From: Candidatus Melainabacteria bacterium
GTDB lineage: Bacteria > Cyanobacteriota > Vampirovibrionia > Obscuribacterales > Obscuribacteraceae
Length of the DNA: 64,000 nt
Assembly: GCA_003963305.1 (NCBI GenBank)
Contig: RXJR01000009.1
Span: 434,150 to 498,149, forward strand
Reading direction: 5' to 3'
Position 1 is the first letter of the stretch. Each line of letters opens with the position of its first letter. Both the position numbers and the translations under genes were made by a program. The notes under the pieces are model-generated. The model saw nothing but the letters and a program-made list of their open reading frames with translations, was not told the origin of the DNA and made no database searches. This document shows positions 1-64,000 of the stretch, piece by piece.

Positions 1-92
1 GCAACTTTTCGAGCAATTTAAGTCCATCGATCTTTCAGTATTCATCCAACATTCAGGTCAGTCCTACTCGCCAGTCCTACTCGGAGACAACA

Positions 93-1769
93 ATGCATAG
101 CGACGCAATTAAGAAGGGAATCAGTCGAGCGCCGGCTCGAGCTATGTTGAAGGCAACTGGTTTGACCGACGAAGATTTGAGCAAGCCGCTTGTCGCCATT
201 GCCAACACCTGGACCGAAGCGGGTCCGTGTAACTATGGATTGCGCGATCTTTCAGAAAAGGTCAAGGAAGGTGTTCGTAAAGCTGGTGGTACTCCGATTG
301 AATTCAACACAATCGTTGTATCAGACGGCATCTCGATGGGGACAGAGGGAATGAAAGCCTCTCTCGTCTCGCGTGAAGTAATTGCTGATTCAATCGAGTT
401 GGCTGTGCGTGGTCATATGTTTGACGCTGTTGTGGCTCTGACTGGATGCGACAAAACTACTCCGGCTGCTGTTATGGCTCTGGCCAGATTAGACCTTCCT
501 TCTCTGGTTATGTACGGCGGCTCGATCATGCCCGGTCATTTCCGTGGACGCGATGTCACTATCCAGGAAGTATTCGAGGGTGTGGGCTCTTGTGCAGCGG
601 GTCTGATGAGTGAAGCTGATCTGGCAGAACTGGAGAATCAAGCCTGTCCAGGGGCGGGTTCATGCGGCGGACAGTTCACGGCCAACACTATGTCTACGGC
701 AATAACGTTCCTTGGAATGTCGCCGATGGGAGCCAATGATATTCCTGCGCTGGACCCGCGCAAGCTTGAGGCCGCTAAGCGTTGCGGCGAGATCGTCATG
801 GACATCTACAAGCAAGGATTGAAGCCCAGTCAGATCATCACCAGGAAGGCGCTCGAGAACGCCATAGCGTCAGTTATGGCGACAGGCGGATCCACGAACG
901 CTGTCTTGCATCTGCTTGCCATTGCCCGTGAAGCTAATGTGCCTTTGACTCTCGACGAGTTCGACGCCATCTCGCGCAAGACACCTACTGTCGTCGATCT
1001 GAAGCCGGGCGGAAAGTTTGTCGCTCCGGATATGGAGGCAGCCGGCGGTATGAGACTCCTGGCTAAGCGCTTGATGGATGCAGGACATTTGCGTGATGCG
1101 TTGACCGTGACAGGACGAAATCTTTTCGAAGAAGCTGCAGAAGCTGTGGAGACGCCAGGGCAGCAGGTAATCCGGGCGGTTGATAATCCTGTTAAAGCAA
1201 CAGGCGGAATCGTTATATTGCGTGGATCGCTTTCGCCTGACGGTTGCGTGATGAAGATCTCCGGTCATGAAACGAAATATTTCCAGGGACCGGCAAAAGT
1301 TTTCGATTCTGAAGAAGAAACTTTCGAAGGTTTGATGCGCGGTGACATAAAGGCTGGAGACGTTGTGGTAATCCGCTATGTCGGACCTAAGGGTGCTCCG
1401 GGCATGCCTGAGATGTTGCAGGTCACAGGAGCCATCGTCGGAGCCGGTCTGGGGGCAAGCGTCGCCCTGATCACTGACGGGCGCTTCAGCGGAGCCTCCC
1501 ACGGTCTGGTTGTCGGGCATGTCGCCCCCGAGGCAGCCGTCGGTGGACCGATTGCATTAATTCAGAACGGTGATGTTATTACGATTGACGTTGTCAATAG
1601 AAGCCTTAATGTAGAGGGCGACATCAAGTCGCGCGCCAGCGACTGGAAGGCCCCTGAGCCTAAATATAAGACTGGCGTATTTGCTAAATACTGGCAGACA
1701 GTTTCATCTGCGGCTCATGGAGCCGTGACTGGCAGCTTCCCGGACGAGCTTGCCGTAAGCGTTCACTAG
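93..1769 (+). CDS. ilvD: Dihydroxy-acid dehydratase
   Basis: Dehydrates 2,3-dihydroxy-3-methylbutanoate and 2,3-dihydroxy-3-methylpentanoate to the keto acids that precede valine and isoleucine; a cytoplasmic iron-sulfur enzyme. The 558 residues match the normal family length. Visible signatures are [11 protein letters not shown] near residue 117, the cysteine segment [17 protein letters not shown] near 184, and the C-terminal [12 protein letters not shown]. The ATG is preceded by GGAGAC at a good distance. It is the first gene visible in the ilv-leu operon, and ilvC follows 15 bp later. Only 92 bp lie upstream in the window and they hold no leader peptide or terminator that I can see, so operon control may lie outside the window. 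Confidence 0.97.
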
Positions 1770-1784
1770 AAAGAGGAGAAGATA

Positions 1785-2828
1785 ATGACCAAGATGTATT
1801 GGGAAGCCGATGCCAACGCAGACGCACTGAAAGGAAAGACCATCGCCGTGCTCGGCTACGGCAGCCAGGGCCGTGCTCATGCCATGAACCTGCGCGACAG
1901 CGGTTGCGATGTGGTCTTGGGACTTCGCAAAGGCGGCAAGACCTGGCAGCAGGCTGAAGAAGATGGATGGACTCCCAAAGAGCCTAAAGCTGCTGTCGCA
2001 GGCGCTGATGTGGTTGTTATCTTGACGCCTGACATGGCTCAACCAGAGCTCTTTACCGAATTTGTCGCCCCAAATCTAAAAGATGGTGGCACTGTTCTGT
2101 TTGCCCATGGATTCAACATCCACTACAAACAAATCCAGCCCAAAGAAACCATCGATGTCGTCATGATCGCTCCAAAGGGACCCGGTGGTCTGGTTCGCAG
2201 AACCTATGAAGAAGGAAATGGTGTTCCCTGTCTGCTCGCTGTACACCAAAATGCGACAGGTAAAGCATTTGATACAGCTCTGGCATACGCTCATGCATTG
2301 GGCGGCACCAAAGCCGGTGTGCTGGAAACGACTTTTGCAGAAGAGACCGAGACCGATCTGTTTGGCGAACAAGCCGTATTGTGCGGCGGCGTCACCGAGC
2401 TTATTGCTGCTGGTTTCGAAACTCTCGTTAAGGCCGGCTATAAGCCAGAGGTGGCTTACTTCGAGTGTTTGCATGAAGTGAAGCTGATTGTCGACTTGAT
2501 TTACGAAGGTGGATTCGCCCGCATGCACGAGTTTGTCAGCGACACTGCCAAGTACGGCGACCTGACACGTGGACCGCGTGTTGTCGACGCCAAGACCAGA
2601 GAGACGATGCAGACAATTCTCACTGAAATTCAAGACGGTACTTTCGCTAAAGAGTGGATCGCTGAAACGAAAGCCGGTCAGAAAAACTACAAACGCTTGT
2701 TGGAAGAAGACCTCAATCATCCGGTCGAGGCAGTCGGTAAGAAGCTGCGCGCCAATATGTCGTGGCTGCAAAAATCGTCCAAGAAAGATAACAAGCAACT
2801 CGCAACGAGCGGAAAGGCAAACAAGTAA
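1785..2828 (+). CDS. ilvC: Ketol-acid reductoisomerase (class I)
   Basis: Isomerises and reduces acetolactate or acetohydroxybutyrate with NAD(P)H, the step before IlvD. The 347 residues fit the short class I form. The N-terminal Rossmann motif [17 protein letters not shown] is at about residue 24, and the knotted C-terminal domain shows GEQAVLCGG and [17 protein letters not shown] with the metal-binding Asp/Glu residues. A strong ribosome binding site (AAAGAGGAG) precedes the ATG. The last ~20 residues are Lys/Ser/Asn-rich and look like an extra tail. The stop lies 3 bp before the ilvB start, so translation is probably coupled. Confidence 0.97.
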
Positions 2829-2831
2829 AAG

Positions 2832-4490
2832 ATGAAAGGCGCCGATATCCTGATCAAAGCGTTGGAAAACGAAGGTGTAGATGTCATCTTCGGATATCCA
2901 GGCGGTGCAATTATGCCCGTCTATGACGCGCTGGTCGGGAGCAAACTGAAGCATATCCTGGTTCGCCACGAGCAGGCTGCCGCACTGGCTGCAGACGGCT
3001 ACGCACGGGCCAGCGGCAATGTGGGCGTTTGCATGGCCACTTCCGGTCCCGGCGCCACCAATCTTCTTACAGGCATTGCCAATGCGCAATTAGATTCTGT
3101 GCCCATGGTGGCAATCACCGGTCAGGTGAGTACGACACTCATGGGCACAGATGCCTTCCAGGAAGTCGATATCTTCGGTATGTCGATGTCGGTAGTCAAA
3201 CACAATTTCATTGTCAGAAAGACAGCCGATATCGCCAAAACCATTCACGATGCTTTTGAATTGGCGCGTTCAGGACGTCCCGGTCCGGTACTCGTAGACT
3301 TGCCTAAAGATGTAGTCTCCGCCGAACTGGAAGATGTGCAGTTCCTTCCCAGTTCGAGCAAGCCTATGCCTCGTCCACACTCAAAAGATTTGCACATTGC
3401 TCACGATCTGATCTTGAACAGCCGACAGCCGCTTGTGTACGCAGGTGGTGGCATTCGCATCGCAGGAGCATCGAAAGAGCTGTGCGCATTCGTTGACGCC
3501 CTGGGAATTCCTGTTGTCACTACATTGCAAGGTCTGGGTGCAATTCCAGCCAATCATCCCCTGAATTTAGGCATGCTGGGCATGCATGGAACCAAAGCTG
3601 CAAACTTCGCTGTGCAGTCTTGCGACTTGTTAATCTGTGTCGGCGCTCGGTTTGACGACCGGGTCACAGGTAAGCTGGCTGAATTTGCTCCGGGTGCGAA
3701 AGTTATTCATATGGACGCAGATCCTGCTGAAATCGGCAAGCTGCGTATGGTTCATTGCGCTCTCATGGGTGACATCAAAGTTTCTTTGAATTTCTTGCAC
3801 GGACCCGGCCGCCCTGAAATAGATTTCTGGGTCAAGCGCTGTTTGGCCAATAAAGAGAAGTTCGCATGGGACTACAACGCTCCTATGGAAAGCGTTTATG
3901 CGCCTAAGTTCATAAAGCAAATGAGCGATCGCGCCCCTGAAAATACCTTTGTTAGTTGTGATGTTGGTCAGCACCAGATGTGGGTTGCCCAACATTACGG
4001 CTTTAAGTCGCCAAATAACCATTTAACAAGTGGTGGTCTTGGCACGATGGGATTTGGCTTGCCGGCTGCCATCGGCGCTCAGTACGCCAGCCCCGAATCA
4101 GCTGTCGTGGCTGTATCCGGTGATGGCTCGATCATGATGAATATTCAAGAGCTGGCGACGCTCAAGCGCTATAACATTCCAGTCAAAATTGTTCTTTTTG
4201 ACAATAAGGCACTGGGGATGGTGCGTCAGTGGCAAGAGTTGTTTTTCAATGAAAATTACAGCGAAGTTGACCTCTCCGACAATCCGGATTTCGTCAAGGT
4301 CGCAGAAGCATTCGGCATTCCCTCATTCAGAGTGGAGCGAGCCGATCAGGTAGATGAGGCAATCGACCGTATGTTCGATCAAAAGGGACCAGTTCTTTTG
4401 CATGTGCTCATCGATCCCAAAGAAAATGTATGGCCGCTGGTGCCACCCGGAAAGTCTAATGAACAGATGATGGAGGCAAAGATAGTATGA
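2832..4490 (+). CDS. ilvB: Acetolactate synthase, large (catalytic) subunit
   Basis: ThDP-dependent condensation of two pyruvates, or of pyruvate with 2-ketobutyrate. The 552 residues cover the whole family. The catalytic glutamate lies in RHEQAA near residue 45. The ThDP-Mg motif begins GDGSIMMNIQEL and ends with the Asn of DNKALGMVRQW. The FAD-domain motif GARFDDRVTGK is also present. The ATG follows the ilvC stop after 3 bp, with a purine-rich site inside the end of ilvC. The gene overlaps ilvN in an ATGA arrangement, as expected for subunits made in fixed ratio. Confidence 0.96.
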   Translation: MKGADILIKALENEGVDVIFGYPGGAIMPVYDALVGSKLKHILVRHEQAAALAADGYARASGNVGVCMATSGPGATNLLTGIANAQLDSVPMVAITGQVSTTLMGTDAFQEVDIFGMSMSVVKHNFIVRKTADIAKTIHDAFELARSGRPGPVLVDLPKDVVSAELEDVQFLPSSSKPMPRPHSKDLHIAHDLILNSRQPLVYAGGGIRIAGASKELCAFVDALGIPVVTTLQGLGAIPANHPLNLGMLGMHGTKAANFAVQSCDLLICVGARFDDRVTGKLAEFAPGAKVIHMDADPAEIGKLRMVHCALMGDIKVSLNFLHGPGRPEIDFWVKRCLANKEKFAWDYNAPMESVYAPKFIKQMSDRAPENTFVSCDVGQHQMWVAQHYGFKSPNNHLTSGGLGTMGFGLPAAIGAQYASPESAVVAVSGDGSIMMNIQELATLKRYNIPVKIVLFDNKALGMVRQWQELFFNENYSEVDLSDNPDFVKVAEAFGIPSFRVERADQVDEAIDRMFDQKGPVLLHVLIDPKENVWPLVPPGKSNEQMMEAKIV

Positions 4491-4795
4491 AATTCACAGT
4501 AAGCATTCGCTTGACCAACACCGAGGGAGCACTTGAAAGATTGCTCGGTCGGCTACGGCAGCGCGCTTTCGAAATTTCAAGCATGTCTGCGGAGCGTACC
4601 GCCGACCGTGCCTTCCTGGATGCTCGTTTCACCATTGAAGGCACACGCGATGTCGAGCCCGTTATTAAGCAACTGGCAAAGTGCTACGAAGTTCAAAGTC
4701 TCAAGTTTCAATATATCGAAGGGGGAGCGCAAAATGGTCAGTGGCAGAACCACTCAGAAAGACACACAGAAAGAGAAGTTTGTCTTCCTGTATGA
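4487..4795 (+). CDS. ilvN: Acetolactate synthase, small (regulatory) subunit, short form
   Basis: A 102-residue ACT-domain protein beginning MKFTVSIRLTNTEGALERLL, which fits the short enteric-type regulatory subunits and lacks the C-terminal domain of the ~160-residue IlvH form. It should bind the IlvB product and carry feedback inhibition by valine or another amino acid. It starts inside the ilvB stop (ATGA). The ACT-like part ends near FQYIEGG at residue ~82. The last ~20 residues are read from DNA that is also the start of cimA in another frame and look non-conserved. Confidence 0.88.
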   Translation: MKFTVSIRLTNTEGALERLLGRLRQRAFEISSMSAERTADRAFLDARFTIEGTRDVEPVIKQLAKCYEVQSLKFQYIEGGAQNGQWQNHSERHTEREVCLPV

Positions 4796-6584
4796 CACGA
4801 CCCTTCGTGATGGGACGCAGCGAAAAGGTCTCAGTCTCTCGCTTGAAGATAAGCTGAAAATTGCTTACTTGCTGGATAAGTTCGGTGTTTCTTACATCGA
4901 AGGTGGCTGGCCTGGCTCAAACCCGAAGGACATGGAGTTTTTCAAACGCCTGAGCAAAAATCCACCTAAAAACGCAACAGTGGTGGCGTTTGGCAGTACC
5001 AGGCGAGTTGGCATCAAACCCTGCGACGATTTGAACTTACGGGCTCTCCTTGAAGCAGGCACGAAGGCAGTAGCTCTGGTCGGGAAGGCGTCGACGTTGC
5101 ACGTTACTGAGGTGCTTGGCACTGACCTGCAAGAAAACTTGAACATGATTGCAGACAGTGTTGCTTACATGAAGGAACACGGCAAGGAAGTTATTTTCGA
5201 CGCCGAACACTTTTTCGATGGCTATAGAGCCAATCCGGAATACGCTCTGCAAACGGTCAAGACGGCAGCTGATGCCGGCGCTGACTGGGTGGTTCTGTGT
5301 GACACCAATGGTGGTTCACTGCCAGGCTGGGTAAGTCAAGTCGTATCGCGAGTTTTTGCTGAGGTCGGCGACAAAGTCGGAGTGCATGTTCACAACGATG
5401 GTGAGCTTGCCGTGGCAAACAGCCTGGCAGCTGTCGAAGCTGGGGCACGCCACGTTCAGGGTACAGTCAACGGTTACGGTGAACGTTGCGGCAATGCTAA
5501 TCTCATATCGATTGTGCCGAATCTGCAATTGAAGATGGGCTATACCTGCGTATCCGATGCCAGCATCAAGCTCCTAACTGAAGTATCGCGCACGGTAAGC
5601 GAGATAGCCAATCTCAATCCAGACACGCACGCACCATATGTAGGTGCATCGGCGTTCGCCCACAAAGGTGGATTGCACGTTGCTGCTGTTGAAAAACTGA
5701 CGTCGAGTTACGAACACATCGATCCGTCGGTAGTTGGAAATACCCGTCAGATTGTCGTATCTGAGCTTTCGGGACGCGGAAATATTCGTATGTTGGCAAC
5801 AGACCTGGGCGTGCGAATTAGCGGCAGTGAGGCAAACGTTCTCGGTCAGGTTAAGGAACTGGAAGGCAAGGGTTATCAATTTGAAGATGCTGAAGGCACT
5901 GTCGAGTTGATGATGCGCCGATGCAATCCACAATACAGTGCACCATTTGAAAAATTAGACATGATGGTCGTTGTTTCGGACCGTGTCGCTACGGGGATGA
6001 CTGCCGAAGCGGTTGTTAAATTGCGTGTCAATGGTGAGACCGTTCATACTGCAGCTGAAGGTGGCGGACCTGTTCATGCCCTCGATCAGGCCTTGCGTAA
6101 GGCTTTGCTGCCGGCGTATCCGCAGTTGCATGAAGTGAGACTGGCTGATTATAAGGTGAGAATTCTCGATCCCGATCAGGCAACCGACGCTACGACGCGC
6201 GTGGTGATCGAGGCTGCATGCGGCGAGGAGCGCTGGTCAACTGTGGGCTGCTCGCAGAACATTATCGAAGCAAGCCGTCAGGCGCTGATGGATGCTCTCG
6301 AGTTGTTCCTTTTGCGGCAAGAAGAGAGAAGTGCTGAGAGTTCCCTATCGGAAAAAGGCTCCAAAGGGGCTGTAGATGTGGCTGTAGATGTGGCAGTAGA
6401 TGTGGCTCGAAGCAAAGCCGTAAATGTACCGGCCAATGCAGCATCGAATAAAGCTGCAGATAAAGCAAATAAAGCGACAAAGGTTTCGCCAAATGCGGCT
6501 GTAAATGTGGCTGCAAATGTAAGTACTAAGTTGACTGCGTCAGTGACTGGCAAAGTCGTGACTAAGCAGGAGGTCGTAGCATAA
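4734..6584 (+). CDS. cimA: Citramalate synthase (CimA/LeuA family) with low-complexity tail
   Basis: Condenses pyruvate and acetyl-CoA to (R)-citramalate, the first step of threonine-independent isoleucine synthesis. The N-terminus shows YDTTLRDGTQ (residues ~20-29) and GGWPGSNPKDMEFF, typical of the CimA group rather than LeuA. The barrel motifs HVHNDGELAVANSLAAVEAG and NGYGERCGNANL follow, and then a LeuA-type allosteric domain. I chose ATG 4734 because GGGGGAG lies just upstream; the open frame extends further 5' but that part resembles nothing. This start overlaps ilvN by 62 bp. The final ~84 residues are an Ala/Val/Asn/Lys-rich tail with AVDV repeats, absent from usual family members of ~520-540 residues. 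Confidence 0.93.
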   Translation: MVSGRTTQKDTQKEKFVFLYDTTLRDGTQRKGLSLSLEDKLKIAYLLDKFGVSYIEGGWPGSNPKDMEFFKRLSKNPPKNATVVAFGSTRRVGIKPCDDLNLRALLEAGTKAVALVGKASTLHVTEVLGTDLQENLNMIADSVAYMKEHGKEVIFDAEHFFDGYRANPEYALQTVKTAADAGADWVVLCDTNGGSLPGWVSQVVSRVFAEVGDKVGVHVHNDGELAVANSLAAVEAGARHVQGTVNGYGERCGNANLISIVPNLQLKMGYTCVSDASIKLLTEVSRTVSEIANLNPDTHAPYVGASAFAHKGGLHVAAVEKLTSSYEHIDPSVVGNTRQIVVSELSGRGNIRMLATDLGVRISGSEANVLGQVKELEGKGYQFEDAEGTVELMMRRCNPQYSAPFEKLDMMVVVSDRVATGMTAEAVVKLRVNGETVHTAAEGGGPVHALDQALRKALLPAYPQLHEVRLADYKVRILDPDQATDATTRVVIEAACGEERWSTVGCSQNIIEASRQALMDALELFLLRQEERSAESSLSEKGSKGAVDVAVDVAVDVARSKAVNVPANAASNKAADKANKATKVSPNAAVNVAANVSTKLTASVTGKVVTKQEVVA

Positions 6585-8030
6585 ATGGCTGGTCAAGCAC
6601 AAACAACAGCGAATTCAAAGAACTCTTCTAAAAAAGAGGCTCGCAGTATTGTCGAGAAAATCTGGGATTCACATGTTGTCACCCAATTGGAAGGGCATCC
6701 GGCAGTTTTTGCTATTGACCTGATGTTGATTCACGAAGTAACTTCCGCTCAAGCTTTCCAGACTCTAGATGCGAAAGGACTGAAGGTTTTCGATCCAAAA
6801 CGATTACTGGGCACAATCGACCACAGTATTCCGACACGAAAAAATCGCTGGGAAATCTATGACGAGTCGGCTAAGGCCCAGGTGGAAGCCCTCAGACAAA
6901 ACTGCAAAAATCACGGCATTCCATTTCTCGATTTTGATAAAGGTCAGGGAATTGTTCACGTCGTCGGACCGGAGCTTGGCATAACGCAGCCTGGGATGAC
7001 AATTGTATGCGGTGACTCGCACACATCCACTCACGGCGCTTTCGGTGCATTAGCTTTCGGAATTGGTACATCCGAAGTTGGTCACGTGCTTGCCACGGGA
7101 TGCTTGCTGCAGCAGAAACCGAAGTCGATGCGAGTCGAATTCAAAGGTAAAGCTGGCAAAGGTGTCTATGCCAAAGATGTCATTTTGCGTTTGATTGCTG
7201 AAATCGGCGTAGGTGGTGCGACCGGACACGTGATCGAATATGTCGGTGATGCGATTCGAAACATGACTATGGAAGAACGCATGACTGTCTGCAATATGAG
7301 CATTGAATGTGGTGCCAGAGCTGGTCTTATCGCACCGGATCAAGTTACATTCGACTATCTCAAAGGCAAACCGCATGCTCCCAAGGGTAGAGCCTGGGAT
7401 GAAGCGGTCGAGCACTGGAAAGCGTTAGTCAGTGATGATGATGCGCAATTCGATCGACGAATCGAAATCGACCTCTCGGCATTGAAACCGATGGTCACCT
7501 GGGGAACCAATCCCGGGCAGGGCGTGCAGATCAATCAACCGATTCCGTCTGTCAAATCTCTTCCTGAGCAAGAGCAGGGTGTGGCGGTGCGAGCGCTTGA
7601 ATATACCGGGCTTTCTGAAGGGGCAACGATGCAGGGTACGCCAATTGACTGGGCCTTCGTCGGTTCTTGCACTAACGGTCGTATTGAGGATTTGCGTGTT
7701 GCCGCTTCCATTTTGAAAGGCAAGAAAATCAAAGATACCGTCACTTTCTATGTGGTGCCGGGTTCTGAAGCGGTTATGGAACAAGCTGTCAAGGAAGGGC
7801 TTCCAGAAATTTTCGAAGCGGCGGGCGCACAATTTAGAATGCCGGGTTGCTCCATGTGTCTGGCTATGAATGATGACAAAGTGCCGGAAGGAAAGCGCTG
7901 TATCAGTTCTTCTAACCGAAATTTTGTCGGGCGTCAGGGTCCGGGAAGTATTACACACCTTGCCTCTCCGGCGACTGTCGCTGCCAGTGCCATCGAAGGA
8001 CGGATAGCTTCTGCGGAAAATTATTTGTAA
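6585..8030 (+). CDS. leuC: 3-isopropylmalate/citramalate dehydratase, large subunit
   Basis: Aconitase-family isomerase subunit for leucine synthesis and, with CimA present, probably also for citramalate to beta-methylmalate. The 481 residues fit the family. CGDSHTSTHGAFGALAFGIG, GSCTNGR and GCSMCLAMN supply the three cysteines of the 4Fe-4S cluster. The C-terminus has NRNFVGRQGPGS. The ATG follows the cimA stop with no gap, and GGAGG lies inside the end of cimA. The N-terminus has ~25 extra low-complexity Ser/Asn/Lys residues. Confidence 0.96.
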   Translation: MAGQAQTTANSKNSSKKEARSIVEKIWDSHVVTQLEGHPAVFAIDLMLIHEVTSAQAFQTLDAKGLKVFDPKRLLGTIDHSIPTRKNRWEIYDESAKAQVEALRQNCKNHGIPFLDFDKGQGIVHVVGPELGITQPGMTIVCGDSHTSTHGAFGALAFGIGTSEVGHVLATGCLLQQKPKSMRVEFKGKAGKGVYAKDVILRLIAEIGVGGATGHVIEYVGDAIRNMTMEERMTVCNMSIECGARAGLIAPDQVTFDYLKGKPHAPKGRAWDEAVEHWKALVSDDDAQFDRRIEIDLSALKPMVTWGTNPGQGVQINQPIPSVKSLPEQEQGVAVRALEYTGLSEGATMQGTPIDWAFVGSCTNGRIEDLRVAASILKGKKIKDTVTFYVVPGSEAVMEQAVKEGLPEIFEAAGAQFRMPGCSMCLAMNDDKVPEGKRCISSSNRNFVGRQGPGSITHLASPATVAASAIEGRIASAENYL

Positions 8031-8073
8031 TTAGTTCGCCTGGGCTCCTGGCGAAACATGTTGGAGAAAATCT

Positions 8074-8676
8074 ATGGACAAGTTCGAAAAACTGACATCA
8101 AAAGTGGTGCCGCTGCCGATGACGGATGTGGATACCGATTTGATTATTCCCGCTCAATTCTTGACGAGTATAAGCAGGGAAGGTTATGGGCAAAATCTGT
8201 TCCGCAGATTGCGTGACAACGACCCTAATTTCCCTTTCAACCAGGAGAAATTCAAGGGCGCTGCGATTTTAGTGGCCGGAGAAAATTTCGGCTGCGGTTC
8301 GTCACGAGAGCATGCGGTCTGGGCTCTTGCGGGTGCGGGCATAAAAGTTGTCATTGCGCCGTCTTTTGCCGACATATTTTTCAGCAATAGCGCCAAGAAT
8401 GGTTTGGTTCTTGTTACGTTGCCAGCTTCTCAAGTCGAGCGAATACTGGTCGAGGCACAAGCTGGTGAATACAGTGTCACAGTCGATCTTGAATCTCAAA
8501 CGGTGACCTTGCCTGGTGGTGAAACATTCAAGTTCGAATTCGATCACTTCCGTAAGCACTGCATTTTGAACGGACTTGACGACATCGATTACATTCTGTC
8601 ATTCAAAGAGAAGATCTCGGAATTCCGAGCCGGCCAACCGACGGCGGTTAACTGCATGCAGGGAGAGAGCAAGTAA
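8074..8676 (+). CDS. leuD: 3-isopropylmalate/citramalate dehydratase, small subunit
   Basis: Swivelling-domain partner of LeuC. The 200 residues match the family; the N-terminus has DVDTDLIIPAQFL and the phosphate-loop region is ENFGCGSSREHAVWAL (residues ~70-85). A 43-bp gap separates it from leuC, and GGAGAAAAT precedes the ATG. The stop overlaps the leuB start as TAATG, so the two are translationally coupled. It completes the heterodimer needed for both the leucine and the citramalate routes. Confidence 0.96.
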   Translation: MDKFEKLTSKVVPLPMTDVDTDLIIPAQFLTSISREGYGQNLFRRLRDNDPNFPFNQEKFKGAAILVAGENFGCGSSREHAVWALAGAGIKVVIAPSFADIFFSNSAKNGLVLVTLPASQVERILVEAQAGEYSVTVDLESQTVTLPGGETFKFEFDHFRKHCILNGLDDIDYILSFKEKISEFRAGQPTAVNCMQGESK

Positions 8677-9788
8677 TGAAAAAGCGTATAGCAGTATTGC
8701 CCGGTGACGGTATCGGTGAAGAGGTTATGGCTCAAGCGCTGCGTGTGCTCGAAGCAGTGGAAAGTCGCTTCGAGCATGAGTTCGAAAAAGTGCACGGAGT
8801 GGTCGGGGGTGCTGCTTTCGATAAGTACGGAAGTCACATGCCAAATGAAACTCTTGACCTTGCCTATAATTGCAATGCCATTTTGTTTGGATCTGTTGGC
8901 GGTCCGGTGGCTGACATGGATTTGCCTAAATGGAAAAATTGCGAAGCTAATTCAATTTTGAACCTGCGCAAGACTTTTAAGTTCAACGCTAACTTTCGGC
9001 CAGTCAAAATATTTCCTGAGTTGAAAGACATATCGCCTTTGCGTGCTGAAGTAATTCAGAAAGGCGTGGACATGGTCTTCGTGCGCGAATTGCTGGGCGA
9101 CTGCTATTTCGGTGAGCATAAGCAATACAGTGAAAACGGCAAGCGTTACGGTACAGATCAGATTATTTATGACGAAGAGCAAGTGGCGGCGATTGCACAT
9201 GTTGCATTCAAAGCGGCTCGCATTCGTCGAAATAAAGTGACTTCTGTAGACAAGGCCAATGTTCTCGATTCCTCGAAACTCTGGCGAGCAGTTGTTACCG
9301 AAGTATCTAAAGATTACAGCGATGTCGAGCTCGAGCACATGCTTGTAGACAATTGCGCCATGCAAATTATTCGCGATCCGTCCCAATTCGACGTGGTTGT
9401 GACAACGAACATGTTCGGCGACATCCTTTCCGATGCGGCAGCTGTTTTGCCCGGGTCTCTGGGGCTTCTGGCTTCAGCCAGCCTGAACAAAGACGGGTTT
9501 GGTCTATATGAACCGCCCGGCGGATCCGCTCAAGATATTGCCGGCACAGGAGTAGCTAATCCGGTGGCGCAAATCCTTTCTGTTGCAATGATGCTGCGCT
9601 ATTCGTTTCAACTGGAAGCGGAAGCGACATCTATTGAGAGAGCGGTATCGAGTGCATTGGGAGCAGGATGCAGAACAAGGGACATTTACACGAAAACTGC
9701 CTCGTCAGAGAACCAGATAAAGCTTGTTAATTGCGAAGAAATGACCGATGAGATTCTGTCTTACATCAAGCGCCCGGCGCTAGTTTAG
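8676..9788 (+). CDS. leuB: 3-isopropylmalate (3-methylmalate) dehydrogenase
   Basis: NAD-dependent oxidative decarboxylation of 3-isopropylmalate. In a citramalate pathway the same enzyme oxidises 3-methylmalate to 2-ketobutyrate. The 370 residues are full length. [17 protein letters not shown] is at the N-terminus. Substrate and metal residues sit in [28 protein letters not shown] and [19 protein letters not shown]. The gene overlaps leuD by one base. A 67-bp spacer to ilvE contains GACGTC twice and no clear terminator. Confidence 0.97.
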
Positions 9789-9855
9789 AGACGTCGAGAT
9801 TTAAAATGACGTCCATCAGTCATTCTGCAGCAGCGTTAAACCGGAGAGAAATTAA

Positions 9856-10863
9856 GTGAGTAACGATTCCGCAAATACAAAAAACAGCATTGCGTATATG
9901 CAGGGCAAGTTTATGCCTCTTGCCGAAGCGAATGTAAACATCATGACTCATGCGTTCATGTATGGAACGGCGGTCTTTGAGGGCATCCGCGGCTACTGGA
10001 ACGCCGAGCGGGAGCAGATGTATTTATTTCGGTTGCGTGAGCATTACGAACGCATGATTGACAGTATGAAAATCATGCATCTGCAAACCGAGCTGAGCGT
10101 AGATGAGCTCTGTCAAGTAACGGTTGAATTGTTGCGCCAGAATAAGCCCACCGGTGATATGTATGTCCGACCCAGTGCTTACAAGTGCGGGCAACGCGTT
10201 GGTCCTGGATTAGATCAAAATCCAACTGATATCTGCATTTTTACTGTACCGTTCGGAAACTATTTCAAAGCTCAAGAAGGTCTGAAAGTTATGGTTTCGA
10301 GCTGGCGGCGTATCGAGGACAATGCTATTCCGGCACGGGCAAAAATAGTGGGTGCTTACGTAAACACGGCCCTGGCTAAAACTGATGCGGCCCTGGCCGG
10401 ATATGACGATTGCATAATGCTTTCTGAGAACGGACACGTTTCTGAAGGAAGTGCCATGAACATTTTTATGGTAAAGAATGGTCAATTAATCACGACATCG
10501 ACCAGCGAAAATATTCTGGAAGGCATCACGCGTGGTACCATAATCGAAATCGCGGAGCAAGAGCTTGGTCTCAAAACTCTGTGTCGTTCGATCGATCGCA
10601 GCGAACTTTATACCGCCGACGAAATATTTTTCACTGGCACTGGTGCGCAAATTGCTCCATGTATTGAAGTTGATCGTCGGGTGATCGGCAGTGGACATGC
10701 CGGACCCTTATCTTTAAGGATTCAGGACGTTTATTTGGACATTTGCCGGGGTGTAAATCAGAAGTATTCCCAGTGGCTGACGCCGGTTTTTCCAGAAAAG
10801 CAGGATGAAGCGTCTGCCCAATCAACTCCCAAACATGCTTTGGGTGCTGCATTTAACAATTAA
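9856..10863 (+). CDS. ilvE: Branched-chain amino acid aminotransferase
   Basis: PLP class IV aminotransferase that makes Ile, Val and Leu from their keto acids. The 335 residues fit the family. THAFMYGTAVFEGIRGYW lies near residue 35, the PLP lysine is expected in RAKIVGAYVNTALAK, and the glutamate motif is in SEGSAMNIF. Near the end GTGAQIAPC is conserved. Translation starts at GTG 9856 behind GGAGAG. It closes the branched-chain operon; the next small gene starts 26 bp later. Confidence 0.95.
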   Translation: MSNDSANTKNSIAYMQGKFMPLAEANVNIMTHAFMYGTAVFEGIRGYWNAEREQMYLFRLREHYERMIDSMKIMHLQTELSVDELCQVTVELLRQNKPTGDMYVRPSAYKCGQRVGPGLDQNPTDICIFTVPFGNYFKAQEGLKVMVSSWRRIEDNAIPARAKIVGAYVNTALAKTDAALAGYDDCIMLSENGHVSEGSAMNIFMVKNGQLITTSTSENILEGITRGTIIEIAEQELGLKTLCRSIDRSELYTADEIFFTGTGAQIAPCIEVDRRVIGSGHAGPLSLRIQDVYLDICRGVNQKYSQWLTPVFPEKQDEASAQSTPKHALGAAFNN

Positions 10864-10889
10864 TTGAGTTCAGGCAAGAGGTAGCGTGT

Positions 10890-11252
10890 ATGTACAAACA
10901 GCAAGCTGAAGGTTATTCCCAGTCCTCGCGCGAAGTATCGCGCGTAAACACTCATGGCGACCTGTACAGGAAGAATGAGCTAGGACAGATTACCTCGTTT
11001 AGCTATGCTGACAGCGACATTCTATTCACGTTCGGCTATGACGAGCACGGTGACCTTTCGGACATTAACAGCTCGACTGGCTGGAGCTGGACTAAGGTTC
11101 GCACTCCAGGCTTTGAAGGCTGGGTGGTTCGCAACTACTTTGAGCGCTGGTTTGTCTCTCAAGAAGAGTGCGATGCTGTCCACGTAACCGAATTCGGGGT
11201 CAAGGCTACCGGACGTCAATCAGACAAGATGGATTTGCCCGAGCGTCCATAG
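10890..11252 (+). CDS. Hypothetical protein with YD-repeat-like segment
   Basis: A 120-residue soluble protein that I cannot assign. The middle (residues ~28-60) reads 'GQITSFSYADSD' and 'FGYDEHGDLSDI', which resembles one or two YD/RHS-type repeat units; the rest is Trp/Phe-rich and acidic. The ATG has GAGGTAG upstream. It lies 26 bp after ilvE and may be the last gene of that operon, but nothing links it to branched-chain metabolism. No signal peptide or membrane segment is visible. Confidence 0.6.
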   Translation: MYKQQAEGYSQSSREVSRVNTHGDLYRKNELGQITSFSYADSDILFTFGYDEHGDLSDINSSTGWSWTKVRTPGFEGWVVRNYFERWFVSQEECDAVHVTEFGVKATGRQSDKMDLPERP

Positions 11253-11454
11253 GCGCCTGTTCGTTTGCTTTCCTCAGACCTGATTTCTTCGAACCTCATT
11301 AGTTGAGGCTATACGGTCATAGACCCGAAGCTTAACTGGTGAGGTTTTGTTTCGCTTGTTCGCAATTGTCAGCATGGGAAACAATTATTTCATCCCGTTT
11401 CAGCAGCGCGTTCCAGCAATCCCGTTTCAGTCAGTTTTCAGTTAGTGACTATCA
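11253..11454. other. Intergenic region between convergent genes
   Basis: About 200 bp. It holds a short CCTCA/TGAGG inverted repeat near 11296-11310 without a clear T-run, and the 12-mer ATCCCGTTTCAG twice (11392-11403 and 11419-11430). A 70-codon frame crosses it but looks like chance. No gene or certain terminator is seen. Confidence 0.4.
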
Positions 11455-12948
11455 TCAATGGTGGACGCGATTGAATTCTCGATCGGCGCGGGACTTTTCA
11501 AAATCCTTCTGGACCTTCATGCGCCTGATAGCTTCTTGTTGCATAGTCTGATTTCTGTGCTCAAGTCTCGCCTGTTCCAGTTCTACCTGACTGGCGCTTT
11601 TGAGTGTCGATTTCGGAGCGGTCATGGTGACCTGTTGGGTAGTCTTAAAGTCGACTTGGAAGCTATCCAGGAATTCTCTGGCTGCTTTGGAGTTCAACCA
11701 GTCTTTATTTCCATTTATGCCGATGATGTAGATATAGTTTTGGACGAGATAAATTCGAAAGCGCGCGCTTTGCCCTGGTTTGTTGGCGAGTTGAGGAACT
11801 TCCAGTTGGCATCCTTGAAATCCTTGCAACGTTGACTCATATTGCCTTGTTTGTAGCCCTTTAAGCGAGTTGACAACGCTTTGCGACATGTTGTCCAGGA
11901 GTTGGCTTGTTTTCAGATTGGGAGGTGCGCTGGGCAGTATCACGTACGAAATGTTGAAGGTTCCGTCTGGCACTGTATAAACGTAATCAACCATTCGCAT
12001 TCCAGCTTGATTGGAATATTTGACTTGTGGCGAACCAGGAAGCATTACTTTGAAGCGACCTTCCGGGTAAGTGTATTTGTCCATGGGTGAAACGGCAGTC
12101 GAATTTGCACCTGGTTCAGAATCAGCACTCAAGCTGGTGCTTTTATGTTCCGACAAGCTGTCTTGGCCAGCGCTTTTCGGTGATTGACCGCCTGGCGGCG
12201 AATCCTTTTGAGCATTGTCCACCTTGATTCTTTCTGAGCTATTTGAGGCGGTAGCGTTCTGTAACTGGGTAGTTTGGAAAGTGTTTGCAACTCCGGAATT
12301 TAACGACCGATTAGCTGTTTGAGTTGCTGCCTCCAGACTTTCAATGTTTTTGAGATTGGCCGGTCCTGCATCGGTCTGGAGGTTTCCCTCTGGATGGTCG
12401 TAAGTGGAGATCAATCGTTTAAAGGACTCCATAAACTCGAGTGGAGTAATGGGTTGGAATACTAGTCTGACTGAAACCAGGGACTTGTCTGATGCCGAAT
12501 ATGGTGCCATAAGTAAGACACTGTGTATTGCTTCCGGTCGCTCGATAACTCCAGCAATGCGATCATTGGGACCGCCCGGTTTGACTTCGATGTCACCCAG
12601 GATACCGTCAAGATCCGGTGAAGGGACAGTACGGCGATTGTACGGATGCATGCGCTCGTGCACTTTGTATTCGAAATGTAGTGAGTTACCCGTACTGACA
12701 ATCTTTGCTTTCGGAAAAAATTCTTTTACGAGATCGGCGACTGATATGAGAAGTTTCTGCGCTTCTGGGCTGGATTTGAAGTCTCCTGAGTTAGCCTGAA
12801 CAGGAGGTGTCGAAGCTTGAGAAATAGACTGAGCGTCTGCGCCGAATCCAACAAGCGTAGTCGACGAAACGACAAGCTGGACCGAAAGCAGCCAGGTCAT
12901 TGGATTGTTAAATGCTCGTTTTTTGGCAGAAGTCACGCCTGATCTCAT
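11455..12948 (-). CDS. Exported hypothetical protein
   Basis: A 497-residue protein with a signal peptide: basic MRSGVTSAKKR, a hydrophobic core around residues 17-38, and a probable cut after FGADA. Residues ~55-170 form one domain (FFPKAKIVSTGNSLHFEYKV). Residues ~190-285 are a Ser/Gln/Asn-rich linker. The C-terminal domain (~290-440), beginning YPEGRFKVMLPGSPQV, resembles the small PsbP-like or 'lipoprotein-like' domains found in exported proteins of several phyla. The tail is a Gln/Arg/Glu-rich helix. Function unknown. It is divergent from the gene at 13207, and one CCGATATCGG palindrome lies between them. Confidence 0.7.
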   Translation of the reverse strand: MRSGVTSAKKRAFNNPMTWLLSVQLVVSSTTLVGFGADAQSISQASTPPVQANSGDFKSSPEAQKLLISVADLVKEFFPKAKIVSTGNSLHFEYKVHERMHPYNRRTVPSPDLDGILGDIEVKPGGPNDRIAGVIERPEAIHSVLLMAPYSASDKSLVSVRLVFQPITPLEFMESFKRLISTYDHPEGNLQTDAGPANLKNIESLEAATQTANRSLNSGVANTFQTTQLQNATASNSSERIKVDNAQKDSPPGGQSPKSAGQDSLSEHKSTSLSADSEPGANSTAVSPMDKYTYPEGRFKVMLPGSPQVKYSNQAGMRMVDYVYTVPDGTFNISYVILPSAPPNLKTSQLLDNMSQSVVNSLKGLQTRQYESTLQGFQGCQLEVPQLANKPGQSARFRIYLVQNYIYIIGINGNKDWLNSKAAREFLDSFQVDFKTTQQVTMTAPKSTLKSASQVELEQARLEHRNQTMQQEAIRRMKVQKDFEKSRADREFNRVHH

Positions 12949-13041
12949 ACTTGTTGTTGGTTTCTTACCCGGAAACCCTTAACAGGCGGGCGTTGGTTGG
13001 TCGAACTTTTATAAATTGCCTCATAGTAACTTAGATTTTTA

Positions 13042-13051
13042 CCGATATCGG
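13042..13051. repeat. CCGATATCGG palindrome, copy 1 (intergenic 12949-13206)
   Basis: The core is flanked by T-rich DNA on the left and A6 on the right, giving a near-perfect palindrome of about 20 bp in the spacer between two divergent genes. A weaker match, CCGATTCCGG, lies at 13074-13083, about the distance seen between the paired copies elsewhere. The rest of this 258-bp spacer shows nothing that I can name. Confidence 0.8.
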
Positions 13052-13206
13052 AAAAAATTTGGCTCTCGAATCGCCGATTCCGGACCTGCATGTCAAGCAG
13101 GGGCAGGTTCTTGGTCATTTTAAAATGCTCATGAGCGTAAATTCCACATTGTCGACTTAAGGTCGTGTGGCTATCCTGGTCTGGGATTTTGCAAACAGGT
13201 CACTTC

Positions 13207-13728
13207 ATGAACAGACGGCGAAAATCAGTTTTTCTTATATCTTTGGTGGCCCTTGTTAGCGGAGTCTGGAGTCCCGTCCGGGCGCAGTCAGCAAACTTTG
13301 AACCATTAGACGATTTCTCGACACCTCGTTCGAAGATTGCTGATGTTGATATCGTCACAAATTCGCCTACTCTGCAGAGTCAGTCTGCTGTTCAGCAGGG
13401 CCAGGTTAACTCATTTGGTTCGTTTGGTTCGACTTTTCCTTCAAGCCAGTATCCAACTTCGTACCAACAGCCGGCCGTTTCATCGAATGCGACGGCTCTC
13501 GATGCGCCGAATAACGTTAATTCGCAACAGGCACCAAGACAGACAGCGGCGCAAGTGCAACAGCCTATTCAAATCGACTCTCAAACAGTGGGAAGAGTTG
13601 TTGGCGTTGCCGGGACAGCTATTCTGTTGGGAGCCTTTCTTAAGAACGGCGGTGTCGGTGGAATGATGAACACACTCGGCCTGGATACCCGTTTTCACGG
13701 ACGTGCGCCTTCGCTATCTTCCTATTGA
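13207..13728 (+). CDS. Small exported protein with Gly-rich hydrophobic segment
   Basis: A 173-residue protein with signal peptide MNRRRKSVFLISLVALVSG and a probable AQA-type cut after PVRAQ. I start at ATG 13207, not at the upstream frame start, because only this one opens with the signal sequence. The mature part is Ser/Gln/Asn-rich. Near residues 132-155 a segment VGRVVGVAGTAILLGAF resembles the hydrophobic stretch in the exported protein at 18443. No function is known. Confidence 0.65.
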   Translation: MNRRRKSVFLISLVALVSGVWSPVRAQSANFEPLDDFSTPRSKIADVDIVTNSPTLQSQSAVQQGQVNSFGSFGSTFPSSQYPTSYQQPAVSSNATALDAPNNVNSQQAPRQTAAQVQQPIQIDSQTVGRVVGVAGTAILLGAFLKNGGVGGMMNTLGLDTRFHGRAPSLSSY

Positions 13729-13800
13729 TGGGGCTCGGATTGCTCTCGTATTCTTGATCGATTCGTGCGATTCGTGAGCGAGTTATGCTGTGGAGCGTCG

Positions 13801-15045
13801 TCAGGCCGACCTCACCAGGGTATTAGTGCTGAGTTCGTTAAGCTTGAATTCGCGGTGGAGCAGAGCGGCTGCATGATTTGCGGCGGCCGTCGGAATTAAA
13901 CAGGAGATGCGTGATTCTCCGCAATAGAGAAGTTTTACGTAAATGCTGTGATCTTCGAGCACGGAAAGTAGCTTGGTTGATGCTTCCTGCGAATTACCCA
14001 GCCCGGTCCCAATTATGCTCACTTTTGCCACTTCCTTATCAACAATCAGGTCGTTGGCGCCGCATGCTTGTTTGAGCTCCTGGAGAATCAAAATAGCCGA
14101 ATCCAGGTCTTCATACTTGATTGCTAAACTCAAGCACTTGGTGCGATTTGCAAAATCGATATTTTGCGAAACCATATCTACTGAGACATTTTGTTTACCC
14201 AAACAATCGAGCGTTGTGCCAATAAATGGGAAGTCGACTGGTACACCTGCGAAAGTTACATGGGCTTGATTTCCATCTACGGCAATGCCACTTACTTTGC
14301 GAATTCTTTCCACTTTGTTTTCTCCATTGATAATAGTGCCCTGGTGAGCAGGATTGAACGTATTCCGTACACGCACCTGTATGTTGTATTCCTTTGCTAG
14401 CTCAACCGCTCGAGGATGCAAAACTTGCGCTCCAACGCGTGCTAGTTCGAGAACTTCGTCATAACAGATTGTCGGGATGATTTGTGCTTCTGCAATTTTG
14501 TTTGGATCTGTTGTGAATATTCCGTCCACATCGGTATAGATGTCGCAGGTGGTGGCTCCGCAAGCTGCGGCGAGAGCGACTGCGGTGGTATCGGAGCCGC
14601 CTCGACCAAGGGTTGTAATTTCGCCCGATTCGCTCAATCCCTGGAAGCCTGCCACCACAACTACGTCATGGTCCTCCAGGGCTTTCTTGAGCGTATCTCG
14701 ACAAATATCGAGAATTCTTGCGGTGCTATGTGAATTATCGGTTGTTATGCCGATCTGTGACCCTGTGAAAGATTTGGCATTTATACCTTTCTCTTGCAGA
14801 GTCAAAGCCAACAAAGCGATAGATACCTGTTCTCCAGTTGATAGAAGCAGATCCAGTTCTCTCTTGTTTGGCACTGTAGCGCATTGTTTTGCCAGGCTGT
14901 AGAGATAGTCGGTGGTATCACCCATGGCTGATACCACGACCACACTCTTAGCGCTTCCGCACTTGGCCACAACGTCGGCTACATGATGAATTCGACTGAT
15001 GTTCTTCACCGAAGTGCCACCGAATTTAAGTACAGAGATGCTCAT
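13801..15045 (-). CDS. lysC: Aspartate kinase
   Basis: Phosphorylates aspartate, the first step to lysine, threonine and methionine. The 414 residues match the monofunctional form: kinase domain with KFGGTSV at the start, STGEQVSIALLA, and GRGGSDTTAVALAAA followed by YTDVDGIFTTDP. Two ACT domains follow (from ~265), including VDMVSQNI. The ATG has GAGGAAAT upstream. It sits 11 bp behind the cystathionine gamma-synthase/lyase gene on the minus strand, so the two should share the Met leader described below. This suggests the isozyme is tuned to methionine supply; feedback specificity cannot be read from sequence alone. Confidence 0.95.
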   Translation of the reverse strand: MSISVLKFGGTSVKNISRIHHVADVVAKCGSAKSVVVVSAMGDTTDYLYSLAKQCATVPNKRELDLLLSTGEQVSIALLALTLQEKGINAKSFTGSQIGITTDNSHSTARILDICRDTLKKALEDHDVVVVAGFQGLSESGEITTLGRGGSDTTAVALAAACGATTCDIYTDVDGIFTTDPNKIAEAQIIPTICYDEVLELARVGAQVLHPRAVELAKEYNIQVRVRNTFNPAHQGTIINGENKVERIRKVSGIAVDGNQAHVTFAGVPVDFPFIGTTLDCLGKQNVSVDMVSQNIDFANRTKCLSLAIKYEDLDSAILILQELKQACGANDLIVDKEVAKVSIIGTGLGNSQEASTKLLSVLEDHSIYVKLLYCGESRISCLIPTAAANHAAALLHREFKLNELSTNTLVRSA

Positions 15046-15056
15046 TTGTATTTCCT

Positions 15057-16274
15057 CTATACTGCGACAACTAGTTCTGGCGCCGACTTTACTGCTTCCG
15101 TCTTTGGAAGAACGCGCTCAAGGTCGGCAATCAAATCGGCAGCTTCTTCAATTCCGGTTGAAATTCTGATCAAACCGTCGACAATGCCGCAGTGCTCCCG
15201 AACTTCTTTCGGTATGGGTTTGTGCGTCATCGTAGCGGGGTGACAGATAAGTGATTTGACTCCACCCAGACTTTCCGCAAGTTGGAACAGCTTAGTGTTG
15301 TTGACGACATCTTTGGCCGCATCCAGTCCGCCTTTTACAACAAATGAGACCATTCCACCGAATCCAGACATTTGTGACTTAGCCAGGTCAAATTGAGGGT
15401 GACTTGGCAGTCCTGGGTAATGGACAGCTTCTACGGCAGGGTGCTTCTCCAGATATTCTGCAATAGCCCGAGCGTTACGCTCATGTTCTCTCATACGCAG
15501 AGCAAGCGTTTTCAACCCTCGTAGAATCAAAAAGCAGTCGAATGGACCAGGAACGGCGCCGACTGCATTATTGTGGAACTGCAATTGTTCGTAGAGCTTG
15601 TCGTCGGAAGTTACTATTGCGCCGCCGATTACGTCACTGTGTCCGTTCAAATACTTTGTTGTGCTGTGGACGACGATATCGGCGCCAAGAGCAAGAGGCT
15701 TCTGAAAGTATGGGGTGGCAAAGGTATTGTCAACAACTAGTATGAGTCCATTCTTTTTGGTGATTTTTGAAATGGCACGAAGATCAGCAAGGCGAAGAAG
15801 TGGATTTGTAGGCGTTTCGAGCCAGACAAGTTTAGTCTCCGGAGTGATAGCCTGCTCCACTTCGTGTGTGTTGCGGGCATTGACGTAGGTGAACTTCAAA
15901 TTGTATTTGGTCAGTACTTGCTCGAATAGTCTGTAGACACCACCATAGACATCTTCACCTACGATGACGTGGTCTCCTGCTTTGAGCAGGTTAGTGACTG
16001 TATATGCAGCTGCCAGTCCAGAGGCGCAAGCCAAGCCATATTTCCCACCTTCGAGAGCTGCCAGGCATTCCTCCAGGGCTGTACGGGTAGGATTATGTGT
16101 TCTCGCGTACTGATAGCCTTTGTTGACTCCCAGTTCATCAAGAACAAATGTCGCTGTCTGGAAAATTGGAGTTATTAGGGCGCCTGTGGATGGGTCGGCG
16201 TCCTGTCCAGCATGTATTGCCAGGGTGGAGAAGTGAAGTTGTTCGTCGGATGTACAGTTCTTATATTGGCTCAT
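15057..16274 (-). CDS. metB: Cystathionine gamma-synthase/lyase family PLP enzyme
   Basis: Cys/Met-metabolism PLP-enzyme family, 405 residues. TATFVLDELG and YQYARTHNPTRTALEECLAALEGG are at the N-terminus, ACASGLAA follows, and the PLP lysine lies in HSTTKYLNGHSD. GAVPGPFDCFLILRGLKTL and LAESLGGVKSL near the end are typical. Sequence alone does not separate gamma-synthase from gamma- or beta-lyase. The Met-leader control and the linked aspartokinase favour a biosynthetic role (gamma-synthase), hence the tentative symbol. AGGAGAT precedes the ATG, and the attenuator terminator ends just before this site. Confidence 0.88.
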   Translation of the reverse strand: MSQYKNCTSDEQLHFSTLAIHAGQDADPSTGALITPIFQTATFVLDELGVNKGYQYARTHNPTRTALEECLAALEGGKYGLACASGLAAAYTVTNLLKAGDHVIVGEDVYGGVYRLFEQVLTKYNLKFTYVNARNTHEVEQAITPETKLVWLETPTNPLLRLADLRAISKITKKNGLILVVDNTFATPYFQKPLALGADIVVHSTTKYLNGHSDVIGGAIVTSDDKLYEQLQFHNNAVGAVPGPFDCFLILRGLKTLALRMREHERNARAIAEYLEKHPAVEAVHYPGLPSHPQFDLAKSQMSGFGGMVSFVVKGGLDAAKDVVNNTKLFQLAESLGGVKSLICHPATMTHKPIPKEVREHCGIVDGLIRISTGIEEAADLIADLERVLPKTEAVKSAPELVVAV

Positions 16275-16293
16275 GGGGTTTATCTCCTAATTG

Positions 16294-16327
16294 AAAAACC
16301 CCCCTTCTCGCTCGGAGAAGGAGGGTT
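16294..16327 (-). terminator. Attenuator terminator of the met-lysC leader
   Basis: Read on the minus strand, a 13-bp stem (fwd 16297-16309 with 16315-16327, 5-nt loop) ends in five U residues. The only mismatch on the plus strand is a G-U pair on the minus-strand RNA, which supports leftward use. It lies between the leader peptide and the ribosome binding site of the gamma-synthase/lyase gene. Its 5' arm CCCUCC can instead pair with GGAGGG in the leader. Confidence 0.85.
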
Positions 16328-16350
16328 GAAACACTTTAACGGTCTGTTAG

Positions 16351-16440
16351 CTACTGCTTAAACCTGTGTGACAACGCCGCCCTCCCCGAGGAGAGCATCA
16401 ACATTGTCATAGTCATGGCGCGGTTTTGCATGTTGTCCAT
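16351..16440 (-). CDS. Met-rich leader peptide of the met-lysC operon
   Basis: A 29-codon ORF (MDNMQNRAMTMTMLML, then SSGRAALSHRFKQ) with six Met codons among its first 15, ending in TAG. Right after the Met cluster the RNA can form GCUCUCC-UCGG-GGAGGGC, a 7-bp hairpin. Its right arm can alternatively pair with the CCCUCC arm of the terminator downstream. This is the classic layout of ribosome-mediated attenuation: stalling on Met codons would block the first hairpin, free GGAGGG to hold CCCUCC, and prevent termination. If the promoter at 16439-16466 is right, translation may begin at the second ATG (codon 4), nearly leaderless. Confidence 0.8.
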   Translation of the reverse strand: MDNMQNRAMTMTMLMLSSGRAALSHRFKQ

Positions 16441-16466
16441 TATGAAGCAAAGGTTTCGTTTGTCAA
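16439..16466 (-). promoter_or_regulatory. Promoter of the met-lysC leader
   Basis: Minus-strand TTGACA (fwd 16461-16466), 16-bp spacer, then CATAAT (fwd 16439-16444). This is close to the sigma-70-type consensus and places the transcript start near 16432, at the beginning of the Met-rich peptide. Confidence 0.65.
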
Positions 16467-16703
16467 TTTCATTGCGCAGACATGTTAAGCGATTTGCCGA
16501 AGAGACGTTTGTCGATCGCGCAAATTCAAGCAGGAGAGAGAGATTCGTGTACCGTCGTATGTTTACACTGGCGTCGGTTCTCATTCATATATAAGCGCGA
16601 ATCCTATCAAAATATCGGCATCACTGGGGTCATGAGTCATGCTGACCTTGATGAAATACCATATTGTTTGTTGATGAATCGCGAGTATTTATTGTCTTTG
16701 TAT
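16467..16703. other. Intergenic region, no feature recognised
   Basis: About 240 bp between the met promoter and the 3' end of the transposase-derived gene. Small frames exist but none has a convincing start site or protein character. No hairpin or repeat stands out. Confidence 0.4.
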
Positions 16704-17684
16704 TTACGCGAATTTGCTTACCTGCACCATATGCGGTGAAACATAGGATGCGATTTCTCGTTCTGAGAGTTTGCCATACCTGGCACAAGCTTTCAACAAT
16801 GCCTCAGTGCTCCATCTTTTATCCACTACGCACCAAAACAGGGCTAAATAGAGTTGCAGATATTTTCTACTGACACCACCGTGGATTCTTTTGATGTATC
16901 GTGTGCTTCGGGCCACATAGCGAATAATGTTTTTATGCGGTTTTTTGATAGCAGGAAGTTTGACTGGTTGTTTGATCTTCACATACTGTGCACCGTTCTG
17001 ATTCTCTATTAAGCCGGCAAGTTCCAGCATTGTCAGCGCTGACATAATGCGATTGGTCGGCAGACCGCTTCGTACTTCAAGTGATGATTGCGTAATCGGC
17101 TGATCTGAAAAATTCTGATACACCAGTTTTTCGTCTTCACTGAGCGAATCAAGTAAGGCTTGATCTTGATTGAGCTGCGCAGCAAGCCGGCGTTCGATTT
17201 CATCAAATTCTGCGTGAGGATGCTCACGTGGCAGTGATTCAGTGCTGCGTCTGAAAACACAAGAACCGAATTCGGATGATTTCGTCGGTGAGCCATATCT
17301 CTCTAGCAACTCCAACAATACGGTCGATACCTTCTTCAGTATGTGCTGCGCTGAAGATGTTGATATGACCATCAGTCGTCCAAAGGCCGCACCACTTATC
17401 CTAATGCGATGAGAGAGAAGGATGATCGCCATTAAGTATGGTCTTGGCTTTTTGATAGAACTAAAGAATGTCTTTGCCGTTAGCCATGTCTTCCGATTAC
17501 ATTTGAGGCACCGAGCGTCTCTTCGTCCTACTTCGCGGAGCAGTCTGCGAGAGTTACAGTGAGTGCATTTTTCATCAATGTATTTTCTCAGTTCTTTCAG
17601 ACAATCTTCATTCGTAGGAAATTTTGCTAGATTTTCAGCTAGCAACATCCTAATGATTTTTAGGGCAGGATCAAGTGAGAGCAT
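16704..17684 (-). CDS. Transposase-derived protein: zinc ribbon, winged helix, IS1595-like C-terminus
   Basis: A 326-residue protein with a mixed architecture. Residues ~40-63 hold CTHCNSRRL and CLKCNRKTW, a zinc ribbon of the IS1595 transposase type, followed by KTFFSSIKKPRPYLMAIILL and a helix-turn-helix (SGAAFGRLMVISTSSAQHIL), also as in that family. Residues ~180-235 (LSEDEKLVYQNF, then SGLPTNRIMSALTMLELAGL) look like a DprA-type winged helix. The C-terminus (IKRIHGGVSRKYLQLYLALF) again resembles the end of IS1595 transposases. The DDE catalytic core is not recognisable and no inverted repeats flank the gene. I infer a domesticated DNA-binding protein. Confidence 0.6.
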   Translation of the reverse strand: MLSLDPALKIIRMLLAENLAKFPTNEDCLKELRKYIDEKCTHCNSRRLLREVGRRDARCLKCNRKTWLTAKTFFSSIKKPRPYLMAIILLSHRIRISGAAFGRLMVISTSSAQHILKKVSTVLLELLERYGSPTKSSEFGSCVFRRSTESLPREHPHAEFDEIERRLAAQLNQDQALLDSLSEDEKLVYQNFSDQPITQSSLEVRSGLPTNRIMSALTMLELAGLIENQNGAQYVKIKQPVKLPAIKKPHKNIIRYVARSTRYIKRIHGGVSRKYLQLYLALFWCVVDKRWSTEALLKACARYGKLSEREIASYVSPHMVQVSKFA

Positions 17685-17739
17685 TTTGAATCACCTCCAT
17701 TGTTTAAAACGTAGGTGGAAGCAAAAAAGTTCAAATATG

Positions 17740-17770
17740 AACAGATGAATTTGAAAATTTCATCTGTTTT
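17740..17770. terminator. Hairpin between yjbQ-like and transposase-derived genes
   Basis: A 10-bp perfect stem AACAGATGAA/TTCATCTGTT (17740-17749 and 17759-17768) with a 9-nt loop. On the plus strand it is followed by TT then GTCG. On the minus strand, the direction of the upstream yjbQ-like gene, an A/T-rich stretch follows. It probably terminates yjbQ transcripts, but the T-run is imperfect. Confidence 0.55.
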
Positions 17771-17808
17771 GTCGCGCGATGTGCGTTATTGCCAGTGACT
17801 AAATGTGG

Positions 17809-18216
17809 TTAGAGTTCCGTCTTAAGCACTGAGACTGCAATTTCTCGATCTCGTGGTCCATCTAATTCAACTAAAATAATTCGTTGCCATGTTCCAAGTA
17901 TTAGAGATCCGTTTTGAAACGGTACCAACACGCCTGGACCGATTAAAGACGACATGATGTGGTCCGGTACATGACTGGGATTATGCGGATGTCGATAATT
18001 CAACTTGGGAACGATTTGATCAAAGGCATCCAGCATGTCCAGGTCTGTGCCCGGGTCCAAGTCTGCGGTGGTAACAGCTGCCGTTGTGTGCATAGTGTGA
18101 ATGTGGACCAGACCGTTCTTGATCGACTTCGCTGTGCCGACAAGCTGTTCTACTTGCTCTGTTATGTCCAGAATATTCTTTTTCTTTTTGGTGTGAATGG
18201 TCGCTTTGACTGGCAT
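17809..18216 (-). CDS. YjbQ/UPF0047 family protein
   Basis: A 135-residue protein of the YjbQ (UPF0047) family, whose members can show weak thiamine-phosphate-synthase-like activity and are widely conserved with an unsettled main role. Family marks are GLVHIHTMHTTAAVTTADLD, NYRHPHNPSHVPDHI and the C-terminal GTWQRIILVELDGPRDR with clustered His residues that likely bind metal or phosphate. Length is normal. It is transcribed away from the exported repeat protein at 18443; a pair of CCGATATCGG palindromes lies 49-92 bp upstream of its start. Confidence 0.85.
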   Translation of the reverse strand: MPVKATIHTKKKKNILDITEQVEQLVGTAKSIKNGLVHIHTMHTTAAVTTADLDPGTDLDMLDAFDQIVPKLNYRHPHNPSHVPDHIMSSLIGPGVLVPFQNGSLILGTWQRIILVELDGPRDREIAVSVLKTEL

Positions 18217-18264
18217 ATGGTGATGTGATCCTTTCGCAAATTCGTTTCAGAACATGTTTTTTTA

Positions 18265-18308
18265 CCGATATCGGAAAAAATTTCGTCGGAGATTTATTCC
18301 GATATCGG
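18265..18308. repeat. Paired CCGATATCGG palindromes, copies 2 and 3
   Basis: Cores at 18265-18274 and 18299-18308, start to start 34 bp. Each is flanked by T-rich and A-rich arms; the spacer reads A6-TTTCGTCGGAGATTTATT. They sit in the 226-bp spacer between two divergent genes (17809 minus, 18443 plus). The rest of this spacer shows nothing definite. Confidence 0.85.
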
Positions 18309-18442
18309 AAAAAAACAGCTTACCAAAGAGTGTTTTTAACAATAGCGCCAAAGAAGTAGAAATCATCTCAACAGCAGCAATATTTGGCTAAATTGAGGTT
18401 GTCAGTGGTACAACGTATTTAGAACTAAGTTGTAGGAACCTG

Positions 18443-19870
18443 ATGATTTTCTCTAGAAACGTCACTAAGCTTCTGTTTGTAGGTTTGATCAGTCTGAGCT
18501 CGCTCCCGGCGCTCGCTATCGTGCGACTCAGCGACCTTGGTCCATTAGAAGTGAGGTTCTTCTCCCATCAGTACGAGCGTGAAACACCGGGCGAGCGCCT
18601 TGATCGCCTGGAGCGGCTTGTTTTTGGCAATGTTCAGTCAGGTTCAATCGAGGAACGCGTAGCACGTATTTCTAAAACTGTTGATTCAGCTACGCCTGGT
18701 AAACCCGATACAAGTATCGCCACGCAAGCTAAAGCGGATCAGTCCGCCAGCCAAACTAGCAAACCTGGTGGTTCTGATCTGAGCAATTCAGAATACCCAC
18801 GAGTGACTGAACTCGAGCGTTCACTACTTGGTCGCACATATGCAGGTGAGCCGGTTCGTCAACGTTTGAGCCGCCTTGAGAGTAAGGCCTACGGTGCGCC
18901 GTCACGCATCGATGACCTGGCTACACGAGTAGACAATCTCAGCTCTTATGCCGGTGTGTACGGCATGCAACCAGGCGATTTAATGAACAACATTCCTGCG
19001 CCGCTGCGAGGAGCAACCGGTATTACAGGAACTACTCAAGATGGCTCATTAGGCATGTTGGAAAAAGTTTCGGCAATGGAAGTAAAATTGTTTGGTCATG
19101 CCAACTCAAACCACTCGCTTGTTCAACGTATCAAAGACTTGGAGAGCAAAGTACTTGGTTCTGCTGCCCGATCTCCTGTTGATGATATGACGACACGAGT
19201 GAGCACACTTTGGGCTAGAACTCAGATGGGTCTACCGCAGTCTCCTCAGGCTCCTAGCCAGGCTGCGACTGCGCAATCACTTCAATCGGCCCCTTTTAGC
19301 AGTTCTCAATACAACCGCAACTGGAATAGCTCTAATTCTTACGTGGCTGGCGCCAGTAACCCGTTCGGTTCTGGTCCTACGTCTCCGTCATCAGGTACGA
19401 GTAACAATGGCTACAGTGCTCAGGGACCTGACCCCTATGCCGGTCTCTCAGGTGCAGGAGCCGGATACAACAGCATGCAAAATAGTGGGTCGTATAATTC
19501 ATCACCGTTCATGGCTGGTTCATCGAACCCACAGTTCGCAAATAACAGCAAGCATAAATCCAAAGGAAAACATAGCTCGTTGCTTGGCAAGATTGGTAAG
19601 GTAGTTGCCATTGCCGGTAGTGCTGCTGTTGGCGCTGGTGGACTTGCCGTCGGAGCTATGAGCTCGATGAACATGGGTTATTACGGGATGGGTATGGGGA
19701 GTGGATTTGGCAGCCCCTATTCTTATTCGAGCTTTGCTCCGGCTTACTCAGCTTATTCAAGTTATCCAGGTTATGGATCTGTAAGCACGATTGGAACTTT
19801 GGGTAGCATGGGTTCATCTTTCGGATCCCCATTTGGCTCAAGCTACGCCGGCTCCTTCTTCTCGCCTTGA
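18443..19870 (+). CDS. Exported protein with LE-xFG repeats and Gly/Ser-rich tail
   Basis: A 475-residue protein with a signal peptide (MIFSRNVTKLLFVGLISLSS, cut near ALA). Residues ~35-270 contain at least four copies of a ~50-residue unit built as 'E..x(L/K)(F/L)G....G....R(L/I)..LE...(F/Y)G', for example RLDRLERLVFG, TELERSLLGR and VSAMEVKLFGH. The second half is Ser/Gly/Tyr/Pro-rich, with a basic-hydrophobic segment KIGKVVAIAGSAAVGAGGLAV and a YGMGMGSGF tail. Such proteins remind me of Obscuribacter-type genomes. Function unknown, presumably cell envelope. Confidence 0.7.
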   Translation: MIFSRNVTKLLFVGLISLSSLPALAIVRLSDLGPLEVRFFSHQYERETPGERLDRLERLVFGNVQSGSIEERVARISKTVDSATPGKPDTSIATQAKADQSASQTSKPGGSDLSNSEYPRVTELERSLLGRTYAGEPVRQRLSRLESKAYGAPSRIDDLATRVDNLSSYAGVYGMQPGDLMNNIPAPLRGATGITGTTQDGSLGMLEKVSAMEVKLFGHANSNHSLVQRIKDLESKVLGSAARSPVDDMTTRVSTLWARTQMGLPQSPQAPSQAATAQSLQSAPFSSSQYNRNWNSSNSYVAGASNPFGSGPTSPSSGTSNNGYSAQGPDPYAGLSGAGAGYNSMQNSGSYNSSPFMAGSSNPQFANNSKHKSKGKHSSLLGKIGKVVAIAGSAAVGAGGLAVGAMSSMNMGYYGMGMGSGFGSPYSYSSFAPAYSAYSSYPGYGSVSTIGTLGSMGSSFGSPFGSSYAGSFFSP

Positions 19871-19993
19871 TTTGCTGGCTGTACAAACGCCTTATTTATT
19901 GCATTATCCACAGTTGCGCAGACTGGCGAACGTCTGTATGATAGCTCTCAGCCAGTTTTAGAATTGTCCTTGTGATACCATGGGTGATGTCAT

Positions 19994-20572
19994 TTGAAAG
20001 AGCTTGATGTTCGTTTGGCTTTGTATAATCACGAGATCAAAGACATACTCGCAGCGCATCCTGGCAGCTTGGTCGTCGACGAGCTTGGCTTGATGGAAGG
20101 CAGTTTTCGCGTCGATCTTGCTGTCATCAATTCAAGATTGCACGGCTACGAGATCAAAAGTTTTTCCGACAATCTAGATCGCTTACCGTCGCAGCAACTA
20201 ACTTATAGCAAAATTTTTGATCGTATGACTCTTGTTGCTGATGAGCGTCATGTCGCTAAAGCTGTCGAAATTGTGCCTCAGTGGTGGGGATTGATTTCTT
20301 CTCGCACCACTAAAGGTGTCACAGTTCTGAATGAAATTTGGCCGTCCCGCCAGAATCTGGATATCGATCCATATGCGTTGTCTCAATTGCTCTGGCGGGA
20401 TGAAGCTCTTGATGCATTGCGCCAACGCGGTCTGGACCGCGGCGTGCGAACCAAACCTCGGAAAGTCATTTGGCAAGCTCTTGCTGCATGCTTCACATTG
20501 GAAGAAATCCGGACTGTGATCAGGCAGAAATTGGCGGGTCGCAAGAATTGGCGTAGACAGGCTTACAGTTGA
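19994..20572 (+). CDS. sce7726-like protein (PD-(D/E)XK nuclease fold)
   Basis: A 192-residue protein starting at TTG 19994 behind GGTGATG. Residues ~40-75 show the core DLAVINSRLHGYEIKSFSDN with RLPSQQLTYSKIFD, which matches the D-x(n)-E-x-K arrangement of the sce7726 family, a PD-(D/E)XK-like fold. The C-terminal ~60 residues are basic (RKVIWQALAACF, RQKLAGRKNWRRQ) and may bind nucleic acid. Family members occur as orphans; the role is not settled. It stands alone between two larger operons. Confidence 0.65.
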   Translation: MKELDVRLALYNHEIKDILAAHPGSLVVDELGLMEGSFRVDLAVINSRLHGYEIKSFSDNLDRLPSQQLTYSKIFDRMTLVADERHVAKAVEIVPQWWGLISSRTTKGVTVLNEIWPSRQNLDIDPYALSQLLWRDEALDALRQRGLDRGVRTKPRKVIWQALAACFTLEEIRTVIRQKLAGRKNWRRQAYS

Positions 20573-20709
20573 ATTCGGTTATGGCAGAGTCGCTCAGACG
20601 AAAGTATCGCTCAATGCTTGCTGGTTAGGCTCTTAAAAATTCGTATTGCGGGCTTGCCAAGCGAACGGGGCGAGTGCTAACCTCTCTCTTGGCTTAGAAG
20701 AGTAGTGCA

Positions 20710-20811
20710 ATGTTCGTATCTCTATCATTTGGCAAAAATGTCGACTCCGCGCCTGTTTCGGGGTACCATCACCATCATTGTGGAATGTTCCTGGAGCAGT
20801 CTGACAGATAA
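20710..20811 (+). CDS. hisL: His leader peptide of the his operon
   Basis: A 33-codon ORF upstream of hisG with four consecutive His codons (20767-20778) in the segment SGYHHHHCG, ending in TAA. A weak AGAAGAG site precedes the ATG. Downstream, GGAGCAG (20793-20799) can pair with CUGCUC (20843-20848), which is part of the terminator stem. Stalling at the His codons would therefore favour antitermination. His-rich leader peptides with this layout are well known in proteobacteria; here the ORF and alternative structures are read directly from the sequence. Confidence 0.85.
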   Translation: MFVSLSFGKNVDSAPVSGYHHHHCGMFLEQSDR

Positions 20812-20837
20812 GCTTGCATTACAGCAAAACACTGTCC

Positions 20838-20869
20838 GGAGCCTGCTCAAAGCGGGCTCTTTTCGTTTT
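20838..20869 (+). terminator. Attenuator terminator before hisG
   Basis: Stem 20839-20846 with 20852-20859 (8 bp, one G-U) and a 5-nt loop, followed by TTTT-CG-TTTT. It stands 20 bp before the hisG start and just after the His leader peptide, so it must be crossed to express the operon. Confidence 0.85.
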
Positions 20870-20888
20870 ATATAGATAGGAAGGATGA

Positions 20889-21842
20889 ATGTCAAACAAT
20901 CAAACATCAGCCTCTACAAAGGGCTCACTGAAGCGATCTGAGGATGGCGCCGGCAACGCCAAGACGAATTTACGCTTGACCATTCCTAAAGGAAGAATCC
21001 AGGAAAAGGTCATGGCTCTCCTTGGTCAGATTGGCATGAACTTTCTTGCCGACGGTCGCTCTTATCGACCGCTTTGCTCCGACCCATATATTGTAACGAA
21101 ACTGCTTAAATCTCAGAATATCCCCAGTCTGGTAGCGTTGGGGCGACATGATTGTGGCTTTTCTGGTTACGACTGGATCGTCGAACAGGATGCCGACGTT
21201 GTTGAATTGCTCGATTTGAACTTTGATCCCGTCAGAATTGTGGCAGCTATGCCTGAAGACCTGGTCGGCAACGACGACTTCAAAACCAAAGATTTTGGTC
21301 GTAAATTGATTGTCGCTTCCGAGTATAAAAGCCTGACCCAACGCTTTATCGAGCGAAATAAGTTGAACGCCATTTTCGTTCAGACTTTCGGTGCTACTGA
21401 GGCGCTGCCTCCCGAAGACGCAGACGTCATCGTCGACAATACTTCCACAGGTACGACTTTGAAGCATAATCGACTGGTCATTGTCGAAGAGTTGATGCGC
21501 TCCACAACTCGATTTATTTGCAACAAGCAAGCCCTGGAAGATCCGATCAAACGGAAGATGTTGGAGGAGATGACGATGCTCATGAAGAGCACGTTGCTTG
21601 CCAAACAGAAGGTTATGCTTGAAATGAATGTGTCTCGAGATGATTTCGAGCGGGTTGTCTCGAACTTGCCTTGTATGCGAGCACCAACGATATCTGAGTT
21701 GTACAACGGAGATGGTTACGCAATCAAGATTGCAGTGCCGGTTAAGGACGTACCAGATTTGATCCCGACACTTGTTTCCCTGGGGGCGCGGGATATTCTT
21801 GAATATAAAGTAGAAAAGATAGTGGCAGGATACGACAGTTAG
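20889..21842 (+). CDS. hisG: ATP phosphoribosyltransferase, long form
   Basis: First enzyme of histidine synthesis (ATP + PRPP). The 317 residues correspond to the long form with its own C-terminal ACT-like regulatory domain (GYAIKIAVPVKDVPDLIPTL onward), so HisZ is not needed. Catalytic-domain marks are LTIPKGRIQEKV, the GATEALPPEDADVIVDNTSTG region and the following loop. About 25 extra polar residues precede the conserved start. GGAAGGATGA lies at the ATG. The gene overlaps hisH by one base (TAGTG). Confidence 0.95.
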   Translation: MSNNQTSASTKGSLKRSEDGAGNAKTNLRLTIPKGRIQEKVMALLGQIGMNFLADGRSYRPLCSDPYIVTKLLKSQNIPSLVALGRHDCGFSGYDWIVEQDADVVELLDLNFDPVRIVAAMPEDLVGNDDFKTKDFGRKLIVASEYKSLTQRFIERNKLNAIFVQTFGATEALPPEDADVIVDNTSTGTTLKHNRLVIVEELMRSTTRFICNKQALEDPIKRKMLEEMTMLMKSTLLAKQKVMLEMNVSRDDFERVVSNLPCMRAPTISELYNGDGYAIKIAVPVKDVPDLIPTLVSLGARDILEYKVEKIVAGYDS

Positions 21843-22450
21843 TGGCTAGCAGAATTACGACTGAGTTTGATCTTGTCACCTCTGCTGGTGGCAACCTGGG
21901 TAGCATAAGCCGCACTCTGACCAGGATGGGTGTGCCTTTCAGGTTGGTAGGCAACGATGACCCGCCTGGCGGATCGCGCCCGATCATCTTGCCTGGTGTG
22001 GGTGCTTTTGGCGCAGTGATGAATTCGCTCAAGGTAAATCAATTTGATCAGACTATAGTTAAACTGGTGCGATCCGGAACACCATTTCTTGGCGTTTGCG
22101 TAGGATTGCAAGTCCTTTTTGACCAGAGTGAAGAAGCTCCAGGTGTTGCTGGTTTAGGTTTGATCCCGGGAAAGGTTTTGAAATTTCGGCAGGGCAAAGT
22201 TCCGCAAATTGGCTGGAATTTTATTGAACCGGTAAATGATTCCGGATGGGAAAAGGGTTACGTATATTTCGTCAATTCTTACTATGCAAAGCCTGATTCG
22301 GAGGACGTCATATTGTATCGATCTGACTATTACGAATCGTTCTGTGCAGCTGTTAAAACCGGCAATGTCACAGCTTTTCAATTCCATCCGGAGAAGAGTG
22401 GCGAATTTGGTGAGCGCCTCTTGCGCAAATGGATAAACGATGTCAGCTAA
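21842..22450 (+). CDS. hisH: Imidazole glycerol phosphate synthase, glutaminase subunit
   Basis: Class I glutamine amidotransferase supplying ammonia to HisF. 202 residues, GTG start within the hisG stop. The nucleophile Cys is in GVCVGLQVLF, the oxyanion region is PGVGAFGAVMNSL, and the His/Glu of the triad are in FHPEKSGEFG. An internal stretch, NDDPPGGSRPI, is slightly longer than usual before the PGVGAFG loop. It overlaps hisF by 11 bp, in keeping with 1:1 complex formation. Confidence 0.95.
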   Translation: MASRITTEFDLVTSAGGNLGSISRTLTRMGVPFRLVGNDDPPGGSRPIILPGVGAFGAVMNSLKVNQFDQTIVKLVRSGTPFLGVCVGLQVLFDQSEEAPGVAGLGLIPGKVLKFRQGKVPQIGWNFIEPVNDSGWEKGYVYFVNSYYAKPDSEDVILYRSDYYESFCAAVKTGNVTAFQFHPEKSGEFGERLLRKWINDVS

Positions 22451-23390
22451 GGAATCCTTATCGATGCCGAAGAGTGGATTGTGTAAACGGATTATTCCGT
22501 GCCTTGATGTAGCAAATGGTCGCACCGTCAAAGGGGTCAAGTTCCAGAATTTGCGTGACATTGGAGACCCGGTTGAACTCGGCTATGAATACCAGAAACA
22601 GGGCGCAGATGAACTCATGTTCCTCGATATTACTGCATCCAAGGAAGACCGCAGCACTGTCTTTGACCTGGTTAGAGAAGTTGCTCATCGTTTGTCGATT
22701 CCTTTTACCGTTGGTGGTGGTATATCGTCTATTCAGGATGTGCGAAAACTCTTAGAACTGGGTGCCGACAAAGTATCGATCAACACTTCTGCTGTAAACA
22801 GACCGGAATTGATTGAAGAAATTGCCACCGCATGTGGTTCTCAATGTTGCGTCGTAGCGATTGACGCGCGAAAACGGGCTAAGGGCTTAAATGAATCGAA
22901 TACTTCGAATCGATTGAATGAATCGACCGGATCAACGGGATCGACTGTCTCCGATGCCTCTGTTGCCTCAGCTGCCGCGGATGGCTCGGATGGTTCGGGT
23001 GGTTCGGGTGGTTCGGGTGGCTCGGATGGTTCGGGTGGCTCGGTCTGGGAAGTTTTGACCAGAGGCGGCTCTGTATCCACTGGACTGGACGCGCTTGAAT
23101 GGGGCAAAGAATGTGTGCGACGGGGCGCAGGCGAGATTATGCTAACTTCATGGGATGCCGACGGAACGCAACAAGGTTTTGATATTGAGATGGTGAAGGC
23201 TTTTTCCATGCTGCCGATTCCAGTGATTGCCTCAGGCGGTGCTCGGGATCCACAGAGTTTTGTCGATGTTTTTACTGAAGGTTGCGCCGACGCCGCTCTT
23301 GCAGCGAGCATTTTTCACGATTGTATTTACACTATCAGCCAGGTTAAGAGACAGCTCAATCAAGAGGGGATTCCAGTGCGTATATGTTGA
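22440..23390 (+). CDS. hisF: Imidazole glycerol phosphate synthase, cyclase subunit, with low-complexity insertion
   Basis: TIM-barrel cyclase that forms IGP and AICAR with HisH. The N-terminus [19 protein letters not shown] carries the catalytic Asp, and the second catalytic Asp is in [13 protein letters not shown]. Typical HisF has ~255 residues; this has 316. Between VAIDARKR and WEVLTRGG about 55 extra residues are inserted (DNA ~22877-23043), Asn/Ser/Thr-rich and then (GS/DGSGGS)n. The flanking barrel strands look intact, so the insertion is probably a surface loop. The frame stays open, so this is not a frameshift. Confidence 0.94.
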
Positions 23391-24619
23391 TACCAAGCAT
23401 TGATATTATGAACGGCAAAGCTGTTCAACTTAAGCAGGGAAAGGAATTCGTTTTGCAGAGCGAGCGCACGCCGCTTGAGTTAGCCAAAGAGTTCAATCGC
23501 TATGGCGAAGTGGCAGTAATAGACCTGGATGCGGCGCTTCGAAAAGGCAATAATCGTGAGTTGATCAAAGAGATCTGTCGGGTCTGTGATGTGCGCGTCG
23601 GTGGCGGCATACGAGACGTTGACACCGGCAGGGAATTCCTCAAGGCTGGCGCCAAAAGGTTGATCGTCGGTACGATGGCAACGCCGGAATTTTTAGATAA
23701 GTTTTCGCCGCAGCAGGTGATGGTGGCACTCGACCATAAGGGCGAGATTGTCGTTGACCAGGGCTGGGAGAACGCCACCGGTGAAACTATCTGGGCCCGC
23801 GCTGAACGGCTGGCTCCTTACTGCGCAGGATTTCTCGCAACTTTTGTGGAAGGCGAGGGATGTCTCAATGGCATGGACATTGAGGCGATAAAAGGTTTGA
23901 AAGATAAGATAAAAGGTCAACTCACCGTTGCTGGTGGCATCGCTGAGACGGATGAAATTGTTCAGATCTCGGCCCTGGGTGTTGATGTTCAAGTTGGAAT
24001 GGCGCTTTATACAGGGCGTATCGACCCGATTGAAGCTGTCGTGAAGTCAATTGTGTTCAAGGAAGACGGGCTCGTGCCGACTATCGTTCAAGATCAAACT
24101 GGACAGGTCTTGATGATGGCTTACAGCTCCAAAGATAGTTTGAGTCGTGCATTGAGGGAAGGTAAAGGCATTTACTTCAGCAGATCTCGCAACGAAATCT
24201 GGGAGAAGGGACTGACCTCAGGCAACGCGCAGAAGCTTATCTCCTGCCGGGTTGATTGCGACAGAGATTGTCTTCTCTTCACCGTTGTACAAGAAAATGC
24301 AGCGTGTCACAATCAGACATACAGTTGTTTCGGTGGTGTCACTTCCGATAGAAAGTTTTCTCTGCCTGAACTCTTCGAGACTATTCAGTCTCGCAAGAAT
24401 TCAGGCTCAAGCAAGTCGTATACGGCAACGCTGCTGTCCGATCGCAGGCTGCTTTTGAAGAAGATCATGGAAGAGGCGTATGAAGTAGTGTCATATTCCT
24501 CGAAAGAGAATCTAAGGTGGGAAATCGCAGATTTGATTTATTTCGCAAGCGTGCTTGCAGTGGATGAAGGTCTTGAGTGGAGAGATATCGAAGCAGAGTT
24601 GGCAGGGCGCAGACGTTAG
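23384..24619 (+). CDS. hisA: Fused HisA-HisI-HisE trifunctional enzyme
   Basis: 411 residues combining three activities. Residues 1-226 are phosphoribosylformimino-AICAR-P isomerase ([38 protein letters not shown]). Residues ~228-325 are phosphoribosyl-AMP cyclohydrolase (VLMMAYSSKDSLSRAL; WEKGLTSGN; CRVDCDRDCLLF and the zinc-ligand Cys/His in AACHNQTYSCFG). Residues ~332-411 are phosphoribosyl-ATP pyrophosphatase (KKIMEEAYEVV; EIADLIYFASVL). HisIE fusions are common; joining them to HisA is much less so. The gene overlaps hisF by 7 bp and closes the core his cluster. Confidence 0.94.
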   Translation: MLIPSIDIMNGKAVQLKQGKEFVLQSERTPLELAKEFNRYGEVAVIDLDAALRKGNNRELIKEICRVCDVRVGGGIRDVDTGREFLKAGAKRLIVGTMATPEFLDKFSPQQVMVALDHKGEIVVDQGWENATGETIWARAERLAPYCAGFLATFVEGEGCLNGMDIEAIKGLKDKIKGQLTVAGGIAETDEIVQISALGVDVQVGMALYTGRIDPIEAVVKSIVFKEDGLVPTIVQDQTGQVLMMAYSSKDSLSRALREGKGIYFSRSRNEIWEKGLTSGNAQKLISCRVDCDRDCLLFTVVQENAACHNQTYSCFGGVTSDRKFSLPELFETIQSRKNSGSSKSYTATLLSDRRLLLKKIMEEAYEVVSYSSKENLRWEIADLIYFASVLAVDEGLEWRDIEAELAGRRR

Positions 24620-24716
24620 CTAACAATAGTGAAGATGGAAGGCGAGTCAGACTAAAAATATCTGATGCCGGTAACGATTGAAAGGCGCTCAGTATAAAAG
24701 GGCGATGGGGAGAAAG

Positions 24717-25961
24717 ATGGAAAGCAGGTCAGTATTCAAAAGTGCCGGTGAACAGGAAGATTTGAGCGGGATTTCTCGTCGGGTTGCTCAGATTACTGTG
24801 TCCGCTATTAAACAAATGCCCATTCTGGCAAGCAAGGTGCCTGGCTGTGTCTCTCTTGGGCAAGGCATTCCGTCACCGAATACGCCACTATTCATTAGAG
24901 AAGCTGTTATCAAGGCTCTGCAAAGCGATGGCGCAGTTGGAAAGTATTCACTGCAACCAGGTATTCCTCGTCTGAAGGAGTTGATCGCCCAGGACTTGAT
25001 GCGTACAAGGAATATTCCGCAGATTAACCCGGAGACTGAGATATTTGTCAGTTGCGGTGGCATGGAAGCGCTTGCAACCGGTATCGCCACCATCGTCGAT
25101 AAGGGCGATGAGGTGATTTTGAATTCGCCCAGCTATTCCTCGCATATTGAGCAAATTCTGTTTTCAGAAGGTGTCCCTGTGTTTGTGCCGCTTGATGAAG
25201 GAGCAGAGTGGACTCTCAATATCGAGGCACTCAGGAAAGCTATTACGAAAAGGACAAAGGCGATTATTCTGTGCAGTCCTTCGAATCCAACCGGAGCCGT
25301 CTTCTCTGAGACTCAGCTGCGTGAAATTGCAGCGTTGATTTTGGAGCACAATTTGTTTGTCATACTTGATGAAACCTATGACTTTCTCGTCTATGACAAT
25401 CAACCATATTTTAGTTTGATGTCGGTTCCAGAATTGAAGAATAACATCATCGCAGCCTGTAGTTTCAGTAAGCGATACTGCATGACAGGTTGGCGTGTAG
25501 GTTATATGTATGCGCCCGAGCGCATTATAAGACAGGTCCTGAAAGTGCACGATGCTTTTGCCATCTGCGCTCCTACAATCTCCCAATATGCAGCCCTGGC
25601 TGCCCTGGAAGGTACGAATGGAAAAGACGGGCCCGGCGATGAAAGTGTAAGACAACTGATGGATATAATGACCCTGCGCCGCAATCTTGTTTGCGAAAGA
25701 TTAGATCGCTTATCCGAGGTTTTCACTTACGCTAAACCACGTGGTGGCTACTATGTTTTTCCCCGTTTTAAGGCGCGCGAAAATATCGGTTCGATGGATT
25801 TTGCCCTGCGAATATTGAACGAAGCAAAGGTAATCACTGTGCCCGGAAACGCGTTCGGTCCTACTGGCGAAGGGCATATTCGAATGTCATTTGGCGCCGA
25901 AGAGAAAGAATTGACGGAAGCTTTTGACCGCATAGACAATTGGTTGGCTGCTAATAACTGA
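24717..25961 (+). CDS. PLP-dependent class I/II aminotransferase
   Basis: An aspartate-aminotransferase-fold enzyme. I start at ATG 24717 (414 residues) because GGGGAGAAAG precedes it; in-frame starts at 24678 (TTG) and 24705 add a few residues. Marks are LGQGIPSPNTP, PSNPTGAVFSE, the cofactor Asp in ILDETYDFLVY, the PLP lysine in CSFSKRYCMTGWRVGY, and the carboxylate-binding Arg in GHIRMSFG. It follows hisA-IE by ~100 bp and could act as a histidinol-phosphate aminotransferase, since no hisC is seen here. The sequence looks more like the general aspartate/kynurenine-type subgroup. Confidence 0.85.
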   Translation: MESRSVFKSAGEQEDLSGISRRVAQITVSAIKQMPILASKVPGCVSLGQGIPSPNTPLFIREAVIKALQSDGAVGKYSLQPGIPRLKELIAQDLMRTRNIPQINPETEIFVSCGGMEALATGIATIVDKGDEVILNSPSYSSHIEQILFSEGVPVFVPLDEGAEWTLNIEALRKAITKRTKAIILCSPSNPTGAVFSETQLREIAALILEHNLFVILDETYDFLVYDNQPYFSLMSVPELKNNIIAACSFSKRYCMTGWRVGYMYAPERIIRQVLKVHDAFAICAPTISQYAALAALEGTNGKDGPGDESVRQLMDIMTLRRNLVCERLDRLSEVFTYAKPRGGYYVFPRFKARENIGSMDFALRILNEAKVITVPGNAFGPTGEGHIRMSFGAEEKELTEAFDRIDNWLAANN

Positions 25962-25965
25962 CCAG

Positions 25966-26037
25966 ACCTGTTGCTTGTGAATGCCGAGTACCTGTTGCTT
26001 GTGAATGCTGAGTAGCTGTTGCTTGTGAATGCAGCGT
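25966..26037. repeat. Three tandem 24-bp repeats
   Basis: Units at 25966-25989, 25990-26013 and 26014-26037 share CTGTTGCTTGTGAATGC and differ at a few bases. They fill the 83-bp gap between two convergent genes. No hairpin with a T-run is seen, so they do not look like a standard terminator. Confidence 0.85.
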
Positions 26038-26044
26038 AGCGGTA

Positions 26045-27328
26045 TTACTGGCAAGGGTTGATTGAGGCGAACGCGTCGTTGACGTTGCTGAAGACCTGCT
26101 GGCAATATTGTTCAAGTGCGATGCGTTTGCTTTGCTCATTTGCTATGCCCAGCGGCTCCAGTTTGATGTTAAAGCCTCTTGATTGTAGAAGTTCGGTCGT
26201 CTTAAGCAGCGGGACGATACCAGAAATGGTGTCTTCAAAGACATAGATAACAGTATCTGCTTCTTTGATAGTTGAAAGGCTCGTAGTCCCTGGGTCCTTC
26301 TCTTGTTTGTCAATGGCGTAGGCTTCGTGCAGTGCCAGTACATCCTGTCCTTGTGTGATCGTGTTTATCAGCGCTGCCACCGCCTGAGTAGAATTTGGTT
26401 TGGTGAGGTCTTCCGTGCGCTGCCCGTGTTCTTTTGCCAGCCATTCCATCATTCCCATGGCGATTAAGGGAAAGGAGCGCATGCCGGCATTGTCCAGAGC
26501 GATCTCAGCCTCTGGTGAGTAGCCAACGGATGAAACTTTTGCGTGGGTTGGTGGCAAACTGGGACGGGCTGTATAAACACCCACTGAGTTTGCGGCGTCT
26601 CTACTCAGCTCTTTGAGTTTGTCGACTGTTTCCTTACTAATAAGCGTTTTGTCTTCTGTTTCAAGCAGTCCGGCGCCTTCACATGCTGATTTGAGCTCAT
26701 AAGTCCTCTCAAAATTACTTGAGCCGAGAATTATGTTTTGAAAGAGTCGAGTCCCAAGGCTTGAATAGACTGATCGGGTTCCGATCAAGAAGCGCTTCAA
26801 AAGTTCCAACCAGTATGACGATTGATTGACTGGCAGCAGCTTCTGAGAGAATAGTTGCAACGCGATATCAGGTGGATGACTGTGCGTGTCATTTACAGCC
26901 ATTTCCTTAGCAAGAGTCATATAGTCTGGCCGCATTGTGGAAGTATGCACAGAACTGAAAAGCGAAAGTACTTCATCGATCTCGTCACTGTTTTGAACCT
27001 TGCTTCCTGCGAGGCGGCCGGAAACGTCACGCGCTGGCAGATGGTCCTGCGTAACGTAACTCTGTACGGCGATTGTCGTCAGAATGTCGCAAAACATGAT
27101 GTTGGTCATATCCCAGACATCGTGCACGCCCTGCGATTCCATTGCAGAAACTTCTGCTTCGGTCGGCAGTATCGATGGTATGTCTGTCAGTCCGATTTTT
27201 TTACAAAGCTCCGTGAGCGTCCTTGTGATTCCCAGTCGATACGCTATCGGATTGACTATTACTCCGTCTACGTCGAATAAAAATATTCGCCGCTGGAACG
27301 TGCTGTAAGCTCTAGTGTTGTCGACCAA
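26045..27328 (-). CDS. HAD-superfamily protein, large
   Basis: A 427-residue protein with HAD motif I near residue 15 (IFLFDVDGVIVNP) and a plausible late motif around VIYVFEDTISGI (~residue 370), where Asp/Glu would bind Mg. About 350 residues lie between, far more than a usual cap, with helical stretches but no domain that I recognise. It is the third gene behind hisD and the APH-like gene on the minus strand (36-bp gap). It could be a phosphatase acting with the neighbouring kinase. A role as histidinol phosphatase is possible from context only. Confidence 0.6.
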   Translation of the reverse strand: MVDNTRAYSTFQRRIFLFDVDGVIVNPIAYRLGITRTLTELCKKIGLTDIPSILPTEAEVSAMESQGVHDVWDMTNIMFCDILTTIAVQSYVTQDHLPARDVSGRLAGSKVQNSDEIDEVLSLFSSVHTSTMRPDYMTLAKEMAVNDTHSHPPDIALQLFSQKLLPVNQSSYWLELLKRFLIGTRSVYSSLGTRLFQNIILGSSNFERTYELKSACEGAGLLETEDKTLISKETVDKLKELSRDAANSVGVYTARPSLPPTHAKVSSVGYSPEAEIALDNAGMRSFPLIAMGMMEWLAKEHGQRTEDLTKPNSTQAVAALINTITQGQDVLALHEAYAIDKQEKDPGTTSLSTIKEADTVIYVFEDTISGIVPLLKTTELLQSRGFNIKLEPLGIANEQSKRIALEQYCQQVFSNVNDAFASINPCQ

Positions 27329-27364
27329 GAGTTGGCTTCGCTCCTGTTAGTGAGTGCAGGCGAG

Positions 27365-28723
27365 TCAGGCAAGAATCTCGTCGAGAAGATCCGTAAAAGG
27401 ATTCGAGCCACTGTGTTTGGTAGCTCCGAGTTCGACAGCCATTGCCAGTCCCAACAACTTAACAGGTGGTTTGTATCGTTGCGACAGGGTGCCGTCTGGC
27501 ACATAGTCAGCTAACAAATTGACTGTCAGGAACGGACAACAGAAAAGTGCTGAGCGAACGAATGTTCGCCAGTCGTCTTTTAGAAGTCCGTTTTCCTTGA
27601 GCAGAGCAACAGTCGGAGCGAGGACATTGTTTATACGCGACTGTAAGTGTGATATTCGCAAGTGGCTTGGTTTGAAGTCGTGTAAGATGTGAATGACGTT
27701 GCCTTGAATAGAGTAATTCAATTTGAATTCTTGCAAGACCTGGTCCGGGAAGTACATCCATCTGGCAAAGATATTGTGAAATAAGGGCTTTGTCAGATCC
27801 AGCAGTGGATGGTGCTTGCCTGCAAATGCAGGATCGAACATGTAAAACTTTTGTTTTTCCATATCGACGAAGATATTGCCGTTGTGTGCGTCTCCATGCC
27901 CGGGTACAGCGGCTCCTTCTTTCGGTTTGAGCACAGTCCTGCTGCGCTCGATTATTTCGTTGAGTGATTGCGAGTATTCCACACCGTTGATGTTCCATCG
28001 CATTTCCGCCAGCGTCTGGAACGGTATTGAGGTTGATTCCAGATCCAGCAGCTTATTTCTATAGAAGAGTCCGACTCGCCCGTCTTCCGCCAGGCGGTGG
28101 GAGAAAAGCTGGTGTATCACAGCTTTCGATTGCTGTTCGGCTGATGCCCTGGTCAGGTTTTTGGCGTATATATCAAATACCATTTTATCCAGATCAACTT
28201 GTCCATTAAGGAGAATCGTCGAGGTGGAACTAACTGCAGTTGAAGCACACTTGATACAGCTATCTTCTTCAGTTTTGAGGAGATCAAAGAGAGTCGGATA
28301 GCTGATTATTTGATAGAGGACAATCTGTTTTCCGACTCGGTGAGTCACCTGCTTAGATGTAATAATCGGATATCCAGCCTTCGCAAGTTCTGTCGCGTTG
28401 TAGTATTCAGAGACTTTCTCATTTTCTTCGGTGTGTGTTTTGAAGAAGAACCTTTCACCGTTGTCGAATGTGACAAAGCCATTGAGCGAGTTCAGCGATT
28501 CTGGTTTGGGCTGCAGTTCTACCTTTTGGATTGATTGGTCTTCGTTCTCGCGCAAGAAATCAAGCAAATCTGTTTCAGCGCCTGCTTTGTCGCTAAACTG
28601 CTTTTTTTGAATGTCACTGAGATGAAGCGCTGCTGCCATATAACTTTTGCGAGATGAGAACCGAGAGGTTTGCGAATTGTTTGAACTATTCGAACCGCAC
28701 CTCAACGCTGCGACGGTGCGCAT
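27365..28723 (-). CDS. APH-like phosphotransferase family protein
   Basis: Up to 452 residues. The protein-kinase-like (aminoglycoside/choline kinase) fold shows in PGHGDAHNGNIFVD (Brenner-type catalytic loop) followed by YMFDPAFAG, the metal-binding Asp, and LLDLTKPLFH. The N-terminal lobe has FVTFDNGERFFFKT with a candidate ATP lysine. The start is uncertain: ATG 28723 has GAGGG upstream but overlaps hisD by 38 bp, whereas ATG 28639 (MAAALHLSD) lies after hisD without a good site. The substrate is unknown; the gene sits between hisD and a HAD protein. Confidence 0.65.
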   Translation of the reverse strand: MRTVAALRCGSNSSNNSQTSRFSSRKSYMAAALHLSDIQKKQFSDKAGAETDLLDFLRENEDQSIQKVELQPKPESLNSLNGFVTFDNGERFFFKTHTEENEKVSEYYNATELAKAGYPIITSKQVTHRVGKQIVLYQIISYPTLFDLLKTEEDSCIKCASTAVSSTSTILLNGQVDLDKMVFDIYAKNLTRASAEQQSKAVIHQLFSHRLAEDGRVGLFYRNKLLDLESTSIPFQTLAEMRWNINGVEYSQSLNEIIERSRTVLKPKEGAAVPGHGDAHNGNIFVDMEKQKFYMFDPAFAGKHHPLLDLTKPLFHNIFARWMYFPDQVLQEFKLNYSIQGNVIHILHDFKPSHLRISHLQSRINNVLAPTVALLKENGLLKDDWRTFVRSALFCCPFLTVNLLADYVPDGTLSQRYKPPVKLLGLAMAVELGATKHSGSNPFTDLLDEILA

Positions 28724-29996
28724 CCAGTCCCTCTACGGTGGCAATAGTCTGGACAATCGGCTTGAGCCGGTGTAGTCCCATTTGGGTCAAGCTGGAGAAC
28801 TGAACGCGTTTCATAAATGTCCAGACTCCTACGGCCGAAGTTTGTCTTGCCCATCCTGCGGAGGGTAAGATGTGATTGATGCCAGTCGCATAATCGCCTG
28901 TAGCCACTGGATTGTAGTAGCCGAGGAAGACAGACCCGGCATTAGTTATTTGCCCGAGTGTTTGTTCCGGCTGGTCAACCAACACTTCTAAATGTTCTGG
29001 TGAATATTGATTGGTGAAGTCAATCGCTTCTTGCATATTTGCAGTGACGATCAAGCCGCTGTACATAGAGAGCGCTTCCTTAATGTACTTCTGACGCGAC
29101 AGCGTTTCATATTGTCGCTCGATTTCCTCTTTTGTGAGTTTAGCCAGCTCCATCGAGTCCGTAACCAGAACACCGGCTGAATCGGGACCGTGTTCAGCTC
29201 GAGCCAGTACGTCGGCAGCACAGTATCTGGCTTTGGTACGCAGATCGATGTCATTGCCTGTGGTGCCATCAGCAAGAATAATCGCTTCGCTTGGTCCGGC
29301 CGGCATATCGATAGCAACTTTCTGCTGGCAGAGAATTTTCGCAGCTGTCACATAAGGACTGCCTGGTCCCGCAATCAGGCTTATCGGTTTGATACTCTCT
29401 GTGCCGTAAGCCATCGCTGCGATCGCTTGTGCACCGCCGACTCTGTAGATTTCTGTCAGTCCGCATTCATTGGCAGCAATCAGTACTTCGTAGTTCTTGC
29501 CTTTTGGCGAAATGCAAGAAACTATACGCTTACATCCGGCCGTTTTGGCTGCCACTGCCAGGATCTGTTGCACTGTAGGGAATGGATTCTTCCCTCCTGG
29601 AACATATAACCCGACCTCGTCGATTGGCGTCCATTTCTCGCCGACCAGTATGCCTTTCTCAAGTTCGATCTGCCAATCGCGGATCTGTTGACGCTGAATT
29701 TCGTGGAACTTTCTTGCTAACTCTATCTGCTCTTTGATTCGATCAATCGTCTCTTTCGGAGTGTTCTTGTATGCTTCGTCGATCTGTTCTCGAGTAACTT
29801 TAAGCTGTGAAATTTCGAAGTTTGGTTCGTCCCATTCTCTGGTGAATCTAACCAGGGCCTGATCGCCTTCAGTGCGCACTGCTTGAATGATTTTTTCGAC
29901 ACTGGCCTTGACTTCGTTTATGTCGACATTGGCGCGAACCATCAATTTGTCTAAGTCCGCTTTGGACATGCTTTTCAGTTCGTGTATCTGAATCAT
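28686..29996 (-). CDS. hisD: Histidinol dehydrogenase
   Basis: Zinc- and NAD-dependent oxidation of histidinol to histidine, the last step of the pathway. The 436 residues are full length. Marks are VGLYVPGGKNPFPTV, GGAQAIAAMAYGTESI, IDMPAGPSEAIILAD and the catalytic Glu-His pair in YSPEHLEVL. It is separated from the hisG cluster and on the opposite strand, heading an operon with an APH-like and a HAD-like gene. A minus-strand terminator hairpin lies 30 bp upstream of the start, which suggests its own leader control. Confidence 0.95.
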   Translation of the reverse strand: MIQIHELKSMSKADLDKLMVRANVDINEVKASVEKIIQAVRTEGDQALVRFTREWDEPNFEISQLKVTREQIDEAYKNTPKETIDRIKEQIELARKFHEIQRQQIRDWQIELEKGILVGEKWTPIDEVGLYVPGGKNPFPTVQQILAVAAKTAGCKRIVSCISPKGKNYEVLIAANECGLTEIYRVGGAQAIAAMAYGTESIKPISLIAGPGSPYVTAAKILCQQKVAIDMPAGPSEAIILADGTTGNDIDLRTKARYCAADVLARAEHGPDSAGVLVTDSMELAKLTKEEIERQYETLSRQKYIKEALSMYSGLIVTANMQEAIDFTNQYSPEHLEVLVDQPEQTLGQITNAGSVFLGYYNPVATGDYATGINHILPSAGWARQTSAVGVWTFMKRVQFSSLTQMGLHRLKPIVQTIATVEGLDAHRRSVEVRFE

Positions 29997-30025
29997 CCGA
30001 TGCTCCCGAAAATACCACTGGAATG

Positions 30026-30047
30026 AAAAACCCGCTGTGAGCGGGCT
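30026..30047 (-). terminator. Leader terminator upstream of hisD
   Basis: Minus-strand RNA forms AGCCCGCU-CAC-AGCGGGUU (8 bp with one G-U) followed by U residues. It faces hisD and has no minus-strand gene close upstream, the next one being over 750 bp away across the plus-strand GNAT gene, so it is probably a regulated leader terminator. No His-rich leader peptide is seen in the ~120 nt before it. A possible minus promoter is TTGACT (fwd 30189-30194), 19-bp spacer, TATAGT (fwd 30164-30169). Confidence 0.65.
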
Positions 30048-30276
30048 GCCTGCGACGCAAAACGAGCCTCTTGGGTGCGTTCGAGTCTGGGAAACGAAGC
30101 AATTCGATGCGTGCTTCTGATTTCAAGCCAAGGGTACCATGTGAGCCTCATGACAGCTAGTCAACTATACGATTCGTTAAGGCGGCAAAGTCAAGCTGGC
30201 GCACCTCAGGACCGCTCCGCATTGTTCAAAATTGATATCAAATGCGATACTAGATCGGTGCCAGGAGAGCCTATGC

Positions 30277-30822
30277 ATGTTACAAACCGAGCGATTATTA
30301 TTGCGTCGCTGGAAAGAGTCTGATTTTGAGCCTTTTGCAGCATTGAACGCTGACCCTGCTGTCATGGAGCATTTTCCGAAGACTCTGTCCGCCGAAGAGA
30401 CAAGAGCCCTGATTGAGAGAATCGAGAATCGGTTTGATGACGATTTGTTCAGTCTATGGGCGGTAGAGATATTACGAGACGAACAGTTCATAGGCTTTGT
30501 CGGTCTCTGGCGACCGACCTTTGAGGCGCACTTTACTCCCTGTGTTGAAATTGGGTGGCGTCTGGCTAACAGTTCCTGGGGGAACGGTTACGCACCTGAG
30601 GCCGCACGAGCTGCATTGCAATTCGGCTTTGAAAAAGTTGGATTAGAAGAGATTGTGGCAATGACGGCCACGACAAATAAAAGGTCGATGCGAGTGATGG
30701 AAAAGATCGGTATGACCTTTGACCCCAGAGACAACTTCAAGCACCCGTATCTGGAGGATGGTCATCCCCTGCAGGAACATGTTCTTTATCGAATCAAGAA
30801 CAAATCAAGAGCGCTTCTGTGA
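30277..30822 (+). CDS. GNAT-family N-acetyltransferase (RimJ/RimL-like)
   Basis: A 181-residue acetyltransferase starting at ATG 30277 behind AGGAGAG. The N-terminal LQTERLLLRRWKESDFEPF, the acetyl-CoA region WRLANSSWGNGYAPEAARAAL and the late MTATTNKRSMRVMEKIGM are typical of the RimJ/RimL branch that acetylates protein N-termini or small amines. The substrate cannot be told. Its 3' end overlaps by 18 bp the end of the convergent HAD gene. Confidence 0.88.
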   Translation: MLQTERLLLRRWKESDFEPFAALNADPAVMEHFPKTLSAEETRALIERIENRFDDDLFSLWAVEILRDEQFIGFVGLWRPTFEAHFTPCVEIGWRLANSSWGNGYAPEAARAALQFGFEKVGLEEIVAMTATTNKRSMRVMEKIGMTFDPRDNFKHPYLEDGHPLQEHVLYRIKNKSRALL

Positions 30823-31653
30823 CAGCACAATGCTGTTTGCCACCGTTTGAACGGTTATTCTGAGCATTGCCCCCAACCCTGACATCGCTTGAAAATCAGG
30901 CGGGTAGACCGAAAGTACGCGATCTGCTCTCATAAATTCTTCTAGAGCCTTCTTTGCTGATTTCTGTTGCGACGGATCGAAAACTCCGTAGCCGTAGCCA
31001 CCATGTTTTTTCAGTAACGAAAAGCAAGGAATGTCAGTCAGTCCGTCTCCTACGTAAATCATATTCTTGAAAGGAATACGGCGTCTTTCTTCAGCTACTG
31101 AAGTATTGACCGCGCAGTGATGATTCAGAACATCTGAAGGACGGATACCTTTGTTAATCTCGAACAGATATCGAGTTTTCTCGGTAAACGTAATGCATCG
31201 CTTGATCCAACGAATACTTGTGCCTTCAGCGTCTTCATCAAGAGTGCAGCCATAGATAGCCGAAAATTCCTTCGCGATTTTCGTTCCCTGCACGAGGTCC
31301 TGTAAACCACCACTGATAATGTAAAACTCGAGTCTCAAATCGGTCGAGACTGCGTTTACAATCTGGCGAAGATCCTCAAACATATTTAAAACGCCGGGAT
31401 AATAGCAGTCCAATTCAGCACCGAACTTGCCCAGGTCTTTATTAGTCAAATTTCCCAGAGGCTTATCTGGTCCAATGTTTTCAAGAATCAGTCGCAAGTA
31501 GGCGTGGGCTTGGTCGTAACCCTGGTCTATTAGTGCTTTTGCCTGTTCGGTCCAGAATTTTTCGACGTCGATGCCATGTTTTGCCAGTAACGCCGACGTG
31601 GAGTCAGGCATCAGGGTCTCGTCGAAGTCGAAAATGACGGCTACAGTGTCCAA
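30805..31653 (-). CDS. HAD-superfamily phosphatase
   Basis: A 282-residue HAD hydrolase: motif I IFDFDETLMPDST at residue ~7, motif II FYIISGGLQDL, a Lys in the middle, and motif IV YVGDGLTDIPCFSLLKK. The GDGxTD form resembles phosphoserine-phosphatase-like members. It begins at TTG 31653 without a clear ribosome site, so the start is uncertain. Two CCGATATCGG palindromes lie 27-70 bp upstream. Substrate unknown. Confidence 0.75.
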   Translation of the reverse strand: MDTVAVIFDFDETLMPDSTSALLAKHGIDVEKFWTEQAKALIDQGYDQAHAYLRLILENIGPDKPLGNLTNKDLGKFGAELDCYYPGVLNMFEDLRQIVNAVSTDLRLEFYIISGGLQDLVQGTKIAKEFSAIYGCTLDEDAEGTSIRWIKRCITFTEKTRYLFEINKGIRPSDVLNHHCAVNTSVAEERRRIPFKNMIYVGDGLTDIPCFSLLKKHGGYGYGVFDPSQQKSAKKALEEFMRADRVLSVYPPDFQAMSGLGAMLRITVQTVANSIVLSQKRS

Positions 31654-31679
31654 AAGGGTGTTTTTCTCTTGAATTTTTT

Positions 31680-31723
31680 CCGATATCGGAAGAAATTTGG
31701 GGCTGAATTTTTTCCGATATCGG
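31680..31723. repeat. Paired CCGATATCGG palindromes, copies 4 and 5
   Basis: Cores at 31680-31689 and 31714-31723, again exactly 34 bp start to start. Flanks are GAATTTTTT on the left and A-rich on the right, and the first copy has one G in the A-run. They lie in the 576-bp spacer between the divergent HAD and FtsH-like genes, close to the HAD start. Confidence 0.87.
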
Positions 31724-31883
31724 AAAAAATCACTGACAGGAAGAGGACTATAGCACTGTTTACGCCCGCCAAAACCATGACAGCGCCGACCTTGCTTCCA
31801 ATTTAACGAAGCTCAGCAGGAGGTTCTCGGGGGTGCCAAGTGCCACCACTCCAGAACGTCTATTCACCGGGTGCCATCATAAA

Positions 31884-32039
31884 AAGTCGCTTGCTTAAGT
31901 TCTTGTGGCACGATGCTAAGGCCGTTTGCTGAAACAATGGATGGCACCATCGTTAAGTCCGCGCCGAAACACCCGCTATCAGAATTGCCACCAATCTAAG
32001 CCGTTTGCTTCGAGTTTGTACCTCTCAAAGCCGCTTGCT
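31884..32039. repeat. Degenerate repeats AAG(C/T)CG(C/T)TTGCT upstream of the FtsH-like gene
   Basis: The motif occurs at 31884-31895, at about 31918-31930 with one extra base (AAGGCCGTTTGCT), at 31998-32009 and at 32028-32039. Several copies are preceded by TGGCACC or its complement, giving an imperfect unit of ~35 bp. Together with the palindromes this is all I see in the long spacer 31654-32229. Confidence 0.5.
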
Positions 32040-32229
32040 ATGCAGGTTTTGCAAGCTCAGCAGACTTCATTGTGACTTCATTTTGGCTGTGTTTCTTCAC
32101 AAAGTAGATACATTTTCTGAGTTGCGTGAAAGATATAAATACGTAGCCGAAATGTCCAAGACTGGCTGCTGATGAGCTATCGCTCTTCCTGAAGTACTGC
32201 TGGATGATGCTTGAAATTGAGAGGTGTGC

Positions 32230-34218
32230 ATGAAGAACAAACGGAAAGTCGGACTGATAGCCATTTTTTTGTCAGCTGTCGCTTTGATTGTTCTTGCTTT
32301 TGCCGGTGTGTTCGATCAGAAGATGATTCCTCGGCTGCCTGATGAAGCAGCGAACATGCGATCTGTTACGAGCTATGAGTTGGATCGGATCTTTGCCGAA
32401 TCGCCTGGGTCCATAGAACGAATCACCTGCTTTAAGGGACTACGTACAGTAATTGCTGATATCAGCCCGCTTGGACCAGCTCTGGTTGATTATTCGAATG
32501 CAAATTCTCTTTTGGCGAAGGCTCATTCTGCCCATATTCCGGTCCAGATCAGTGAAACGGTTCATCGTTCTTTAGTCGACCGGTTGATTTATTCATTGCA
32601 TCCAACTTTCTGGATTATGCTTGGGATGTGTGTATTAAGTGCACTCGCCTTGCTTTTCGGCGAGCGGGTATTTCGTCGTCTTGATGTTAATCTTCCAGGC
32701 ATGGATTCGTTTAATCCTAGTGCTTCGGAAGTCGCCTCCACCGCACCTGAAGAGCGTCGCACTTTTGATGATGTCGCTGGATGCGACGAGGCGATAGCTA
32801 AACTGAGAAGAGTTTCGCGTTGGCTTAAATCACCTGATTGGTACGAGCAATTTGGTGCAAAAATTCCGAAAGGTGTACTTGCGGTGGGACCTCCTGGAAC
32901 TGGCAAGACTCTGCTCGCTCGCGCTCTGGCCGGCGAAGTAGATGCTAATTTCTTTGCGGCCAGTGGTTCTACATTTGTTGAGATGTTCGCCGGAGTCGGT
33001 GCTCGACGCGTTCGCAAACTTTTTGCTGAAGCCGTCGCTGCCCGGAAAAAGACCGGCAAGCCGTCAATCATATTCATTGATGAGATCGACGCTATTGGCA
33101 AAAAACGTGGACAGGGTAACTCGGGCGCAGATTCTGAGCGCGATCAGACATTGAATCAATTGCTTGTCTGCATGCAAGGCTTTGAAGCCAGTAGTGGAAT
33201 CCTTGTGATGGCGGCGACCAACATGGTCGAATCATTGGATGAGGCTTTAAAACGTCCGGGCCGATTCGATTATCAAGTTTCCGTCGACTTACCCGACACG
33301 CTCGGTCGGGAAAAGATATTCATGATTCACACCAAAAACATGAGGCTGGCGCCGAACGTTAGATTGCGTGACCTCGCTGTACGCACGCCTCAGTTTTCTG
33401 GTGCAGATATTGAGCAAGCTTGCAATGAGGCAGCTATTTCTGCAGCCGAGCGCATTGAAAAGCTGACGGAGGAATCTGCATATCAACTAACTGACGCTGA
33501 CAAAGTAATCACTCTTGAAGATTTCGACTGCGGTATCGACTATGTGCAATTCGGTGATCCAATGCTCTCCAGGGCTCGTTCGATGTCTGAAGAGGATAAA
33601 CGTAACACTGCGTTCCACGAGGCTGGTCATTGTGCCGTGCAGCAGGCTCTGCGTCCCTATGGTGCAGATCCGATCACTAAAGTAACGATCGAGCCGAGAA
33701 CAAAATCTCTTGGTTCAATGCAAAGTCACGCCGTCAACGATCGTTACGGATATACCGAAGAGCAACTGCGCGCCAGAATCATGACTGCTATGGGAGGGCG
33801 CATTGCGCAAGAGGTATTCTTGAATCGCAAGGACACCGGCGCCGCCAATGATTTCGAGCAGGCGACCAAACTTGCAAGGGCTATGGTGGCAGAATTCGGA
33901 ATGTCTAAATTGGAGCCATTTTCTGTCAAGCTGTCGGACGACGGACAGAGACCAACAAAAATTGGCGATGAACTTGCAAATGAAATCGACGCTGAATGGA
34001 GAGGAATCATCGACGAGTGCTACCAGGAAGCGAAACGTCTGATCATAGAAAATGAGCGCCGTATTGAGCGAGTTGCTGAGGCATTGCTGGCTGAGCAGAC
34101 ATTGTTGGGCGAGCGCTTTTTGGAGTTGTGGAACGGATACTCAGCTACGGTGGCAGTCAATGCTCCACTTAGAGTTGAACAAGCGATCGACGATCTGGAG
34201 TCATTAATGTCCAAGTAA
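32230..34218 (+). CDS. FtsH-like membrane AAA+ zinc metalloprotease
   Basis: A 662-residue membrane-anchored ATP-dependent protease. Transmembrane segments lie at ~8-28 and ~121-141, with a periplasmic part between. The AAA domain has Walker A GPPGTGKT (residue ~220), Walker B IIFIDEIDAIG, and the second region of homology ATNMVESLDEALKRPGRFD. The zinc site is HEAGH (~463) with a downstream Asp in GAANDFEQAT. ATG 32230 is preferred over GTG 32224 because of GAGAGG upstream. Sequence around the pore and the C-terminal tail differ from typical FtsH, so it is probably a paralogue. Confidence 0.9.
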   Translation: MKNKRKVGLIAIFLSAVALIVLAFAGVFDQKMIPRLPDEAANMRSVTSYELDRIFAESPGSIERITCFKGLRTVIADISPLGPALVDYSNANSLLAKAHSAHIPVQISETVHRSLVDRLIYSLHPTFWIMLGMCVLSALALLFGERVFRRLDVNLPGMDSFNPSASEVASTAPEERRTFDDVAGCDEAIAKLRRVSRWLKSPDWYEQFGAKIPKGVLAVGPPGTGKTLLARALAGEVDANFFAASGSTFVEMFAGVGARRVRKLFAEAVAARKKTGKPSIIFIDEIDAIGKKRGQGNSGADSERDQTLNQLLVCMQGFEASSGILVMAATNMVESLDEALKRPGRFDYQVSVDLPDTLGREKIFMIHTKNMRLAPNVRLRDLAVRTPQFSGADIEQACNEAAISAAERIEKLTEESAYQLTDADKVITLEDFDCGIDYVQFGDPMLSRARSMSEEDKRNTAFHEAGHCAVQQALRPYGADPITKVTIEPRTKSLGSMQSHAVNDRYGYTEEQLRARIMTAMGGRIAQEVFLNRKDTGAANDFEQATKLARAMVAEFGMSKLEPFSVKLSDDGQRPTKIGDELANEIDAEWRGIIDECYQEAKRLIIENERRIERVAEALLAEQTLLGERFLELWNGYSATVAVNAPLRVEQAIDDLESLMSK

Positions 34219-34242
34219 CGGATGTCCAGACCTTCTTCAAAC

Positions 34243-35259
34243 TCAAATAACTGGATCGTCGTCGTAGACTAATTTCAGCGTCTGACTCAATTCCATGAGG
34301 CTGATTTGCGCACCGGCCAGAACTGCTCTGATATCGGCAAGCATGGTAATGGTGTCATCGAGATCATCGAACGCGACAATTTGGGCGGACGAAGGTGCTG
34401 TGCTCTGCGGACGCCTACGGGCGATTGAACTGCCGCCGGGTGCGAGACGTCCCGATGATCTCCACCTGTCGATCAAGGTGCCTCGTCGACTGAGTTTATC
34501 GCTAGAATTGGCTTTCGCATTTAGATAGGCCCAGACGTTAGGCGGATAATGTGGTGCTAGCTGAGAGTTGCCATTTATAAATTCGAGCAACATCTCTGGA
34601 GTTGTTCTGCTGAAGCGTGCCTCGTCGCGTTGCTGCTTAATTGTCGAGGCTGACAGCGACGTTTGCACGCCCCCATCGAAAATTTCTAACACATTGGTCG
34701 GTATGAGAGAGCCAGGCGTGAGCGCATTTGAGTAGCCACCAATTTTGGTCAGACCACCGCTTATCAGGTTGATGAAAGTGTTGCGTCTGAGGATTCGCCC
34801 CCTTTCGTCAGCCAGTGTCGCTTTTCTGTCTCCAAGCGCTGACATACCGGAATTTAGCTTTGCGATTGTTGAATCGATCTCCAGGTTTGCTGTCTGGAAA
34901 TATTGATTCAATTTGTCGTGCAGGTAAATGATGCGCAGATTGCGTTGCATCTCCTCAGGAGATTTTGGCGCTGCTGGTGAGCGCCTTGCTAATTCTTGTT
35001 CTTTTCTCAGTTGAGAGAGGACCTTTCCAATGCCCGTTAAATCGGCAAGTTCGGAGGCACGGGCGCTCAGCTGCCCGGGTTTGGGTGGGACGTTCGCATC
35101 GTCACGCTCAAGCATCATCGCTGCTGAATCGGGATTGAGACTTGGATCGTTGGGATTCAGCTTATTGGCCGCAAGGACGTGTATCGGAAAAAGCGCCGAG
35201 AAAATTGTCAGAGCACTACATAACGTAAGCGTCTGAACGAAACGTTGGTTCGAATTCAT
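34243..35259 (-). CDS. Exported hypothetical protein
   Basis: A 338-residue protein with signal peptide MNSNQRFVQTLTLCSALTIF and a cut near VLAA; this is why I start at 35259 rather than at the upstream in-frame ATG 35295. The mature part is mostly helical, with LRKEQELARRSPAAP and RIIYLHDKLNQYFQTANLEI suggesting coiled coil, and a Gly-containing hydrophobic stretch (FINLISGGLTKIGGYSNAL). No known domain. It is convergent with the FtsH-like gene and co-directional with phosphoglucomutase upstream. Confidence 0.65.
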   Translation of the reverse strand: MNSNQRFVQTLTLCSALTIFSALFPIHVLAANKLNPNDPSLNPDSAAMMLERDDANVPPKPGQLSARASELADLTGIGKVLSQLRKEQELARRSPAAPKSPEEMQRNLRIIYLHDKLNQYFQTANLEIDSTIAKLNSGMSALGDRKATLADERGRILRRNTFINLISGGLTKIGGYSNALTPGSLIPTNVLEIFDGGVQTSLSASTIKQQRDEARFSRTTPEMLLEFINGNSQLAPHYPPNVWAYLNAKANSSDKLSRRGTLIDRWRSSGRLAPGGSSIARRRPQSTAPSSAQIVAFDDLDDTITMLADIRAVLAGAQISLMELSQTLKLVYDDDPVI

Positions 35260-35303
35260 TTTCTGTGGTGAAAGTTTCCGCATGCCACGGTACAAATGGC
35301 TAG

Positions 35304-37228
<1,925 letters not shown>

Positions 37229-38665
37229 ATGCAAGTCGCATTTAGAAAAAAACAGAGAAGTTTGAGCATACTGCTGTCACTGTTCAGCATTGGCATAGCA
37301 GCCACATCCGTCTACCTGTTTTCTCAGCTCCAATCAGCTAACTGGTGGGTTTCGCATACGTTGGTTGTGCTGGACGAGGCGGCAGAGTCGCTTGTCTGTC
37401 TTATGGACTGTGAAACTGCCTATCGCGGCTATCTGATTACCGGCAGCGAACAGTATTTGGCTCCTTATGAAAAGTGTTTCGGAGAAGTGGAGAGTCACAT
37501 AGAGAAGATTTCCGCGCTGACAGTCGACAATCCACGAGAACAGGCATTAATACCTGAACTGCGAAAACTTGCGTCTGAAAAAATCAAATTTAGCCAGCAG
37601 GTTATCGAAGCCCGCAAGAAGGACCAGCAACGTGACTCCTGGAAACCTGGCAAAACGCTCATAAATATTGATACCGGCAAAGATCTTATGGATCGATACA
37701 GGACTTTAATAGGCAAGATACAGTCCGAGGAAACAAGGTTACTATCGGAAAGACAAGAGCGAGTCAGACAGTTGTCTCAAACTTCTTTTGTGGCGATTTT
37801 GCTGTTCTGCGCTGCTATTTTAGTGGCGGCCTATTGGATTATTAGAACTTCTGAAAAGTTTGCAAAAGCCGAGGTGGACGCTCTTGAGACTATTACCAAG
37901 GCTCGAGACCAGGCGATTCAGTCGAACTTGCTCAAGTCGCAGTTTGTTGCCAATGTCAGTCATGAGATAAGAACGCCATTGAGTGGAATGCTCGGAGTCT
38001 GCGAATTGCTGGCTGCGGCTGATACCGTATCTGATACCAGAGAGCTCTCTACTCTGATATTAGACTCGGGGCGAAAGCTAATGACTCTCATTAACGACTT
38101 GCTCGACTTCTCCAAAATGGAATCAGGCAAGTTCACCTTGCTCGAGGAGGACTTCTCAATCGAGTTGCTGTTACATGAAGTCGCTAACGTGATGAGGACA
38201 CTTGCCGATTCTCGAAATATCAAGCTGAATGTTTTTTGTGATACGGCATTGGAAGGTTCGTTTGTTGGTGATTCATATCGTATTCGCCAGGTTCTGCTAA
38301 ATCTCGTCAACAACGGCATCAAATTCACGAACAAAGGAGAGGTTATTGTTTCTGCGAAACTGGCTGACTCGAATGAAGGACAGGTTCAAGTTCGTTTTGA
38401 CGTCAAAGACACCGGAATTGGAATATCGCCGGAGCAGATGGAACAGTTGTTCGAACCTTATACGCAGATGGATGGTTCACTGACTGAAAGAAACTATGGT
38501 GGCACCGGACTGGGCCTTTCCATTTCTAAAAAACTGGCTGAATTAATGAACGGTTCAATGGGTTGTGAAAGTGAAAAGGGTAAAGGCAGTACCTTCTGGT
38601 TTGTTGTGCCGTTAAAGCGCTCAAAAGTGCCAGTGGAGAGCGATTCGGTCACATTGGCGCAGTGA
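37229..38665 (+). CDS. CHASE3 sensor histidine kinase
   Basis: A 478-residue membrane sensor kinase. Transmembrane helix 1 is at ~12-32. A CHASE3-type periplasmic domain follows (CETAYRGYLITGSEQYLAPY), then transmembrane helix 2 (~185-205, FVAILLFCAAILVAAYWII). The phospho-acceptor His is in ANVSHEIRTPLSG, and the HATPase domain has LLNLVNNGIKF, DTGIGISPEQ and GGTGLGLSISKKL. There is no receiver domain and no response regulator next to it, so the partner is elsewhere. A CCGATATCGG palindrome begins 6 bp after the stop. Confidence 0.92.
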   Translation: MQVAFRKKQRSLSILLSLFSIGIAATSVYLFSQLQSANWWVSHTLVVLDEAAESLVCLMDCETAYRGYLITGSEQYLAPYEKCFGEVESHIEKISALTVDNPREQALIPELRKLASEKIKFSQQVIEARKKDQQRDSWKPGKTLINIDTGKDLMDRYRTLIGKIQSEETRLLSERQERVRQLSQTSFVAILLFCAAILVAAYWIIRTSEKFAKAEVDALETITKARDQAIQSNLLKSQFVANVSHEIRTPLSGMLGVCELLAAADTVSDTRELSTLILDSGRKLMTLINDLLDFSKMESGKFTLLEEDFSIELLLHEVANVMRTLADSRNIKLNVFCDTALEGSFVGDSYRIRQVLLNLVNNGIKFTNKGEVIVSAKLADSNEGQVQVRFDVKDTGIGISPEQMEQLFEPYTQMDGSLTERNYGGTGLGLSISKKLAELMNGSMGCESEKGKGSTFWFVVPLKRSKVPVESDSVTLAQ

Positions 38666-38671
38666 TTTTTT

Positions 38672-38681
38672 CCGATATCGG
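38672..38681. repeat. CCGATATCGG palindrome, copy 6
   Basis: Flanked by TTTTTT and AAGAAA, 6 bp after the kinase stop and ~140 bp before tRNA-Arg. A weak partial match (CCAGATTTCGG, 38702-38712) follows at about the pair distance. This is the only copy not clearly between divergent protein-coding starts. Confidence 0.8.
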
Positions 38682-38784
38682 AAGAAATTCAGCCTCAAAA
38701 CCCAGATTTCGGACTGCCAGGACCTTTTGGGCTATTTTGCCAGTTGCTGATGCGTCCCTTCTGGGCGTCGGAGCGGTCCTGAGC

Positions 38785-38814
38785 TTGACGCGCCTGTATG
38801 CGAGGCGCTAGCAT
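38785..38814 (+). promoter_or_regulatory. Probable tRNA-Arg promoter
   Basis: TTGACG (38785-38790), 18-bp spacer, TAGCAT (38809-38814), which places the start a few bases before the tRNA. The GC-rich stretch before the tRNA fits a stable-RNA promoter. Confidence 0.5.
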
Positions 38815-38822
38815 ACCCGCGG

Positions 38823-38896
38823 GCGCCCATAGCTCAGCTGGATAGAGTACTTGGCTTCGAACCAAGGTGTCGGGAGTTCGAATCTCTCTGGGCGCA
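38823..38896 (+). tRNA. tRNA-Arg (anticodon TCG)
   Basis: The cloverleaf can be drawn fully: acceptor GCGCCCA with TGGGCGC, a D arm with loop AGCTGGATA, anticodon stem CTTGG/CCAAG around loop CTTCGAA (anticodon TCG, Arg), and T arm GGGAG-TTCGAAT-CTCTC with one G-T pair. The discriminator base is A and CCA is not encoded. Phage-type genes begin right behind it, so its 3' end is the likely attachment site. Confidence 0.95.
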
Positions 38897-39005
38897 AGGC
38901 TTACGGGATTTATACATTGGACAAGCTACCACCAAGCGAACGACCGATATACACCCTAGATATATCCCGCATATGTGGATTCCGCGTGAACAGGAGTTAA
39001 AAGCC

Positions 39006-39278
39006 TTGGAAATACCGACCATCGGCTTCATAAGTATTAACAACAAGCGGCACGAGCTCCAGCGCCCACCTAAAGAATTCGGCAAAGAGAATGACGCCGT
39101 CTTCGTATTGCCATCGGCTTCATTCGCAGATTTGAAGAAATTGGAAGGAAACACAGTCGATTTCCTTCTTGAGCATAACGACATCGAACCCGGCGAACAG
39201 CACTGGGTCTACGGACAGTTTATGTCAGTAGCTAAAACGTTGATTGGAACTGAAGTTCATGTAAGGTCGGAGGGATAG
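39006..39278 (+). CDS. Prophage hypothetical protein
   Basis: A 90-residue protein if started at TTG 39006 behind AGGAG; the ATG at 38973 would add 11 residues but has no ribosome site. Residues such as FISINNKRHELQRPPKEFG and PGEQHWVYGQFM suggest a small soluble beta-rich domain. No family recognised. It is the first gene after the tRNA. Confidence 0.55.
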   Translation: MEIPTIGFISINNKRHELQRPPKEFGKENDAVFVLPSASFADLKKLEGNTVDFLLEHNDIEPGEQHWVYGQFMSVAKTLIGTEVHVRSEG

Positions 39279-39282
39279 CCGT

Positions 39283-39552
39283 ATGCCGCGCGGAATGGAC
39301 AGAATGAAGCCGATACACCCATTGGTCAAACGCCTTTGGGAACAGGAAAAGTACAAGATAAGCACTGCCACAGAAGCCGCCAGGCGGTCTGGTGAGAGCG
39401 CGTCGACTGTCGCAAGCACTATAGACGTTGAAAGAATGAACGCATTAATAGAACGCATTGAGCACACTGCGGAAAAAATCGGCGTTCGCCCTTCAGACTT
39501 TCTGGCTGAGTTGCTTGAGTATATACAAGAGAACGAACGCAAAATATCCTGA
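39283..39552 (+). CDS. Prophage hypothetical protein, helical
   Basis: 89 residues behind GGAGGGATAG, 4 bp after the previous stop. The N-terminal half is basic and polar (IHPLVKRLWEQEKYK, then ATEAARRSGESAST), and the C-terminal half (RMNALIERIEHTAEKIGVRPSDFLAELLEYI) predicts helices that could form a small DNA-binding or dimerising unit. Not assigned. Confidence 0.6.
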   Translation: MPRGMDRMKPIHPLVKRLWEQEKYKISTATEAARRSGESASTVASTIDVERMNALIERIEHTAEKIGVRPSDFLAELLEYIQENERKIS

Positions 39553-39566
39553 AAGTATTGACCAGT

Positions 39567-39605
39567 AGCACGTTTGAGCGGTCGAGCTTAGACGTGCTTT
39601 ATTCG
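39567..39605 (+). terminator. Terminator after the first prophage gene pair
   Basis: AGCACGT (39567-39573) pairs with ACGTGCT (39592-39598); the 18-nt loop contains AGC/GCT that can extend pairing. TTTATT follows. A modest terminator, well placed 14 bp after the stop. Confidence 0.55.
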
Positions 39606-39615
39606 TGCAAATTTT

Positions 39616-39647
39616 CTTTCGCAAATTTGCGAAAGGTCGTGTAAGAT
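39616..39647 (+). promoter_or_regulatory. Operator palindrome overlapping an early promoter
   Basis: CTTTCGCAAATTTGCGAAAG (39616-39635) is a perfect 20-bp palindrome. A TAAGAT -10-like element is at 39642-39647 and the expected -35 position (39619-39624, TCGCAA, a poor match) falls inside the palindrome. This fits an operator controlling the early operon that starts at 39800. No repressor gene is identified next to it. Confidence 0.6.
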
Positions 39648-39652
39648 ATCTT

Positions 39653-39779
39653 CACTGGCGACGGAAACGTGTCAGTAATCGCTGGAAATCCAGCCGCAGC
39701 AGTTCTTACAAAATATAGGCGCAGCCTAATTCTAGTAGTGGCGGGGTAAAAACCGCCCCTGCTGCGTCTTTTGCCAGTG
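39653..39779 (+). ncRNA. Candidate structured leader RNA
   Basis: A nested set of helices: P1 39653-39661 with 39771-39779 (9 bp, one G-U); P2 ACG-GAAA-CGT 39661-39670 (sharing base 39661 with P1); P3 GCTGG-AAAT-CCAGC 39681-39694; P4 CGCAGCAG 39695-39702 with CTGCTGCG 39759-39766; inside P4, TAGGC-GCA-GCCTA 39716-39728 and GGCGG/CCGCC 39740-39744 with 39753-39757. The expected transcript start coincides with the 5' end of P1, and the gene at 39800 follows 20 nt after its 3' end. I do not recognise a known riboswitch or ribozyme class. Confidence 0.6.
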
Positions 39780-39799
39780 CCGAAAGAAGGGAAAGGTCA

Positions 39800-39985
39800 G
39801 TGGCCAAAAAAACCGAAATTGAGCAGCACAAGGAAGCCGCAATTAACGAGGTCCGCTGTCATCAGCAGCAAATCTTAAGTTTGTACCCGAATAAGTCCAA
39901 GCTTCAGAAAATCGCCCAGGAAGGATGCCGTCAAATCATCAGGGCTATTGAGTTGATTCCCAGCGGCGAAGGGGAAGAAGAATGA
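39800..39985 (+). CDS. Prophage small helical protein
   Basis: 61 residues, GTG start behind AAGGGAAAGG. Basic and acidic helices (TEIEQHKEAAINEVRCHQQQ) end in an acidic EGEEE. First gene after the structured leader, and it overlaps the next gene by 4 bp. No family recognised. Confidence 0.6.
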   Translation: MAKKTEIEQHKEAAINEVRCHQQQILSLYPNKSKLQKIAQEGCRQIIRAIELIPSGEGEEE

Positions 39986-40332
39986 ACCAGATCCAACGAC
40001 TGGAAGCCCAGAAGCAGCATGTCCGCGCATTCGCGGCGCTTTGTTATGGCGAAGACTTCGCGGCGTCCTTGTTCGACAAGGCGCCAGAAACCATCCAGGA
40101 AGCGCTAGCCGCACAGATGCCATACAGCAAGCTTGAACTGATAATGCTGATCGAGGCGCACCGCAATATTTTAATCACAGTGATGCGCCGCGCCGGCGTC
40201 CAGGAAATGATCATCACGGGGAACGAACTGGTCGAAGCCGCGAAGTATTTCGGAATCGAAGGCGGCGAACCGAATAACGACAATTTGCTTCATTTGCAGC
40301 TGATTCGCACTAAAGGCGGTGCCGAATGCTAG
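39982..40332 (+). CDS. Prophage hypothetical protein
   Basis: 116 residues, ATGA overlap with the gene before. Helical, beginning MNQIQRLEAQKQHVRAF; the middle has KLELIMLIEAHRNILITVM. Not assigned. Its end overlaps the start of the next gene by 7 bp, so the set is one operon. Confidence 0.6.
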   Translation: MNQIQRLEAQKQHVRAFAALCYGEDFAASLFDKAPETIQEALAAQMPYSKLELIMLIEAHRNILITVMRRAGVQEMIITGNELVEAAKYFGIEGGEPNNDNLLHLQLIRTKGGAEC

Positions 40333-40622
40333 ACACAAAAAAACTGCCAGTTCAAATGATAACGGACATCGCCCAGGCGCTGGGCTACGACGAAGACGAA
40401 GAAACGCCGGAAGAAATGGCGAACCATGTCGCCGGAATGACGCCGGTCGAAGCGTTCGAAAAATGGTGCCAATGGCATGGGATTCTAGGTTCGCTGCCGT
40501 TGCAAATGATTCGCGTTCTTCGCACGCTGGAAGCCGCCGAAAAAATCAGACCTTCCATTCCATCCGGCGAAGTCGTCGTCGACTATCAGACGGGTGAAAC
40601 CCGCCCGAAAGGCGGTGTGTAG
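40326..40622 (+). CDS. Prophage hypothetical protein
   Basis: 98 residues, acidic N-terminal half (ALGYDEDEETPEEMANHVAG) and a helical middle with the Trp-rich FEKWCQWHGI. The C-terminal peptide ends KGGV, as does the next gene product. Not assigned. Overlaps its neighbours on both sides. Confidence 0.58.
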   Translation: MLDTKKLPVQMITDIAQALGYDEDEETPEEMANHVAGMTPVEAFEKWCQWHGILGSLPLQMIRVLRTLEAAEKIRPSIPSGEVVVDYQTGETRPKGGV

Positions 40623-40852
40623 TGGAAATCAAGTTCGTTAGCCACCTGTGCGAAGAGCACAAAAACGTAATTCCCAAGAACTTTGAAGCCTGCGTTCATC
40701 CTGTGGACCCATATGCACCTAAAGAAATCTGCTGCTTTGAAAACAAGGTAGTTGTGTGTAATGCGCCCGCCGTTGTTCGGCTAGTAGCCTGGCGCGGCGC
40801 GAAGCGTGACGGAACCAAGGCGCTGTCTGAATTCGCTAAAGGCGGTGTGTAA
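40622..40852 (+). CDS. Prophage hypothetical protein
   Basis: 76 residues from GTG 40622, overlapping the previous stop. Contains several Cys/His (LCEEHKN, EACVHPVD, ICCFENKVVVCNAP) that might bind zinc. The C-terminus AKGGV repeats the KGGV ending of the gene before. Not assigned. Confidence 0.55.
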   Translation: MEIKFVSHLCEEHKNVIPKNFEACVHPVDPYAPKEICCFENKVVVCNAPAVVRLVAWRGAKRDGTKALSEFAKGGV

Positions 40853-40853
40853 A

Positions 40854-40988
40854 ATGTCGTCGATCTATACCCTTTTTTACGTATCGGCTGAACGCTATCT
40901 GAGCGCCTTAGCTGACCTTCGCCGACAAGGCTGGCATGTAATTTCGCATGGTTCAGCCTGGGACGGCTACTTTATATCGCATCTCTAA
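40854..40988 (+). CDS. Prophage small protein
   Basis: 44 residues starting at ATG 40854, one base after the previous stop. Aromatic and small (YTLFYVSAERYLSALADL, then RRQGWHVISHGSAWDGYF), similar in feel to short phage beta-alpha-beta peptides. Last gene of this early operon, followed by a strong terminator. Confidence 0.55.
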   Translation: MSSIYTLFYVSAERYLSALADLRRQGWHVISHGSAWDGYFISHL

Positions 40989-41029
40989 AACGAGAACCTA
41001 GAAAGACCGGACCGAATGCCCGACATCAT

Positions 41030-41077
41030 AAGAGCGCACTGGGAGTGGATTCTATCCGCTGCGCTCTTTTCTTTTGC
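41030..41077 (+). terminator. Strong terminator of the first early operon
   Basis: AAGAGCGCA (41030-41038) with TGCGCTCTT (41060-41068), 9 bp, and an inner hairpin GTGGAT-TCT-ATCCGC (41045-41059), followed by TTTTCTTTT. A 27-codon frame (41016-41099) crosses it, but I think that is a by-product of the hairpin. Confidence 0.85.
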
Positions 41078-41103
41078 GTACTTTTACTTAGGCTGGTGAA
41101 ATT

Positions 41104-41385
41104 TTGAACAGGATTCGATTAAAACAAACCGACGCTGCCGAACTGAGCGAACGAGACTTGAACGTCCTGGCGCATTTCGCGCTGCCGGCATCGGTCGCCG
41201 CAAAAGTGCTTGACCTGCGGGTTTCGACGTTTCGGAAGTATACGGAAGACGTAGTTCAGAAGCTGGGCGCGCCGTCAAAAGCGTGCGCGATTCTGATCGC
41301 GATTCGCTCAAAGGTTTTGGTGCCGGAAGAATTTGTTCTGCCGGCGTCGTTGGACGGATTCGAATTCGACAAGTTCGAAGATTAG
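41104..41385 (+). CDS. LuxR-type HTH regulator, single-domain
   Basis: 93 residues, TTG start. Residues ~14-70 follow the GerE/LuxR DNA-binding pattern: LSERDLNVLAHFALPAS for helices 1-2, VAAKVLDLRVSTFRKYTEDVVQKLG for the recognition helix and dimer helix, then SKACAILIA. There is no sensor domain. It lies between two terminators and is probably its own transcription unit, a candidate switch between prophage programmes. Confidence 0.75.
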   Translation: MNRIRLKQTDAAELSERDLNVLAHFALPASVAAKVLDLRVSTFRKYTEDVVQKLGAPSKACAILIAIRSKVLVPEEFVLPASLDGFEFDKFED

Positions 41386-41391
41386 GACATC

Positions 41392-41465
41392 AGGGTCTGG
41401 GGCACTTTTCCTGGCTTTCGGTTATGCGGACCCTTATAAATGCGGCAAAACCAGGACCCTTTTTC
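41392..41465 (+). terminator. Terminator with long stem-loop
   Basis: AGGGTCTGG (41392-41400) pairs with CCAGGACCCT (41451-41460) with one bulged G, followed by TTTT. The 50-nt loop holds ATGCGG twice. It closes the LuxR-type unit. Confidence 0.7.
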
Positions 41466-41480
41466 AGAGGACGATAGTAA

Positions 41481-41759
41481 ATGCAACTGAAAACCTTCAA
41501 GAAAAAACCGAAGGAAGTACGCGCCTTCCAAGTCACCAGCGAAATGATCGTCGATCAGTGTTATAGATTCGGCGATGTCGTCAGGTTTGCCTTAGCCGAA
41601 TACTGTATTGGCTCATTCAGTGGACACCTAAAGATCTGGCGTCCTGTTGACGATGCTTCGTCGCAAGACGCGTTCGTCGGCGACTGGATTGTAATCGACC
41701 ACAAGGGGCGCTTATCCGTAATGAATCCGCATGATTTCGCTAAACACTGGGAGGAATAG
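41481..41759 (+). CDS. Phage small protein of the 'GDWIV' type
   Basis: 92 residues behind AGAGGACG. Begins MQLKTFKKKPKEVRAFQV and has FVGDWIVIDHKGRLSVMNPHDFAKHW at the end, a pattern common in small uncharacterised phage proteins. Directly joined to the helicase gene (stop TAG, then ATG). Confidence 0.7.
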   Translation: MQLKTFKKKPKEVRAFQVTSEMIVDQCYRFGDVVRFALAEYCIGSFSGHLKIWRPVDDASSQDAFVGDWIVIDHKGRLSVMNPHDFAKHWEE

Positions 41760-43229
41760 ATGCGCACACCGCGACCACACCAGACGAAAGCATTAGCCGA
41801 CCTCCGCGCAGCCTACAATGCGGGTTTCGAGCGCATCCTATACCAGCTGCCGACCGGCGGCGGGAAGACCGACATTATGGCTATGATGTGCGCCGAAGCC
41901 ATGCAAGACCCAGACCAGATCGTCCGCATCGACGTGCATCGCGACACTTTGATTCAACAATTCAGCGAGCGGTTGAATTTATTCGGTCTTGATTTTGGTG
42001 TGGTCGCCGGCGACTATCCTGAAGCGCCACACAAGCGAATCCAGCTGGTGTCTGTGTTTTCAATGGCGAAGCGCCTGGACCGCTACCCGAAACCGGATAT
42101 TGTTCTGAACGACGAATGCCACAATCGCGCCGCTAATATCTGGGAAAAGTGCGCGATACCGTCAGCGGTGACAATTGGTTTTAGTGCGACGCCTTGCCGG
42201 CTAGACGGAAAAGGTCTGCGCGATTACTACGACGTGCTTATTTGCGGACCGCAGCCGAAAGAATTGATTCGCGACGGCTACCTGGTCCGACCGATTATCC
42301 ACATACCGACGCGCGTCGACGCTTCCGCTTGCCGTGTGACAAAAGCCGGCGACTGGAATTCGGATGACGCCGCCCAGGTCGTGACCGCGAAAGGTATCAC
42401 TGGGAAAGCTATCGAGTCGTATAAGGAATTCTGCGACGGGCTGCCGGCGGTCGCGTTCTGCTGCAATGTCAAACACGCTGAACAGACTGCGGCTGAATTT
42501 AACGCTGCGGGCATTCCAGCAGCGAGCATCGACGGAAAACAGTCGAAGTACCACATTCGCGCCGTTCTTGAAAATCTGAAGAATGGTTCGCTAAAGGTCG
42601 TGACCAGTTGCGAACTGATATCTGAAGGCTTCGACCTGCCCCTGGTGACGGTGTGCATAATGCTACGCCCGACGAAGTCGCTTCGCCTGTTTTTGCAAGC
42701 CGTCGGGCGCGTGCTTCGCGCTGCCGAAAACAAACCATTCGCGTATCTGCTTGACCACGTCGGAAACGTGCTGAATCCAGAGTTCGGAATTCCGCACCGC
42801 GACCGGACCTGGACGCTTGACGGAAGACCGAAAGTCGAACGCGGCGAGCGCGAGGCGATACCGCGCATAGTGCAGTGTGAATCTTGCTATTCGTGGGTAG
42901 AACCGGCGCCGCTGTGCGATGTTTGCGGCGCTGAAATGAAACGCGCCATGCGCGAAATCAAAGAAATAGAAGGGCGACTGATGCGCCTGGAAGAAGAAGC
43001 GGCTGCCGAAATTTTGTCGAAGGCGCAGAAGGAAAAGGCGCGGAACGAAATCCATCAATACGCCTACAAGATGTTTTCGAAAACGAATCCGCTAACGCTG
43101 CCGTCGTTTATTTCCTACTGCGCACAACGCGGATATGGTGCGGATTACGCAGCGGTTATCTGGCGTGCGTGCCTGAAGAAGAACGCCGCGCGTGTAGCAA
43201 GACAGCAGGCAAACAGGAGGGCTGGTTAG
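41760..43229 (+). CDS. SF2 DEAD/DEAH-type helicase
   Basis: 489 residues. RPHQTKALADLRAAY (Q-like motif), Walker A PTGGGKTDIM at ~33, motif II NDECHN, motif III FSATP, motif V EGFDLPLV and motif VI QAVGRVLRA mark a complete superfamily 2 helicase of the XPB/type-III-restriction style used by phages for replication or recombination. After the helicase core a CESCYSW...CDVCGAEM zinc knuckle (~380-402) and a Glu-rich coiled segment follow. The small-subunit-like neighbours suggest a replication module. Confidence 0.9.
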   Translation: MRTPRPHQTKALADLRAAYNAGFERILYQLPTGGGKTDIMAMMCAEAMQDPDQIVRIDVHRDTLIQQFSERLNLFGLDFGVVAGDYPEAPHKRIQLVSVFSMAKRLDRYPKPDIVLNDECHNRAANIWEKCAIPSAVTIGFSATPCRLDGKGLRDYYDVLICGPQPKELIRDGYLVRPIIHIPTRVDASACRVTKAGDWNSDDAAQVVTAKGITGKAIESYKEFCDGLPAVAFCCNVKHAEQTAAEFNAAGIPAASIDGKQSKYHIRAVLENLKNGSLKVVTSCELISEGFDLPLVTVCIMLRPTKSLRLFLQAVGRVLRAAENKPFAYLLDHVGNVLNPEFGIPHRDRTWTLDGRPKVERGEREAIPRIVQCESCYSWVEPAPLCDVCGAEMKRAMREIKEIEGRLMRLEEEAAAEILSKAQKEKARNEIHQYAYKMFSKTNPLTLPSFISYCAQRGYGADYAAVIWRACLKKNAARVARQQANRRAG

Positions 43230-43457
43230 GTGTTGACGGATGACGAACACGCACTGGTAAAGCGCATTGGCGGGCTAGCTTCTCTATTCGAAAAAATATT
43301 CGGCAAGGAACATCCTGCCGATCTGGTAGAAGCTTGCAACCACATTCACGCGCTGCAAAATATGGTGCTATCTAACTGCGCCGCCCGCTGCTATCCCTAC
43401 CAGTATCGCCTTCTCGGTCACACTGCTGTCGCAAAGAAGGATGGTGATAATGCTTGA
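43230..43457 (+). CDS. Prophage hypothetical protein
   Basis: 75 residues from GTG 43230, immediately after the helicase stop. Mostly helical (HALVKRIGGLASLFEKIFG, EACNHIHALQNMVLSNC). Not assigned. Its end overlaps the nuclease start by 8 bp. Confidence 0.58.
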   Translation: MLTDDEHALVKRIGGLASLFEKIFGKEHPADLVEACNHIHALQNMVLSNCAARCYPYQYRLLGHTAVAKKDGDNA

Positions 43458-43848
43458 ATCCGCAGTAAAAATCCTGGGCTTAAAGTGCCTGCGACATCTT
43501 CCCTGGGTCGTTAAGATGCTAACGAATGCGCGCGGCGTCGCCTACGTCAAGCGCGGCGGCGTCTACGAACAGCGCGCCTTCGGCTGTGGTCCGAACGGCA
43601 CTAGCGACCAGCTGGGCTGGCGCGAGTTGATTATCACGCCGGATATGGTCGGTCGGAAAGTCGCGCAGTTTGTCGCATTCGAATTTAAGCAAGACCTGAA
43701 ATCGAAGCCGACGAAAAAACAGGCGAATTTTATCAGTGAAGTGAAAGCCGCCGGCGGCTGCGGTGCTGTGATCTTCGGACCGGCACCGGAACCACAGATC
43801 GAGCGCGCTTTGTTCATGTCATCGAAGGGGGTCAAAGTTTGTGAGTAG
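43450..43848 (+). CDS. VRR-NUC domain nuclease
   Basis: 132 residues; I use ATG 43450, since the ATG at 43441 sits on top of the AAGAAGG site. GPNGTSDQLGWRELII, FVAFEFKQD and KPTKKQANFISEVKAAGG form the D...E-x-K core of the VRR-NUC (PD-(D/E)XK) family, single-domain endonucleases common in phages and often next to helicases. Role likely in branch or end processing during phage recombination. Confidence 0.85.
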   Translation: MLESAVKILGLKCLRHLPWVVKMLTNARGVAYVKRGGVYEQRAFGCGPNGTSDQLGWRELIITPDMVGRKVAQFVAFEFKQDLKSKPTKKQANFISEVKAAGGCGAVIFGPAPEPQIERALFMSSKGVKVCE

Positions 43849-44203
43849 GTTTATAAATCATCCCGAAAGATATCAATCAAAGTCCGATACCGTCCAATAC
43901 CTACGGCAGGTCGCTGACAAGGTCGAAACTTACGCTGACGACATGCGTTTTATTACCCGTGTTGAACTGACCTTTTGCTCAGAAGCGGACATCGCAAACA
44001 CAGAACAAAAGCGTCGGGAGAAAAGCGAGCGCGCTGTTAAAGCAAAAGAAAGGCGTACCCAAAGAAGACAACGGGACCGCCTGATTTTTGAAGATTCAAA
44101 AATAATGAGTCGGAAAGAACTGGCGGCAAAATATGGATTGTCCATCGGGCAAGTGAGCATCATAGCTAGAAGCTGGCGCTGGCGGTATAAACGCGATGAA
44201 TAA
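43841..44203 (+). CDS. Prophage HTH protein
   Basis: 120 residues, GTG start overlapping the nuclease end. A very basic centre (EQKRREKSERAVKAKERRT) is followed by a helix-turn-helix, SRKELAAKYGLSIGQVSIIA, near the C-terminus, as in small phage regulators or HNH-associated proteins. Function unknown. Confidence 0.6.
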   Translation: MSRFINHPERYQSKSDTVQYLRQVADKVETYADDMRFITRVELTFCSEADIANTEQKRREKSERAVKAKERRTQRRQRDRLIFEDSKIMSRKELAAKYGLSIGQVSIIARSWRWRYKRDE

Positions 44204-44453
44204 TTCCGAACTAAGAAAAGCGGTGTCATCGAAGGACCGCCTAATTACGAAGCTTCAGAAGGACCTGGCGAAAATGCAGCGCGAACGCGACGCCGTGTTC
44301 CTTGCCCTGGCTATGCAGCCGCACACCGCGAAGCTGTCGGAATCTTTGGCGGTCGTCATGCGCGACCTGGACACGGGACGCCTTTCAGTTCCGCCGGCGG
44401 ATATCCAGGACGTGCTAGACACCGCATCTGGTATCAGCAAATTACCGTTTTAA
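44196..44453 (+). CDS. Prophage coiled-coil protein
   Basis: 85 residues, ATG within the end of the previous gene. Residues ~5-35 (RKAVSSKDRLITKLQKDLAK) form a coiled coil; the rest is soluble. Not assigned. Confidence 0.58.
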   Translation: MNNSELRKAVSSKDRLITKLQKDLAKMQRERDAVFLALAMQPHTAKLSESLAVVMRDLDTGRLSVPPADIQDVLDTASGISKLPF

Positions 44454-44462
44454 GGGGGTGTT

Positions 44463-44729
44463 ATGGGAGTCAGAATTCTGGCAAGCTTTGGCCGACCACT
44501 ACCAGAAAAACCGAAAAGCCGCGACGAACTGAAGGCTGAAATTCAAAAGCTGAACGGCGATCTTGTCGCGACTCGAAACGTTCTTTCGTGCGTCAAAACC
44601 AAAAATGAACGCCTGGAAAAAGAAATCGCCGAACTTACCGACCCAGACCGAATCAGCGTCGACCATTCTTACTGGCTAGAAGTCCAGCGCAAGATAAAGA
44701 AGCTTGGCTGGCTGTGGGGGATGCTATGA
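44463..44729 (+). CDS. Prophage coiled-coil protein
   Basis: 88 residues behind GGGGGTG. Residues ~20-60 (DELKAEIQKLNGDLVATRNV, KTKNERLEKEIAEL) are a clear coiled coil. The C-terminus is Trp/Leu-rich (KKLGWLWGML). It ends in ATGA overlap with the next gene. Not assigned. Confidence 0.6.
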   Translation: MGVRILASFGRPLPEKPKSRDELKAEIQKLNGDLVATRNVLSCVKTKNERLEKEIAELTDPDRISVDHSYWLEVQRKIKKLGWLWGML

Positions 44730-45061
44730 CAAGGTTGGCGGAACTTAAACAGGACAGCGCTGTCCGCTGCGGTTTCATTCAGCAGATTTTGACGAAGTCG
44801 ACGCACAAATTTGTCGTTCGACTTGGATTATGGGCGATTGACTTAGCAGAAGGCGTCCACTGGCACGGGCGGACATACGGGATTGCGAAAAAGCTATCAC
44901 CCTGCCGGCAGTGCGGAAAGGAAATCACGGAATTAGAAATGGCGGAATGGTTCCGCTGCCCCGCCGCACCACAGGAGGTATCACGTTGCAATACTTATTC
45001 ACCCCCGCCGGCGCTGCCCTTAGCTTCGTCGTTTGGGCGTTCTTCTTCGGCATCCTGTTGA
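44726..45061 (+). CDS. Prophage zinc-binding protein
   Basis: 111 residues from ATG 44726 (GGGGG upstream; ATGA overlap). A CRQCGKEIT...WFRC cluster (~51-69) could bind one zinc. The last ~25 residues are Pro/Ser-rich and lie in DNA that also encodes the next small membrane protein, so the real conserved part is probably the first 85. Not assigned. Confidence 0.52.
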   Translation: MTRLAELKQDSAVRCGFIQQILTKSTHKFVVRLGLWAIDLAEGVHWHGRTYGIAKKLSPCRQCGKEITELEMAEWFRCPAAPQEVSRCNTYSPPPALPLASSFGRSSSASC

Positions 45062-45099
45062 ACATTGTCAGCTTTGCAAAACCGAGGAAATTTAAATGA
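44986..45099 (+). CDS. Prophage single-pass membrane peptide
   Basis: 37 residues from TTG 44986 behind a perfect AGGAGG. One transmembrane segment (AALSFVVWAFFFGILLNIVS) followed by a basic end (KPRKFK). It lies inside the 3' part of the gene before, in another frame, and its stop overlaps the next ATG. Possible small holin-like or inner-membrane moron peptide; function unknown. Confidence 0.55.
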   Translation: MQYLFTPAGAALSFVVWAFFFGILLNIVSFAKPRKFK

Positions 45100-45293
45100 A
45101 TGCAGTGGTAAACACCCAGAATCATAAATGGACCGAAAAGGAAGTCGGACGAAAGCCGCTCCTAGTCTGGTTTCTTCAGTGCGATTACTGCGGTTCCGCC
45201 GTGCCCGTTACGACAGCACAGCGCGACCTGGAAGTCGCCTGCCCAGCCTTGCCCCAGCCGCGCCGAAATCCGCCGCGACTTTACGAACGATAA
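45096..45293 (+). CDS. Prophage hypothetical protein
   Basis: 65 residues, ATGA overlap with the membrane peptide. LVWFLQCDYCGSAVPVTTAQ has a Cys pair; the end is Pro/Arg-rich. Not assigned. Confidence 0.5.
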   Translation: MNAVVNTQNHKWTEKEVGRKPLLVWFLQCDYCGSAVPVTTAQRDLEVACPALPQPRRNPPRLYER

Positions 45294-45318
45294 CTGTCCG
45301 AACCAAGAGGAAAAACGA

Positions 45319-45666
45319 ATGAATAAACTGATCGCATCTGTTGCCCTGGGCTTAGTCACCGTCGCTACAAGTGCCGCCATATGCGGTGCCGCGTTCGCTG
45401 ACGACCGAAGCGAAAAAACGCTGAAGGTTCTGCTGCATCTAAGCAATCGCATCACCGTTCTAGAGTCCGCTATGCCACAGAACGCTAAGCACATTGCAGA
45501 AGTTGACTGGGCGCAGCACCAGGGGCTTTTAGCCGCTGACAGGAAGCTGACAAACCTGGCAACGGGCGAAGGGAAGCTGGCTACCCGGATCGCTGAACTT
45601 GAACGCAAAGTCGCCGGAATGCAGAAACAAATCACGGTTTTGCACGCGAAGAAAGCCGACAAGTAA
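45319..45666 (+). CDS. Prophage exported coiled-coil protein
   Basis: 115 residues with a signal peptide (MNKLIASVALGLVTVATSAA, cut after AFA before DDRSEK). The mature part is a coiled coil (RITVLESAM and ATRIAELERKVAGMQKQITVL). AAGAGGAAAA precedes the ATG. An exported protein in the early region suggests an envelope function, for instance superinfection exclusion; this is inference. Confidence 0.7.
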   Translation: MNKLIASVALGLVTVATSAAICGAAFADDRSEKTLKVLLHLSNRITVLESAMPQNAKHIAEVDWAQHQGLLAADRKLTNLATGEGKLATRIAELERKVAGMQKQITVLHAKKADK

Positions 45667-45695
45667 ACCACACGAATAGCTAAGAGGAAAAACAA

Positions 45696-46937
45696 TTGAG
45701 CGCATTACAACAAATAGAAATCAGGATTGCGGACCGCGATGTTCCGTTCCAGGCGAGTAAGATCCACGCGGATTATTATTTGCTCGACAAAAAATCGGTC
45801 GACGACGCGAAGTCGGAAATTCAGAAGCAGCGCGACCAGGCTGTCGATAAGTGCTTCCTGGCAGACCGCGACATCAAGGTTCTGAACAAAGCTGGCTATG
45901 CTGCTGTCGAACAGCTGGAAACGCTAGCGGCGGAATTTCGCTTAATGGTCGCTAAGAATATGTCTGTGCAAGGCGCCGCGCTTCCATCAGAGGAAACCAT
46001 CGTTAGGCTTCAGACAATGGAGTTTCCGACCTGGTCGAACTTCGTCCAGGAAGCCTGGAACGCCCAGCGTATGCCAGAAGAAGTTCAGGCGGCTATCGAT
46101 TCGCGTTATAGCGGTTCGCACGCGCCGGCGGAAGGCGGCAAACCGAAGAAAGGAAGCAAGAATATTGACGGACAAATGTCCATTCGCGATATTCCGACGG
46201 ACGAACAAGCGGAAGGCGGTCCAGTCAAGACTATGACTATCGCCGAACTGGAAGCCAGGAACGAAGCCATTCGGGTATTTGCTGGCGTCGACACTGTCGA
46301 AGCCTGGGAAGCGCTGACGCCTGAAGAACAGAATAGGTTCGTTGAAGATTACGACGCTTCAATCGCCGCGCAAGTGCCGGAAAAAATGACGAACGGACTA
46401 GAAGCGATTGCTGAACGCTTTGAGGAAACCGGCTGCGGCGGACCGCTTCTGATTGGCTGCGATGATAACGCGCCGGTCGATGTCGAAGTTCGCGACGTGA
46501 CAGACGAACCGAAGAAGCTGGTCGACATGACGCCGGGCGAACTTGCCACCGCTTGCGGTGAAGACCTGTCGAAAGTGCCCGTCGACTTTCCGCACGAAGA
46601 CGAAGACTGGCATAAGCTGACCGACGCGGAGAAAATCGACTGGCTTAACAGAGCTTGGGAAGAACCGCAGCGAATTCTAGATGTTTCTGTAACGGCGACA
46701 TCTTCTGAAGGTCAGGAGACGATAGCCGACATGGGAAAGTTACCCGACTCTCAGGAATCAACCAGCTTTGTATCGAGTGCAGCTGTGGATACGGAGTGCT
46801 CGGAAACCGATGGTTCGTCTTTGAGCGAATCGAACGCCACAGACGGAACTGTCCCATTCGCGAAGCCCGCCGGCAAGAACGCCAGGAAGCCGAAGTTCGG
46901 AAGTAAGCGCACAGCCAGCACGAAGTCCAGAAAGTAA
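45696..46937 (+). CDS. Prophage hypothetical protein, acidic
   Basis: 413 residues from TTG 45696 behind AGAGGAAAA. The N-terminal ~100 residues are helical with the coiled stretch VDDAKSEIQKQRDQAVDKC. The remainder is rich in Glu/Asp/Pro, with segments such as LTPEEQNRFVEDYDAS, and a basic C-terminus (GKNARKPKFGSKRT). No known domain. It is the largest unassigned gene of the early block. Confidence 0.6.
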   Translation: MSALQQIEIRIADRDVPFQASKIHADYYLLDKKSVDDAKSEIQKQRDQAVDKCFLADRDIKVLNKAGYAAVEQLETLAAEFRLMVAKNMSVQGAALPSEETIVRLQTMEFPTWSNFVQEAWNAQRMPEEVQAAIDSRYSGSHAPAEGGKPKKGSKNIDGQMSIRDIPTDEQAEGGPVKTMTIAELEARNEAIRVFAGVDTVEAWEALTPEEQNRFVEDYDASIAAQVPEKMTNGLEAIAERFEETGCGGPLLIGCDDNAPVDVEVRDVTDEPKKLVDMTPGELATACGEDLSKVPVDFPHEDEDWHKLTDAEKIDWLNRAWEEPQRILDVSVTATSSEGQETIADMGKLPDSQESTSFVSSAAVDTECSETDGSSLSESNATDGTVPFAKPAGKNARKPKFGSKRTASTKSRK

Positions 46938-46965
46938 TCACACGTTCGAATTAGAGGAAAAGAAA

Positions 46966-47151
46966 TTGGATTCAGAAGTAAAAAGCATTTGCCGAATCAT
47001 TGACCGCGTCGGCGCTTGGGTCGTACTGGCGCTTACCACGCGTCAGGGTGTGAAAATCGGCGACCTAGATCCGCGCGTCTACGCTTCGATTATCGTCGAA
47101 AGCGACCGCAAAGAAGAACGCAAAGCCGGCGCAGAATACGGCGACGAGTAG
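46966..47151 (+). CDS. Prophage hypothetical protein
   Basis: 61 residues from TTG 46966 behind AGAGGAAAAG. Helical with a central hydrophobic strand (VGAWVVLALTTRQGVKIG). Not assigned. Confidence 0.5.
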   Translation: MDSEVKSICRIIDRVGAWVVLALTTRQGVKIGDLDPRVYASIIVESDRKEERKAGAEYGDE

Positions 47152-47232
47152 CTTTTCGAATAGCTGGCTAGGGCGTCGTCAAGGAACCGGCGCCCTACGT
47201 CCGGCAATACAAGACTCTAGAAAGGTCAAAAA

Positions 47233-47403
47233 ATGGCGCACACAGTAACAAGCAAGCCAATTAAGTGCCCGGTCTGCAAGAAAGACGCGCTTTGGATTGG
47301 CGACGAATTCGAATCGGCGACGACAGTATTTGAGCACGCGTTAGAAGCGTGCCGCATATCTAACGAAGAACTAAGACAGCTAGAAAAGAGCGCACAGACT
47401 TGA
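47233..47403 (+). CDS. Prophage zinc-ribbon-like peptide
   Basis: 56 residues. A CPVCKKDALW pair at ~12-21 and a later HALEAC could form a small zinc site. GAAAGGTCA precedes the ATG. It overlaps the next gene start at the stop codon. Not assigned. Confidence 0.5.
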   Translation: MAHTVTSKPIKCPVCKKDALWIGDEFESATTVFEHALEACRISNEELRQLEKSAQT

Positions 47404-47636
47404 TTCCAGACGAAGACGTAAATAAATGGGGGCTGGATTTGAAGACGCCCCTGGGGCACAGCCGTGCACCAGAAATGGTGTCATTCGCCGCGCTTGCCCA
47501 TGAAATCAAAAGACGGATTGACAAAGTTCACCGGCGGAACGGTGTTATTCCGTTCCAGCTACAAGGCACCCTGATCGACTTATACGCAAAGGCTGACAAA
47601 TGTCAAAAACTGCACCAGAAGCAGCAAAAATCCTAA
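47400..47636 (+). CDS. Prophage hypothetical protein
   Basis: 78 residues from TTG 47400, inside the previous stop. Helical and basic (AALAHEIKRRIDKVHRRN). Overlaps the primase start by 37 bp. Not assigned. Confidence 0.45.
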   Translation: MIPDEDVNKWGLDLKTPLGHSRAPEMVSFAALAHEIKRRIDKVHRRNGVIPFQLQGTLIDLYAKADKCQKLHQKQQKS

Positions 47637-49804
47637 ACGCGACGAAAGTCGGCGACAGCTATATCGCAGTCTGTCCTGTGTGTTTTAACGGCACACTGGG
47701 ATTCGGAGACGAAGCCGGCGAACTGTCTTTCACTTGCAAGAATAAATGCGCGGGCCCGAAGATACACGAAGGGCTTCAGCGTCTGGGCGTCTTCGATAAG
47801 CCGAAGCCGCAGAGGAAGGCGAGCAAGAAGAAAGACGCGGGTCTAAAGTGGTGGACTGACGGCAAGCTAGCCGGCGAATGGACCTATCGAGATTTCGACG
47901 CAGAAGGAAATATCGTCGAAACACTGAAGGTCAAGCGCTACGACATGCCCGACGGCACGATTCAATATCCGTCTAGTCGTCCACCCTACGGAATGAACGA
48001 CGGCGGAACCGAAGGCTGGAAGCCGGTCCTGTTTGACTATCCTGAAATCAAAGGTTGGATAGCGGAGAATTGCAGCGTATTTTTGACGACAAGCGAAGAA
48101 GCCGCGCGGCGTCTGCAAGACGAAGGATTCGCAGCCACCACACACAAGGGCGGTTCGAAATCACAGTGGCGCGTTGAGTACTCAGAACAGCTTGCCGGCG
48201 CAAAGCAGATTGTCATATTGACCGACGGCGATAAAGCCGGAATCGAGCACGCGGAAGCGAAAGCTAAGGCGCTGAAGAATAACGACTTTCTGGTGAAAGT
48301 AATCAGGCTGAATCCGCTTGAATGGCTAGGCGACAAGCACACGGCTGACGAACTGATCGACTTAATCGAGGCGACTGAATACTTCGTACCGGCACCGCCG
48401 GAAGTGCAAGAACAGCCAAGCACGTTCATGCCAGGCGTTCAGAATCCGTTCACCGAACTGGCTACAGCCGAACGCTTCGCGAATGATTTCCGCGACGTTT
48501 TGATATATGCCGGCGGGCTGTGGTGGATCTGGAACGGTAAGAAGTGGGAAGAAGACGAAAAGCATAAAGCCGTTCTTCTGGTCGGTGAGAGCGTTAGGAA
48601 GTGGTACAAAATCTTTTCGACCGACGGCAACATTGACCGCCAGGAGCTTAAAAACTGGCATAAGGCGCTAGAATCCCTGGGCGGTCTAAAACACGTTCTA
48701 GAACTGTCTAGACCGCTTCTGATACGCGATTTCGAAATCTTCGATAACGATCCGCTTCTGTTGAACCTGCGGAACGGAACTTATTCGTTCGAACAGAAGA
48801 AACTGCTGCCACACAAGAAAGAAGATTATTGCAGTAAAATTATCGACATCGACTATAACCCGAAAGCCGTCTGCATCACATTTTTGGACGGTCTGAACAA
48901 AACTTTCGCCGGGAACCGGACGATTATCGAATTCGTTCTTCGTGCGATCGGTTACTCACTAACCGGGCTGACAGACGAACAAGTCTTCTTCTTCTGCTAC
49001 GGACCGCAGGGTCAGAACGGAAAGTCGACGCTGCTTGAACTTGTCCAGAAAATCATGGGCGAGTACGCGCGCGGTATGTCGAAGAAGCTGATTCTGGAAG
49101 GCGGTCAGGACACTAAGTTCGGAAACCCCTGGCGCATCGCCGGACGCCGCTATATTCTGCTTGACGAAATCGACGAAACCGACCGCGTTTCGGAAACCGC
49201 ACTTAAACAAGTCACCGGCGAAGACACCGTCAGCGCTTCCAAGATGTTTAAGGACGCGACGGAATTCATGTCGGTTTCTAAGCTGTGGATGAGGGGTAAT
49301 GAAAAGCCGCGCGTTAAGGCTTCTGATTCCGTCTTTCGCCGCGTCGTCTTGATACCGTTCATGGTGCGAATGGAAAAGGTTCCACGAATCAAGTCGCGGC
49401 TATGGGCTGAGCGCGAAGGCATTCTGAATCTGTTTATCGCAGCAGCCGAAGACTACATGAATAGCGGTCTTCGCATACCGCCCGAAATCGACGAAGCAAC
49501 AAACGAGTACCGAAAGGAAATGGACATCTTCAAAGACTTTCTTTCGGAATGCTTCGAACTAGAAATTCCAGAAATCCCGAAAGAACACAGCCTTATGTTC
49601 GTGCGCCGCGCGGATATGTTCCGCGTGTTAACGCAGTGGCAAAAGGAATGTGGTCACGCCAGGACCTGGGACATACATCGAATGCAGCGCGAAATGAAGG
49701 CGCGCGGCTACGAAATACGGAAACGCGACGGACATCCCTGTTATAGGGGTCTGAAGCTGACACCGGAATGGACACCGAACGAGCGCGTTAGATTCCGCGC
49801 ATAA
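47600..49804 (+). CDS. Primase-helicase (P4/D5 type) with TOPRIM
   Basis: 734 residues combining primase and helicase. The N-terminal zinc ribbon is CPVCFNGTLGF with CKNKC (~25-50). A TOPRIM-like part shows IVILTDGDKAGIEHAEAKA near residue 205. Residues ~400-660 are a D5/P4 SF3 ATPase with Walker A GPQGQNGKSTLLEL, Walker B YILLDEIDE, and the sensor region RGNEKPRV...FRRVVLIPF. This is the key phage replication enzyme, unwinding and priming at the phage origin. No origin repeats were recognised beside it. Confidence 0.92.
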   Translation: MSKTAPEAAKILNATKVGDSYIAVCPVCFNGTLGFGDEAGELSFTCKNKCAGPKIHEGLQRLGVFDKPKPQRKASKKKDAGLKWWTDGKLAGEWTYRDFDAEGNIVETLKVKRYDMPDGTIQYPSSRPPYGMNDGGTEGWKPVLFDYPEIKGWIAENCSVFLTTSEEAARRLQDEGFAATTHKGGSKSQWRVEYSEQLAGAKQIVILTDGDKAGIEHAEAKAKALKNNDFLVKVIRLNPLEWLGDKHTADELIDLIEATEYFVPAPPEVQEQPSTFMPGVQNPFTELATAERFANDFRDVLIYAGGLWWIWNGKKWEEDEKHKAVLLVGESVRKWYKIFSTDGNIDRQELKNWHKALESLGGLKHVLELSRPLLIRDFEIFDNDPLLLNLRNGTYSFEQKKLLPHKKEDYCSKIIDIDYNPKAVCITFLDGLNKTFAGNRTIIEFVLRAIGYSLTGLTDEQVFFFCYGPQGQNGKSTLLELVQKIMGEYARGMSKKLILEGGQDTKFGNPWRIAGRRYILLDEIDETDRVSETALKQVTGEDTVSASKMFKDATEFMSVSKLWMRGNEKPRVKASDSVFRRVVLIPFMVRMEKVPRIKSRLWAEREGILNLFIAAAEDYMNSGLRIPPEIDEATNEYRKEMDIFKDFLSECFELEIPEIPKEHSLMFVRRADMFRVLTQWQKECGHARTWDIHRMQREMKARGYEIRKRDGHPCYRGLKLTPEWTPNERVRFRA

Positions 49805-49831
49805 ACACACCACACACAAGAGGGATTGAAA

Positions 49832-50041
49832 ATGCCGAAAAAAGTTCTAGTTGCTTTGCCGCCTGGACTACTTGAACAAGTTGACTTTATTGCACAGTGC
49901 GAACACCGCACGCGAAGCGACCTTGTCCGCGAAGCGCTGCGTTGTTATTCCGACACTTTCAGACGGAATCACGGTGCGCGCCTTCATCTTCTTCAGGATA
50001 TGGAACCACAGACTGTTATCTTCCAGGAAGAACATGCGTAA
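49832..50041 (+). CDS. Ribbon-helix-helix DNA-binding protein
   Basis: 69 residues from ATG 49832 (AGAGGGA upstream; a TTG at 49826 is less likely). KKVLVALPPGLLEQVDFIA followed by HRTRSDLVREALRCY is a typical CopG/RHH pattern. Probably an autoregulator of the recombination genes behind it; overlaps the nuclease by 8 bp. Confidence 0.8.
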   Translation: MPKKVLVALPPGLLEQVDFIAQCEHRTRSDLVREALRCYSDTFRRNHGARLHLLQDMEPQTVIFQEEHA

Positions 50042-50888
50042 AGACTTAGAAGGAAACATTCTGATTCACCCGTCAAGCCTGTCTAATTATCAGGACTGCG
50101 GGCGAAGGACTGCCGTCCAGATTTTTCGCGAACCGATTGAAACGGTCGTCGGAAAAGAACGGATTCGCAAAACCTTTCCGACTATCGGTTCGGTAGTTGG
50201 TAACGCTGTTCATGCCGGCGTCGCTTTCATGCTAGACCGCGTGCGATGCGGTCTGGACGCCGACCTACCCGCAGCCGTCGCCCTGGGTTGGGCAAAGTAT
50301 GCGGCCGATTCTTTCGACGGTGTTCAGACAGACCAGACGACGCGCGACACTATCCAGGCGCGAATACAAATCGAAAAAATGATCAATGTGTTCGCGCACC
50401 AGATAGTTCCTTATGATAAGTTCGCGAATATCGAAGAAGAAATGATCGTTCACGTCGACGGTATTTTTTATGTCGTCGGCAAGCCGGACGGTCGAACCGA
50501 ATATGGTGTCATTCACGACCATAAGACGGGCGTCAAGCTGTCGTCTTACTGGGCGCAGATTGGCGGCTATAGCGTTCTTTATGCGTCGCATGATATCGAG
50601 GTTTCGGCTGCCCAGGTCAATTTCTGCAAGCGCGTGAAATATGACAAACCACAGCCGGACATCGAAATCATTCCGTATAACTTGACCGCTGCGGAAGATG
50701 CCTATTTCGACACCGTCGAACGTGTCATGAGAGATTACGAAGCTTTCAGCCGAACGAATTCAATCGCGGCTTTTCCCGCGAATCCGGCTTCGTTCATGTG
50801 CTCGAAAAAATACTGCGAAGCGCATTCGACGCCGCTTTGCCCTTATGGAAAACAAACCAAATCAACAGGAGACGAAGACATTGACTGA
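50034..50888 (+). CDS. PD-(D/E)XK exonuclease with cysteine cluster (RecB/AddB/Cas4-like)
   Basis: 284 residues from ATG 50034 behind AGGAAG. HPSSLSNYQDCGRRTAV carries one N-terminal Cys. The nuclease core is VVGKPDGRTEYGVIHDHKTG (D...D-x-K) with QIGGYSVLY after it. The C-terminus has CSKKYCEAHSTPLC. One N-terminal plus three C-terminal cysteines is the 4Fe-4S arrangement of AddB/Cas4-type nucleases. As the phage-type exonuclease it would make single strands for the annealing protein next to it. Confidence 0.87.
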   Translation: MRKDLEGNILIHPSSLSNYQDCGRRTAVQIFREPIETVVGKERIRKTFPTIGSVVGNAVHAGVAFMLDRVRCGLDADLPAAVALGWAKYAADSFDGVQTDQTTRDTIQARIQIEKMINVFAHQIVPYDKFANIEEEMIVHVDGIFYVVGKPDGRTEYGVIHDHKTGVKLSSYWAQIGGYSVLYASHDIEVSAAQVNFCKRVKYDKPQPDIEIIPYNLTAAEDAYFDTVERVMRDYEAFSRTNSIAAFPANPASFMCSKKYCEAHSTPLCPYGKQTKSTGDEDID

Positions 50889-52029
50889 AGAAACACAAGA
50901 TATCGAATACGAAGAAGAAGACGCCCAGGCGGAAGTTTCTGTCGTAGAAACCAGCGGCGGTGCGGCTAGCAACATGGGACAGCTGGCGCAGATTAGCCAG
51001 AACGCGATGACAGGGAACGTCGCTGTCGCAGCGCAGCGCGCAGCTGTCGAAGTTTTGACGCAAGTGTACGCCGCGCAGAACAAACCGCGAAATCTAGCAG
51101 TGTTCAGAAAACGAGCGCTAGAACTGGCAAGCCAGGAACGGTTCGCTGAAACGGCTATTTACTGCCTGCCCCTGGGCGATTCGTTCAAAGAAGGTCCGTC
51201 TACGGCGATGATGGATTCTTTGATCGACGAATACCAGAACGTCCAGGTCGAAACTATCGAGCATGGCTACAGCGATCAGCTTCAGCAAAGTTCCGGCGAA
51301 ATCATTCTGTGGAATTACGAAAGCAATGTTCGCAAGGTCGCGAAAATAAACATTCAGCACACGTCGCAGAAGAAGCAGTTAATCGGTTGGCAGACGAAAG
51401 CGGCTCTGTCAAAAGAACGACGAAATCTAATCAAGCGCACGCTGCCGGCGGACGTGGTCGCGGAAGTTTACGACAAATGTATTCAGACCGTCGATATGTC
51501 CATCGGCAAGAACAAAGCCGCCATTCCTTCGATGCTATCGGCATTTCGTGACATTGGCATTGAAGAAGGTCGGCTTCGCGCGTTCCTGGGCATCCACCCT
51601 TCCGAAAAGCGCGCCCTGGGCGACTACAAACCAGCTGAAGTTCGTCGCCTGCGTTCTGTCTACGCCGCGATAAATTCCGGCGAAGCGAAGCCGTCCGATT
51701 TCTTCAAAGGCGCGTCTAACACCGCTGCCGCAGCCAAGCAAGCCGAACGCAAAGCAAAACAGGAGGAAACGAAATCGGAAGATACGAACACGAAGGGAAA
51801 AAACACTGCAGTATCGACAGCGGCGCCTACAAAGGAAGCTGCCCCCACTGCGGAAGCTTCTGGACCCTTGCCTACGACGGAACCAGAATCAAGTTCAAAG
51901 GCGGCGGCTGCAAGTGCCGACCCCCTAGCGCCATCCTCTGCGGACCCTTCGCCATCATCGGCGCCTGGGTCAGAAACTGAGGCACCACCGCCGATACCGG
52001 AATCTACGAAGCGAACCAGGCGATTCTAA
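50881..52029 (+). CDS. Phage recombination-associated protein
   Basis: 382 residues if started at TTG 50881 with AGGAG upstream (ATG 50845 would overlap the nuclease by 44 bp). The middle holds GDSFKEGPSTAMMDSLIDEY, ILWNYESNVRKVAKI and RNLIKRTLPADVVAEVYDKC, a pattern I associate with uncharacterised phage proteins often placed beside exonucleases. A single-strand annealing role is plausible from position. The last ~110 residues are Ala/Pro/Ser/Thr-rich and disordered. Confidence 0.65.
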   Translation: MTEETQDIEYEEEDAQAEVSVVETSGGAASNMGQLAQISQNAMTGNVAVAAQRAAVEVLTQVYAAQNKPRNLAVFRKRALELASQERFAETAIYCLPLGDSFKEGPSTAMMDSLIDEYQNVQVETIEHGYSDQLQQSSGEIILWNYESNVRKVAKINIQHTSQKKQLIGWQTKAALSKERRNLIKRTLPADVVAEVYDKCIQTVDMSIGKNKAAIPSMLSAFRDIGIEEGRLRAFLGIHPSEKRALGDYKPAEVRRLRSVYAAINSGEAKPSDFFKGASNTAAAAKQAERKAKQEETKSEDTNTKGKNTAVSTAAPTKEAAPTAEASGPLPTTEPESSSKAAAASADPLAPSSADPSPSSAPGSETEAPPPIPESTKRTRRF

Positions 52030-52080
52030 ACAGCGCAGGTCAAACCACACACACACGACCGAAGCTAGAAGATAGACACC

Positions 52081-52674
52081 ATGCCAAACGAAGAATTTCC
52101 AGAAATACCAGACACCGATTTTTCCCTAGCCCAGCAAGTTCGCGGCACTATGAAAGCTTTCGAAAGCATTCAGGAAACGCGCAAGCTGACTAAAGAAGAA
52201 TGGCGCGCGCTGCACGCTTTGAACACCTTGTGGTCGACATATTCAGCCGAACGCAGGACGTTTATCCTGGACCTTTTGAAACGCGGATTCGCTGTCGCCG
52301 TGTCAGCGATTCTTTTCAGTGCGCCGGCATTCGCGGACGACGTGCCGAAGGAACTTCCAATCAACACGCCGGAACCTATGACGGTCGTCATTCTGAAAGA
52401 CGAAGACAGGAAGCCGCATACATACAAGGTCGTTGGACTGCAGAAGGTAACGAAGCAGAATTTCGGGTTTCTTCGCGGGCGTCGCGTCTATCACTACAAA
52501 CTAGACGGAACGCAGACGGAATATCTTCGCTATAGCGAGATAAAGAACGAAGACGTTCCTGACCTGCGTCCTTACGAGGTCGCTCACCCATGGCGATATC
52601 GAATCAAACTAGTCGCGAAAGGCGCACCGGCGGCGGCTAATACCGCTGCGTGGTGGGCATCGCACACTAAATAG
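52081..52674 (+). CDS. Prophage membrane-anchored or exported protein
   Basis: 197 residues. A soluble helical N-terminal part (~1-62) precedes a signal-like stretch (GFAVAVSAILFSAPAFADD, ~68-87), and then a beta-rich domain with FLRGRRVYHYKLDGTQTEYL. The unusual late signal with the AFADD end matches the exported gene at 45319. It may be a type II anchored protein, or translation might also start inside. Function unknown. Confidence 0.58.
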   Translation: MPNEEFPEIPDTDFSLAQQVRGTMKAFESIQETRKLTKEEWRALHALNTLWSTYSAERRTFILDLLKRGFAVAVSAILFSAPAFADDVPKELPINTPEPMTVVILKDEDRKPHTYKVVGLQKVTKQNFGFLRGRRVYHYKLDGTQTEYLRYSEIKNEDVPDLRPYEVAHPWRYRIKLVAKGAPAAANTAAWWASHTK

Positions 52675-52682
52675 GAGGAACT

Positions 52683-52967
52683 ATGCACCAGCAATTTTTG
52701 CTAGCACGAACAGGGCTGACGAATAAAACAACTGAAAGGAAGCGGGTTCTGGTCGATATCTCGAATATCAACTATTACCGCGAATTGACTGACGACGAAT
52801 TCATGATCGCAAAAGTGAACGAAGCGCATACCGAAGCAGTAACCGCCGTCTGGCTGAAGACGGGCGAATGCCTCTATGTACTGGCGACCTTCGACGCTAT
52901 ACGAAACATGATTAATCCGCCAGTATCCGTCAGACCGCGACGACAAATCGAGAAAAGGGGGGCTTAA
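52683..52967 (+). CDS. Prophage hypothetical protein
   Basis: 94 residues behind AGGAGGA. Residues ~20-80 look like one compact alpha/beta domain (KRVLVDISNINYYRELTDDE; EAVTAVWLKTGECLYVLATF). The C-terminus is Arg-rich. Not assigned. Three bp before the Rad50-like gene. Confidence 0.58.
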   Translation: MHQQFLLARTGLTNKTTERKRVLVDISNINYYRELTDDEFMIAKVNEAHTEAVTAVWLKTGECLYVLATFDAIRNMINPPVSVRPRRQIEKRGA

Positions 52968-52970
52968 ATT

Positions 52971-54671
52971 TTGAGAGCACAAATAGAAAACTTCGGACCG
53001 GTCAAGCTTGCCGACATAGAGCTAGACCGCATAACGATGCTAGTCGGCGATAATGGCGTCGGGAAAAGTTCAATCGCCCAGGCTCTAGGATTCGCGCTGA
53101 CAGGCACCACTTATAATGCGGAGAATCCACAGAACCGCGCTTATGAACTGGTTCGCGACGGCGCGCCGAACGGTTCCCGAATCAGGGTTTTCGACGACGC
53201 CGGCGAAGTCACCCTGACCTATCCAGACTGCAAGCATTCGGCGACTGGCGTCGCGCCGCGTTCTTCGCTTGTCGCTGTCGGCATGGAATCAATCTGTAAG
53301 ATGAAACCAGCTGATCGCGCGGCGGTCGTTCAGAAGTATCTAAGGACGCTGCCGACGCCGGAAGAACTGACCGACGCCCTGTCGAAAGTCGGCGTCGAAG
53401 GTAAGAACGCGGAAGCAGTCGTCGACTACGTCGAAAAATACGGCTGGGAGAAAGCGCACGATCACTACAAAAATCAGGGCGCCCTTCATAAATCACTGTG
53501 GGCGCAGGAAGCGGGCGAAGCCTGGGGAAGCACCAAGCAAGCCAGTTTCATTCCGCAATACTGGGATAACAGTCTTCAGGGAATGAGCGAACAGACGCTG
53601 GTCGAAGAACTGGCGCGCGAACGGGAAATCCTTGAAACCAGCTTGAAAGTCGAAGCGATATCAGAAAAGGAAATCGCCGACCTGGAAGAAGAATCGAAGA
53701 ACCTGGACGACCTGGCGCTTCGCGTGCAAGTTCTGAAAGAACACGCTGACAAGGCGAGGGCGAAAGTTAAGGAAGCCCAGGACCTTCTGAAGACGCTTCC
53801 GAAACCAGACTTCGGCGAAACCGGCGTTCCGTGCCCGCATTGCAAGCGTGACTTGATTATCGAGGGCGACACGCTGCGCAAAGTGAAGCCGGCTGACCTT
53901 TACACTGACGAAGAAAAGAACGAAATGGCGCAGGCTATCCTGGCGCAGAAGGAATTCGTCGCCGAAGCGATGAAAGCCGAAAACCAGGCGCTGGACAATC
54001 TGAGCGACGCACAGGTGAAATTAGCCCAGGCGAAGAAAGCCGCAGAACGACTTGCCGTCCTTAAGGCGAAAGGCGCACAGGAAGCGCCGCCGGCGGCAGT
54101 GGTAGAAAAACAGCGCGCAAACGTCGAACGCGCTAACCGCCGGTTGAAAGCCTGGACGCAGCGCACTAAGCTTGACCAGCACGCCGAAAACATTTCGCAG
54201 AACTTGTATATCGTCGGCGTGTTAAAACAGGAAGGTCTTCGACTGACGAAGCAGTCCGCCGGATTGAAAACGTTCAATCAGGAATATTTGAAGCGCGTCT
54301 GTGAGCTTGCCGACTGGGGTCTGGTCGAACTGCATGACGACATGACTATCACTTACGACGGTAGAAGTTATCACCGCTGTTCAGGCGGTCTTCGCTGGCG
54401 CTGCCGTATGACCTTGCAGATCGCCCTGGCGTGGTTGGAACCTTGTTCGCTGCTTATCCTGGACGACGACGTTCAAATCGACGATGCCGGTCGCGGCGGG
54501 CTGATTCAAATCCTTGAAAATTTCAAGGCACCGTCGCTGGTGTGTTTCGTAATTTCGAAGGAACACGATATCCCTGATCTGTCAGATGAAAGCTGGGGCT
54601 GTGGAAAGACCTACGTTTTTGAAGACGGTGTCACTAAGCTGTTCACAGCAAAGGATGCGGTGCCGGCATGA
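52971..54671 (+). CDS. Rad50/SbcC-like ATPase with zinc hook
   Basis: 566 residues from TTG 52971 behind AGGGGGG. Walker A VGDNGVGKSSIAQAL at ~28; two coiled coils (~200-270 and ~315-380) around CPHCKRDLI, which matches the CxxC zinc hook; then the C-terminal half with RCSGGLRWRCRMTLQIALA (signature) and LLILDDDVQIDD (Walker B). Much shorter than SbcC, like the phage gp46 style. With the nuclease upstream it should process DNA ends. No SbcD/Mre11 gene is seen. Confidence 0.88.
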   Translation: MRAQIENFGPVKLADIELDRITMLVGDNGVGKSSIAQALGFALTGTTYNAENPQNRAYELVRDGAPNGSRIRVFDDAGEVTLTYPDCKHSATGVAPRSSLVAVGMESICKMKPADRAAVVQKYLRTLPTPEELTDALSKVGVEGKNAEAVVDYVEKYGWEKAHDHYKNQGALHKSLWAQEAGEAWGSTKQASFIPQYWDNSLQGMSEQTLVEELAREREILETSLKVEAISEKEIADLEEESKNLDDLALRVQVLKEHADKARAKVKEAQDLLKTLPKPDFGETGVPCPHCKRDLIIEGDTLRKVKPADLYTDEEKNEMAQAILAQKEFVAEAMKAENQALDNLSDAQVKLAQAKKAAERLAVLKAKGAQEAPPAAVVEKQRANVERANRRLKAWTQRTKLDQHAENISQNLYIVGVLKQEGLRLTKQSAGLKTFNQEYLKRVCELADWGLVELHDDMTITYDGRSYHRCSGGLRWRCRMTLQIALAWLEPCSLLILDDDVQIDDAGRGGLIQILENFKAPSLVCFVISKEHDIPDLSDESWGCGKTYVFEDGVTKLFTAKDAVPA

Positions 54672-54991
54672 AATGCTCAAAGTGTGGATTTGATGAACTA
54701 GCCGAACTGCGTCGTGAATCTAAAGAACAGATTGAGAAATTTAAACTGGAAAACGGCGATAAGCCTTATTTCACGCTTCGCGATATGCTGTGCGGCAATT
54801 GCACTGCGCAAGTCGTTTCGAAACTGGAATCCCAGTCGCCTTTACCGTATTTCATTACAGCCATGTACGAATGCGGTTCGATTAGGAAATCAGAAAAGGC
54901 TGGCGAATGGACTACTGAAAAGCCATGCCCGCGCGACAAGCCTTGTCGCTGTCTTTGCGCTTGTAAAAAGTGTAACGGAGGTGCTGCATGA
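54668..54991 (+). CDS. Prophage Cys-rich protein
   Basis: 107 residues, ATGA overlap with the Rad50-like gene. Several Cys pairs: CSKCGF at the start, CGNC at ~42, and CRCLCACKKC at the end, suggesting two or three zinc sites. Not assigned. Confidence 0.6.
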   Translation: MKCSKCGFDELAELRRESKEQIEKFKLENGDKPYFTLRDMLCGNCTAQVVSKLESQSPLPYFITAMYECGSIRKSEKAGEWTTEKPCPRDKPCRCLCACKKCNGGAA

Positions 54992-55365
54992 GTTTGACAC
55001 CGAACCAGCGGAACTACTACGAAAAACAAAGCGGTCCGACGAAACCGAATCCGATACTCAAGTCGAATCTAGAAGCCGGTTTCAATGCCGCGCAGCTGGA
55101 AAAGGTTCAGAACGAATTGCGCGACAGTCTAGCCGAATTAGACACCATGTACGGCGGTCCGTTCACGAAAGCGACTTCGATCATGATGGCTGAAACCACG
55201 CTGGCGAACTTGCGCGAAAAGAATCTGAATGTTTACGCCGCGCTGATTGGTCCGAAGCCAGCTTCGCTTTTCGGGCTGCGGGTCATTGTAGAAAACAATT
55301 GTCCGCGCGACCTGGCTTATCTGATGGACGGAACCAAGATTCTGTACACGCTGAAGCTAGCATGA
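54988..55365 (+). CDS. Prophage hypothetical protein
   Basis: 125 residues, overlapping the previous stop. Helical middle (QLEKVQNELRDSLAELDTMY) and a beta-rich end (LFGLRVIVENNCP). Not assigned; ATGA overlap with the next gene. Confidence 0.58.
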   Translation: MSLTPNQRNYYEKQSGPTKPNPILKSNLEAGFNAAQLEKVQNELRDSLAELDTMYGGPFTKATSIMMAETTLANLREKNLNVYAALIGPKPASLFGLRVIVENNCPRDLAYLMDGTKILYTLKLA

Positions 55366-55487
55366 AAACCCGCTGCGGCTGCCCTGTTACGTCCGACCGC
55401 GTCTATTGCTTTACTGACGGGAACGGAAAACAAACCTTCATCCACTACGCTTGCGCCACCACTGCGCAAAAGCAGAAGCTAGCTTGA
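55362..55487 (+). CDS. Prophage zinc-finger-like peptide
   Basis: 41 residues. CGCPVTSDRVYC and HYAC give four or five possible zinc ligands. ATGA overlap with the gene before. Not assigned. Confidence 0.5.
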   Translation: MKTRCGCPVTSDRVYCFTDGNGKQTFIHYACATTAQKQKLA

Positions 55488-55559
55488 TGAATGCGACGCG
55501 GACGCCGCAGCGGACCGAAAGGAACTGATTCGAATCTATAAGTTTAGGAGGAAAGGAAA

Positions 55560-55799
55560 TTGACACGAAAGTGTATATCAAACAATTGCCAGAACGAAGG
55601 CGTCGGGTATTTCCAGTATGGCGGCGTTGCATCCTGGCACTGTCAGCGGTGCCTCGACATTTTTGAGGCTGCGGCGAAAGATGGAATCAAGGCTGAAAAC
55701 GTTCTTCCGCCTTACGAAATTCTAACCGCATCTGATACCACTTCCTCGCTGAAATCACCTTCCGCCGGCGGAACGAGCTCGCGCGGAGCTGGCTTTTAG
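55560..55799 (+). CDS. Prophage hypothetical protein, Cys-containing
   Basis: 79 residues from TTG 55560 behind AGGAGGAAAGG. CISNNCQNEG and WHCQRCLDIF form a likely zinc ribbon; the end is Ser/Gly-rich. Not assigned. Confidence 0.55.
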   Translation: MTRKCISNNCQNEGVGYFQYGGVASWHCQRCLDIFEAAAKDGIKAENVLPPYEILTASDTTSSLKSPSAGGTSSRGAGF

Positions 55800-55877
55800 A
55801 GATTGGCTTGTCATGCTGATTTCGGAAGACTCGAAAAAAGTTTTGATTTTCGCGGGTGCCCCATTAATCGGAGAAAT

Positions 55878-56216
55878 ATGAAGTTCATGAACAACGAACA
55901 AAAAGCGGATTCCGAAGCTCTGGACCGCGTCGAAACCGAATCGTTCGGAAGCATCTGTATTGAAATTGCGAAGGAAAGAAACAGCCAGGATCGCAAGTTC
56001 CCGCAGAACGGCAAAAACACGTTAGCCGAATGGATGCTGATTCTATCCGAGGAAGTCGGCGAAGCAGCTAAGGAAGCCTGCGACACACACTTTCACCCGA
56101 CGCCGCCTGAAGAAGTTAGAACGCGCATTCTATGGCGTAAGCTGCGCTACGAACTTATCCAGGTCGCCGCTGTTACCATCGTGATCATTGAATGGATTGA
56201 TAAAAAAATTGGCTAA
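55878..56216 (+). CDS. MazG-like nucleotide pyrophosphohydrolase
   Basis: 112 residues from ATG 55878 behind GGAGAAAT. EIAKERNSQDRKF, LAEWMLILSEEVGEAAKEAC and ELIQVAAVTIVIIEWID fit the all-alpha NTP-PPase (MazG-like) pattern with EExGE-type metal ligands and the later Glu residues. Phage members lower host (p)ppGpp or clean nucleotide pools; the real substrate here is unknown. Confidence 0.8.
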   Translation: MKFMNNEQKADSEALDRVETESFGSICIEIAKERNSQDRKFPQNGKNTLAEWMLILSEEVGEAAKEACDTHFHPTPPEEVRTRILWRKLRYELIQVAAVTIVIIEWIDKKIG

Positions 56217-56631
56217 AGCAAAGAAAAACGATTGCGGCGAACTGATCGTCGACGGGCGACCGGTCAAGATTTTGGGTATCGCCCAAAATCTTGGCGGACT
56301 TGAGCTAATCGAGTCGTCACACCTTTTCAGTGGTAACAACTACGCGCAGTATTTGCCGCCGCTGCCATCGAGCAGAACGGTGACACTAGATCTAGCATTC
56401 GACGGCGAAGCCTTTCGTTATCTGTTCAGCCGGAACGGCGCTGAAACCTTTCTGGAAATTCGGCTACCTGGCGGCGAAGAACAGCTAGTCCTAGCCATCT
56501 TGAAGGAAGTCGGCACGACTGGAAAAGAAATGTGTGTATCGTTCATTCCGCAGAAAACAGGGGTCCTGCCAGTCAAACAGGACCCCGACTGGCGTCCGCC
56601 CGAATCAATACCAGAGGATTACTATGCTTGA
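56188..56631 (+). CDS. Prophage hypothetical protein with DWRPxExxPEDY tail
   Basis: 147 residues, or 140 from TTG 56209. A beta-rich domain (LDLAFDGEAFRYLFSRNGAE, EIRLPGGEEQLVLAIL). The C-terminal DWRPPESIPEDYYA is shared with the next gene product, and the DNA of PEDY contains AGAGGAT, which serves as the ribosome site of the next gene. Overlaps the MazG-like gene end. Not assigned. Confidence 0.62.
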   Translation: MNGLIKKLAKAKKNDCGELIVDGRPVKILGIAQNLGGLELIESSHLFSGNNYAQYLPPLPSSRTVTLDLAFDGEAFRYLFSRNGAETFLEIRLPGGEEQLVLAILKEVGTTGKEMCVSFIPQKTGVLPVKQDPDWRPPESIPEDYYA

Positions 56632-57244
56632 TGATTTCAAATTAGAATATCTGAACGGACAGCTGAATGCTTTCCATCCGCCGCCTGAAGAACCGGAGAT
56701 GCGCCCGTTTATGCGCGAACTTCTTTCGGCGCCGAACGGTGAAATTCACGTCGTAGGTAATCGGCAGTGCGGCTTAACGACTGCGCTTCTAGCCGACTGG
56801 CGCTGGCATGGTGGTGACAGGTCCTTATTATTCGTCCGCGCAAAACCAGCTATAGGACACGTTTTTTCGCTTATCGTGAAACACTTCGGACAGGCGCAAA
56901 TGAAGCGGGAAGGGTTTATCGAATTATTCGCTACGCGAAAGCTTCGTGTCGAAGTTGTTTCAAGCGACCTTCATCGAATCGACTTCGGGGATTTTGGCTG
57001 GATCGGTGTTGATGTTCAGAACGTCAGCGCTGAAGAAGCTGTCGCCGAAGCTTGCCTTGAATTCGACAAGGGGCGAGGTATTCGCCCGTTTACTACGACA
57101 GCAAGGTTCCCAATCGGTTCGCGGCGAATCGTTATCGCGCAGAATCCGCCGAAGCGAGATTTTCAGACTATCTACGCGCTGCCAGAAAAGGACGAATTCG
57201 ACTGGCGCCCTAACGAACTGCTACCAGAGGATTATCATCAATGA
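56624..57244 (+). CDS. Prophage hypothetical protein with DWRPxExxPEDY tail
   Basis: 206 residues from ATG 56624, starting inside the end of the previous gene. HVVGNRQCGLTTALLADW near residue 42 looks like a degenerate P-loop (GxxxCGLTT), and WIGVDVQN at ~125 could be a Walker B-like strand, so a small NTPase is possible. The end DWRPNELLPEDYHQ repeats the motif of the gene before. ATGA overlap with a 24-residue peptide. Confidence 0.62.
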   Translation: MLDDFKLEYLNGQLNAFHPPPEEPEMRPFMRELLSAPNGEIHVVGNRQCGLTTALLADWRWHGGDRSLLFVRAKPAIGHVFSLIVKHFGQAQMKREGFIELFATRKLRVEVVSSDLHRIDFGDFGWIGVDVQNVSAEEAVAEACLEFDKGRGIRPFTTTARFPIGSRRIVIAQNPPKRDFQTIYALPEKDEFDWRPNELLPEDYHQ

Positions 57245-57315
57245 AGTTCCCCTATGTCATTCCGGTCGCGCTGCCCTTCCGGCTTCTGTTTACGCTGTTT
57301 AAGGGGATGCGATAA
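57241..57315 (+). CDS. Small hydrophobic peptide, possible
   Basis: 24 codons (MKFPYVIPVALPFRLLFTLF) starting in the previous stop (ATGA), with AGAGGAT 11 bp upstream in the PEDY codons. Hydrophobic, could insert in the membrane. Last ORF of the rightward early block. Weak evidence besides position and ribosome site. Confidence 0.4.
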   Translation: MKFPYVIPVALPFRLLFTLFKGMR

Positions 57316-57390
57316 TGCGATATCCCGTGCGGTAAATTTTTAATCGAATTGCCCGTTTTTCGTCCTAAATGTCCCGAACGGTAAACAAAA

Positions 57391-57424
57391 CAGAAAGCAC
57401 CGCCATTGCTGACGGTGCTTTCTG
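57391..57424. terminator. Strong hairpin ending the early block
   Basis: Perfect 12-bp stem CAGAAAGCACCG/CGGTGCTTTCTG (57391-57402 and 57413-57424) with a 10-nt loop. The T-run is inside the stem, as in bidirectional terminators. It lies 75 bp after the last rightward ORF. Upstream, CCCG(TG/AA)CGGTAAA occurs twice (57326-57383 region); function unknown. Confidence 0.75.
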
Positions 57425-57702
57425 ACTGTCTTATGCGTTCGCGTTGCGCGGCTGCAGTCGTTTCACGTTGCCGGTCTTAACCACCCGGCCTTTTTCATTT
57501 TAGAAGCCGCCCCTGTTCGATTTGAACGAACCCTTCGCGTATAACCGAGAACTGTCTATTCAGTAGCCGCTGGATAGATTCTGCACTTACGGAGGCTCAC
57601 AGAGCTAGGGGCTATGGCGCCCAGCGAACACGTCTGCCGTAACATTTTAGACTGGCGAACCAGAATGAACGCGCCGTCGAGCAAAAGAAATAATACCACG
57701 GC

Positions 57703-57729
57703 AAAAGGGCGACCACACAGCCGCCCTTT
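57703..57729 (-). terminator. Terminator after the lysis cassette
   Basis: AAAGGGCG/CGCCCTTT (57704-57711 and 57722-57729), 10-nt loop, ending in T4 on the minus strand. It lies about 40 bp beyond the endolysin stop and closes the leftward late operon. The remaining 57425-57770 holds no convincing gene. Confidence 0.7.
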
Positions 57730-57770
57730 CAAATCAAACCACACGAATTAATTGTACACCAGAGGCGGTG

Positions 57771-58379
57771 CTAGCTGAAAACCTTTTGTTCGAAACCTAA
57801 TTTCATGATCGCGGCTAACCCCAGTTGCTGACTGACTAATTCGGGCTTCCACTGAACTACCCACTTTCCGCCCTGGTTCACTTCGATGTACTTTCCCTTC
57901 GTATACTGGTTAGTCATCGACCAGAGATACGGCGTTTTAACGTCAGGATGGTATTGTCGATATCCATAGCCGTTATATCCTTCCAGCTGCCACAGACAGC
58001 CGGCTATGCTCCAATCCTTCCATTTGTTCAAGCCGCGCACATTGACCAGGGCGTCATATGCGCTTTCTTCCCAGGACCAGGGTCCAGGCGTCAGCGGTCT
58101 GTTAGCTGGGCGCTTCTTCGTCTTCTGAGCCAACGGGTCGCCGTTGTGTATGTGCTTTGAAAAATCGTTATGGCATTCAATATAGTGGATGATTCCGACT
58201 ATCCACCACGGGCACCCGACGCGTTCGGCGACTCCTTGATAGCGCGGCTTGTTCGCGACAATGGTTTTTATAATCGGTCCGGCGAAACGCTTCCCTTGTT
58301 CTGAAACGACCGCAGCGGCGAACAGCGATTCATATTCTTTCTTCAGCGCGTCATTAAATGATACTGGCAGTGGTGGCAC
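57771..58379 (-). CDS. Endolysin (lysozyme-like)
   Basis: 202 residues if started at GTG 58379, which is well spaced from AAGGGGA; TTG 58385 is too close. WWIVGIIHYIECHNDFSKHI with HNGDPLAQKT, then WSWEESAYDAL and LWQLEGYNGYGYRQYHPDVK, match the lysozyme-like cell-wall hydrolases of many phages (catalytic Glu expected in the IEC segment). No signal peptide, so it needs a holin. Last gene of the leftward operon. Confidence 0.85.
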   Translation of the reverse strand: MPPLPVSFNDALKKEYESLFAAAVVSEQGKRFAGPIIKTIVANKPRYQGVAERVGCPWWIVGIIHYIECHNDFSKHIHNGDPLAQKTKKRPANRPLTPGPWSWEESAYDALVNVRGLNKWKDWSIAGCLWQLEGYNGYGYRQYHPDVKTPYLWSMTNQYTKGKYIEVNQGGKWVVQWKPELVSQQLGLAAIMKLGFEQKVFS

Positions 58380-58381
58380 TA

Positions 58382-58687
58382 TCAATCCCCTTCAATTGGT
58401 TCAACGTCCTGGGCGTCGACTTCTATCTTTTTATGTGTGCCTGTCACTTCGTCGACTAGCACTTCTTGAACTTCAGTCACAGCTGGTAGAAACCACTTTC
58501 TTACTTCCGAAATCGATTTCACGGAGAATTCGAAAACGCCGTGACCGATGAAATATAGAACAAAGAAGATAAGTGTCCAGTGCGGTTCAAAGCGACCTGT
58601 CACGCTTATTTGCGTGTATGCGTTCAGCGCCCAGGCGAAGAAAATGCACGCACACAGGAATATAACGAAGTAGCTTTTTGCCGGCAC
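58382..58687 (-). CDS. Two-TM membrane protein, holin candidate
   Basis: 101 residues, GTG start behind GGAAGGG. Transmembrane helices at ~5-25 (YFVIFLCACIFFAWALNAY) and ~38-55 (LIFFVLYFIGHGVFEF), then a charged cytoplasmic tail ending in acidic residues. Placement directly upstream of the endolysin is that of a holin. Confidence 0.7.
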   Translation of the reverse strand: MPAKSYFVIFLCACIFFAWALNAYTQISVTGRFEPHWTLIFFVLYFIGHGVFEFSVKSISEVRKWFLPAVTEVQEVLVDEVTGTHKKIEVDAQDVEPIEGD

Positions 58688-58707
58688 TGGATACCCTTCC
58701 TGTTTTG

Positions 58708-58839
58708 TTATCGTGTCACCATCGGCACTATATAAGCCGCTGCTGCTGCAATTGCGAGCGCAGCGAGAGCGACGCCGATAGCGTAGTCATAGCCGCGGCT
58801 GAATTCTTTGTGAACGCGGCATGTTATCAATCTGTGCAT
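58708..58839 (-). CDS. Small single-TM protein of the lysis cassette
   Basis: 43 residues behind AAGGAAAA. A charged N-terminus (MHRLITCRVHKEFSRGYDY) and one Ala-rich transmembrane helix (AIGVALAALAIAAAAAYIV). It may be a second holin, antiholin or pinholin-like protein; sequence cannot decide. Confidence 0.6.
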   Translation of the reverse strand: MHRLITCRVHKEFSRGYDYAIGVALAALAIAAAAAYIVPMVTR

Positions 58840-58880
58840 TGCTTTTCCTTTCTTAGTGAAGTGTCAACGATTGTGCGACG

Positions 58881-59384
58881 CTATTTCTTCTTTGAATGTG
58901 CCGCCTTGACGCCTTCGACGTAGTTGTGAACGTCGTCGAAACCAGACTTGATCTGTGCGTATCCGGCTTTGACCTGGTCTTTATTGACCGCAGCTTCAAG
59001 CGAAGCAAGTCCGCCGCCAATGTCAGCAGAAGCCGCTTTGACAGCGCCGATAGTCTGAACCATAGTCGCCGCGATTGCCTTCAGGTCGGCGATACAATCT
59101 TCAGGATTCGATTTCGTATCCTTCGCGAATTCAACTAGTTCCGCTTCAAGCTTTTCTAGGTTCGGAGTAGCAGCCAGAAGCGCTGTTCCGCCGGCTCTTA
59201 GTTCAACGATTGCGGCTTCTGTCTTGTCGTGATCAATCGCGTGAATAACTTCAGATGCGCCGGCTTCGAACTTGACCTTAATCGCGCCCATTTGTTCAAC
59301 GTCTGGAACGTGATTATTATCTTCGTCTGCTTTCATCAAGCGGTCTTTGACCATTTTTTCAGGGTCTAATCCTGGAAATCCCAT
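58881..59384 (-). CDS. Prophage hypothetical protein
   Basis: 167 residues behind GAGGAAAA. Entirely helical and Ala/Glu/Lys-rich, with about three similar helical repeats (LRAGGTALLAATPNLEKLEA, LKAIAATMVQTIGAVKAASA, YAQIKSGFDDVHNYVEGVKA). Lies between tail and lysis genes. Not assigned. Confidence 0.62.
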   Translation of the reverse strand: MGFPGLDPEKMVKDRLMKADEDNNHVPDVEQMGAIKVKFEAGASEVIHAIDHDKTEAAIVELRAGGTALLAATPNLEKLEAELVEFAKDTKSNPEDCIADLKAIAATMVQTIGAVKAASADIGGGLASLEAAVNKDQVKAGYAQIKSGFDDVHNYVEGVKAAHSKKK

Positions 59385-59474
59385 AATATTTTTTCCTCAC
59401 TTTGATTTCATGTAGCCACTACTGGCGATGTCTATTCCTAATCGAATTGAGCGCTGAACGCTAGCGCAAAAGTG

Positions 59475-59912
59475 CTAGCCGACCGTGCCTTCGTTCTTAA
59501 AAATGTGGTTGAACGTGATTACAAGCGACTTTCCGGACGGAACGTCGATGCTGGGCGCGCAGTCTACTTTTGTAATTAAATTTCCCCCTGCCGGCGGGTC
59601 TGTTGTGTTCGCGGCGACGCCGTCACTGTCGAATATTCCGACGTTGGTTATAGTCTTCGAAGCGTCAGCGACTAGCGTCACGACAGCGCGCCAGATGTCG
59701 TTAAACTTGTCGCGTGTTTCCTGCGTGCTGACGCATTCGACGCGCCGGTGATAGCCGCTTCCGTCGACTTCCGCCGACTTCGATTCGGTGAACAAAGTCG
59801 TGTCGTCTAGCGCTGTCGTGCCGGCACCAGTGCCCCAGGCACCGAACCAGGTTCCTGTCTGCTGCGACAGGAAAAACGTGATTGAACTTAAACCAAGATT
59901 CACAAGTGGCAT
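59475..59912 (-). CDS. Putative tail-tip or fibre-associated protein
   Basis: 145 residues behind AAGGAAGGA. Gly/Thr/Ser-rich beta protein (TWFGAWGTGAGTTALDDTTL; KSLVITFNHIFKNEG), in the style of small tail-fibre or receptor-binding subunits. The position after the large tail protein supports a virion role. No defined family. Confidence 0.55.
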   Translation of the reverse strand: MPLVNLGLSSITFFLSQQTGTWFGAWGTGAGTTALDDTTLFTESKSAEVDGSGYHRRVECVSTQETRDKFNDIWRAVVTLVADASKTITNVGIFDSDGVAANTTDPPAGGNLITKVDCAPSIDVPSGKSLVITFNHIFKNEGTVG

Positions 59913-59915
59913 GAT

Positions 59916-60077
59916 TTATCCTTCCTTTTCTTCTTCGTGGATTTCGGTATGAATGATGCCGTAATCCTTGTAAACAGAACCGTCTTCATTGACGATCACA
60001 GCCGATACTTCCGTTCGCGCTACTAATCCTTGCAAGCCTTTTCCTAGCGTTACTTTCGTTTGTTGTTCTTCTTCCAT
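59916..60077 (-). CDS. Prophage small acidic protein
   Basis: 53 residues behind AGAGGAAAA, ending three bases before the next start. Contains TEVSAVIVNEDGSVYKDYGI and acidic ends. Not assigned; could be a chaperone or connector of the tail proteins. Confidence 0.55.
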   Translation of the reverse strand: MEEEQQTKVTLGKGLQGLVARTEVSAVIVNEDGSVYKDYGIIHTEIHEEEKEG

Positions 60078-60089
60078 TCGCTTTTCCTC

Positions 60090-62990
60090 TTAGCGTTTCT
60101 TTGCTTGTCCGGTGCCGACAATGATGTCGAACGACACATAGATATTTCCGTCTTCCAGGTCTTCGACCGTGTTCGTCGCCGCGCGGATCGGCACATCGAA
60201 AGCGACCTGCATAGCGCCGTCTTCCAGGTCCAGGACCGTCGCTGATTCTTCGGCGCCGACTTTCGCGTCGTAAGTAACGAATATTCGCGGGTCGACAAAT
60301 TCGCCGACGACGCCGACTTCGATGTCGAATGTTCGATTGATTGATTCGACTACTATTCCGCTGACCGATGCCCAGGACGAAACATAGGCGGTATCGCGCA
60401 TAGTGCGAACGCGAACGTCGTATTCGCCAGGTTCCGGCACCGTGATATAGACGACGCCCAGCCGCTTAGAAATGATCGTGTTACCCTGCCAGTATTTCTG
60501 TTCATCTGGGTCTGTCGATTTCTTATAAGAGAACTGGAATTTATCGACGTACTGCGAATAACCTGGGCGTTGCATTTCGAGAGTGATTGATAAATTGTGG
60601 ACTGAATGCGACAGAATAGTCGGCGTCGCAAGTGGGTTTGTATTACGTGGTAATACGCCGACTTGTCCAGTCGAAGGAAGTTCTATAGAACCATCAACAT
60701 AGTGAACGCCTGGCGCTGCATCAGTACAGGTAATTTGAACGTTGCCTTCAGCGTCCGGCGCGACGTTTGTCACCAGGCATTCATGAACAGGGTCTTCGCC
60801 GAACATGAGCAAGTCGCCGGCATTCGGATGCGCGTCGTCGTCATACCAGATAACAGGCGAAGCCAGGTCGACACGATTGGAATCCGGCGTAATTGAAACG
60901 TTTTCGAACGTGACGCCCAGGTTATTAGCACAGCGGACCCTGATACTATACGTAGTGCCCGAATCGTAGTCGGCTGAAGATATCAGCTGTTCGTCGACGA
61001 TGAAGCCGGTCACATAGCCGCCGCTGGTCAGAACTTCCAAGATTTTGCCGCTGTTGTTAACATCCCAAACGACCGGGCTGTTAACTAGAATCAAGTCGCC
61101 CTGGTTCAATATGTAGCCGTCAGTTTCGGTCGTGAATTCGTAATATGTGCCGCGCTGCTGGAAAGTTTCGAGCATATGCCGGGCGAGCTTGTAGACCTGA
61201 CTTTCGCGCGTGACATACGGGAAATCTTGCCGCAAAAGTTTATAGACGGTTTCTGGCGTGTAGCCGTCGCGGCAGATCAATACTTCGCCCTGCTGCGGTC
61301 CGTCGCCTTTATAAGCTGTCGTTTCGTCCAGGAACTGAGCTAGTATCGCGTGCGGAATTCCGTCGGTCAGAAATGTTTTCGTGACCTTGAAATTCTTGTA
61401 ATTGCGTGAACAAAAGTGCTGGGCGACTTCGGTATTTAGAACGCGCGGTCTGTCGATAATAACGCGGTGTGAATCGTCGTTCTTAACGAACTGCATCCTG
61501 GCAGTTGCGCCGATCTGGTTCAGAAGTTCGAACGCGCTAATGTCTTCGGCGACTACACCGTCGCAGCGAAAATCGTTCGCGACACACCATTCATGCGCCT
61601 TTTTGAAACTGTCGCCGTCGATTCTATTGCAGTCCAGGGCGTTGTAATTGAGAGCGCCGGAAGTGAGAACCAGAAGACCGCAGTCCGACGGATTGTCGGA
61701 AGCGTCTATCACCGCTGGCGATACCAGGGCGCGACCGTCCAGGACCATGTTTAGATCATTGTTTGGGTGACTAGCGAAGTTCGCGCCGTTCCAATATGAA
61801 AGCAAAGATTGAGCATCGCAGCGGAACGCCGGCAGTGTGCCATTCAGCGCCACCAGAGGATTGAAGACGCTGGAATTTGGCGCATTCTGGAAGTATTGAG
61901 CATTGAAAATATGCCCGCCATATGCCGGCGTGGACGAATTGACTGGATAATACGGCGAATTGTTGTTCGACACAGCACCATTAACAGTGCGGTCTTCGGT
62001 GCCGTCGTCGCGATTGTCTGTCGAAAGAATGCGCATCGCGATAAACGACAGCGGAATAATCCGCCCGTGCCGGTCCTTTCTGAACTGCTGAAACGCCGGC
62101 TTGTTCTTGAATCCCTTGATAGCTATCAGCTGGATTTCGGAAATGGTTCGCGGCGCCTGGTCGTCTGTGTCAGTCGTTTCGGCGTTAACACGCGTGACGA
62201 GGATTTCATAGTTACCCTTCGGAACGCGCATCTTTCCAGTACTGTCGCGGAATGAATACTGACTGCCGGCGTTGCTTGTGTAGGACTTCAGAACGATTGA
62301 TTCGTTCGTTTCTTTGTTTCGTGCGATCAGTTGAACTTCCACATATCCAGGCGCTTGACCATATGGTGGCGTGTTCGAATTGCGGTGATATAGACCACGC
62401 GGAAAGGCGAAGTCTAGTTCAATCCATTCGACATCGTTCGAAGGAACGTCGTAAATCTGCGTGACGTTCTGCGTCAGTTTAACGTCGGACAGGTTCGTCT
62501 GTTGACAGCACAGCGGATAAAGAGTGATCGGCGGGTCGTTCTTAAACCCCGATGTAACCTGCATTACATGACGCGGAAAGTTCGCTTCTGTCATCGGCAG
62601 TACGCCTGGACCGTTCGGATTCTGGAAAAAATAATTCGTCAGGAAGACGGGACCAGGACCTATTTCGTAAACAAGATTGATAAACGAATAATTTTGCCAG
62701 CGGTTCGTCGGCTGATAACCCGGGTAAAGAACGGTGCCGTCGAAGATATTTATGATTTCAGTGTAGGGCTGACATGCCCGGTTCGGAAAGATTTGTTTAG
62801 GCTTGCCCAGGACGCGCCCGACTTTGCCCCATTTATTGGCGACGTTACTAGAGCCGGTCAGCTGTGGCACCATTGGCGCGGTCTGCTGTGCCACCTGGGG
62901 CGGTGTCGAAGTGTTAGGCGCTGCCGGCGCTATCGGATTGAATAGCGGATGATATCTGACAGCTGGTGTCCAGTTTTTCGCGAAATCCAT
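60090..62990 (-). CDS. Large phage tail-tip protein (J-like)
   Basis: 966 residues behind GGGGG. The N-terminus is Pro/Ala-rich. Residues ~70-620 contain the baseplate/hub-like region of tail-tip attachment proteins (ALDCNRIDGDSFKKAHEWC; GATARMQFVKND; ETVYKLLRQDFPYVTRESQV). Near ~820-900 a fibronectin-III-like domain (EPGEYDVRVRTMRDTAYVSSW) follows. The order with the two genes upstream is that of a long-tailed phage tail-tip module; siphovirus morphology is inferred. Confidence 0.82.
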   Translation of the reverse strand: MDFAKNWTPAVRYHPLFNPIAPAAPNTSTPPQVAQQTAPMVPQLTGSSNVANKWGKVGRVLGKPKQIFPNRACQPYTEIINIFDGTVLYPGYQPTNRWQNYSFINLVYEIGPGPVFLTNYFFQNPNGPGVLPMTEANFPRHVMQVTSGFKNDPPITLYPLCCQQTNLSDVKLTQNVTQIYDVPSNDVEWIELDFAFPRGLYHRNSNTPPYGQAPGYVEVQLIARNKETNESIVLKSYTSNAGSQYSFRDSTGKMRVPKGNYEILVTRVNAETTDTDDQAPRTISEIQLIAIKGFKNKPAFQQFRKDRHGRIIPLSFIAMRILSTDNRDDGTEDRTVNGAVSNNNSPYYPVNSSTPAYGGHIFNAQYFQNAPNSSVFNPLVALNGTLPAFRCDAQSLLSYWNGANFASHPNNDLNMVLDGRALVSPAVIDASDNPSDCGLLVLTSGALNYNALDCNRIDGDSFKKAHEWCVANDFRCDGVVAEDISAFELLNQIGATARMQFVKNDDSHRVIIDRPRVLNTEVAQHFCSRNYKNFKVTKTFLTDGIPHAILAQFLDETTAYKGDGPQQGEVLICRDGYTPETVYKLLRQDFPYVTRESQVYKLARHMLETFQQRGTYYEFTTETDGYILNQGDLILVNSPVVWDVNNSGKILEVLTSGGYVTGFIVDEQLISSADYDSGTTYSIRVRCANNLGVTFENVSITPDSNRVDLASPVIWYDDDAHPNAGDLLMFGEDPVHECLVTNVAPDAEGNVQITCTDAAPGVHYVDGSIELPSTGQVGVLPRNTNPLATPTILSHSVHNLSITLEMQRPGYSQYVDKFQFSYKKSTDPDEQKYWQGNTIISKRLGVVYITVPEPGEYDVRVRTMRDTAYVSSWASVSGIVVESINRTFDIEVGVVGEFVDPRIFVTYDAKVGAEESATVLDLEDGAMQVAFDVPIRAATNTVEDLEDGNIYVSFDIIVGTGQAKKR

Positions 62991-62991
62991 A

Positions 62992-63555
62992 TTAACCCCC
63001 TGGCGGTTCTTCGCCGTGCGCGAAGTCGACGTTCACTGGCGCGCCACCGAAGTTAGTACCAGCGATATACTGACCAAGTTCGAACAGCCCTTCATTCGCG
63101 CCAAGTGAGTAGACAAGCCAGGGAAGACCTTCGCTTAGTGCGTCTTCCGCGCCTAGAGTAAGTTCGACAGCCTGGTCGTCACATTGCAGCTGCCGCAGCG
63201 CATATGTCTGCGTCCATAGAAGTGTGTCCGGTTCCGCCGCGATGATTTTGGAAATCGACACCGTGATTTCGGCGTCGCGCTGCATAAGGACCAGGAGCTT
63301 ACCCAGCGTTAGGTCGACATTGTCCAGGCGAAGCGTTCCTGTAGGATCTGAATTGTCTTCGGATTCCGCCGGCGGCTGAAAAGTAAAGGTGCGTTTCTGG
63401 TATGTATTGCCACCAGATACGATGTCTTCGTTATTGTCGACGAAGCGCTGTGTCGGAAAAATTGGCGACGAAATTTCGCACAGATAAAGCCAGACCTGCC
63501 CTTTATTGTGCTGGTCGTTCATGGCGTGTTTTGCTAGTGTGCTAAAAATTCTCAT
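62992..63555 (-). CDS. Phage tail protein, DUF1833-like
   Basis: 187 residues from ATG 63555, ATGA overlap with the gene upstream. Contains YLCEISSPIFPTQRFVDNNE, FQPPAESEDNSDPTGTLRLD and LGAEDALSEGLPW, which fit the DUF1833-type proteins beside tail-tip genes. It should join tail tube end and tip complex. Confidence 0.75.
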   Translation of the reverse strand: MRIFSTLAKHAMNDQHNKGQVWLYLCEISSPIFPTQRFVDNNEDIVSGGNTYQKRTFTFQPPAESEDNSDPTGTLRLDNVDLTLGKLLVLMQRDAEITVSISKIIAAEPDTLLWTQTYALRQLQCDDQAVELTLGAEDALSEGLPWLVYSLGANEGLFELGQYIAGTNFGGAPVNVDFAHGEEPPGG

Positions 63556-63920
63556 GGCAGAATTTCCACCGTCAGGCTGCATCGGAAGAACATACTGCGG
63601 GCGCCTTGATTGATTGAGCCGCTAACGTGCTGGAACTGCGGTGTGCCCACGAGGCGCATAGACACCGGCGTTCCTTCGAACGGATGAATCCAGGTAAACG
63701 GAACCGCGCCGTCAGCGCATTCATTATCGAAGAACAGCTTCAGCGTCTTCTTTTCTGCGCCGTTCAGGAAAAGCTGACCGTTAAACGTGTTGACCTTCGC
63801 CGTATAGCGGCGCCTGGTCTTCTGTGGACCGGCGTCATTGTCGGTTCGTCGAACGTTATCCTGGGGCTGTTCTGTGACGCTGCCCTGAAGAAAGAATTTG
63901 TTCAGCGGAAATACTGGCAT
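63552..63920 (-). CDS. Phage minor tail protein
   Basis: 122 residues. Beta-rich, with KTRRRYTAKVNTFNGQLFLN, CADGAVPFTWIHPFEGTPVS and RSMFFRCSLTVEIL, typical of the small tail protein encoded between tape measure and DUF1833 genes. The start overlaps the stop of the upstream gene (TAATG). Confidence 0.65.
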   Translation of the reverse strand: MPVFPLNKFFLQGSVTEQPQDNVRRTDNDAGPQKTRRRYTAKVNTFNGQLFLNGAEKKTLKLFFDNECADGAVPFTWIHPFEGTPVSMRLVGTPQFQHVSGSINQGARSMFFRCSLTVEILP

Positions 63921-64000
63921 TATGAGTGCCTCGTGAAACTGGGTTTGACGTTCGGGAAGTTTTGCTTGAGCGCGGCTTTCGAGGAAGCGCTAGCCATGCC
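63920..64000 (-). CDS. Partial prophage gene (3' end only)
   Basis: The last 26 codons of a leftward gene that continues past the window, ending KPSFTRHS. Its stop overlaps the next start (TAATG). From position it could be the tape measure or another tail gene, but too little is visible to say. Confidence 0.6.
   Translation of the reverse strand, partial: GMASASSKAALKQNFPNVKPSFTRHS

Follow-up and report, generated by a model that had tools for sequence, protein, structure and literature searches.

A predicted methionine leader-peptide attenuator upstream of metB-lysC in the Obscuribacteraceae

A short Met-rich ORF on the minus strand of a 64,000-nucleotide stretch of DNA (hereafter the window) from Candidatus Melainabacteria very probably switches on two methionine-pathway genes, metB and lysC, when charged Met-tRNA is short. 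Judged from the sequence of the window and its relatives, we consider it very likely that metB-lysC is controlled by a ribosome-mediated transcription attenuator that reads the charging of elongator tRNA-Met. A promoter-like site, an ORF with conserved Met codons, competing and covarying helices and linkage to the operon are directly visible in the DNA (Table 1); from these, we infer where the transcript begins, that the ORF is translated, that ribosomes stall and transcripts terminate there, and in which direction the leader responds. The family concerned is the Obscuribacteraceae (Obscuribacterales), which are non-photosynthetic relatives of the cyanobacteria.

Table 1. Features of the metB-lysC leader and operon in the window, and loci of the second leader set
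Feature	Position	Strand	Basis or remark
-35 element TTGACA	16461..16466	(-)	sequence
-10 element CATAAT	16439..16444	(-)	start ATG 7 nt downstream
Leader peptide ORF, 26 codons, MQNRAMTMTMLMLSSGRAALSHRFKQ	16351..16431	(-)	Met cluster in frame with start in 24/24 leaders compared
Met-codon cluster (codons 6, 8, 10, 12), proposed sensor	16396..16416	(-)	
Segment 1, 5' side of 1:2 hairpin, overlaps last Met codons	16390..16409	(-)	
Segment 2, GGAGGGCGGCGTTGTCACACAGGT, partner of segment 1 or segment 3	16362..16385	(-)	
Segment 3, GTGTTTCAACCCTCCTTCTC, partner of segment 2 (antiterminator) or segment 4 (terminator)	16315..16334	(-)	
Intrinsic terminator, segments 3:4, with U-run	16294..16327	(-)	kept in all relatives
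Shine-Dalgarno AGGAG of metB, directly after terminator	16284..16288	(-)	sequence
metB-type gene	15057..16274	(-)	PRK07811 cystathionine gamma-synthase, over curated cut-off
lysC, aspartate kinase	13801..15045	(-)	scores over cut-offs; metB operon, 11-nt gap
Met-rich leader loci of family f5	L056-L060, L175-L178, L180-L182		

The first-pass annotation had proposed a minus-strand promoter (TTGACA, 16 bp, CATAAT), and this was borne out: the site at 16466-16439 (-) is strong and of the sigma-70 type, with 11/12 promoter matches. Among the 23 relatives whose loci were read, most have TTGAC[A/T] with the same 16-nt spacing, and the gap from [C/G]ATAAT to the ATG is 6-7 nt across the 23 loci, except for 3 nt in one. 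Because the ATG lies 6-7 nt past the -10 box, the leader mRNA is probably leaderless or nearly so. An ATG at 16440 was rejected as the leader start, since it is placed inside the -10 box, before the expected transcript start, and is out of frame, for example, in the relative L004; the next ATG, at 16431, is the start common to the relatives. The Met-rich leader ORF described initially is present, but its 29 codons and six Met did not stand, since the relatives' start gives 26 codons with M1 and four elongator Met codons. In 920 shuffled upstream regions, no short ORF reached the Met score seen here (5 Met in 13 codons), and ORFs with at least three Met occurred in 6.

The leader is conserved among relatives. 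A protein search of 99 relatives, after which the upstream regions were read, showed that the layout recurs in 23 of the 30 upstream loci. A covariance model of the leader was run over 382 genomes of the class and placed it in 25 genomes, one copy each, all in the family of Candidatus Obscuribacter; it precedes metB in 24 of these and lies directly before lysC alone in the other (G005). Identity to the window's leader is ~41-62% between genera. Across 24 leaders, the last position of the cluster is Met in all 24, the position two codons before it in 23 and that four codons before it in 20, so that the conservation of Met codons, on which refutation was to hinge, leaves the attenuator interpretation standing. 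Met residues are the most conserved of the leader peptide and other residues drift. The distance from start to cluster is 30, 33, 36, 39 or 45 nt, always in frame, and the number of elongator Met codons per leader is modest (3-6). Model matches outside the class (L197 and L199), and the low-scoring L179 and L183-L191, were rejected because each is either inside a coding sequence or an ordinary terminator. When the family was searched by pattern for additional Met leaders, the metB/lysC element and a single Cys/Met leader were the only convincing cases, and a Trp-leader pattern search gave no clear signal over background.

The leader is linked to one particular operon. Downstream of metB, lysC is found in 22 of the 23 leader loci, and the remaining locus stops at a contig edge; the seven leader-free loci form a separate metB group, and none has lysC after metB within the stretch read. 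The window's genome also carries a second metB-type paralogue (G000:C38:26078-27253, 65% identity). Paralogues of this second group in relatives are without the leader and, as read by eye, follow an apparent CBS-domain gene. On the other side of the leader, the gene at 16704-17684 (-) combines a zinc-ribbon-like start with a DprA winged-helix match; it looks transposase-like and is outside the metB-lysC operon.

The 1:2, 2:3 and 3:4 helices of the leader are mutually exclusive. Its fold has a z-score of -3.7, and equal stability was reached in 1/200 shuffles. The intrinsic terminator claimed directly before the ribosome site of the gene was found there, at 16327-16297, with a helix of 13 pairs and a U-run adjoining the metB ribosome site, and the noted complementarity of GGAGGG and CCCUCC was confirmed and belongs to a 2:3 antiterminator of greater length. 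In this antiterminator, 86% of cells were paired, compared with 80.7% after shuffling of columns (none of 500 shuffles reached the observed value) and 47-64% when the pairing was slid; nine pairs show double changes, among which are the four pairs that make up the distal helix. In an alignment-independent comparison of 11 clusters, the energies of the cognate 2:3 duplexes beat swapped ones in 20,000/20,000 permutations, and those of 3:4 did likewise, whereas for the control pairings 1:3 and 2:4 the observed value was reached in 616 and 4022 of the 20,000, respectively. The 1:2 hairpin does start at the last Met codon, but the 7 bp initially assigned to it became 8 bp; with its extension it reaches 17 pairs, Met codons among them. 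It is paired in most relatives (76.8% of cells; slid versions 40-63%), with weak covariation and a cognate permutation test that was not significant. The alternative pairing is conserved, in that 2:3 covaries and 3:4 is retained in all relatives. Together with the Met conservation, this supports the layout of ribosome-mediated attenuation recognised at first pass: an end-product codon cluster in a short ORF, and exclusive 2:3 and 3:4 helices with compensatory changes.

According to the proposed mechanism, RNA polymerase would initiate at or beside the leader AUG, and a ribosome would start translating the near-leaderless mRNA. When Met-tRNA is scarce, the ribosome would be stalled in the Met cluster and cover segment 1; segment 2 would then pair with segment 3, no terminator would form, and metB and lysC would be transcribed. 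When Met-tRNA is plentiful, the ribosome would reach the stop codon and cover segment 2, so that segment 3 would pair with segment 4 and transcription would stop before metB. With an assumed ribosome footprint, the codon cluster is placed such that stalling would mask segment 1, and a ribosome that has reached the stop codon would mask segment 2. The two states were modelled by folding and geometry with this footprint. When the ribosome's A site holds the last Met codon, segment 2 pairs with the terminator's 5' arm in 24/24 leaders (probability 0.56-1.0); for a ribosome placed on the stop codon this pairing is impossible, which is partly by construction. In an equilibrium model of the unfinished transcript without a ribosome, the 2:3 antiterminator is also favoured in most species, and default termination of an untranslated leader would therefore need 1:2 to form first (a kinetic effect). 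Further points against the attenuator are the weak covariation of 1:2, the modest number of Met codons and that Met starvation would slow initiation as well.

The Met codons and the terminator could also be read in other ways. Met genes are usually controlled by SAM riboswitches, and SAM-I riboswitches are present in sister families of the class, which would suit a metabolite-binding riboswitch (for SAM, Met or homocysteine) with the terminator as its expression platform and the ORF as incidental. However, an Rfam search of the leader gave no match, SAM riboswitches and the T-box RF00230 included, and for lack of a covariance-model match both were rejected as the identity of the leader. There was no SAM-I riboswitch (RF00162) in the listed genomes of the Obscuribacter family, and none of 117 genomes of the class carried a T-box. 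The leader has no conserved aptamer-like core, with ~41-62% identity between genera outside Met codons and helices, and the parts that are conserved are the frame and the Met codons; a riboswitch is extremely unlikely. Terminators and short ORFs often arise randomly (0.4 terminators per shuffled region), and a plain terminator with chance Met codons would imply no regulation at all; yet conservation of the leader in 25 genomes, covariation and operon linkage leave this practically no probability.

Two further explanations keep the ORF functional. TnaC is an arrest peptide that senses Trp and stalls the ribosome. A nascent Met-rich peptide that detects Met or SAM from within the exit tunnel would be in line with the short MxMxMP(S) motif in the leaders of many relatives, but across clusters conservation is limited to Met, flanking residues and lengths vary, and a codon run just ahead of helix 1 suits tRNA sensing. 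We regard an arrest-peptide attenuator as very unlikely. That almost every relative has its start ATG 6-7 nt past the -10 box would fit a leader that senses the rate of initiation on a leaderless mRNA, through availability of initiator fMet-tRNA or 70S ribosomes, instead of elongator Met-tRNA. Sensing of initiation leaves the conserved internal Met cluster without explanation, however, and the sister set in another family (below) has Shine-Dalgarno-like sequences and more Met codons, so that we give this explanation a very small, marginally lower probability.

An attenuator that reads elongator Met-tRNA would share with trpL, hisL, leuL, thrL, ilvL and pheL an ORF enriched for end-product codons, the 1:2, 2:3 and 3:4 helices and the terminator before the first gene; it would differ from them in its codon (Met), operon (metB-lysC) and lineage (Obscuribacterales). 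There were no reliable attenuation data in cyanobacteria as of 2016 (PMC4833913), and no Met leader attenuators were found in a survey of Actinobacteria (PMC1262725). The first-pass annotation knew of no well-described Met-peptide attenuator, and Met attenuation has so far indeed only been proposed, but Met leaders had been predicted earlier in Campylobacter jejuni and Streptomyces lividans. The C. jejuni MetL leader before metBA was predicted in 2013 as a peptide of 20 aa with three Met codons, on a short RNA ending behind the stop codon (PMC3847290). Its start was observed by Ribo-seq in 2025, and a further ORF, MMYQMR, precedes a Met transporter gene (PMC11955535). MetL resembles the leader described here as a predicted Met leader peptide before a metB-containing operon, a likeness of layout only; unlike it, MetL was found via a ribosome-site search and is limited to C. 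jejuni, C. coli and C. doylei (PMC3847290), and the passages on it describe no antiterminator covariation. For metL before metNIQ in S. lividans, a leaderless Met-sensing leader peptide was proposed (PMC8079986), which is like our case in both respects; its peptide, MSTTSDRTPATEATTTPGARCMCRRMCAF, differs in having two internal Met plus Thr and Cys, and it has no typical intrinsic terminator. Leaderless leader ORFs are shared by the trpL attenuator of Sinorhizobium meliloti, with Trp instead of Met (PMC7298713), and, reportedly, by mycobacterial poly-Cys ORFs, with Cys instead of Met (cited in PMC13236596).

Weak matches of the leader model in a second family of the class (f5) turned out to be a genuine pattern of twelve leaders, such as MKNNATMMMQMMMMQSLSKGGFCCVDRMC and MQNTNTMMMQMMMQSLIKGGICLANRMC. 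These leaders are very Met-rich (MMMQMMM), most have a Shine-Dalgarno-like sequence, and they are followed by a terminator and then by one uncharacterised protein of about 430-460 aa. Competing pairing is present in most of them, and cognate 2:3 pairing beats all 20,000 permutations in this set of closer relatives. Neither Pfam nor NCBIfam gave a notable match for the protein, there were no Met genes among the neighbours examined, and its structure model is helical and of low confidence (mean pLDDT 63), insufficient for a structural search. We see an even chance that Met-sensing leader attenuation is ancestral or recurrent in the class, with a leaderless form in the Obscuribacteraceae and the f5 form (e.g. 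MKNNATMMMQMMMMQSL). Separately, a near-leaderless ORF, MQNQRQSICMCMCMNCRKSRRVCHCACMC, with hairpins and a terminator, lies at L192:300-523 (G009:C60:18612 onward) before a cysD-like gene, recognised by eye from its SGGKDS motif. The MQNQRQSICMCMCMNCRKSRRVCHCACMC leader is a predicted Cys/Met sister attenuator; no Cys leader was found before the cysD homologues of other relatives.

Met doubles as the start amino acid, and for this reason it has so far been doubtful whether elongator Met-tRNA can act as an attenuation signal. What is new is the lineage, metB-lysC as the target, a form that is probably leaderless and comparative support of this depth; priority is uncertain, as subscription journals lay mostly outside our literature search. 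In the literature accessible to us, no other Met attenuator has comparative support as good as that for the predicted leader. The f5 leaders point to the uncharacterised protein behind them as a candidate, which, if the prediction is true, would be a new methionine-responsive protein. A Met attenuator in a lineage whose listed genomes are without SAM-I riboswitches or T-boxes would make the question of elongator Met-tRNA directly testable.
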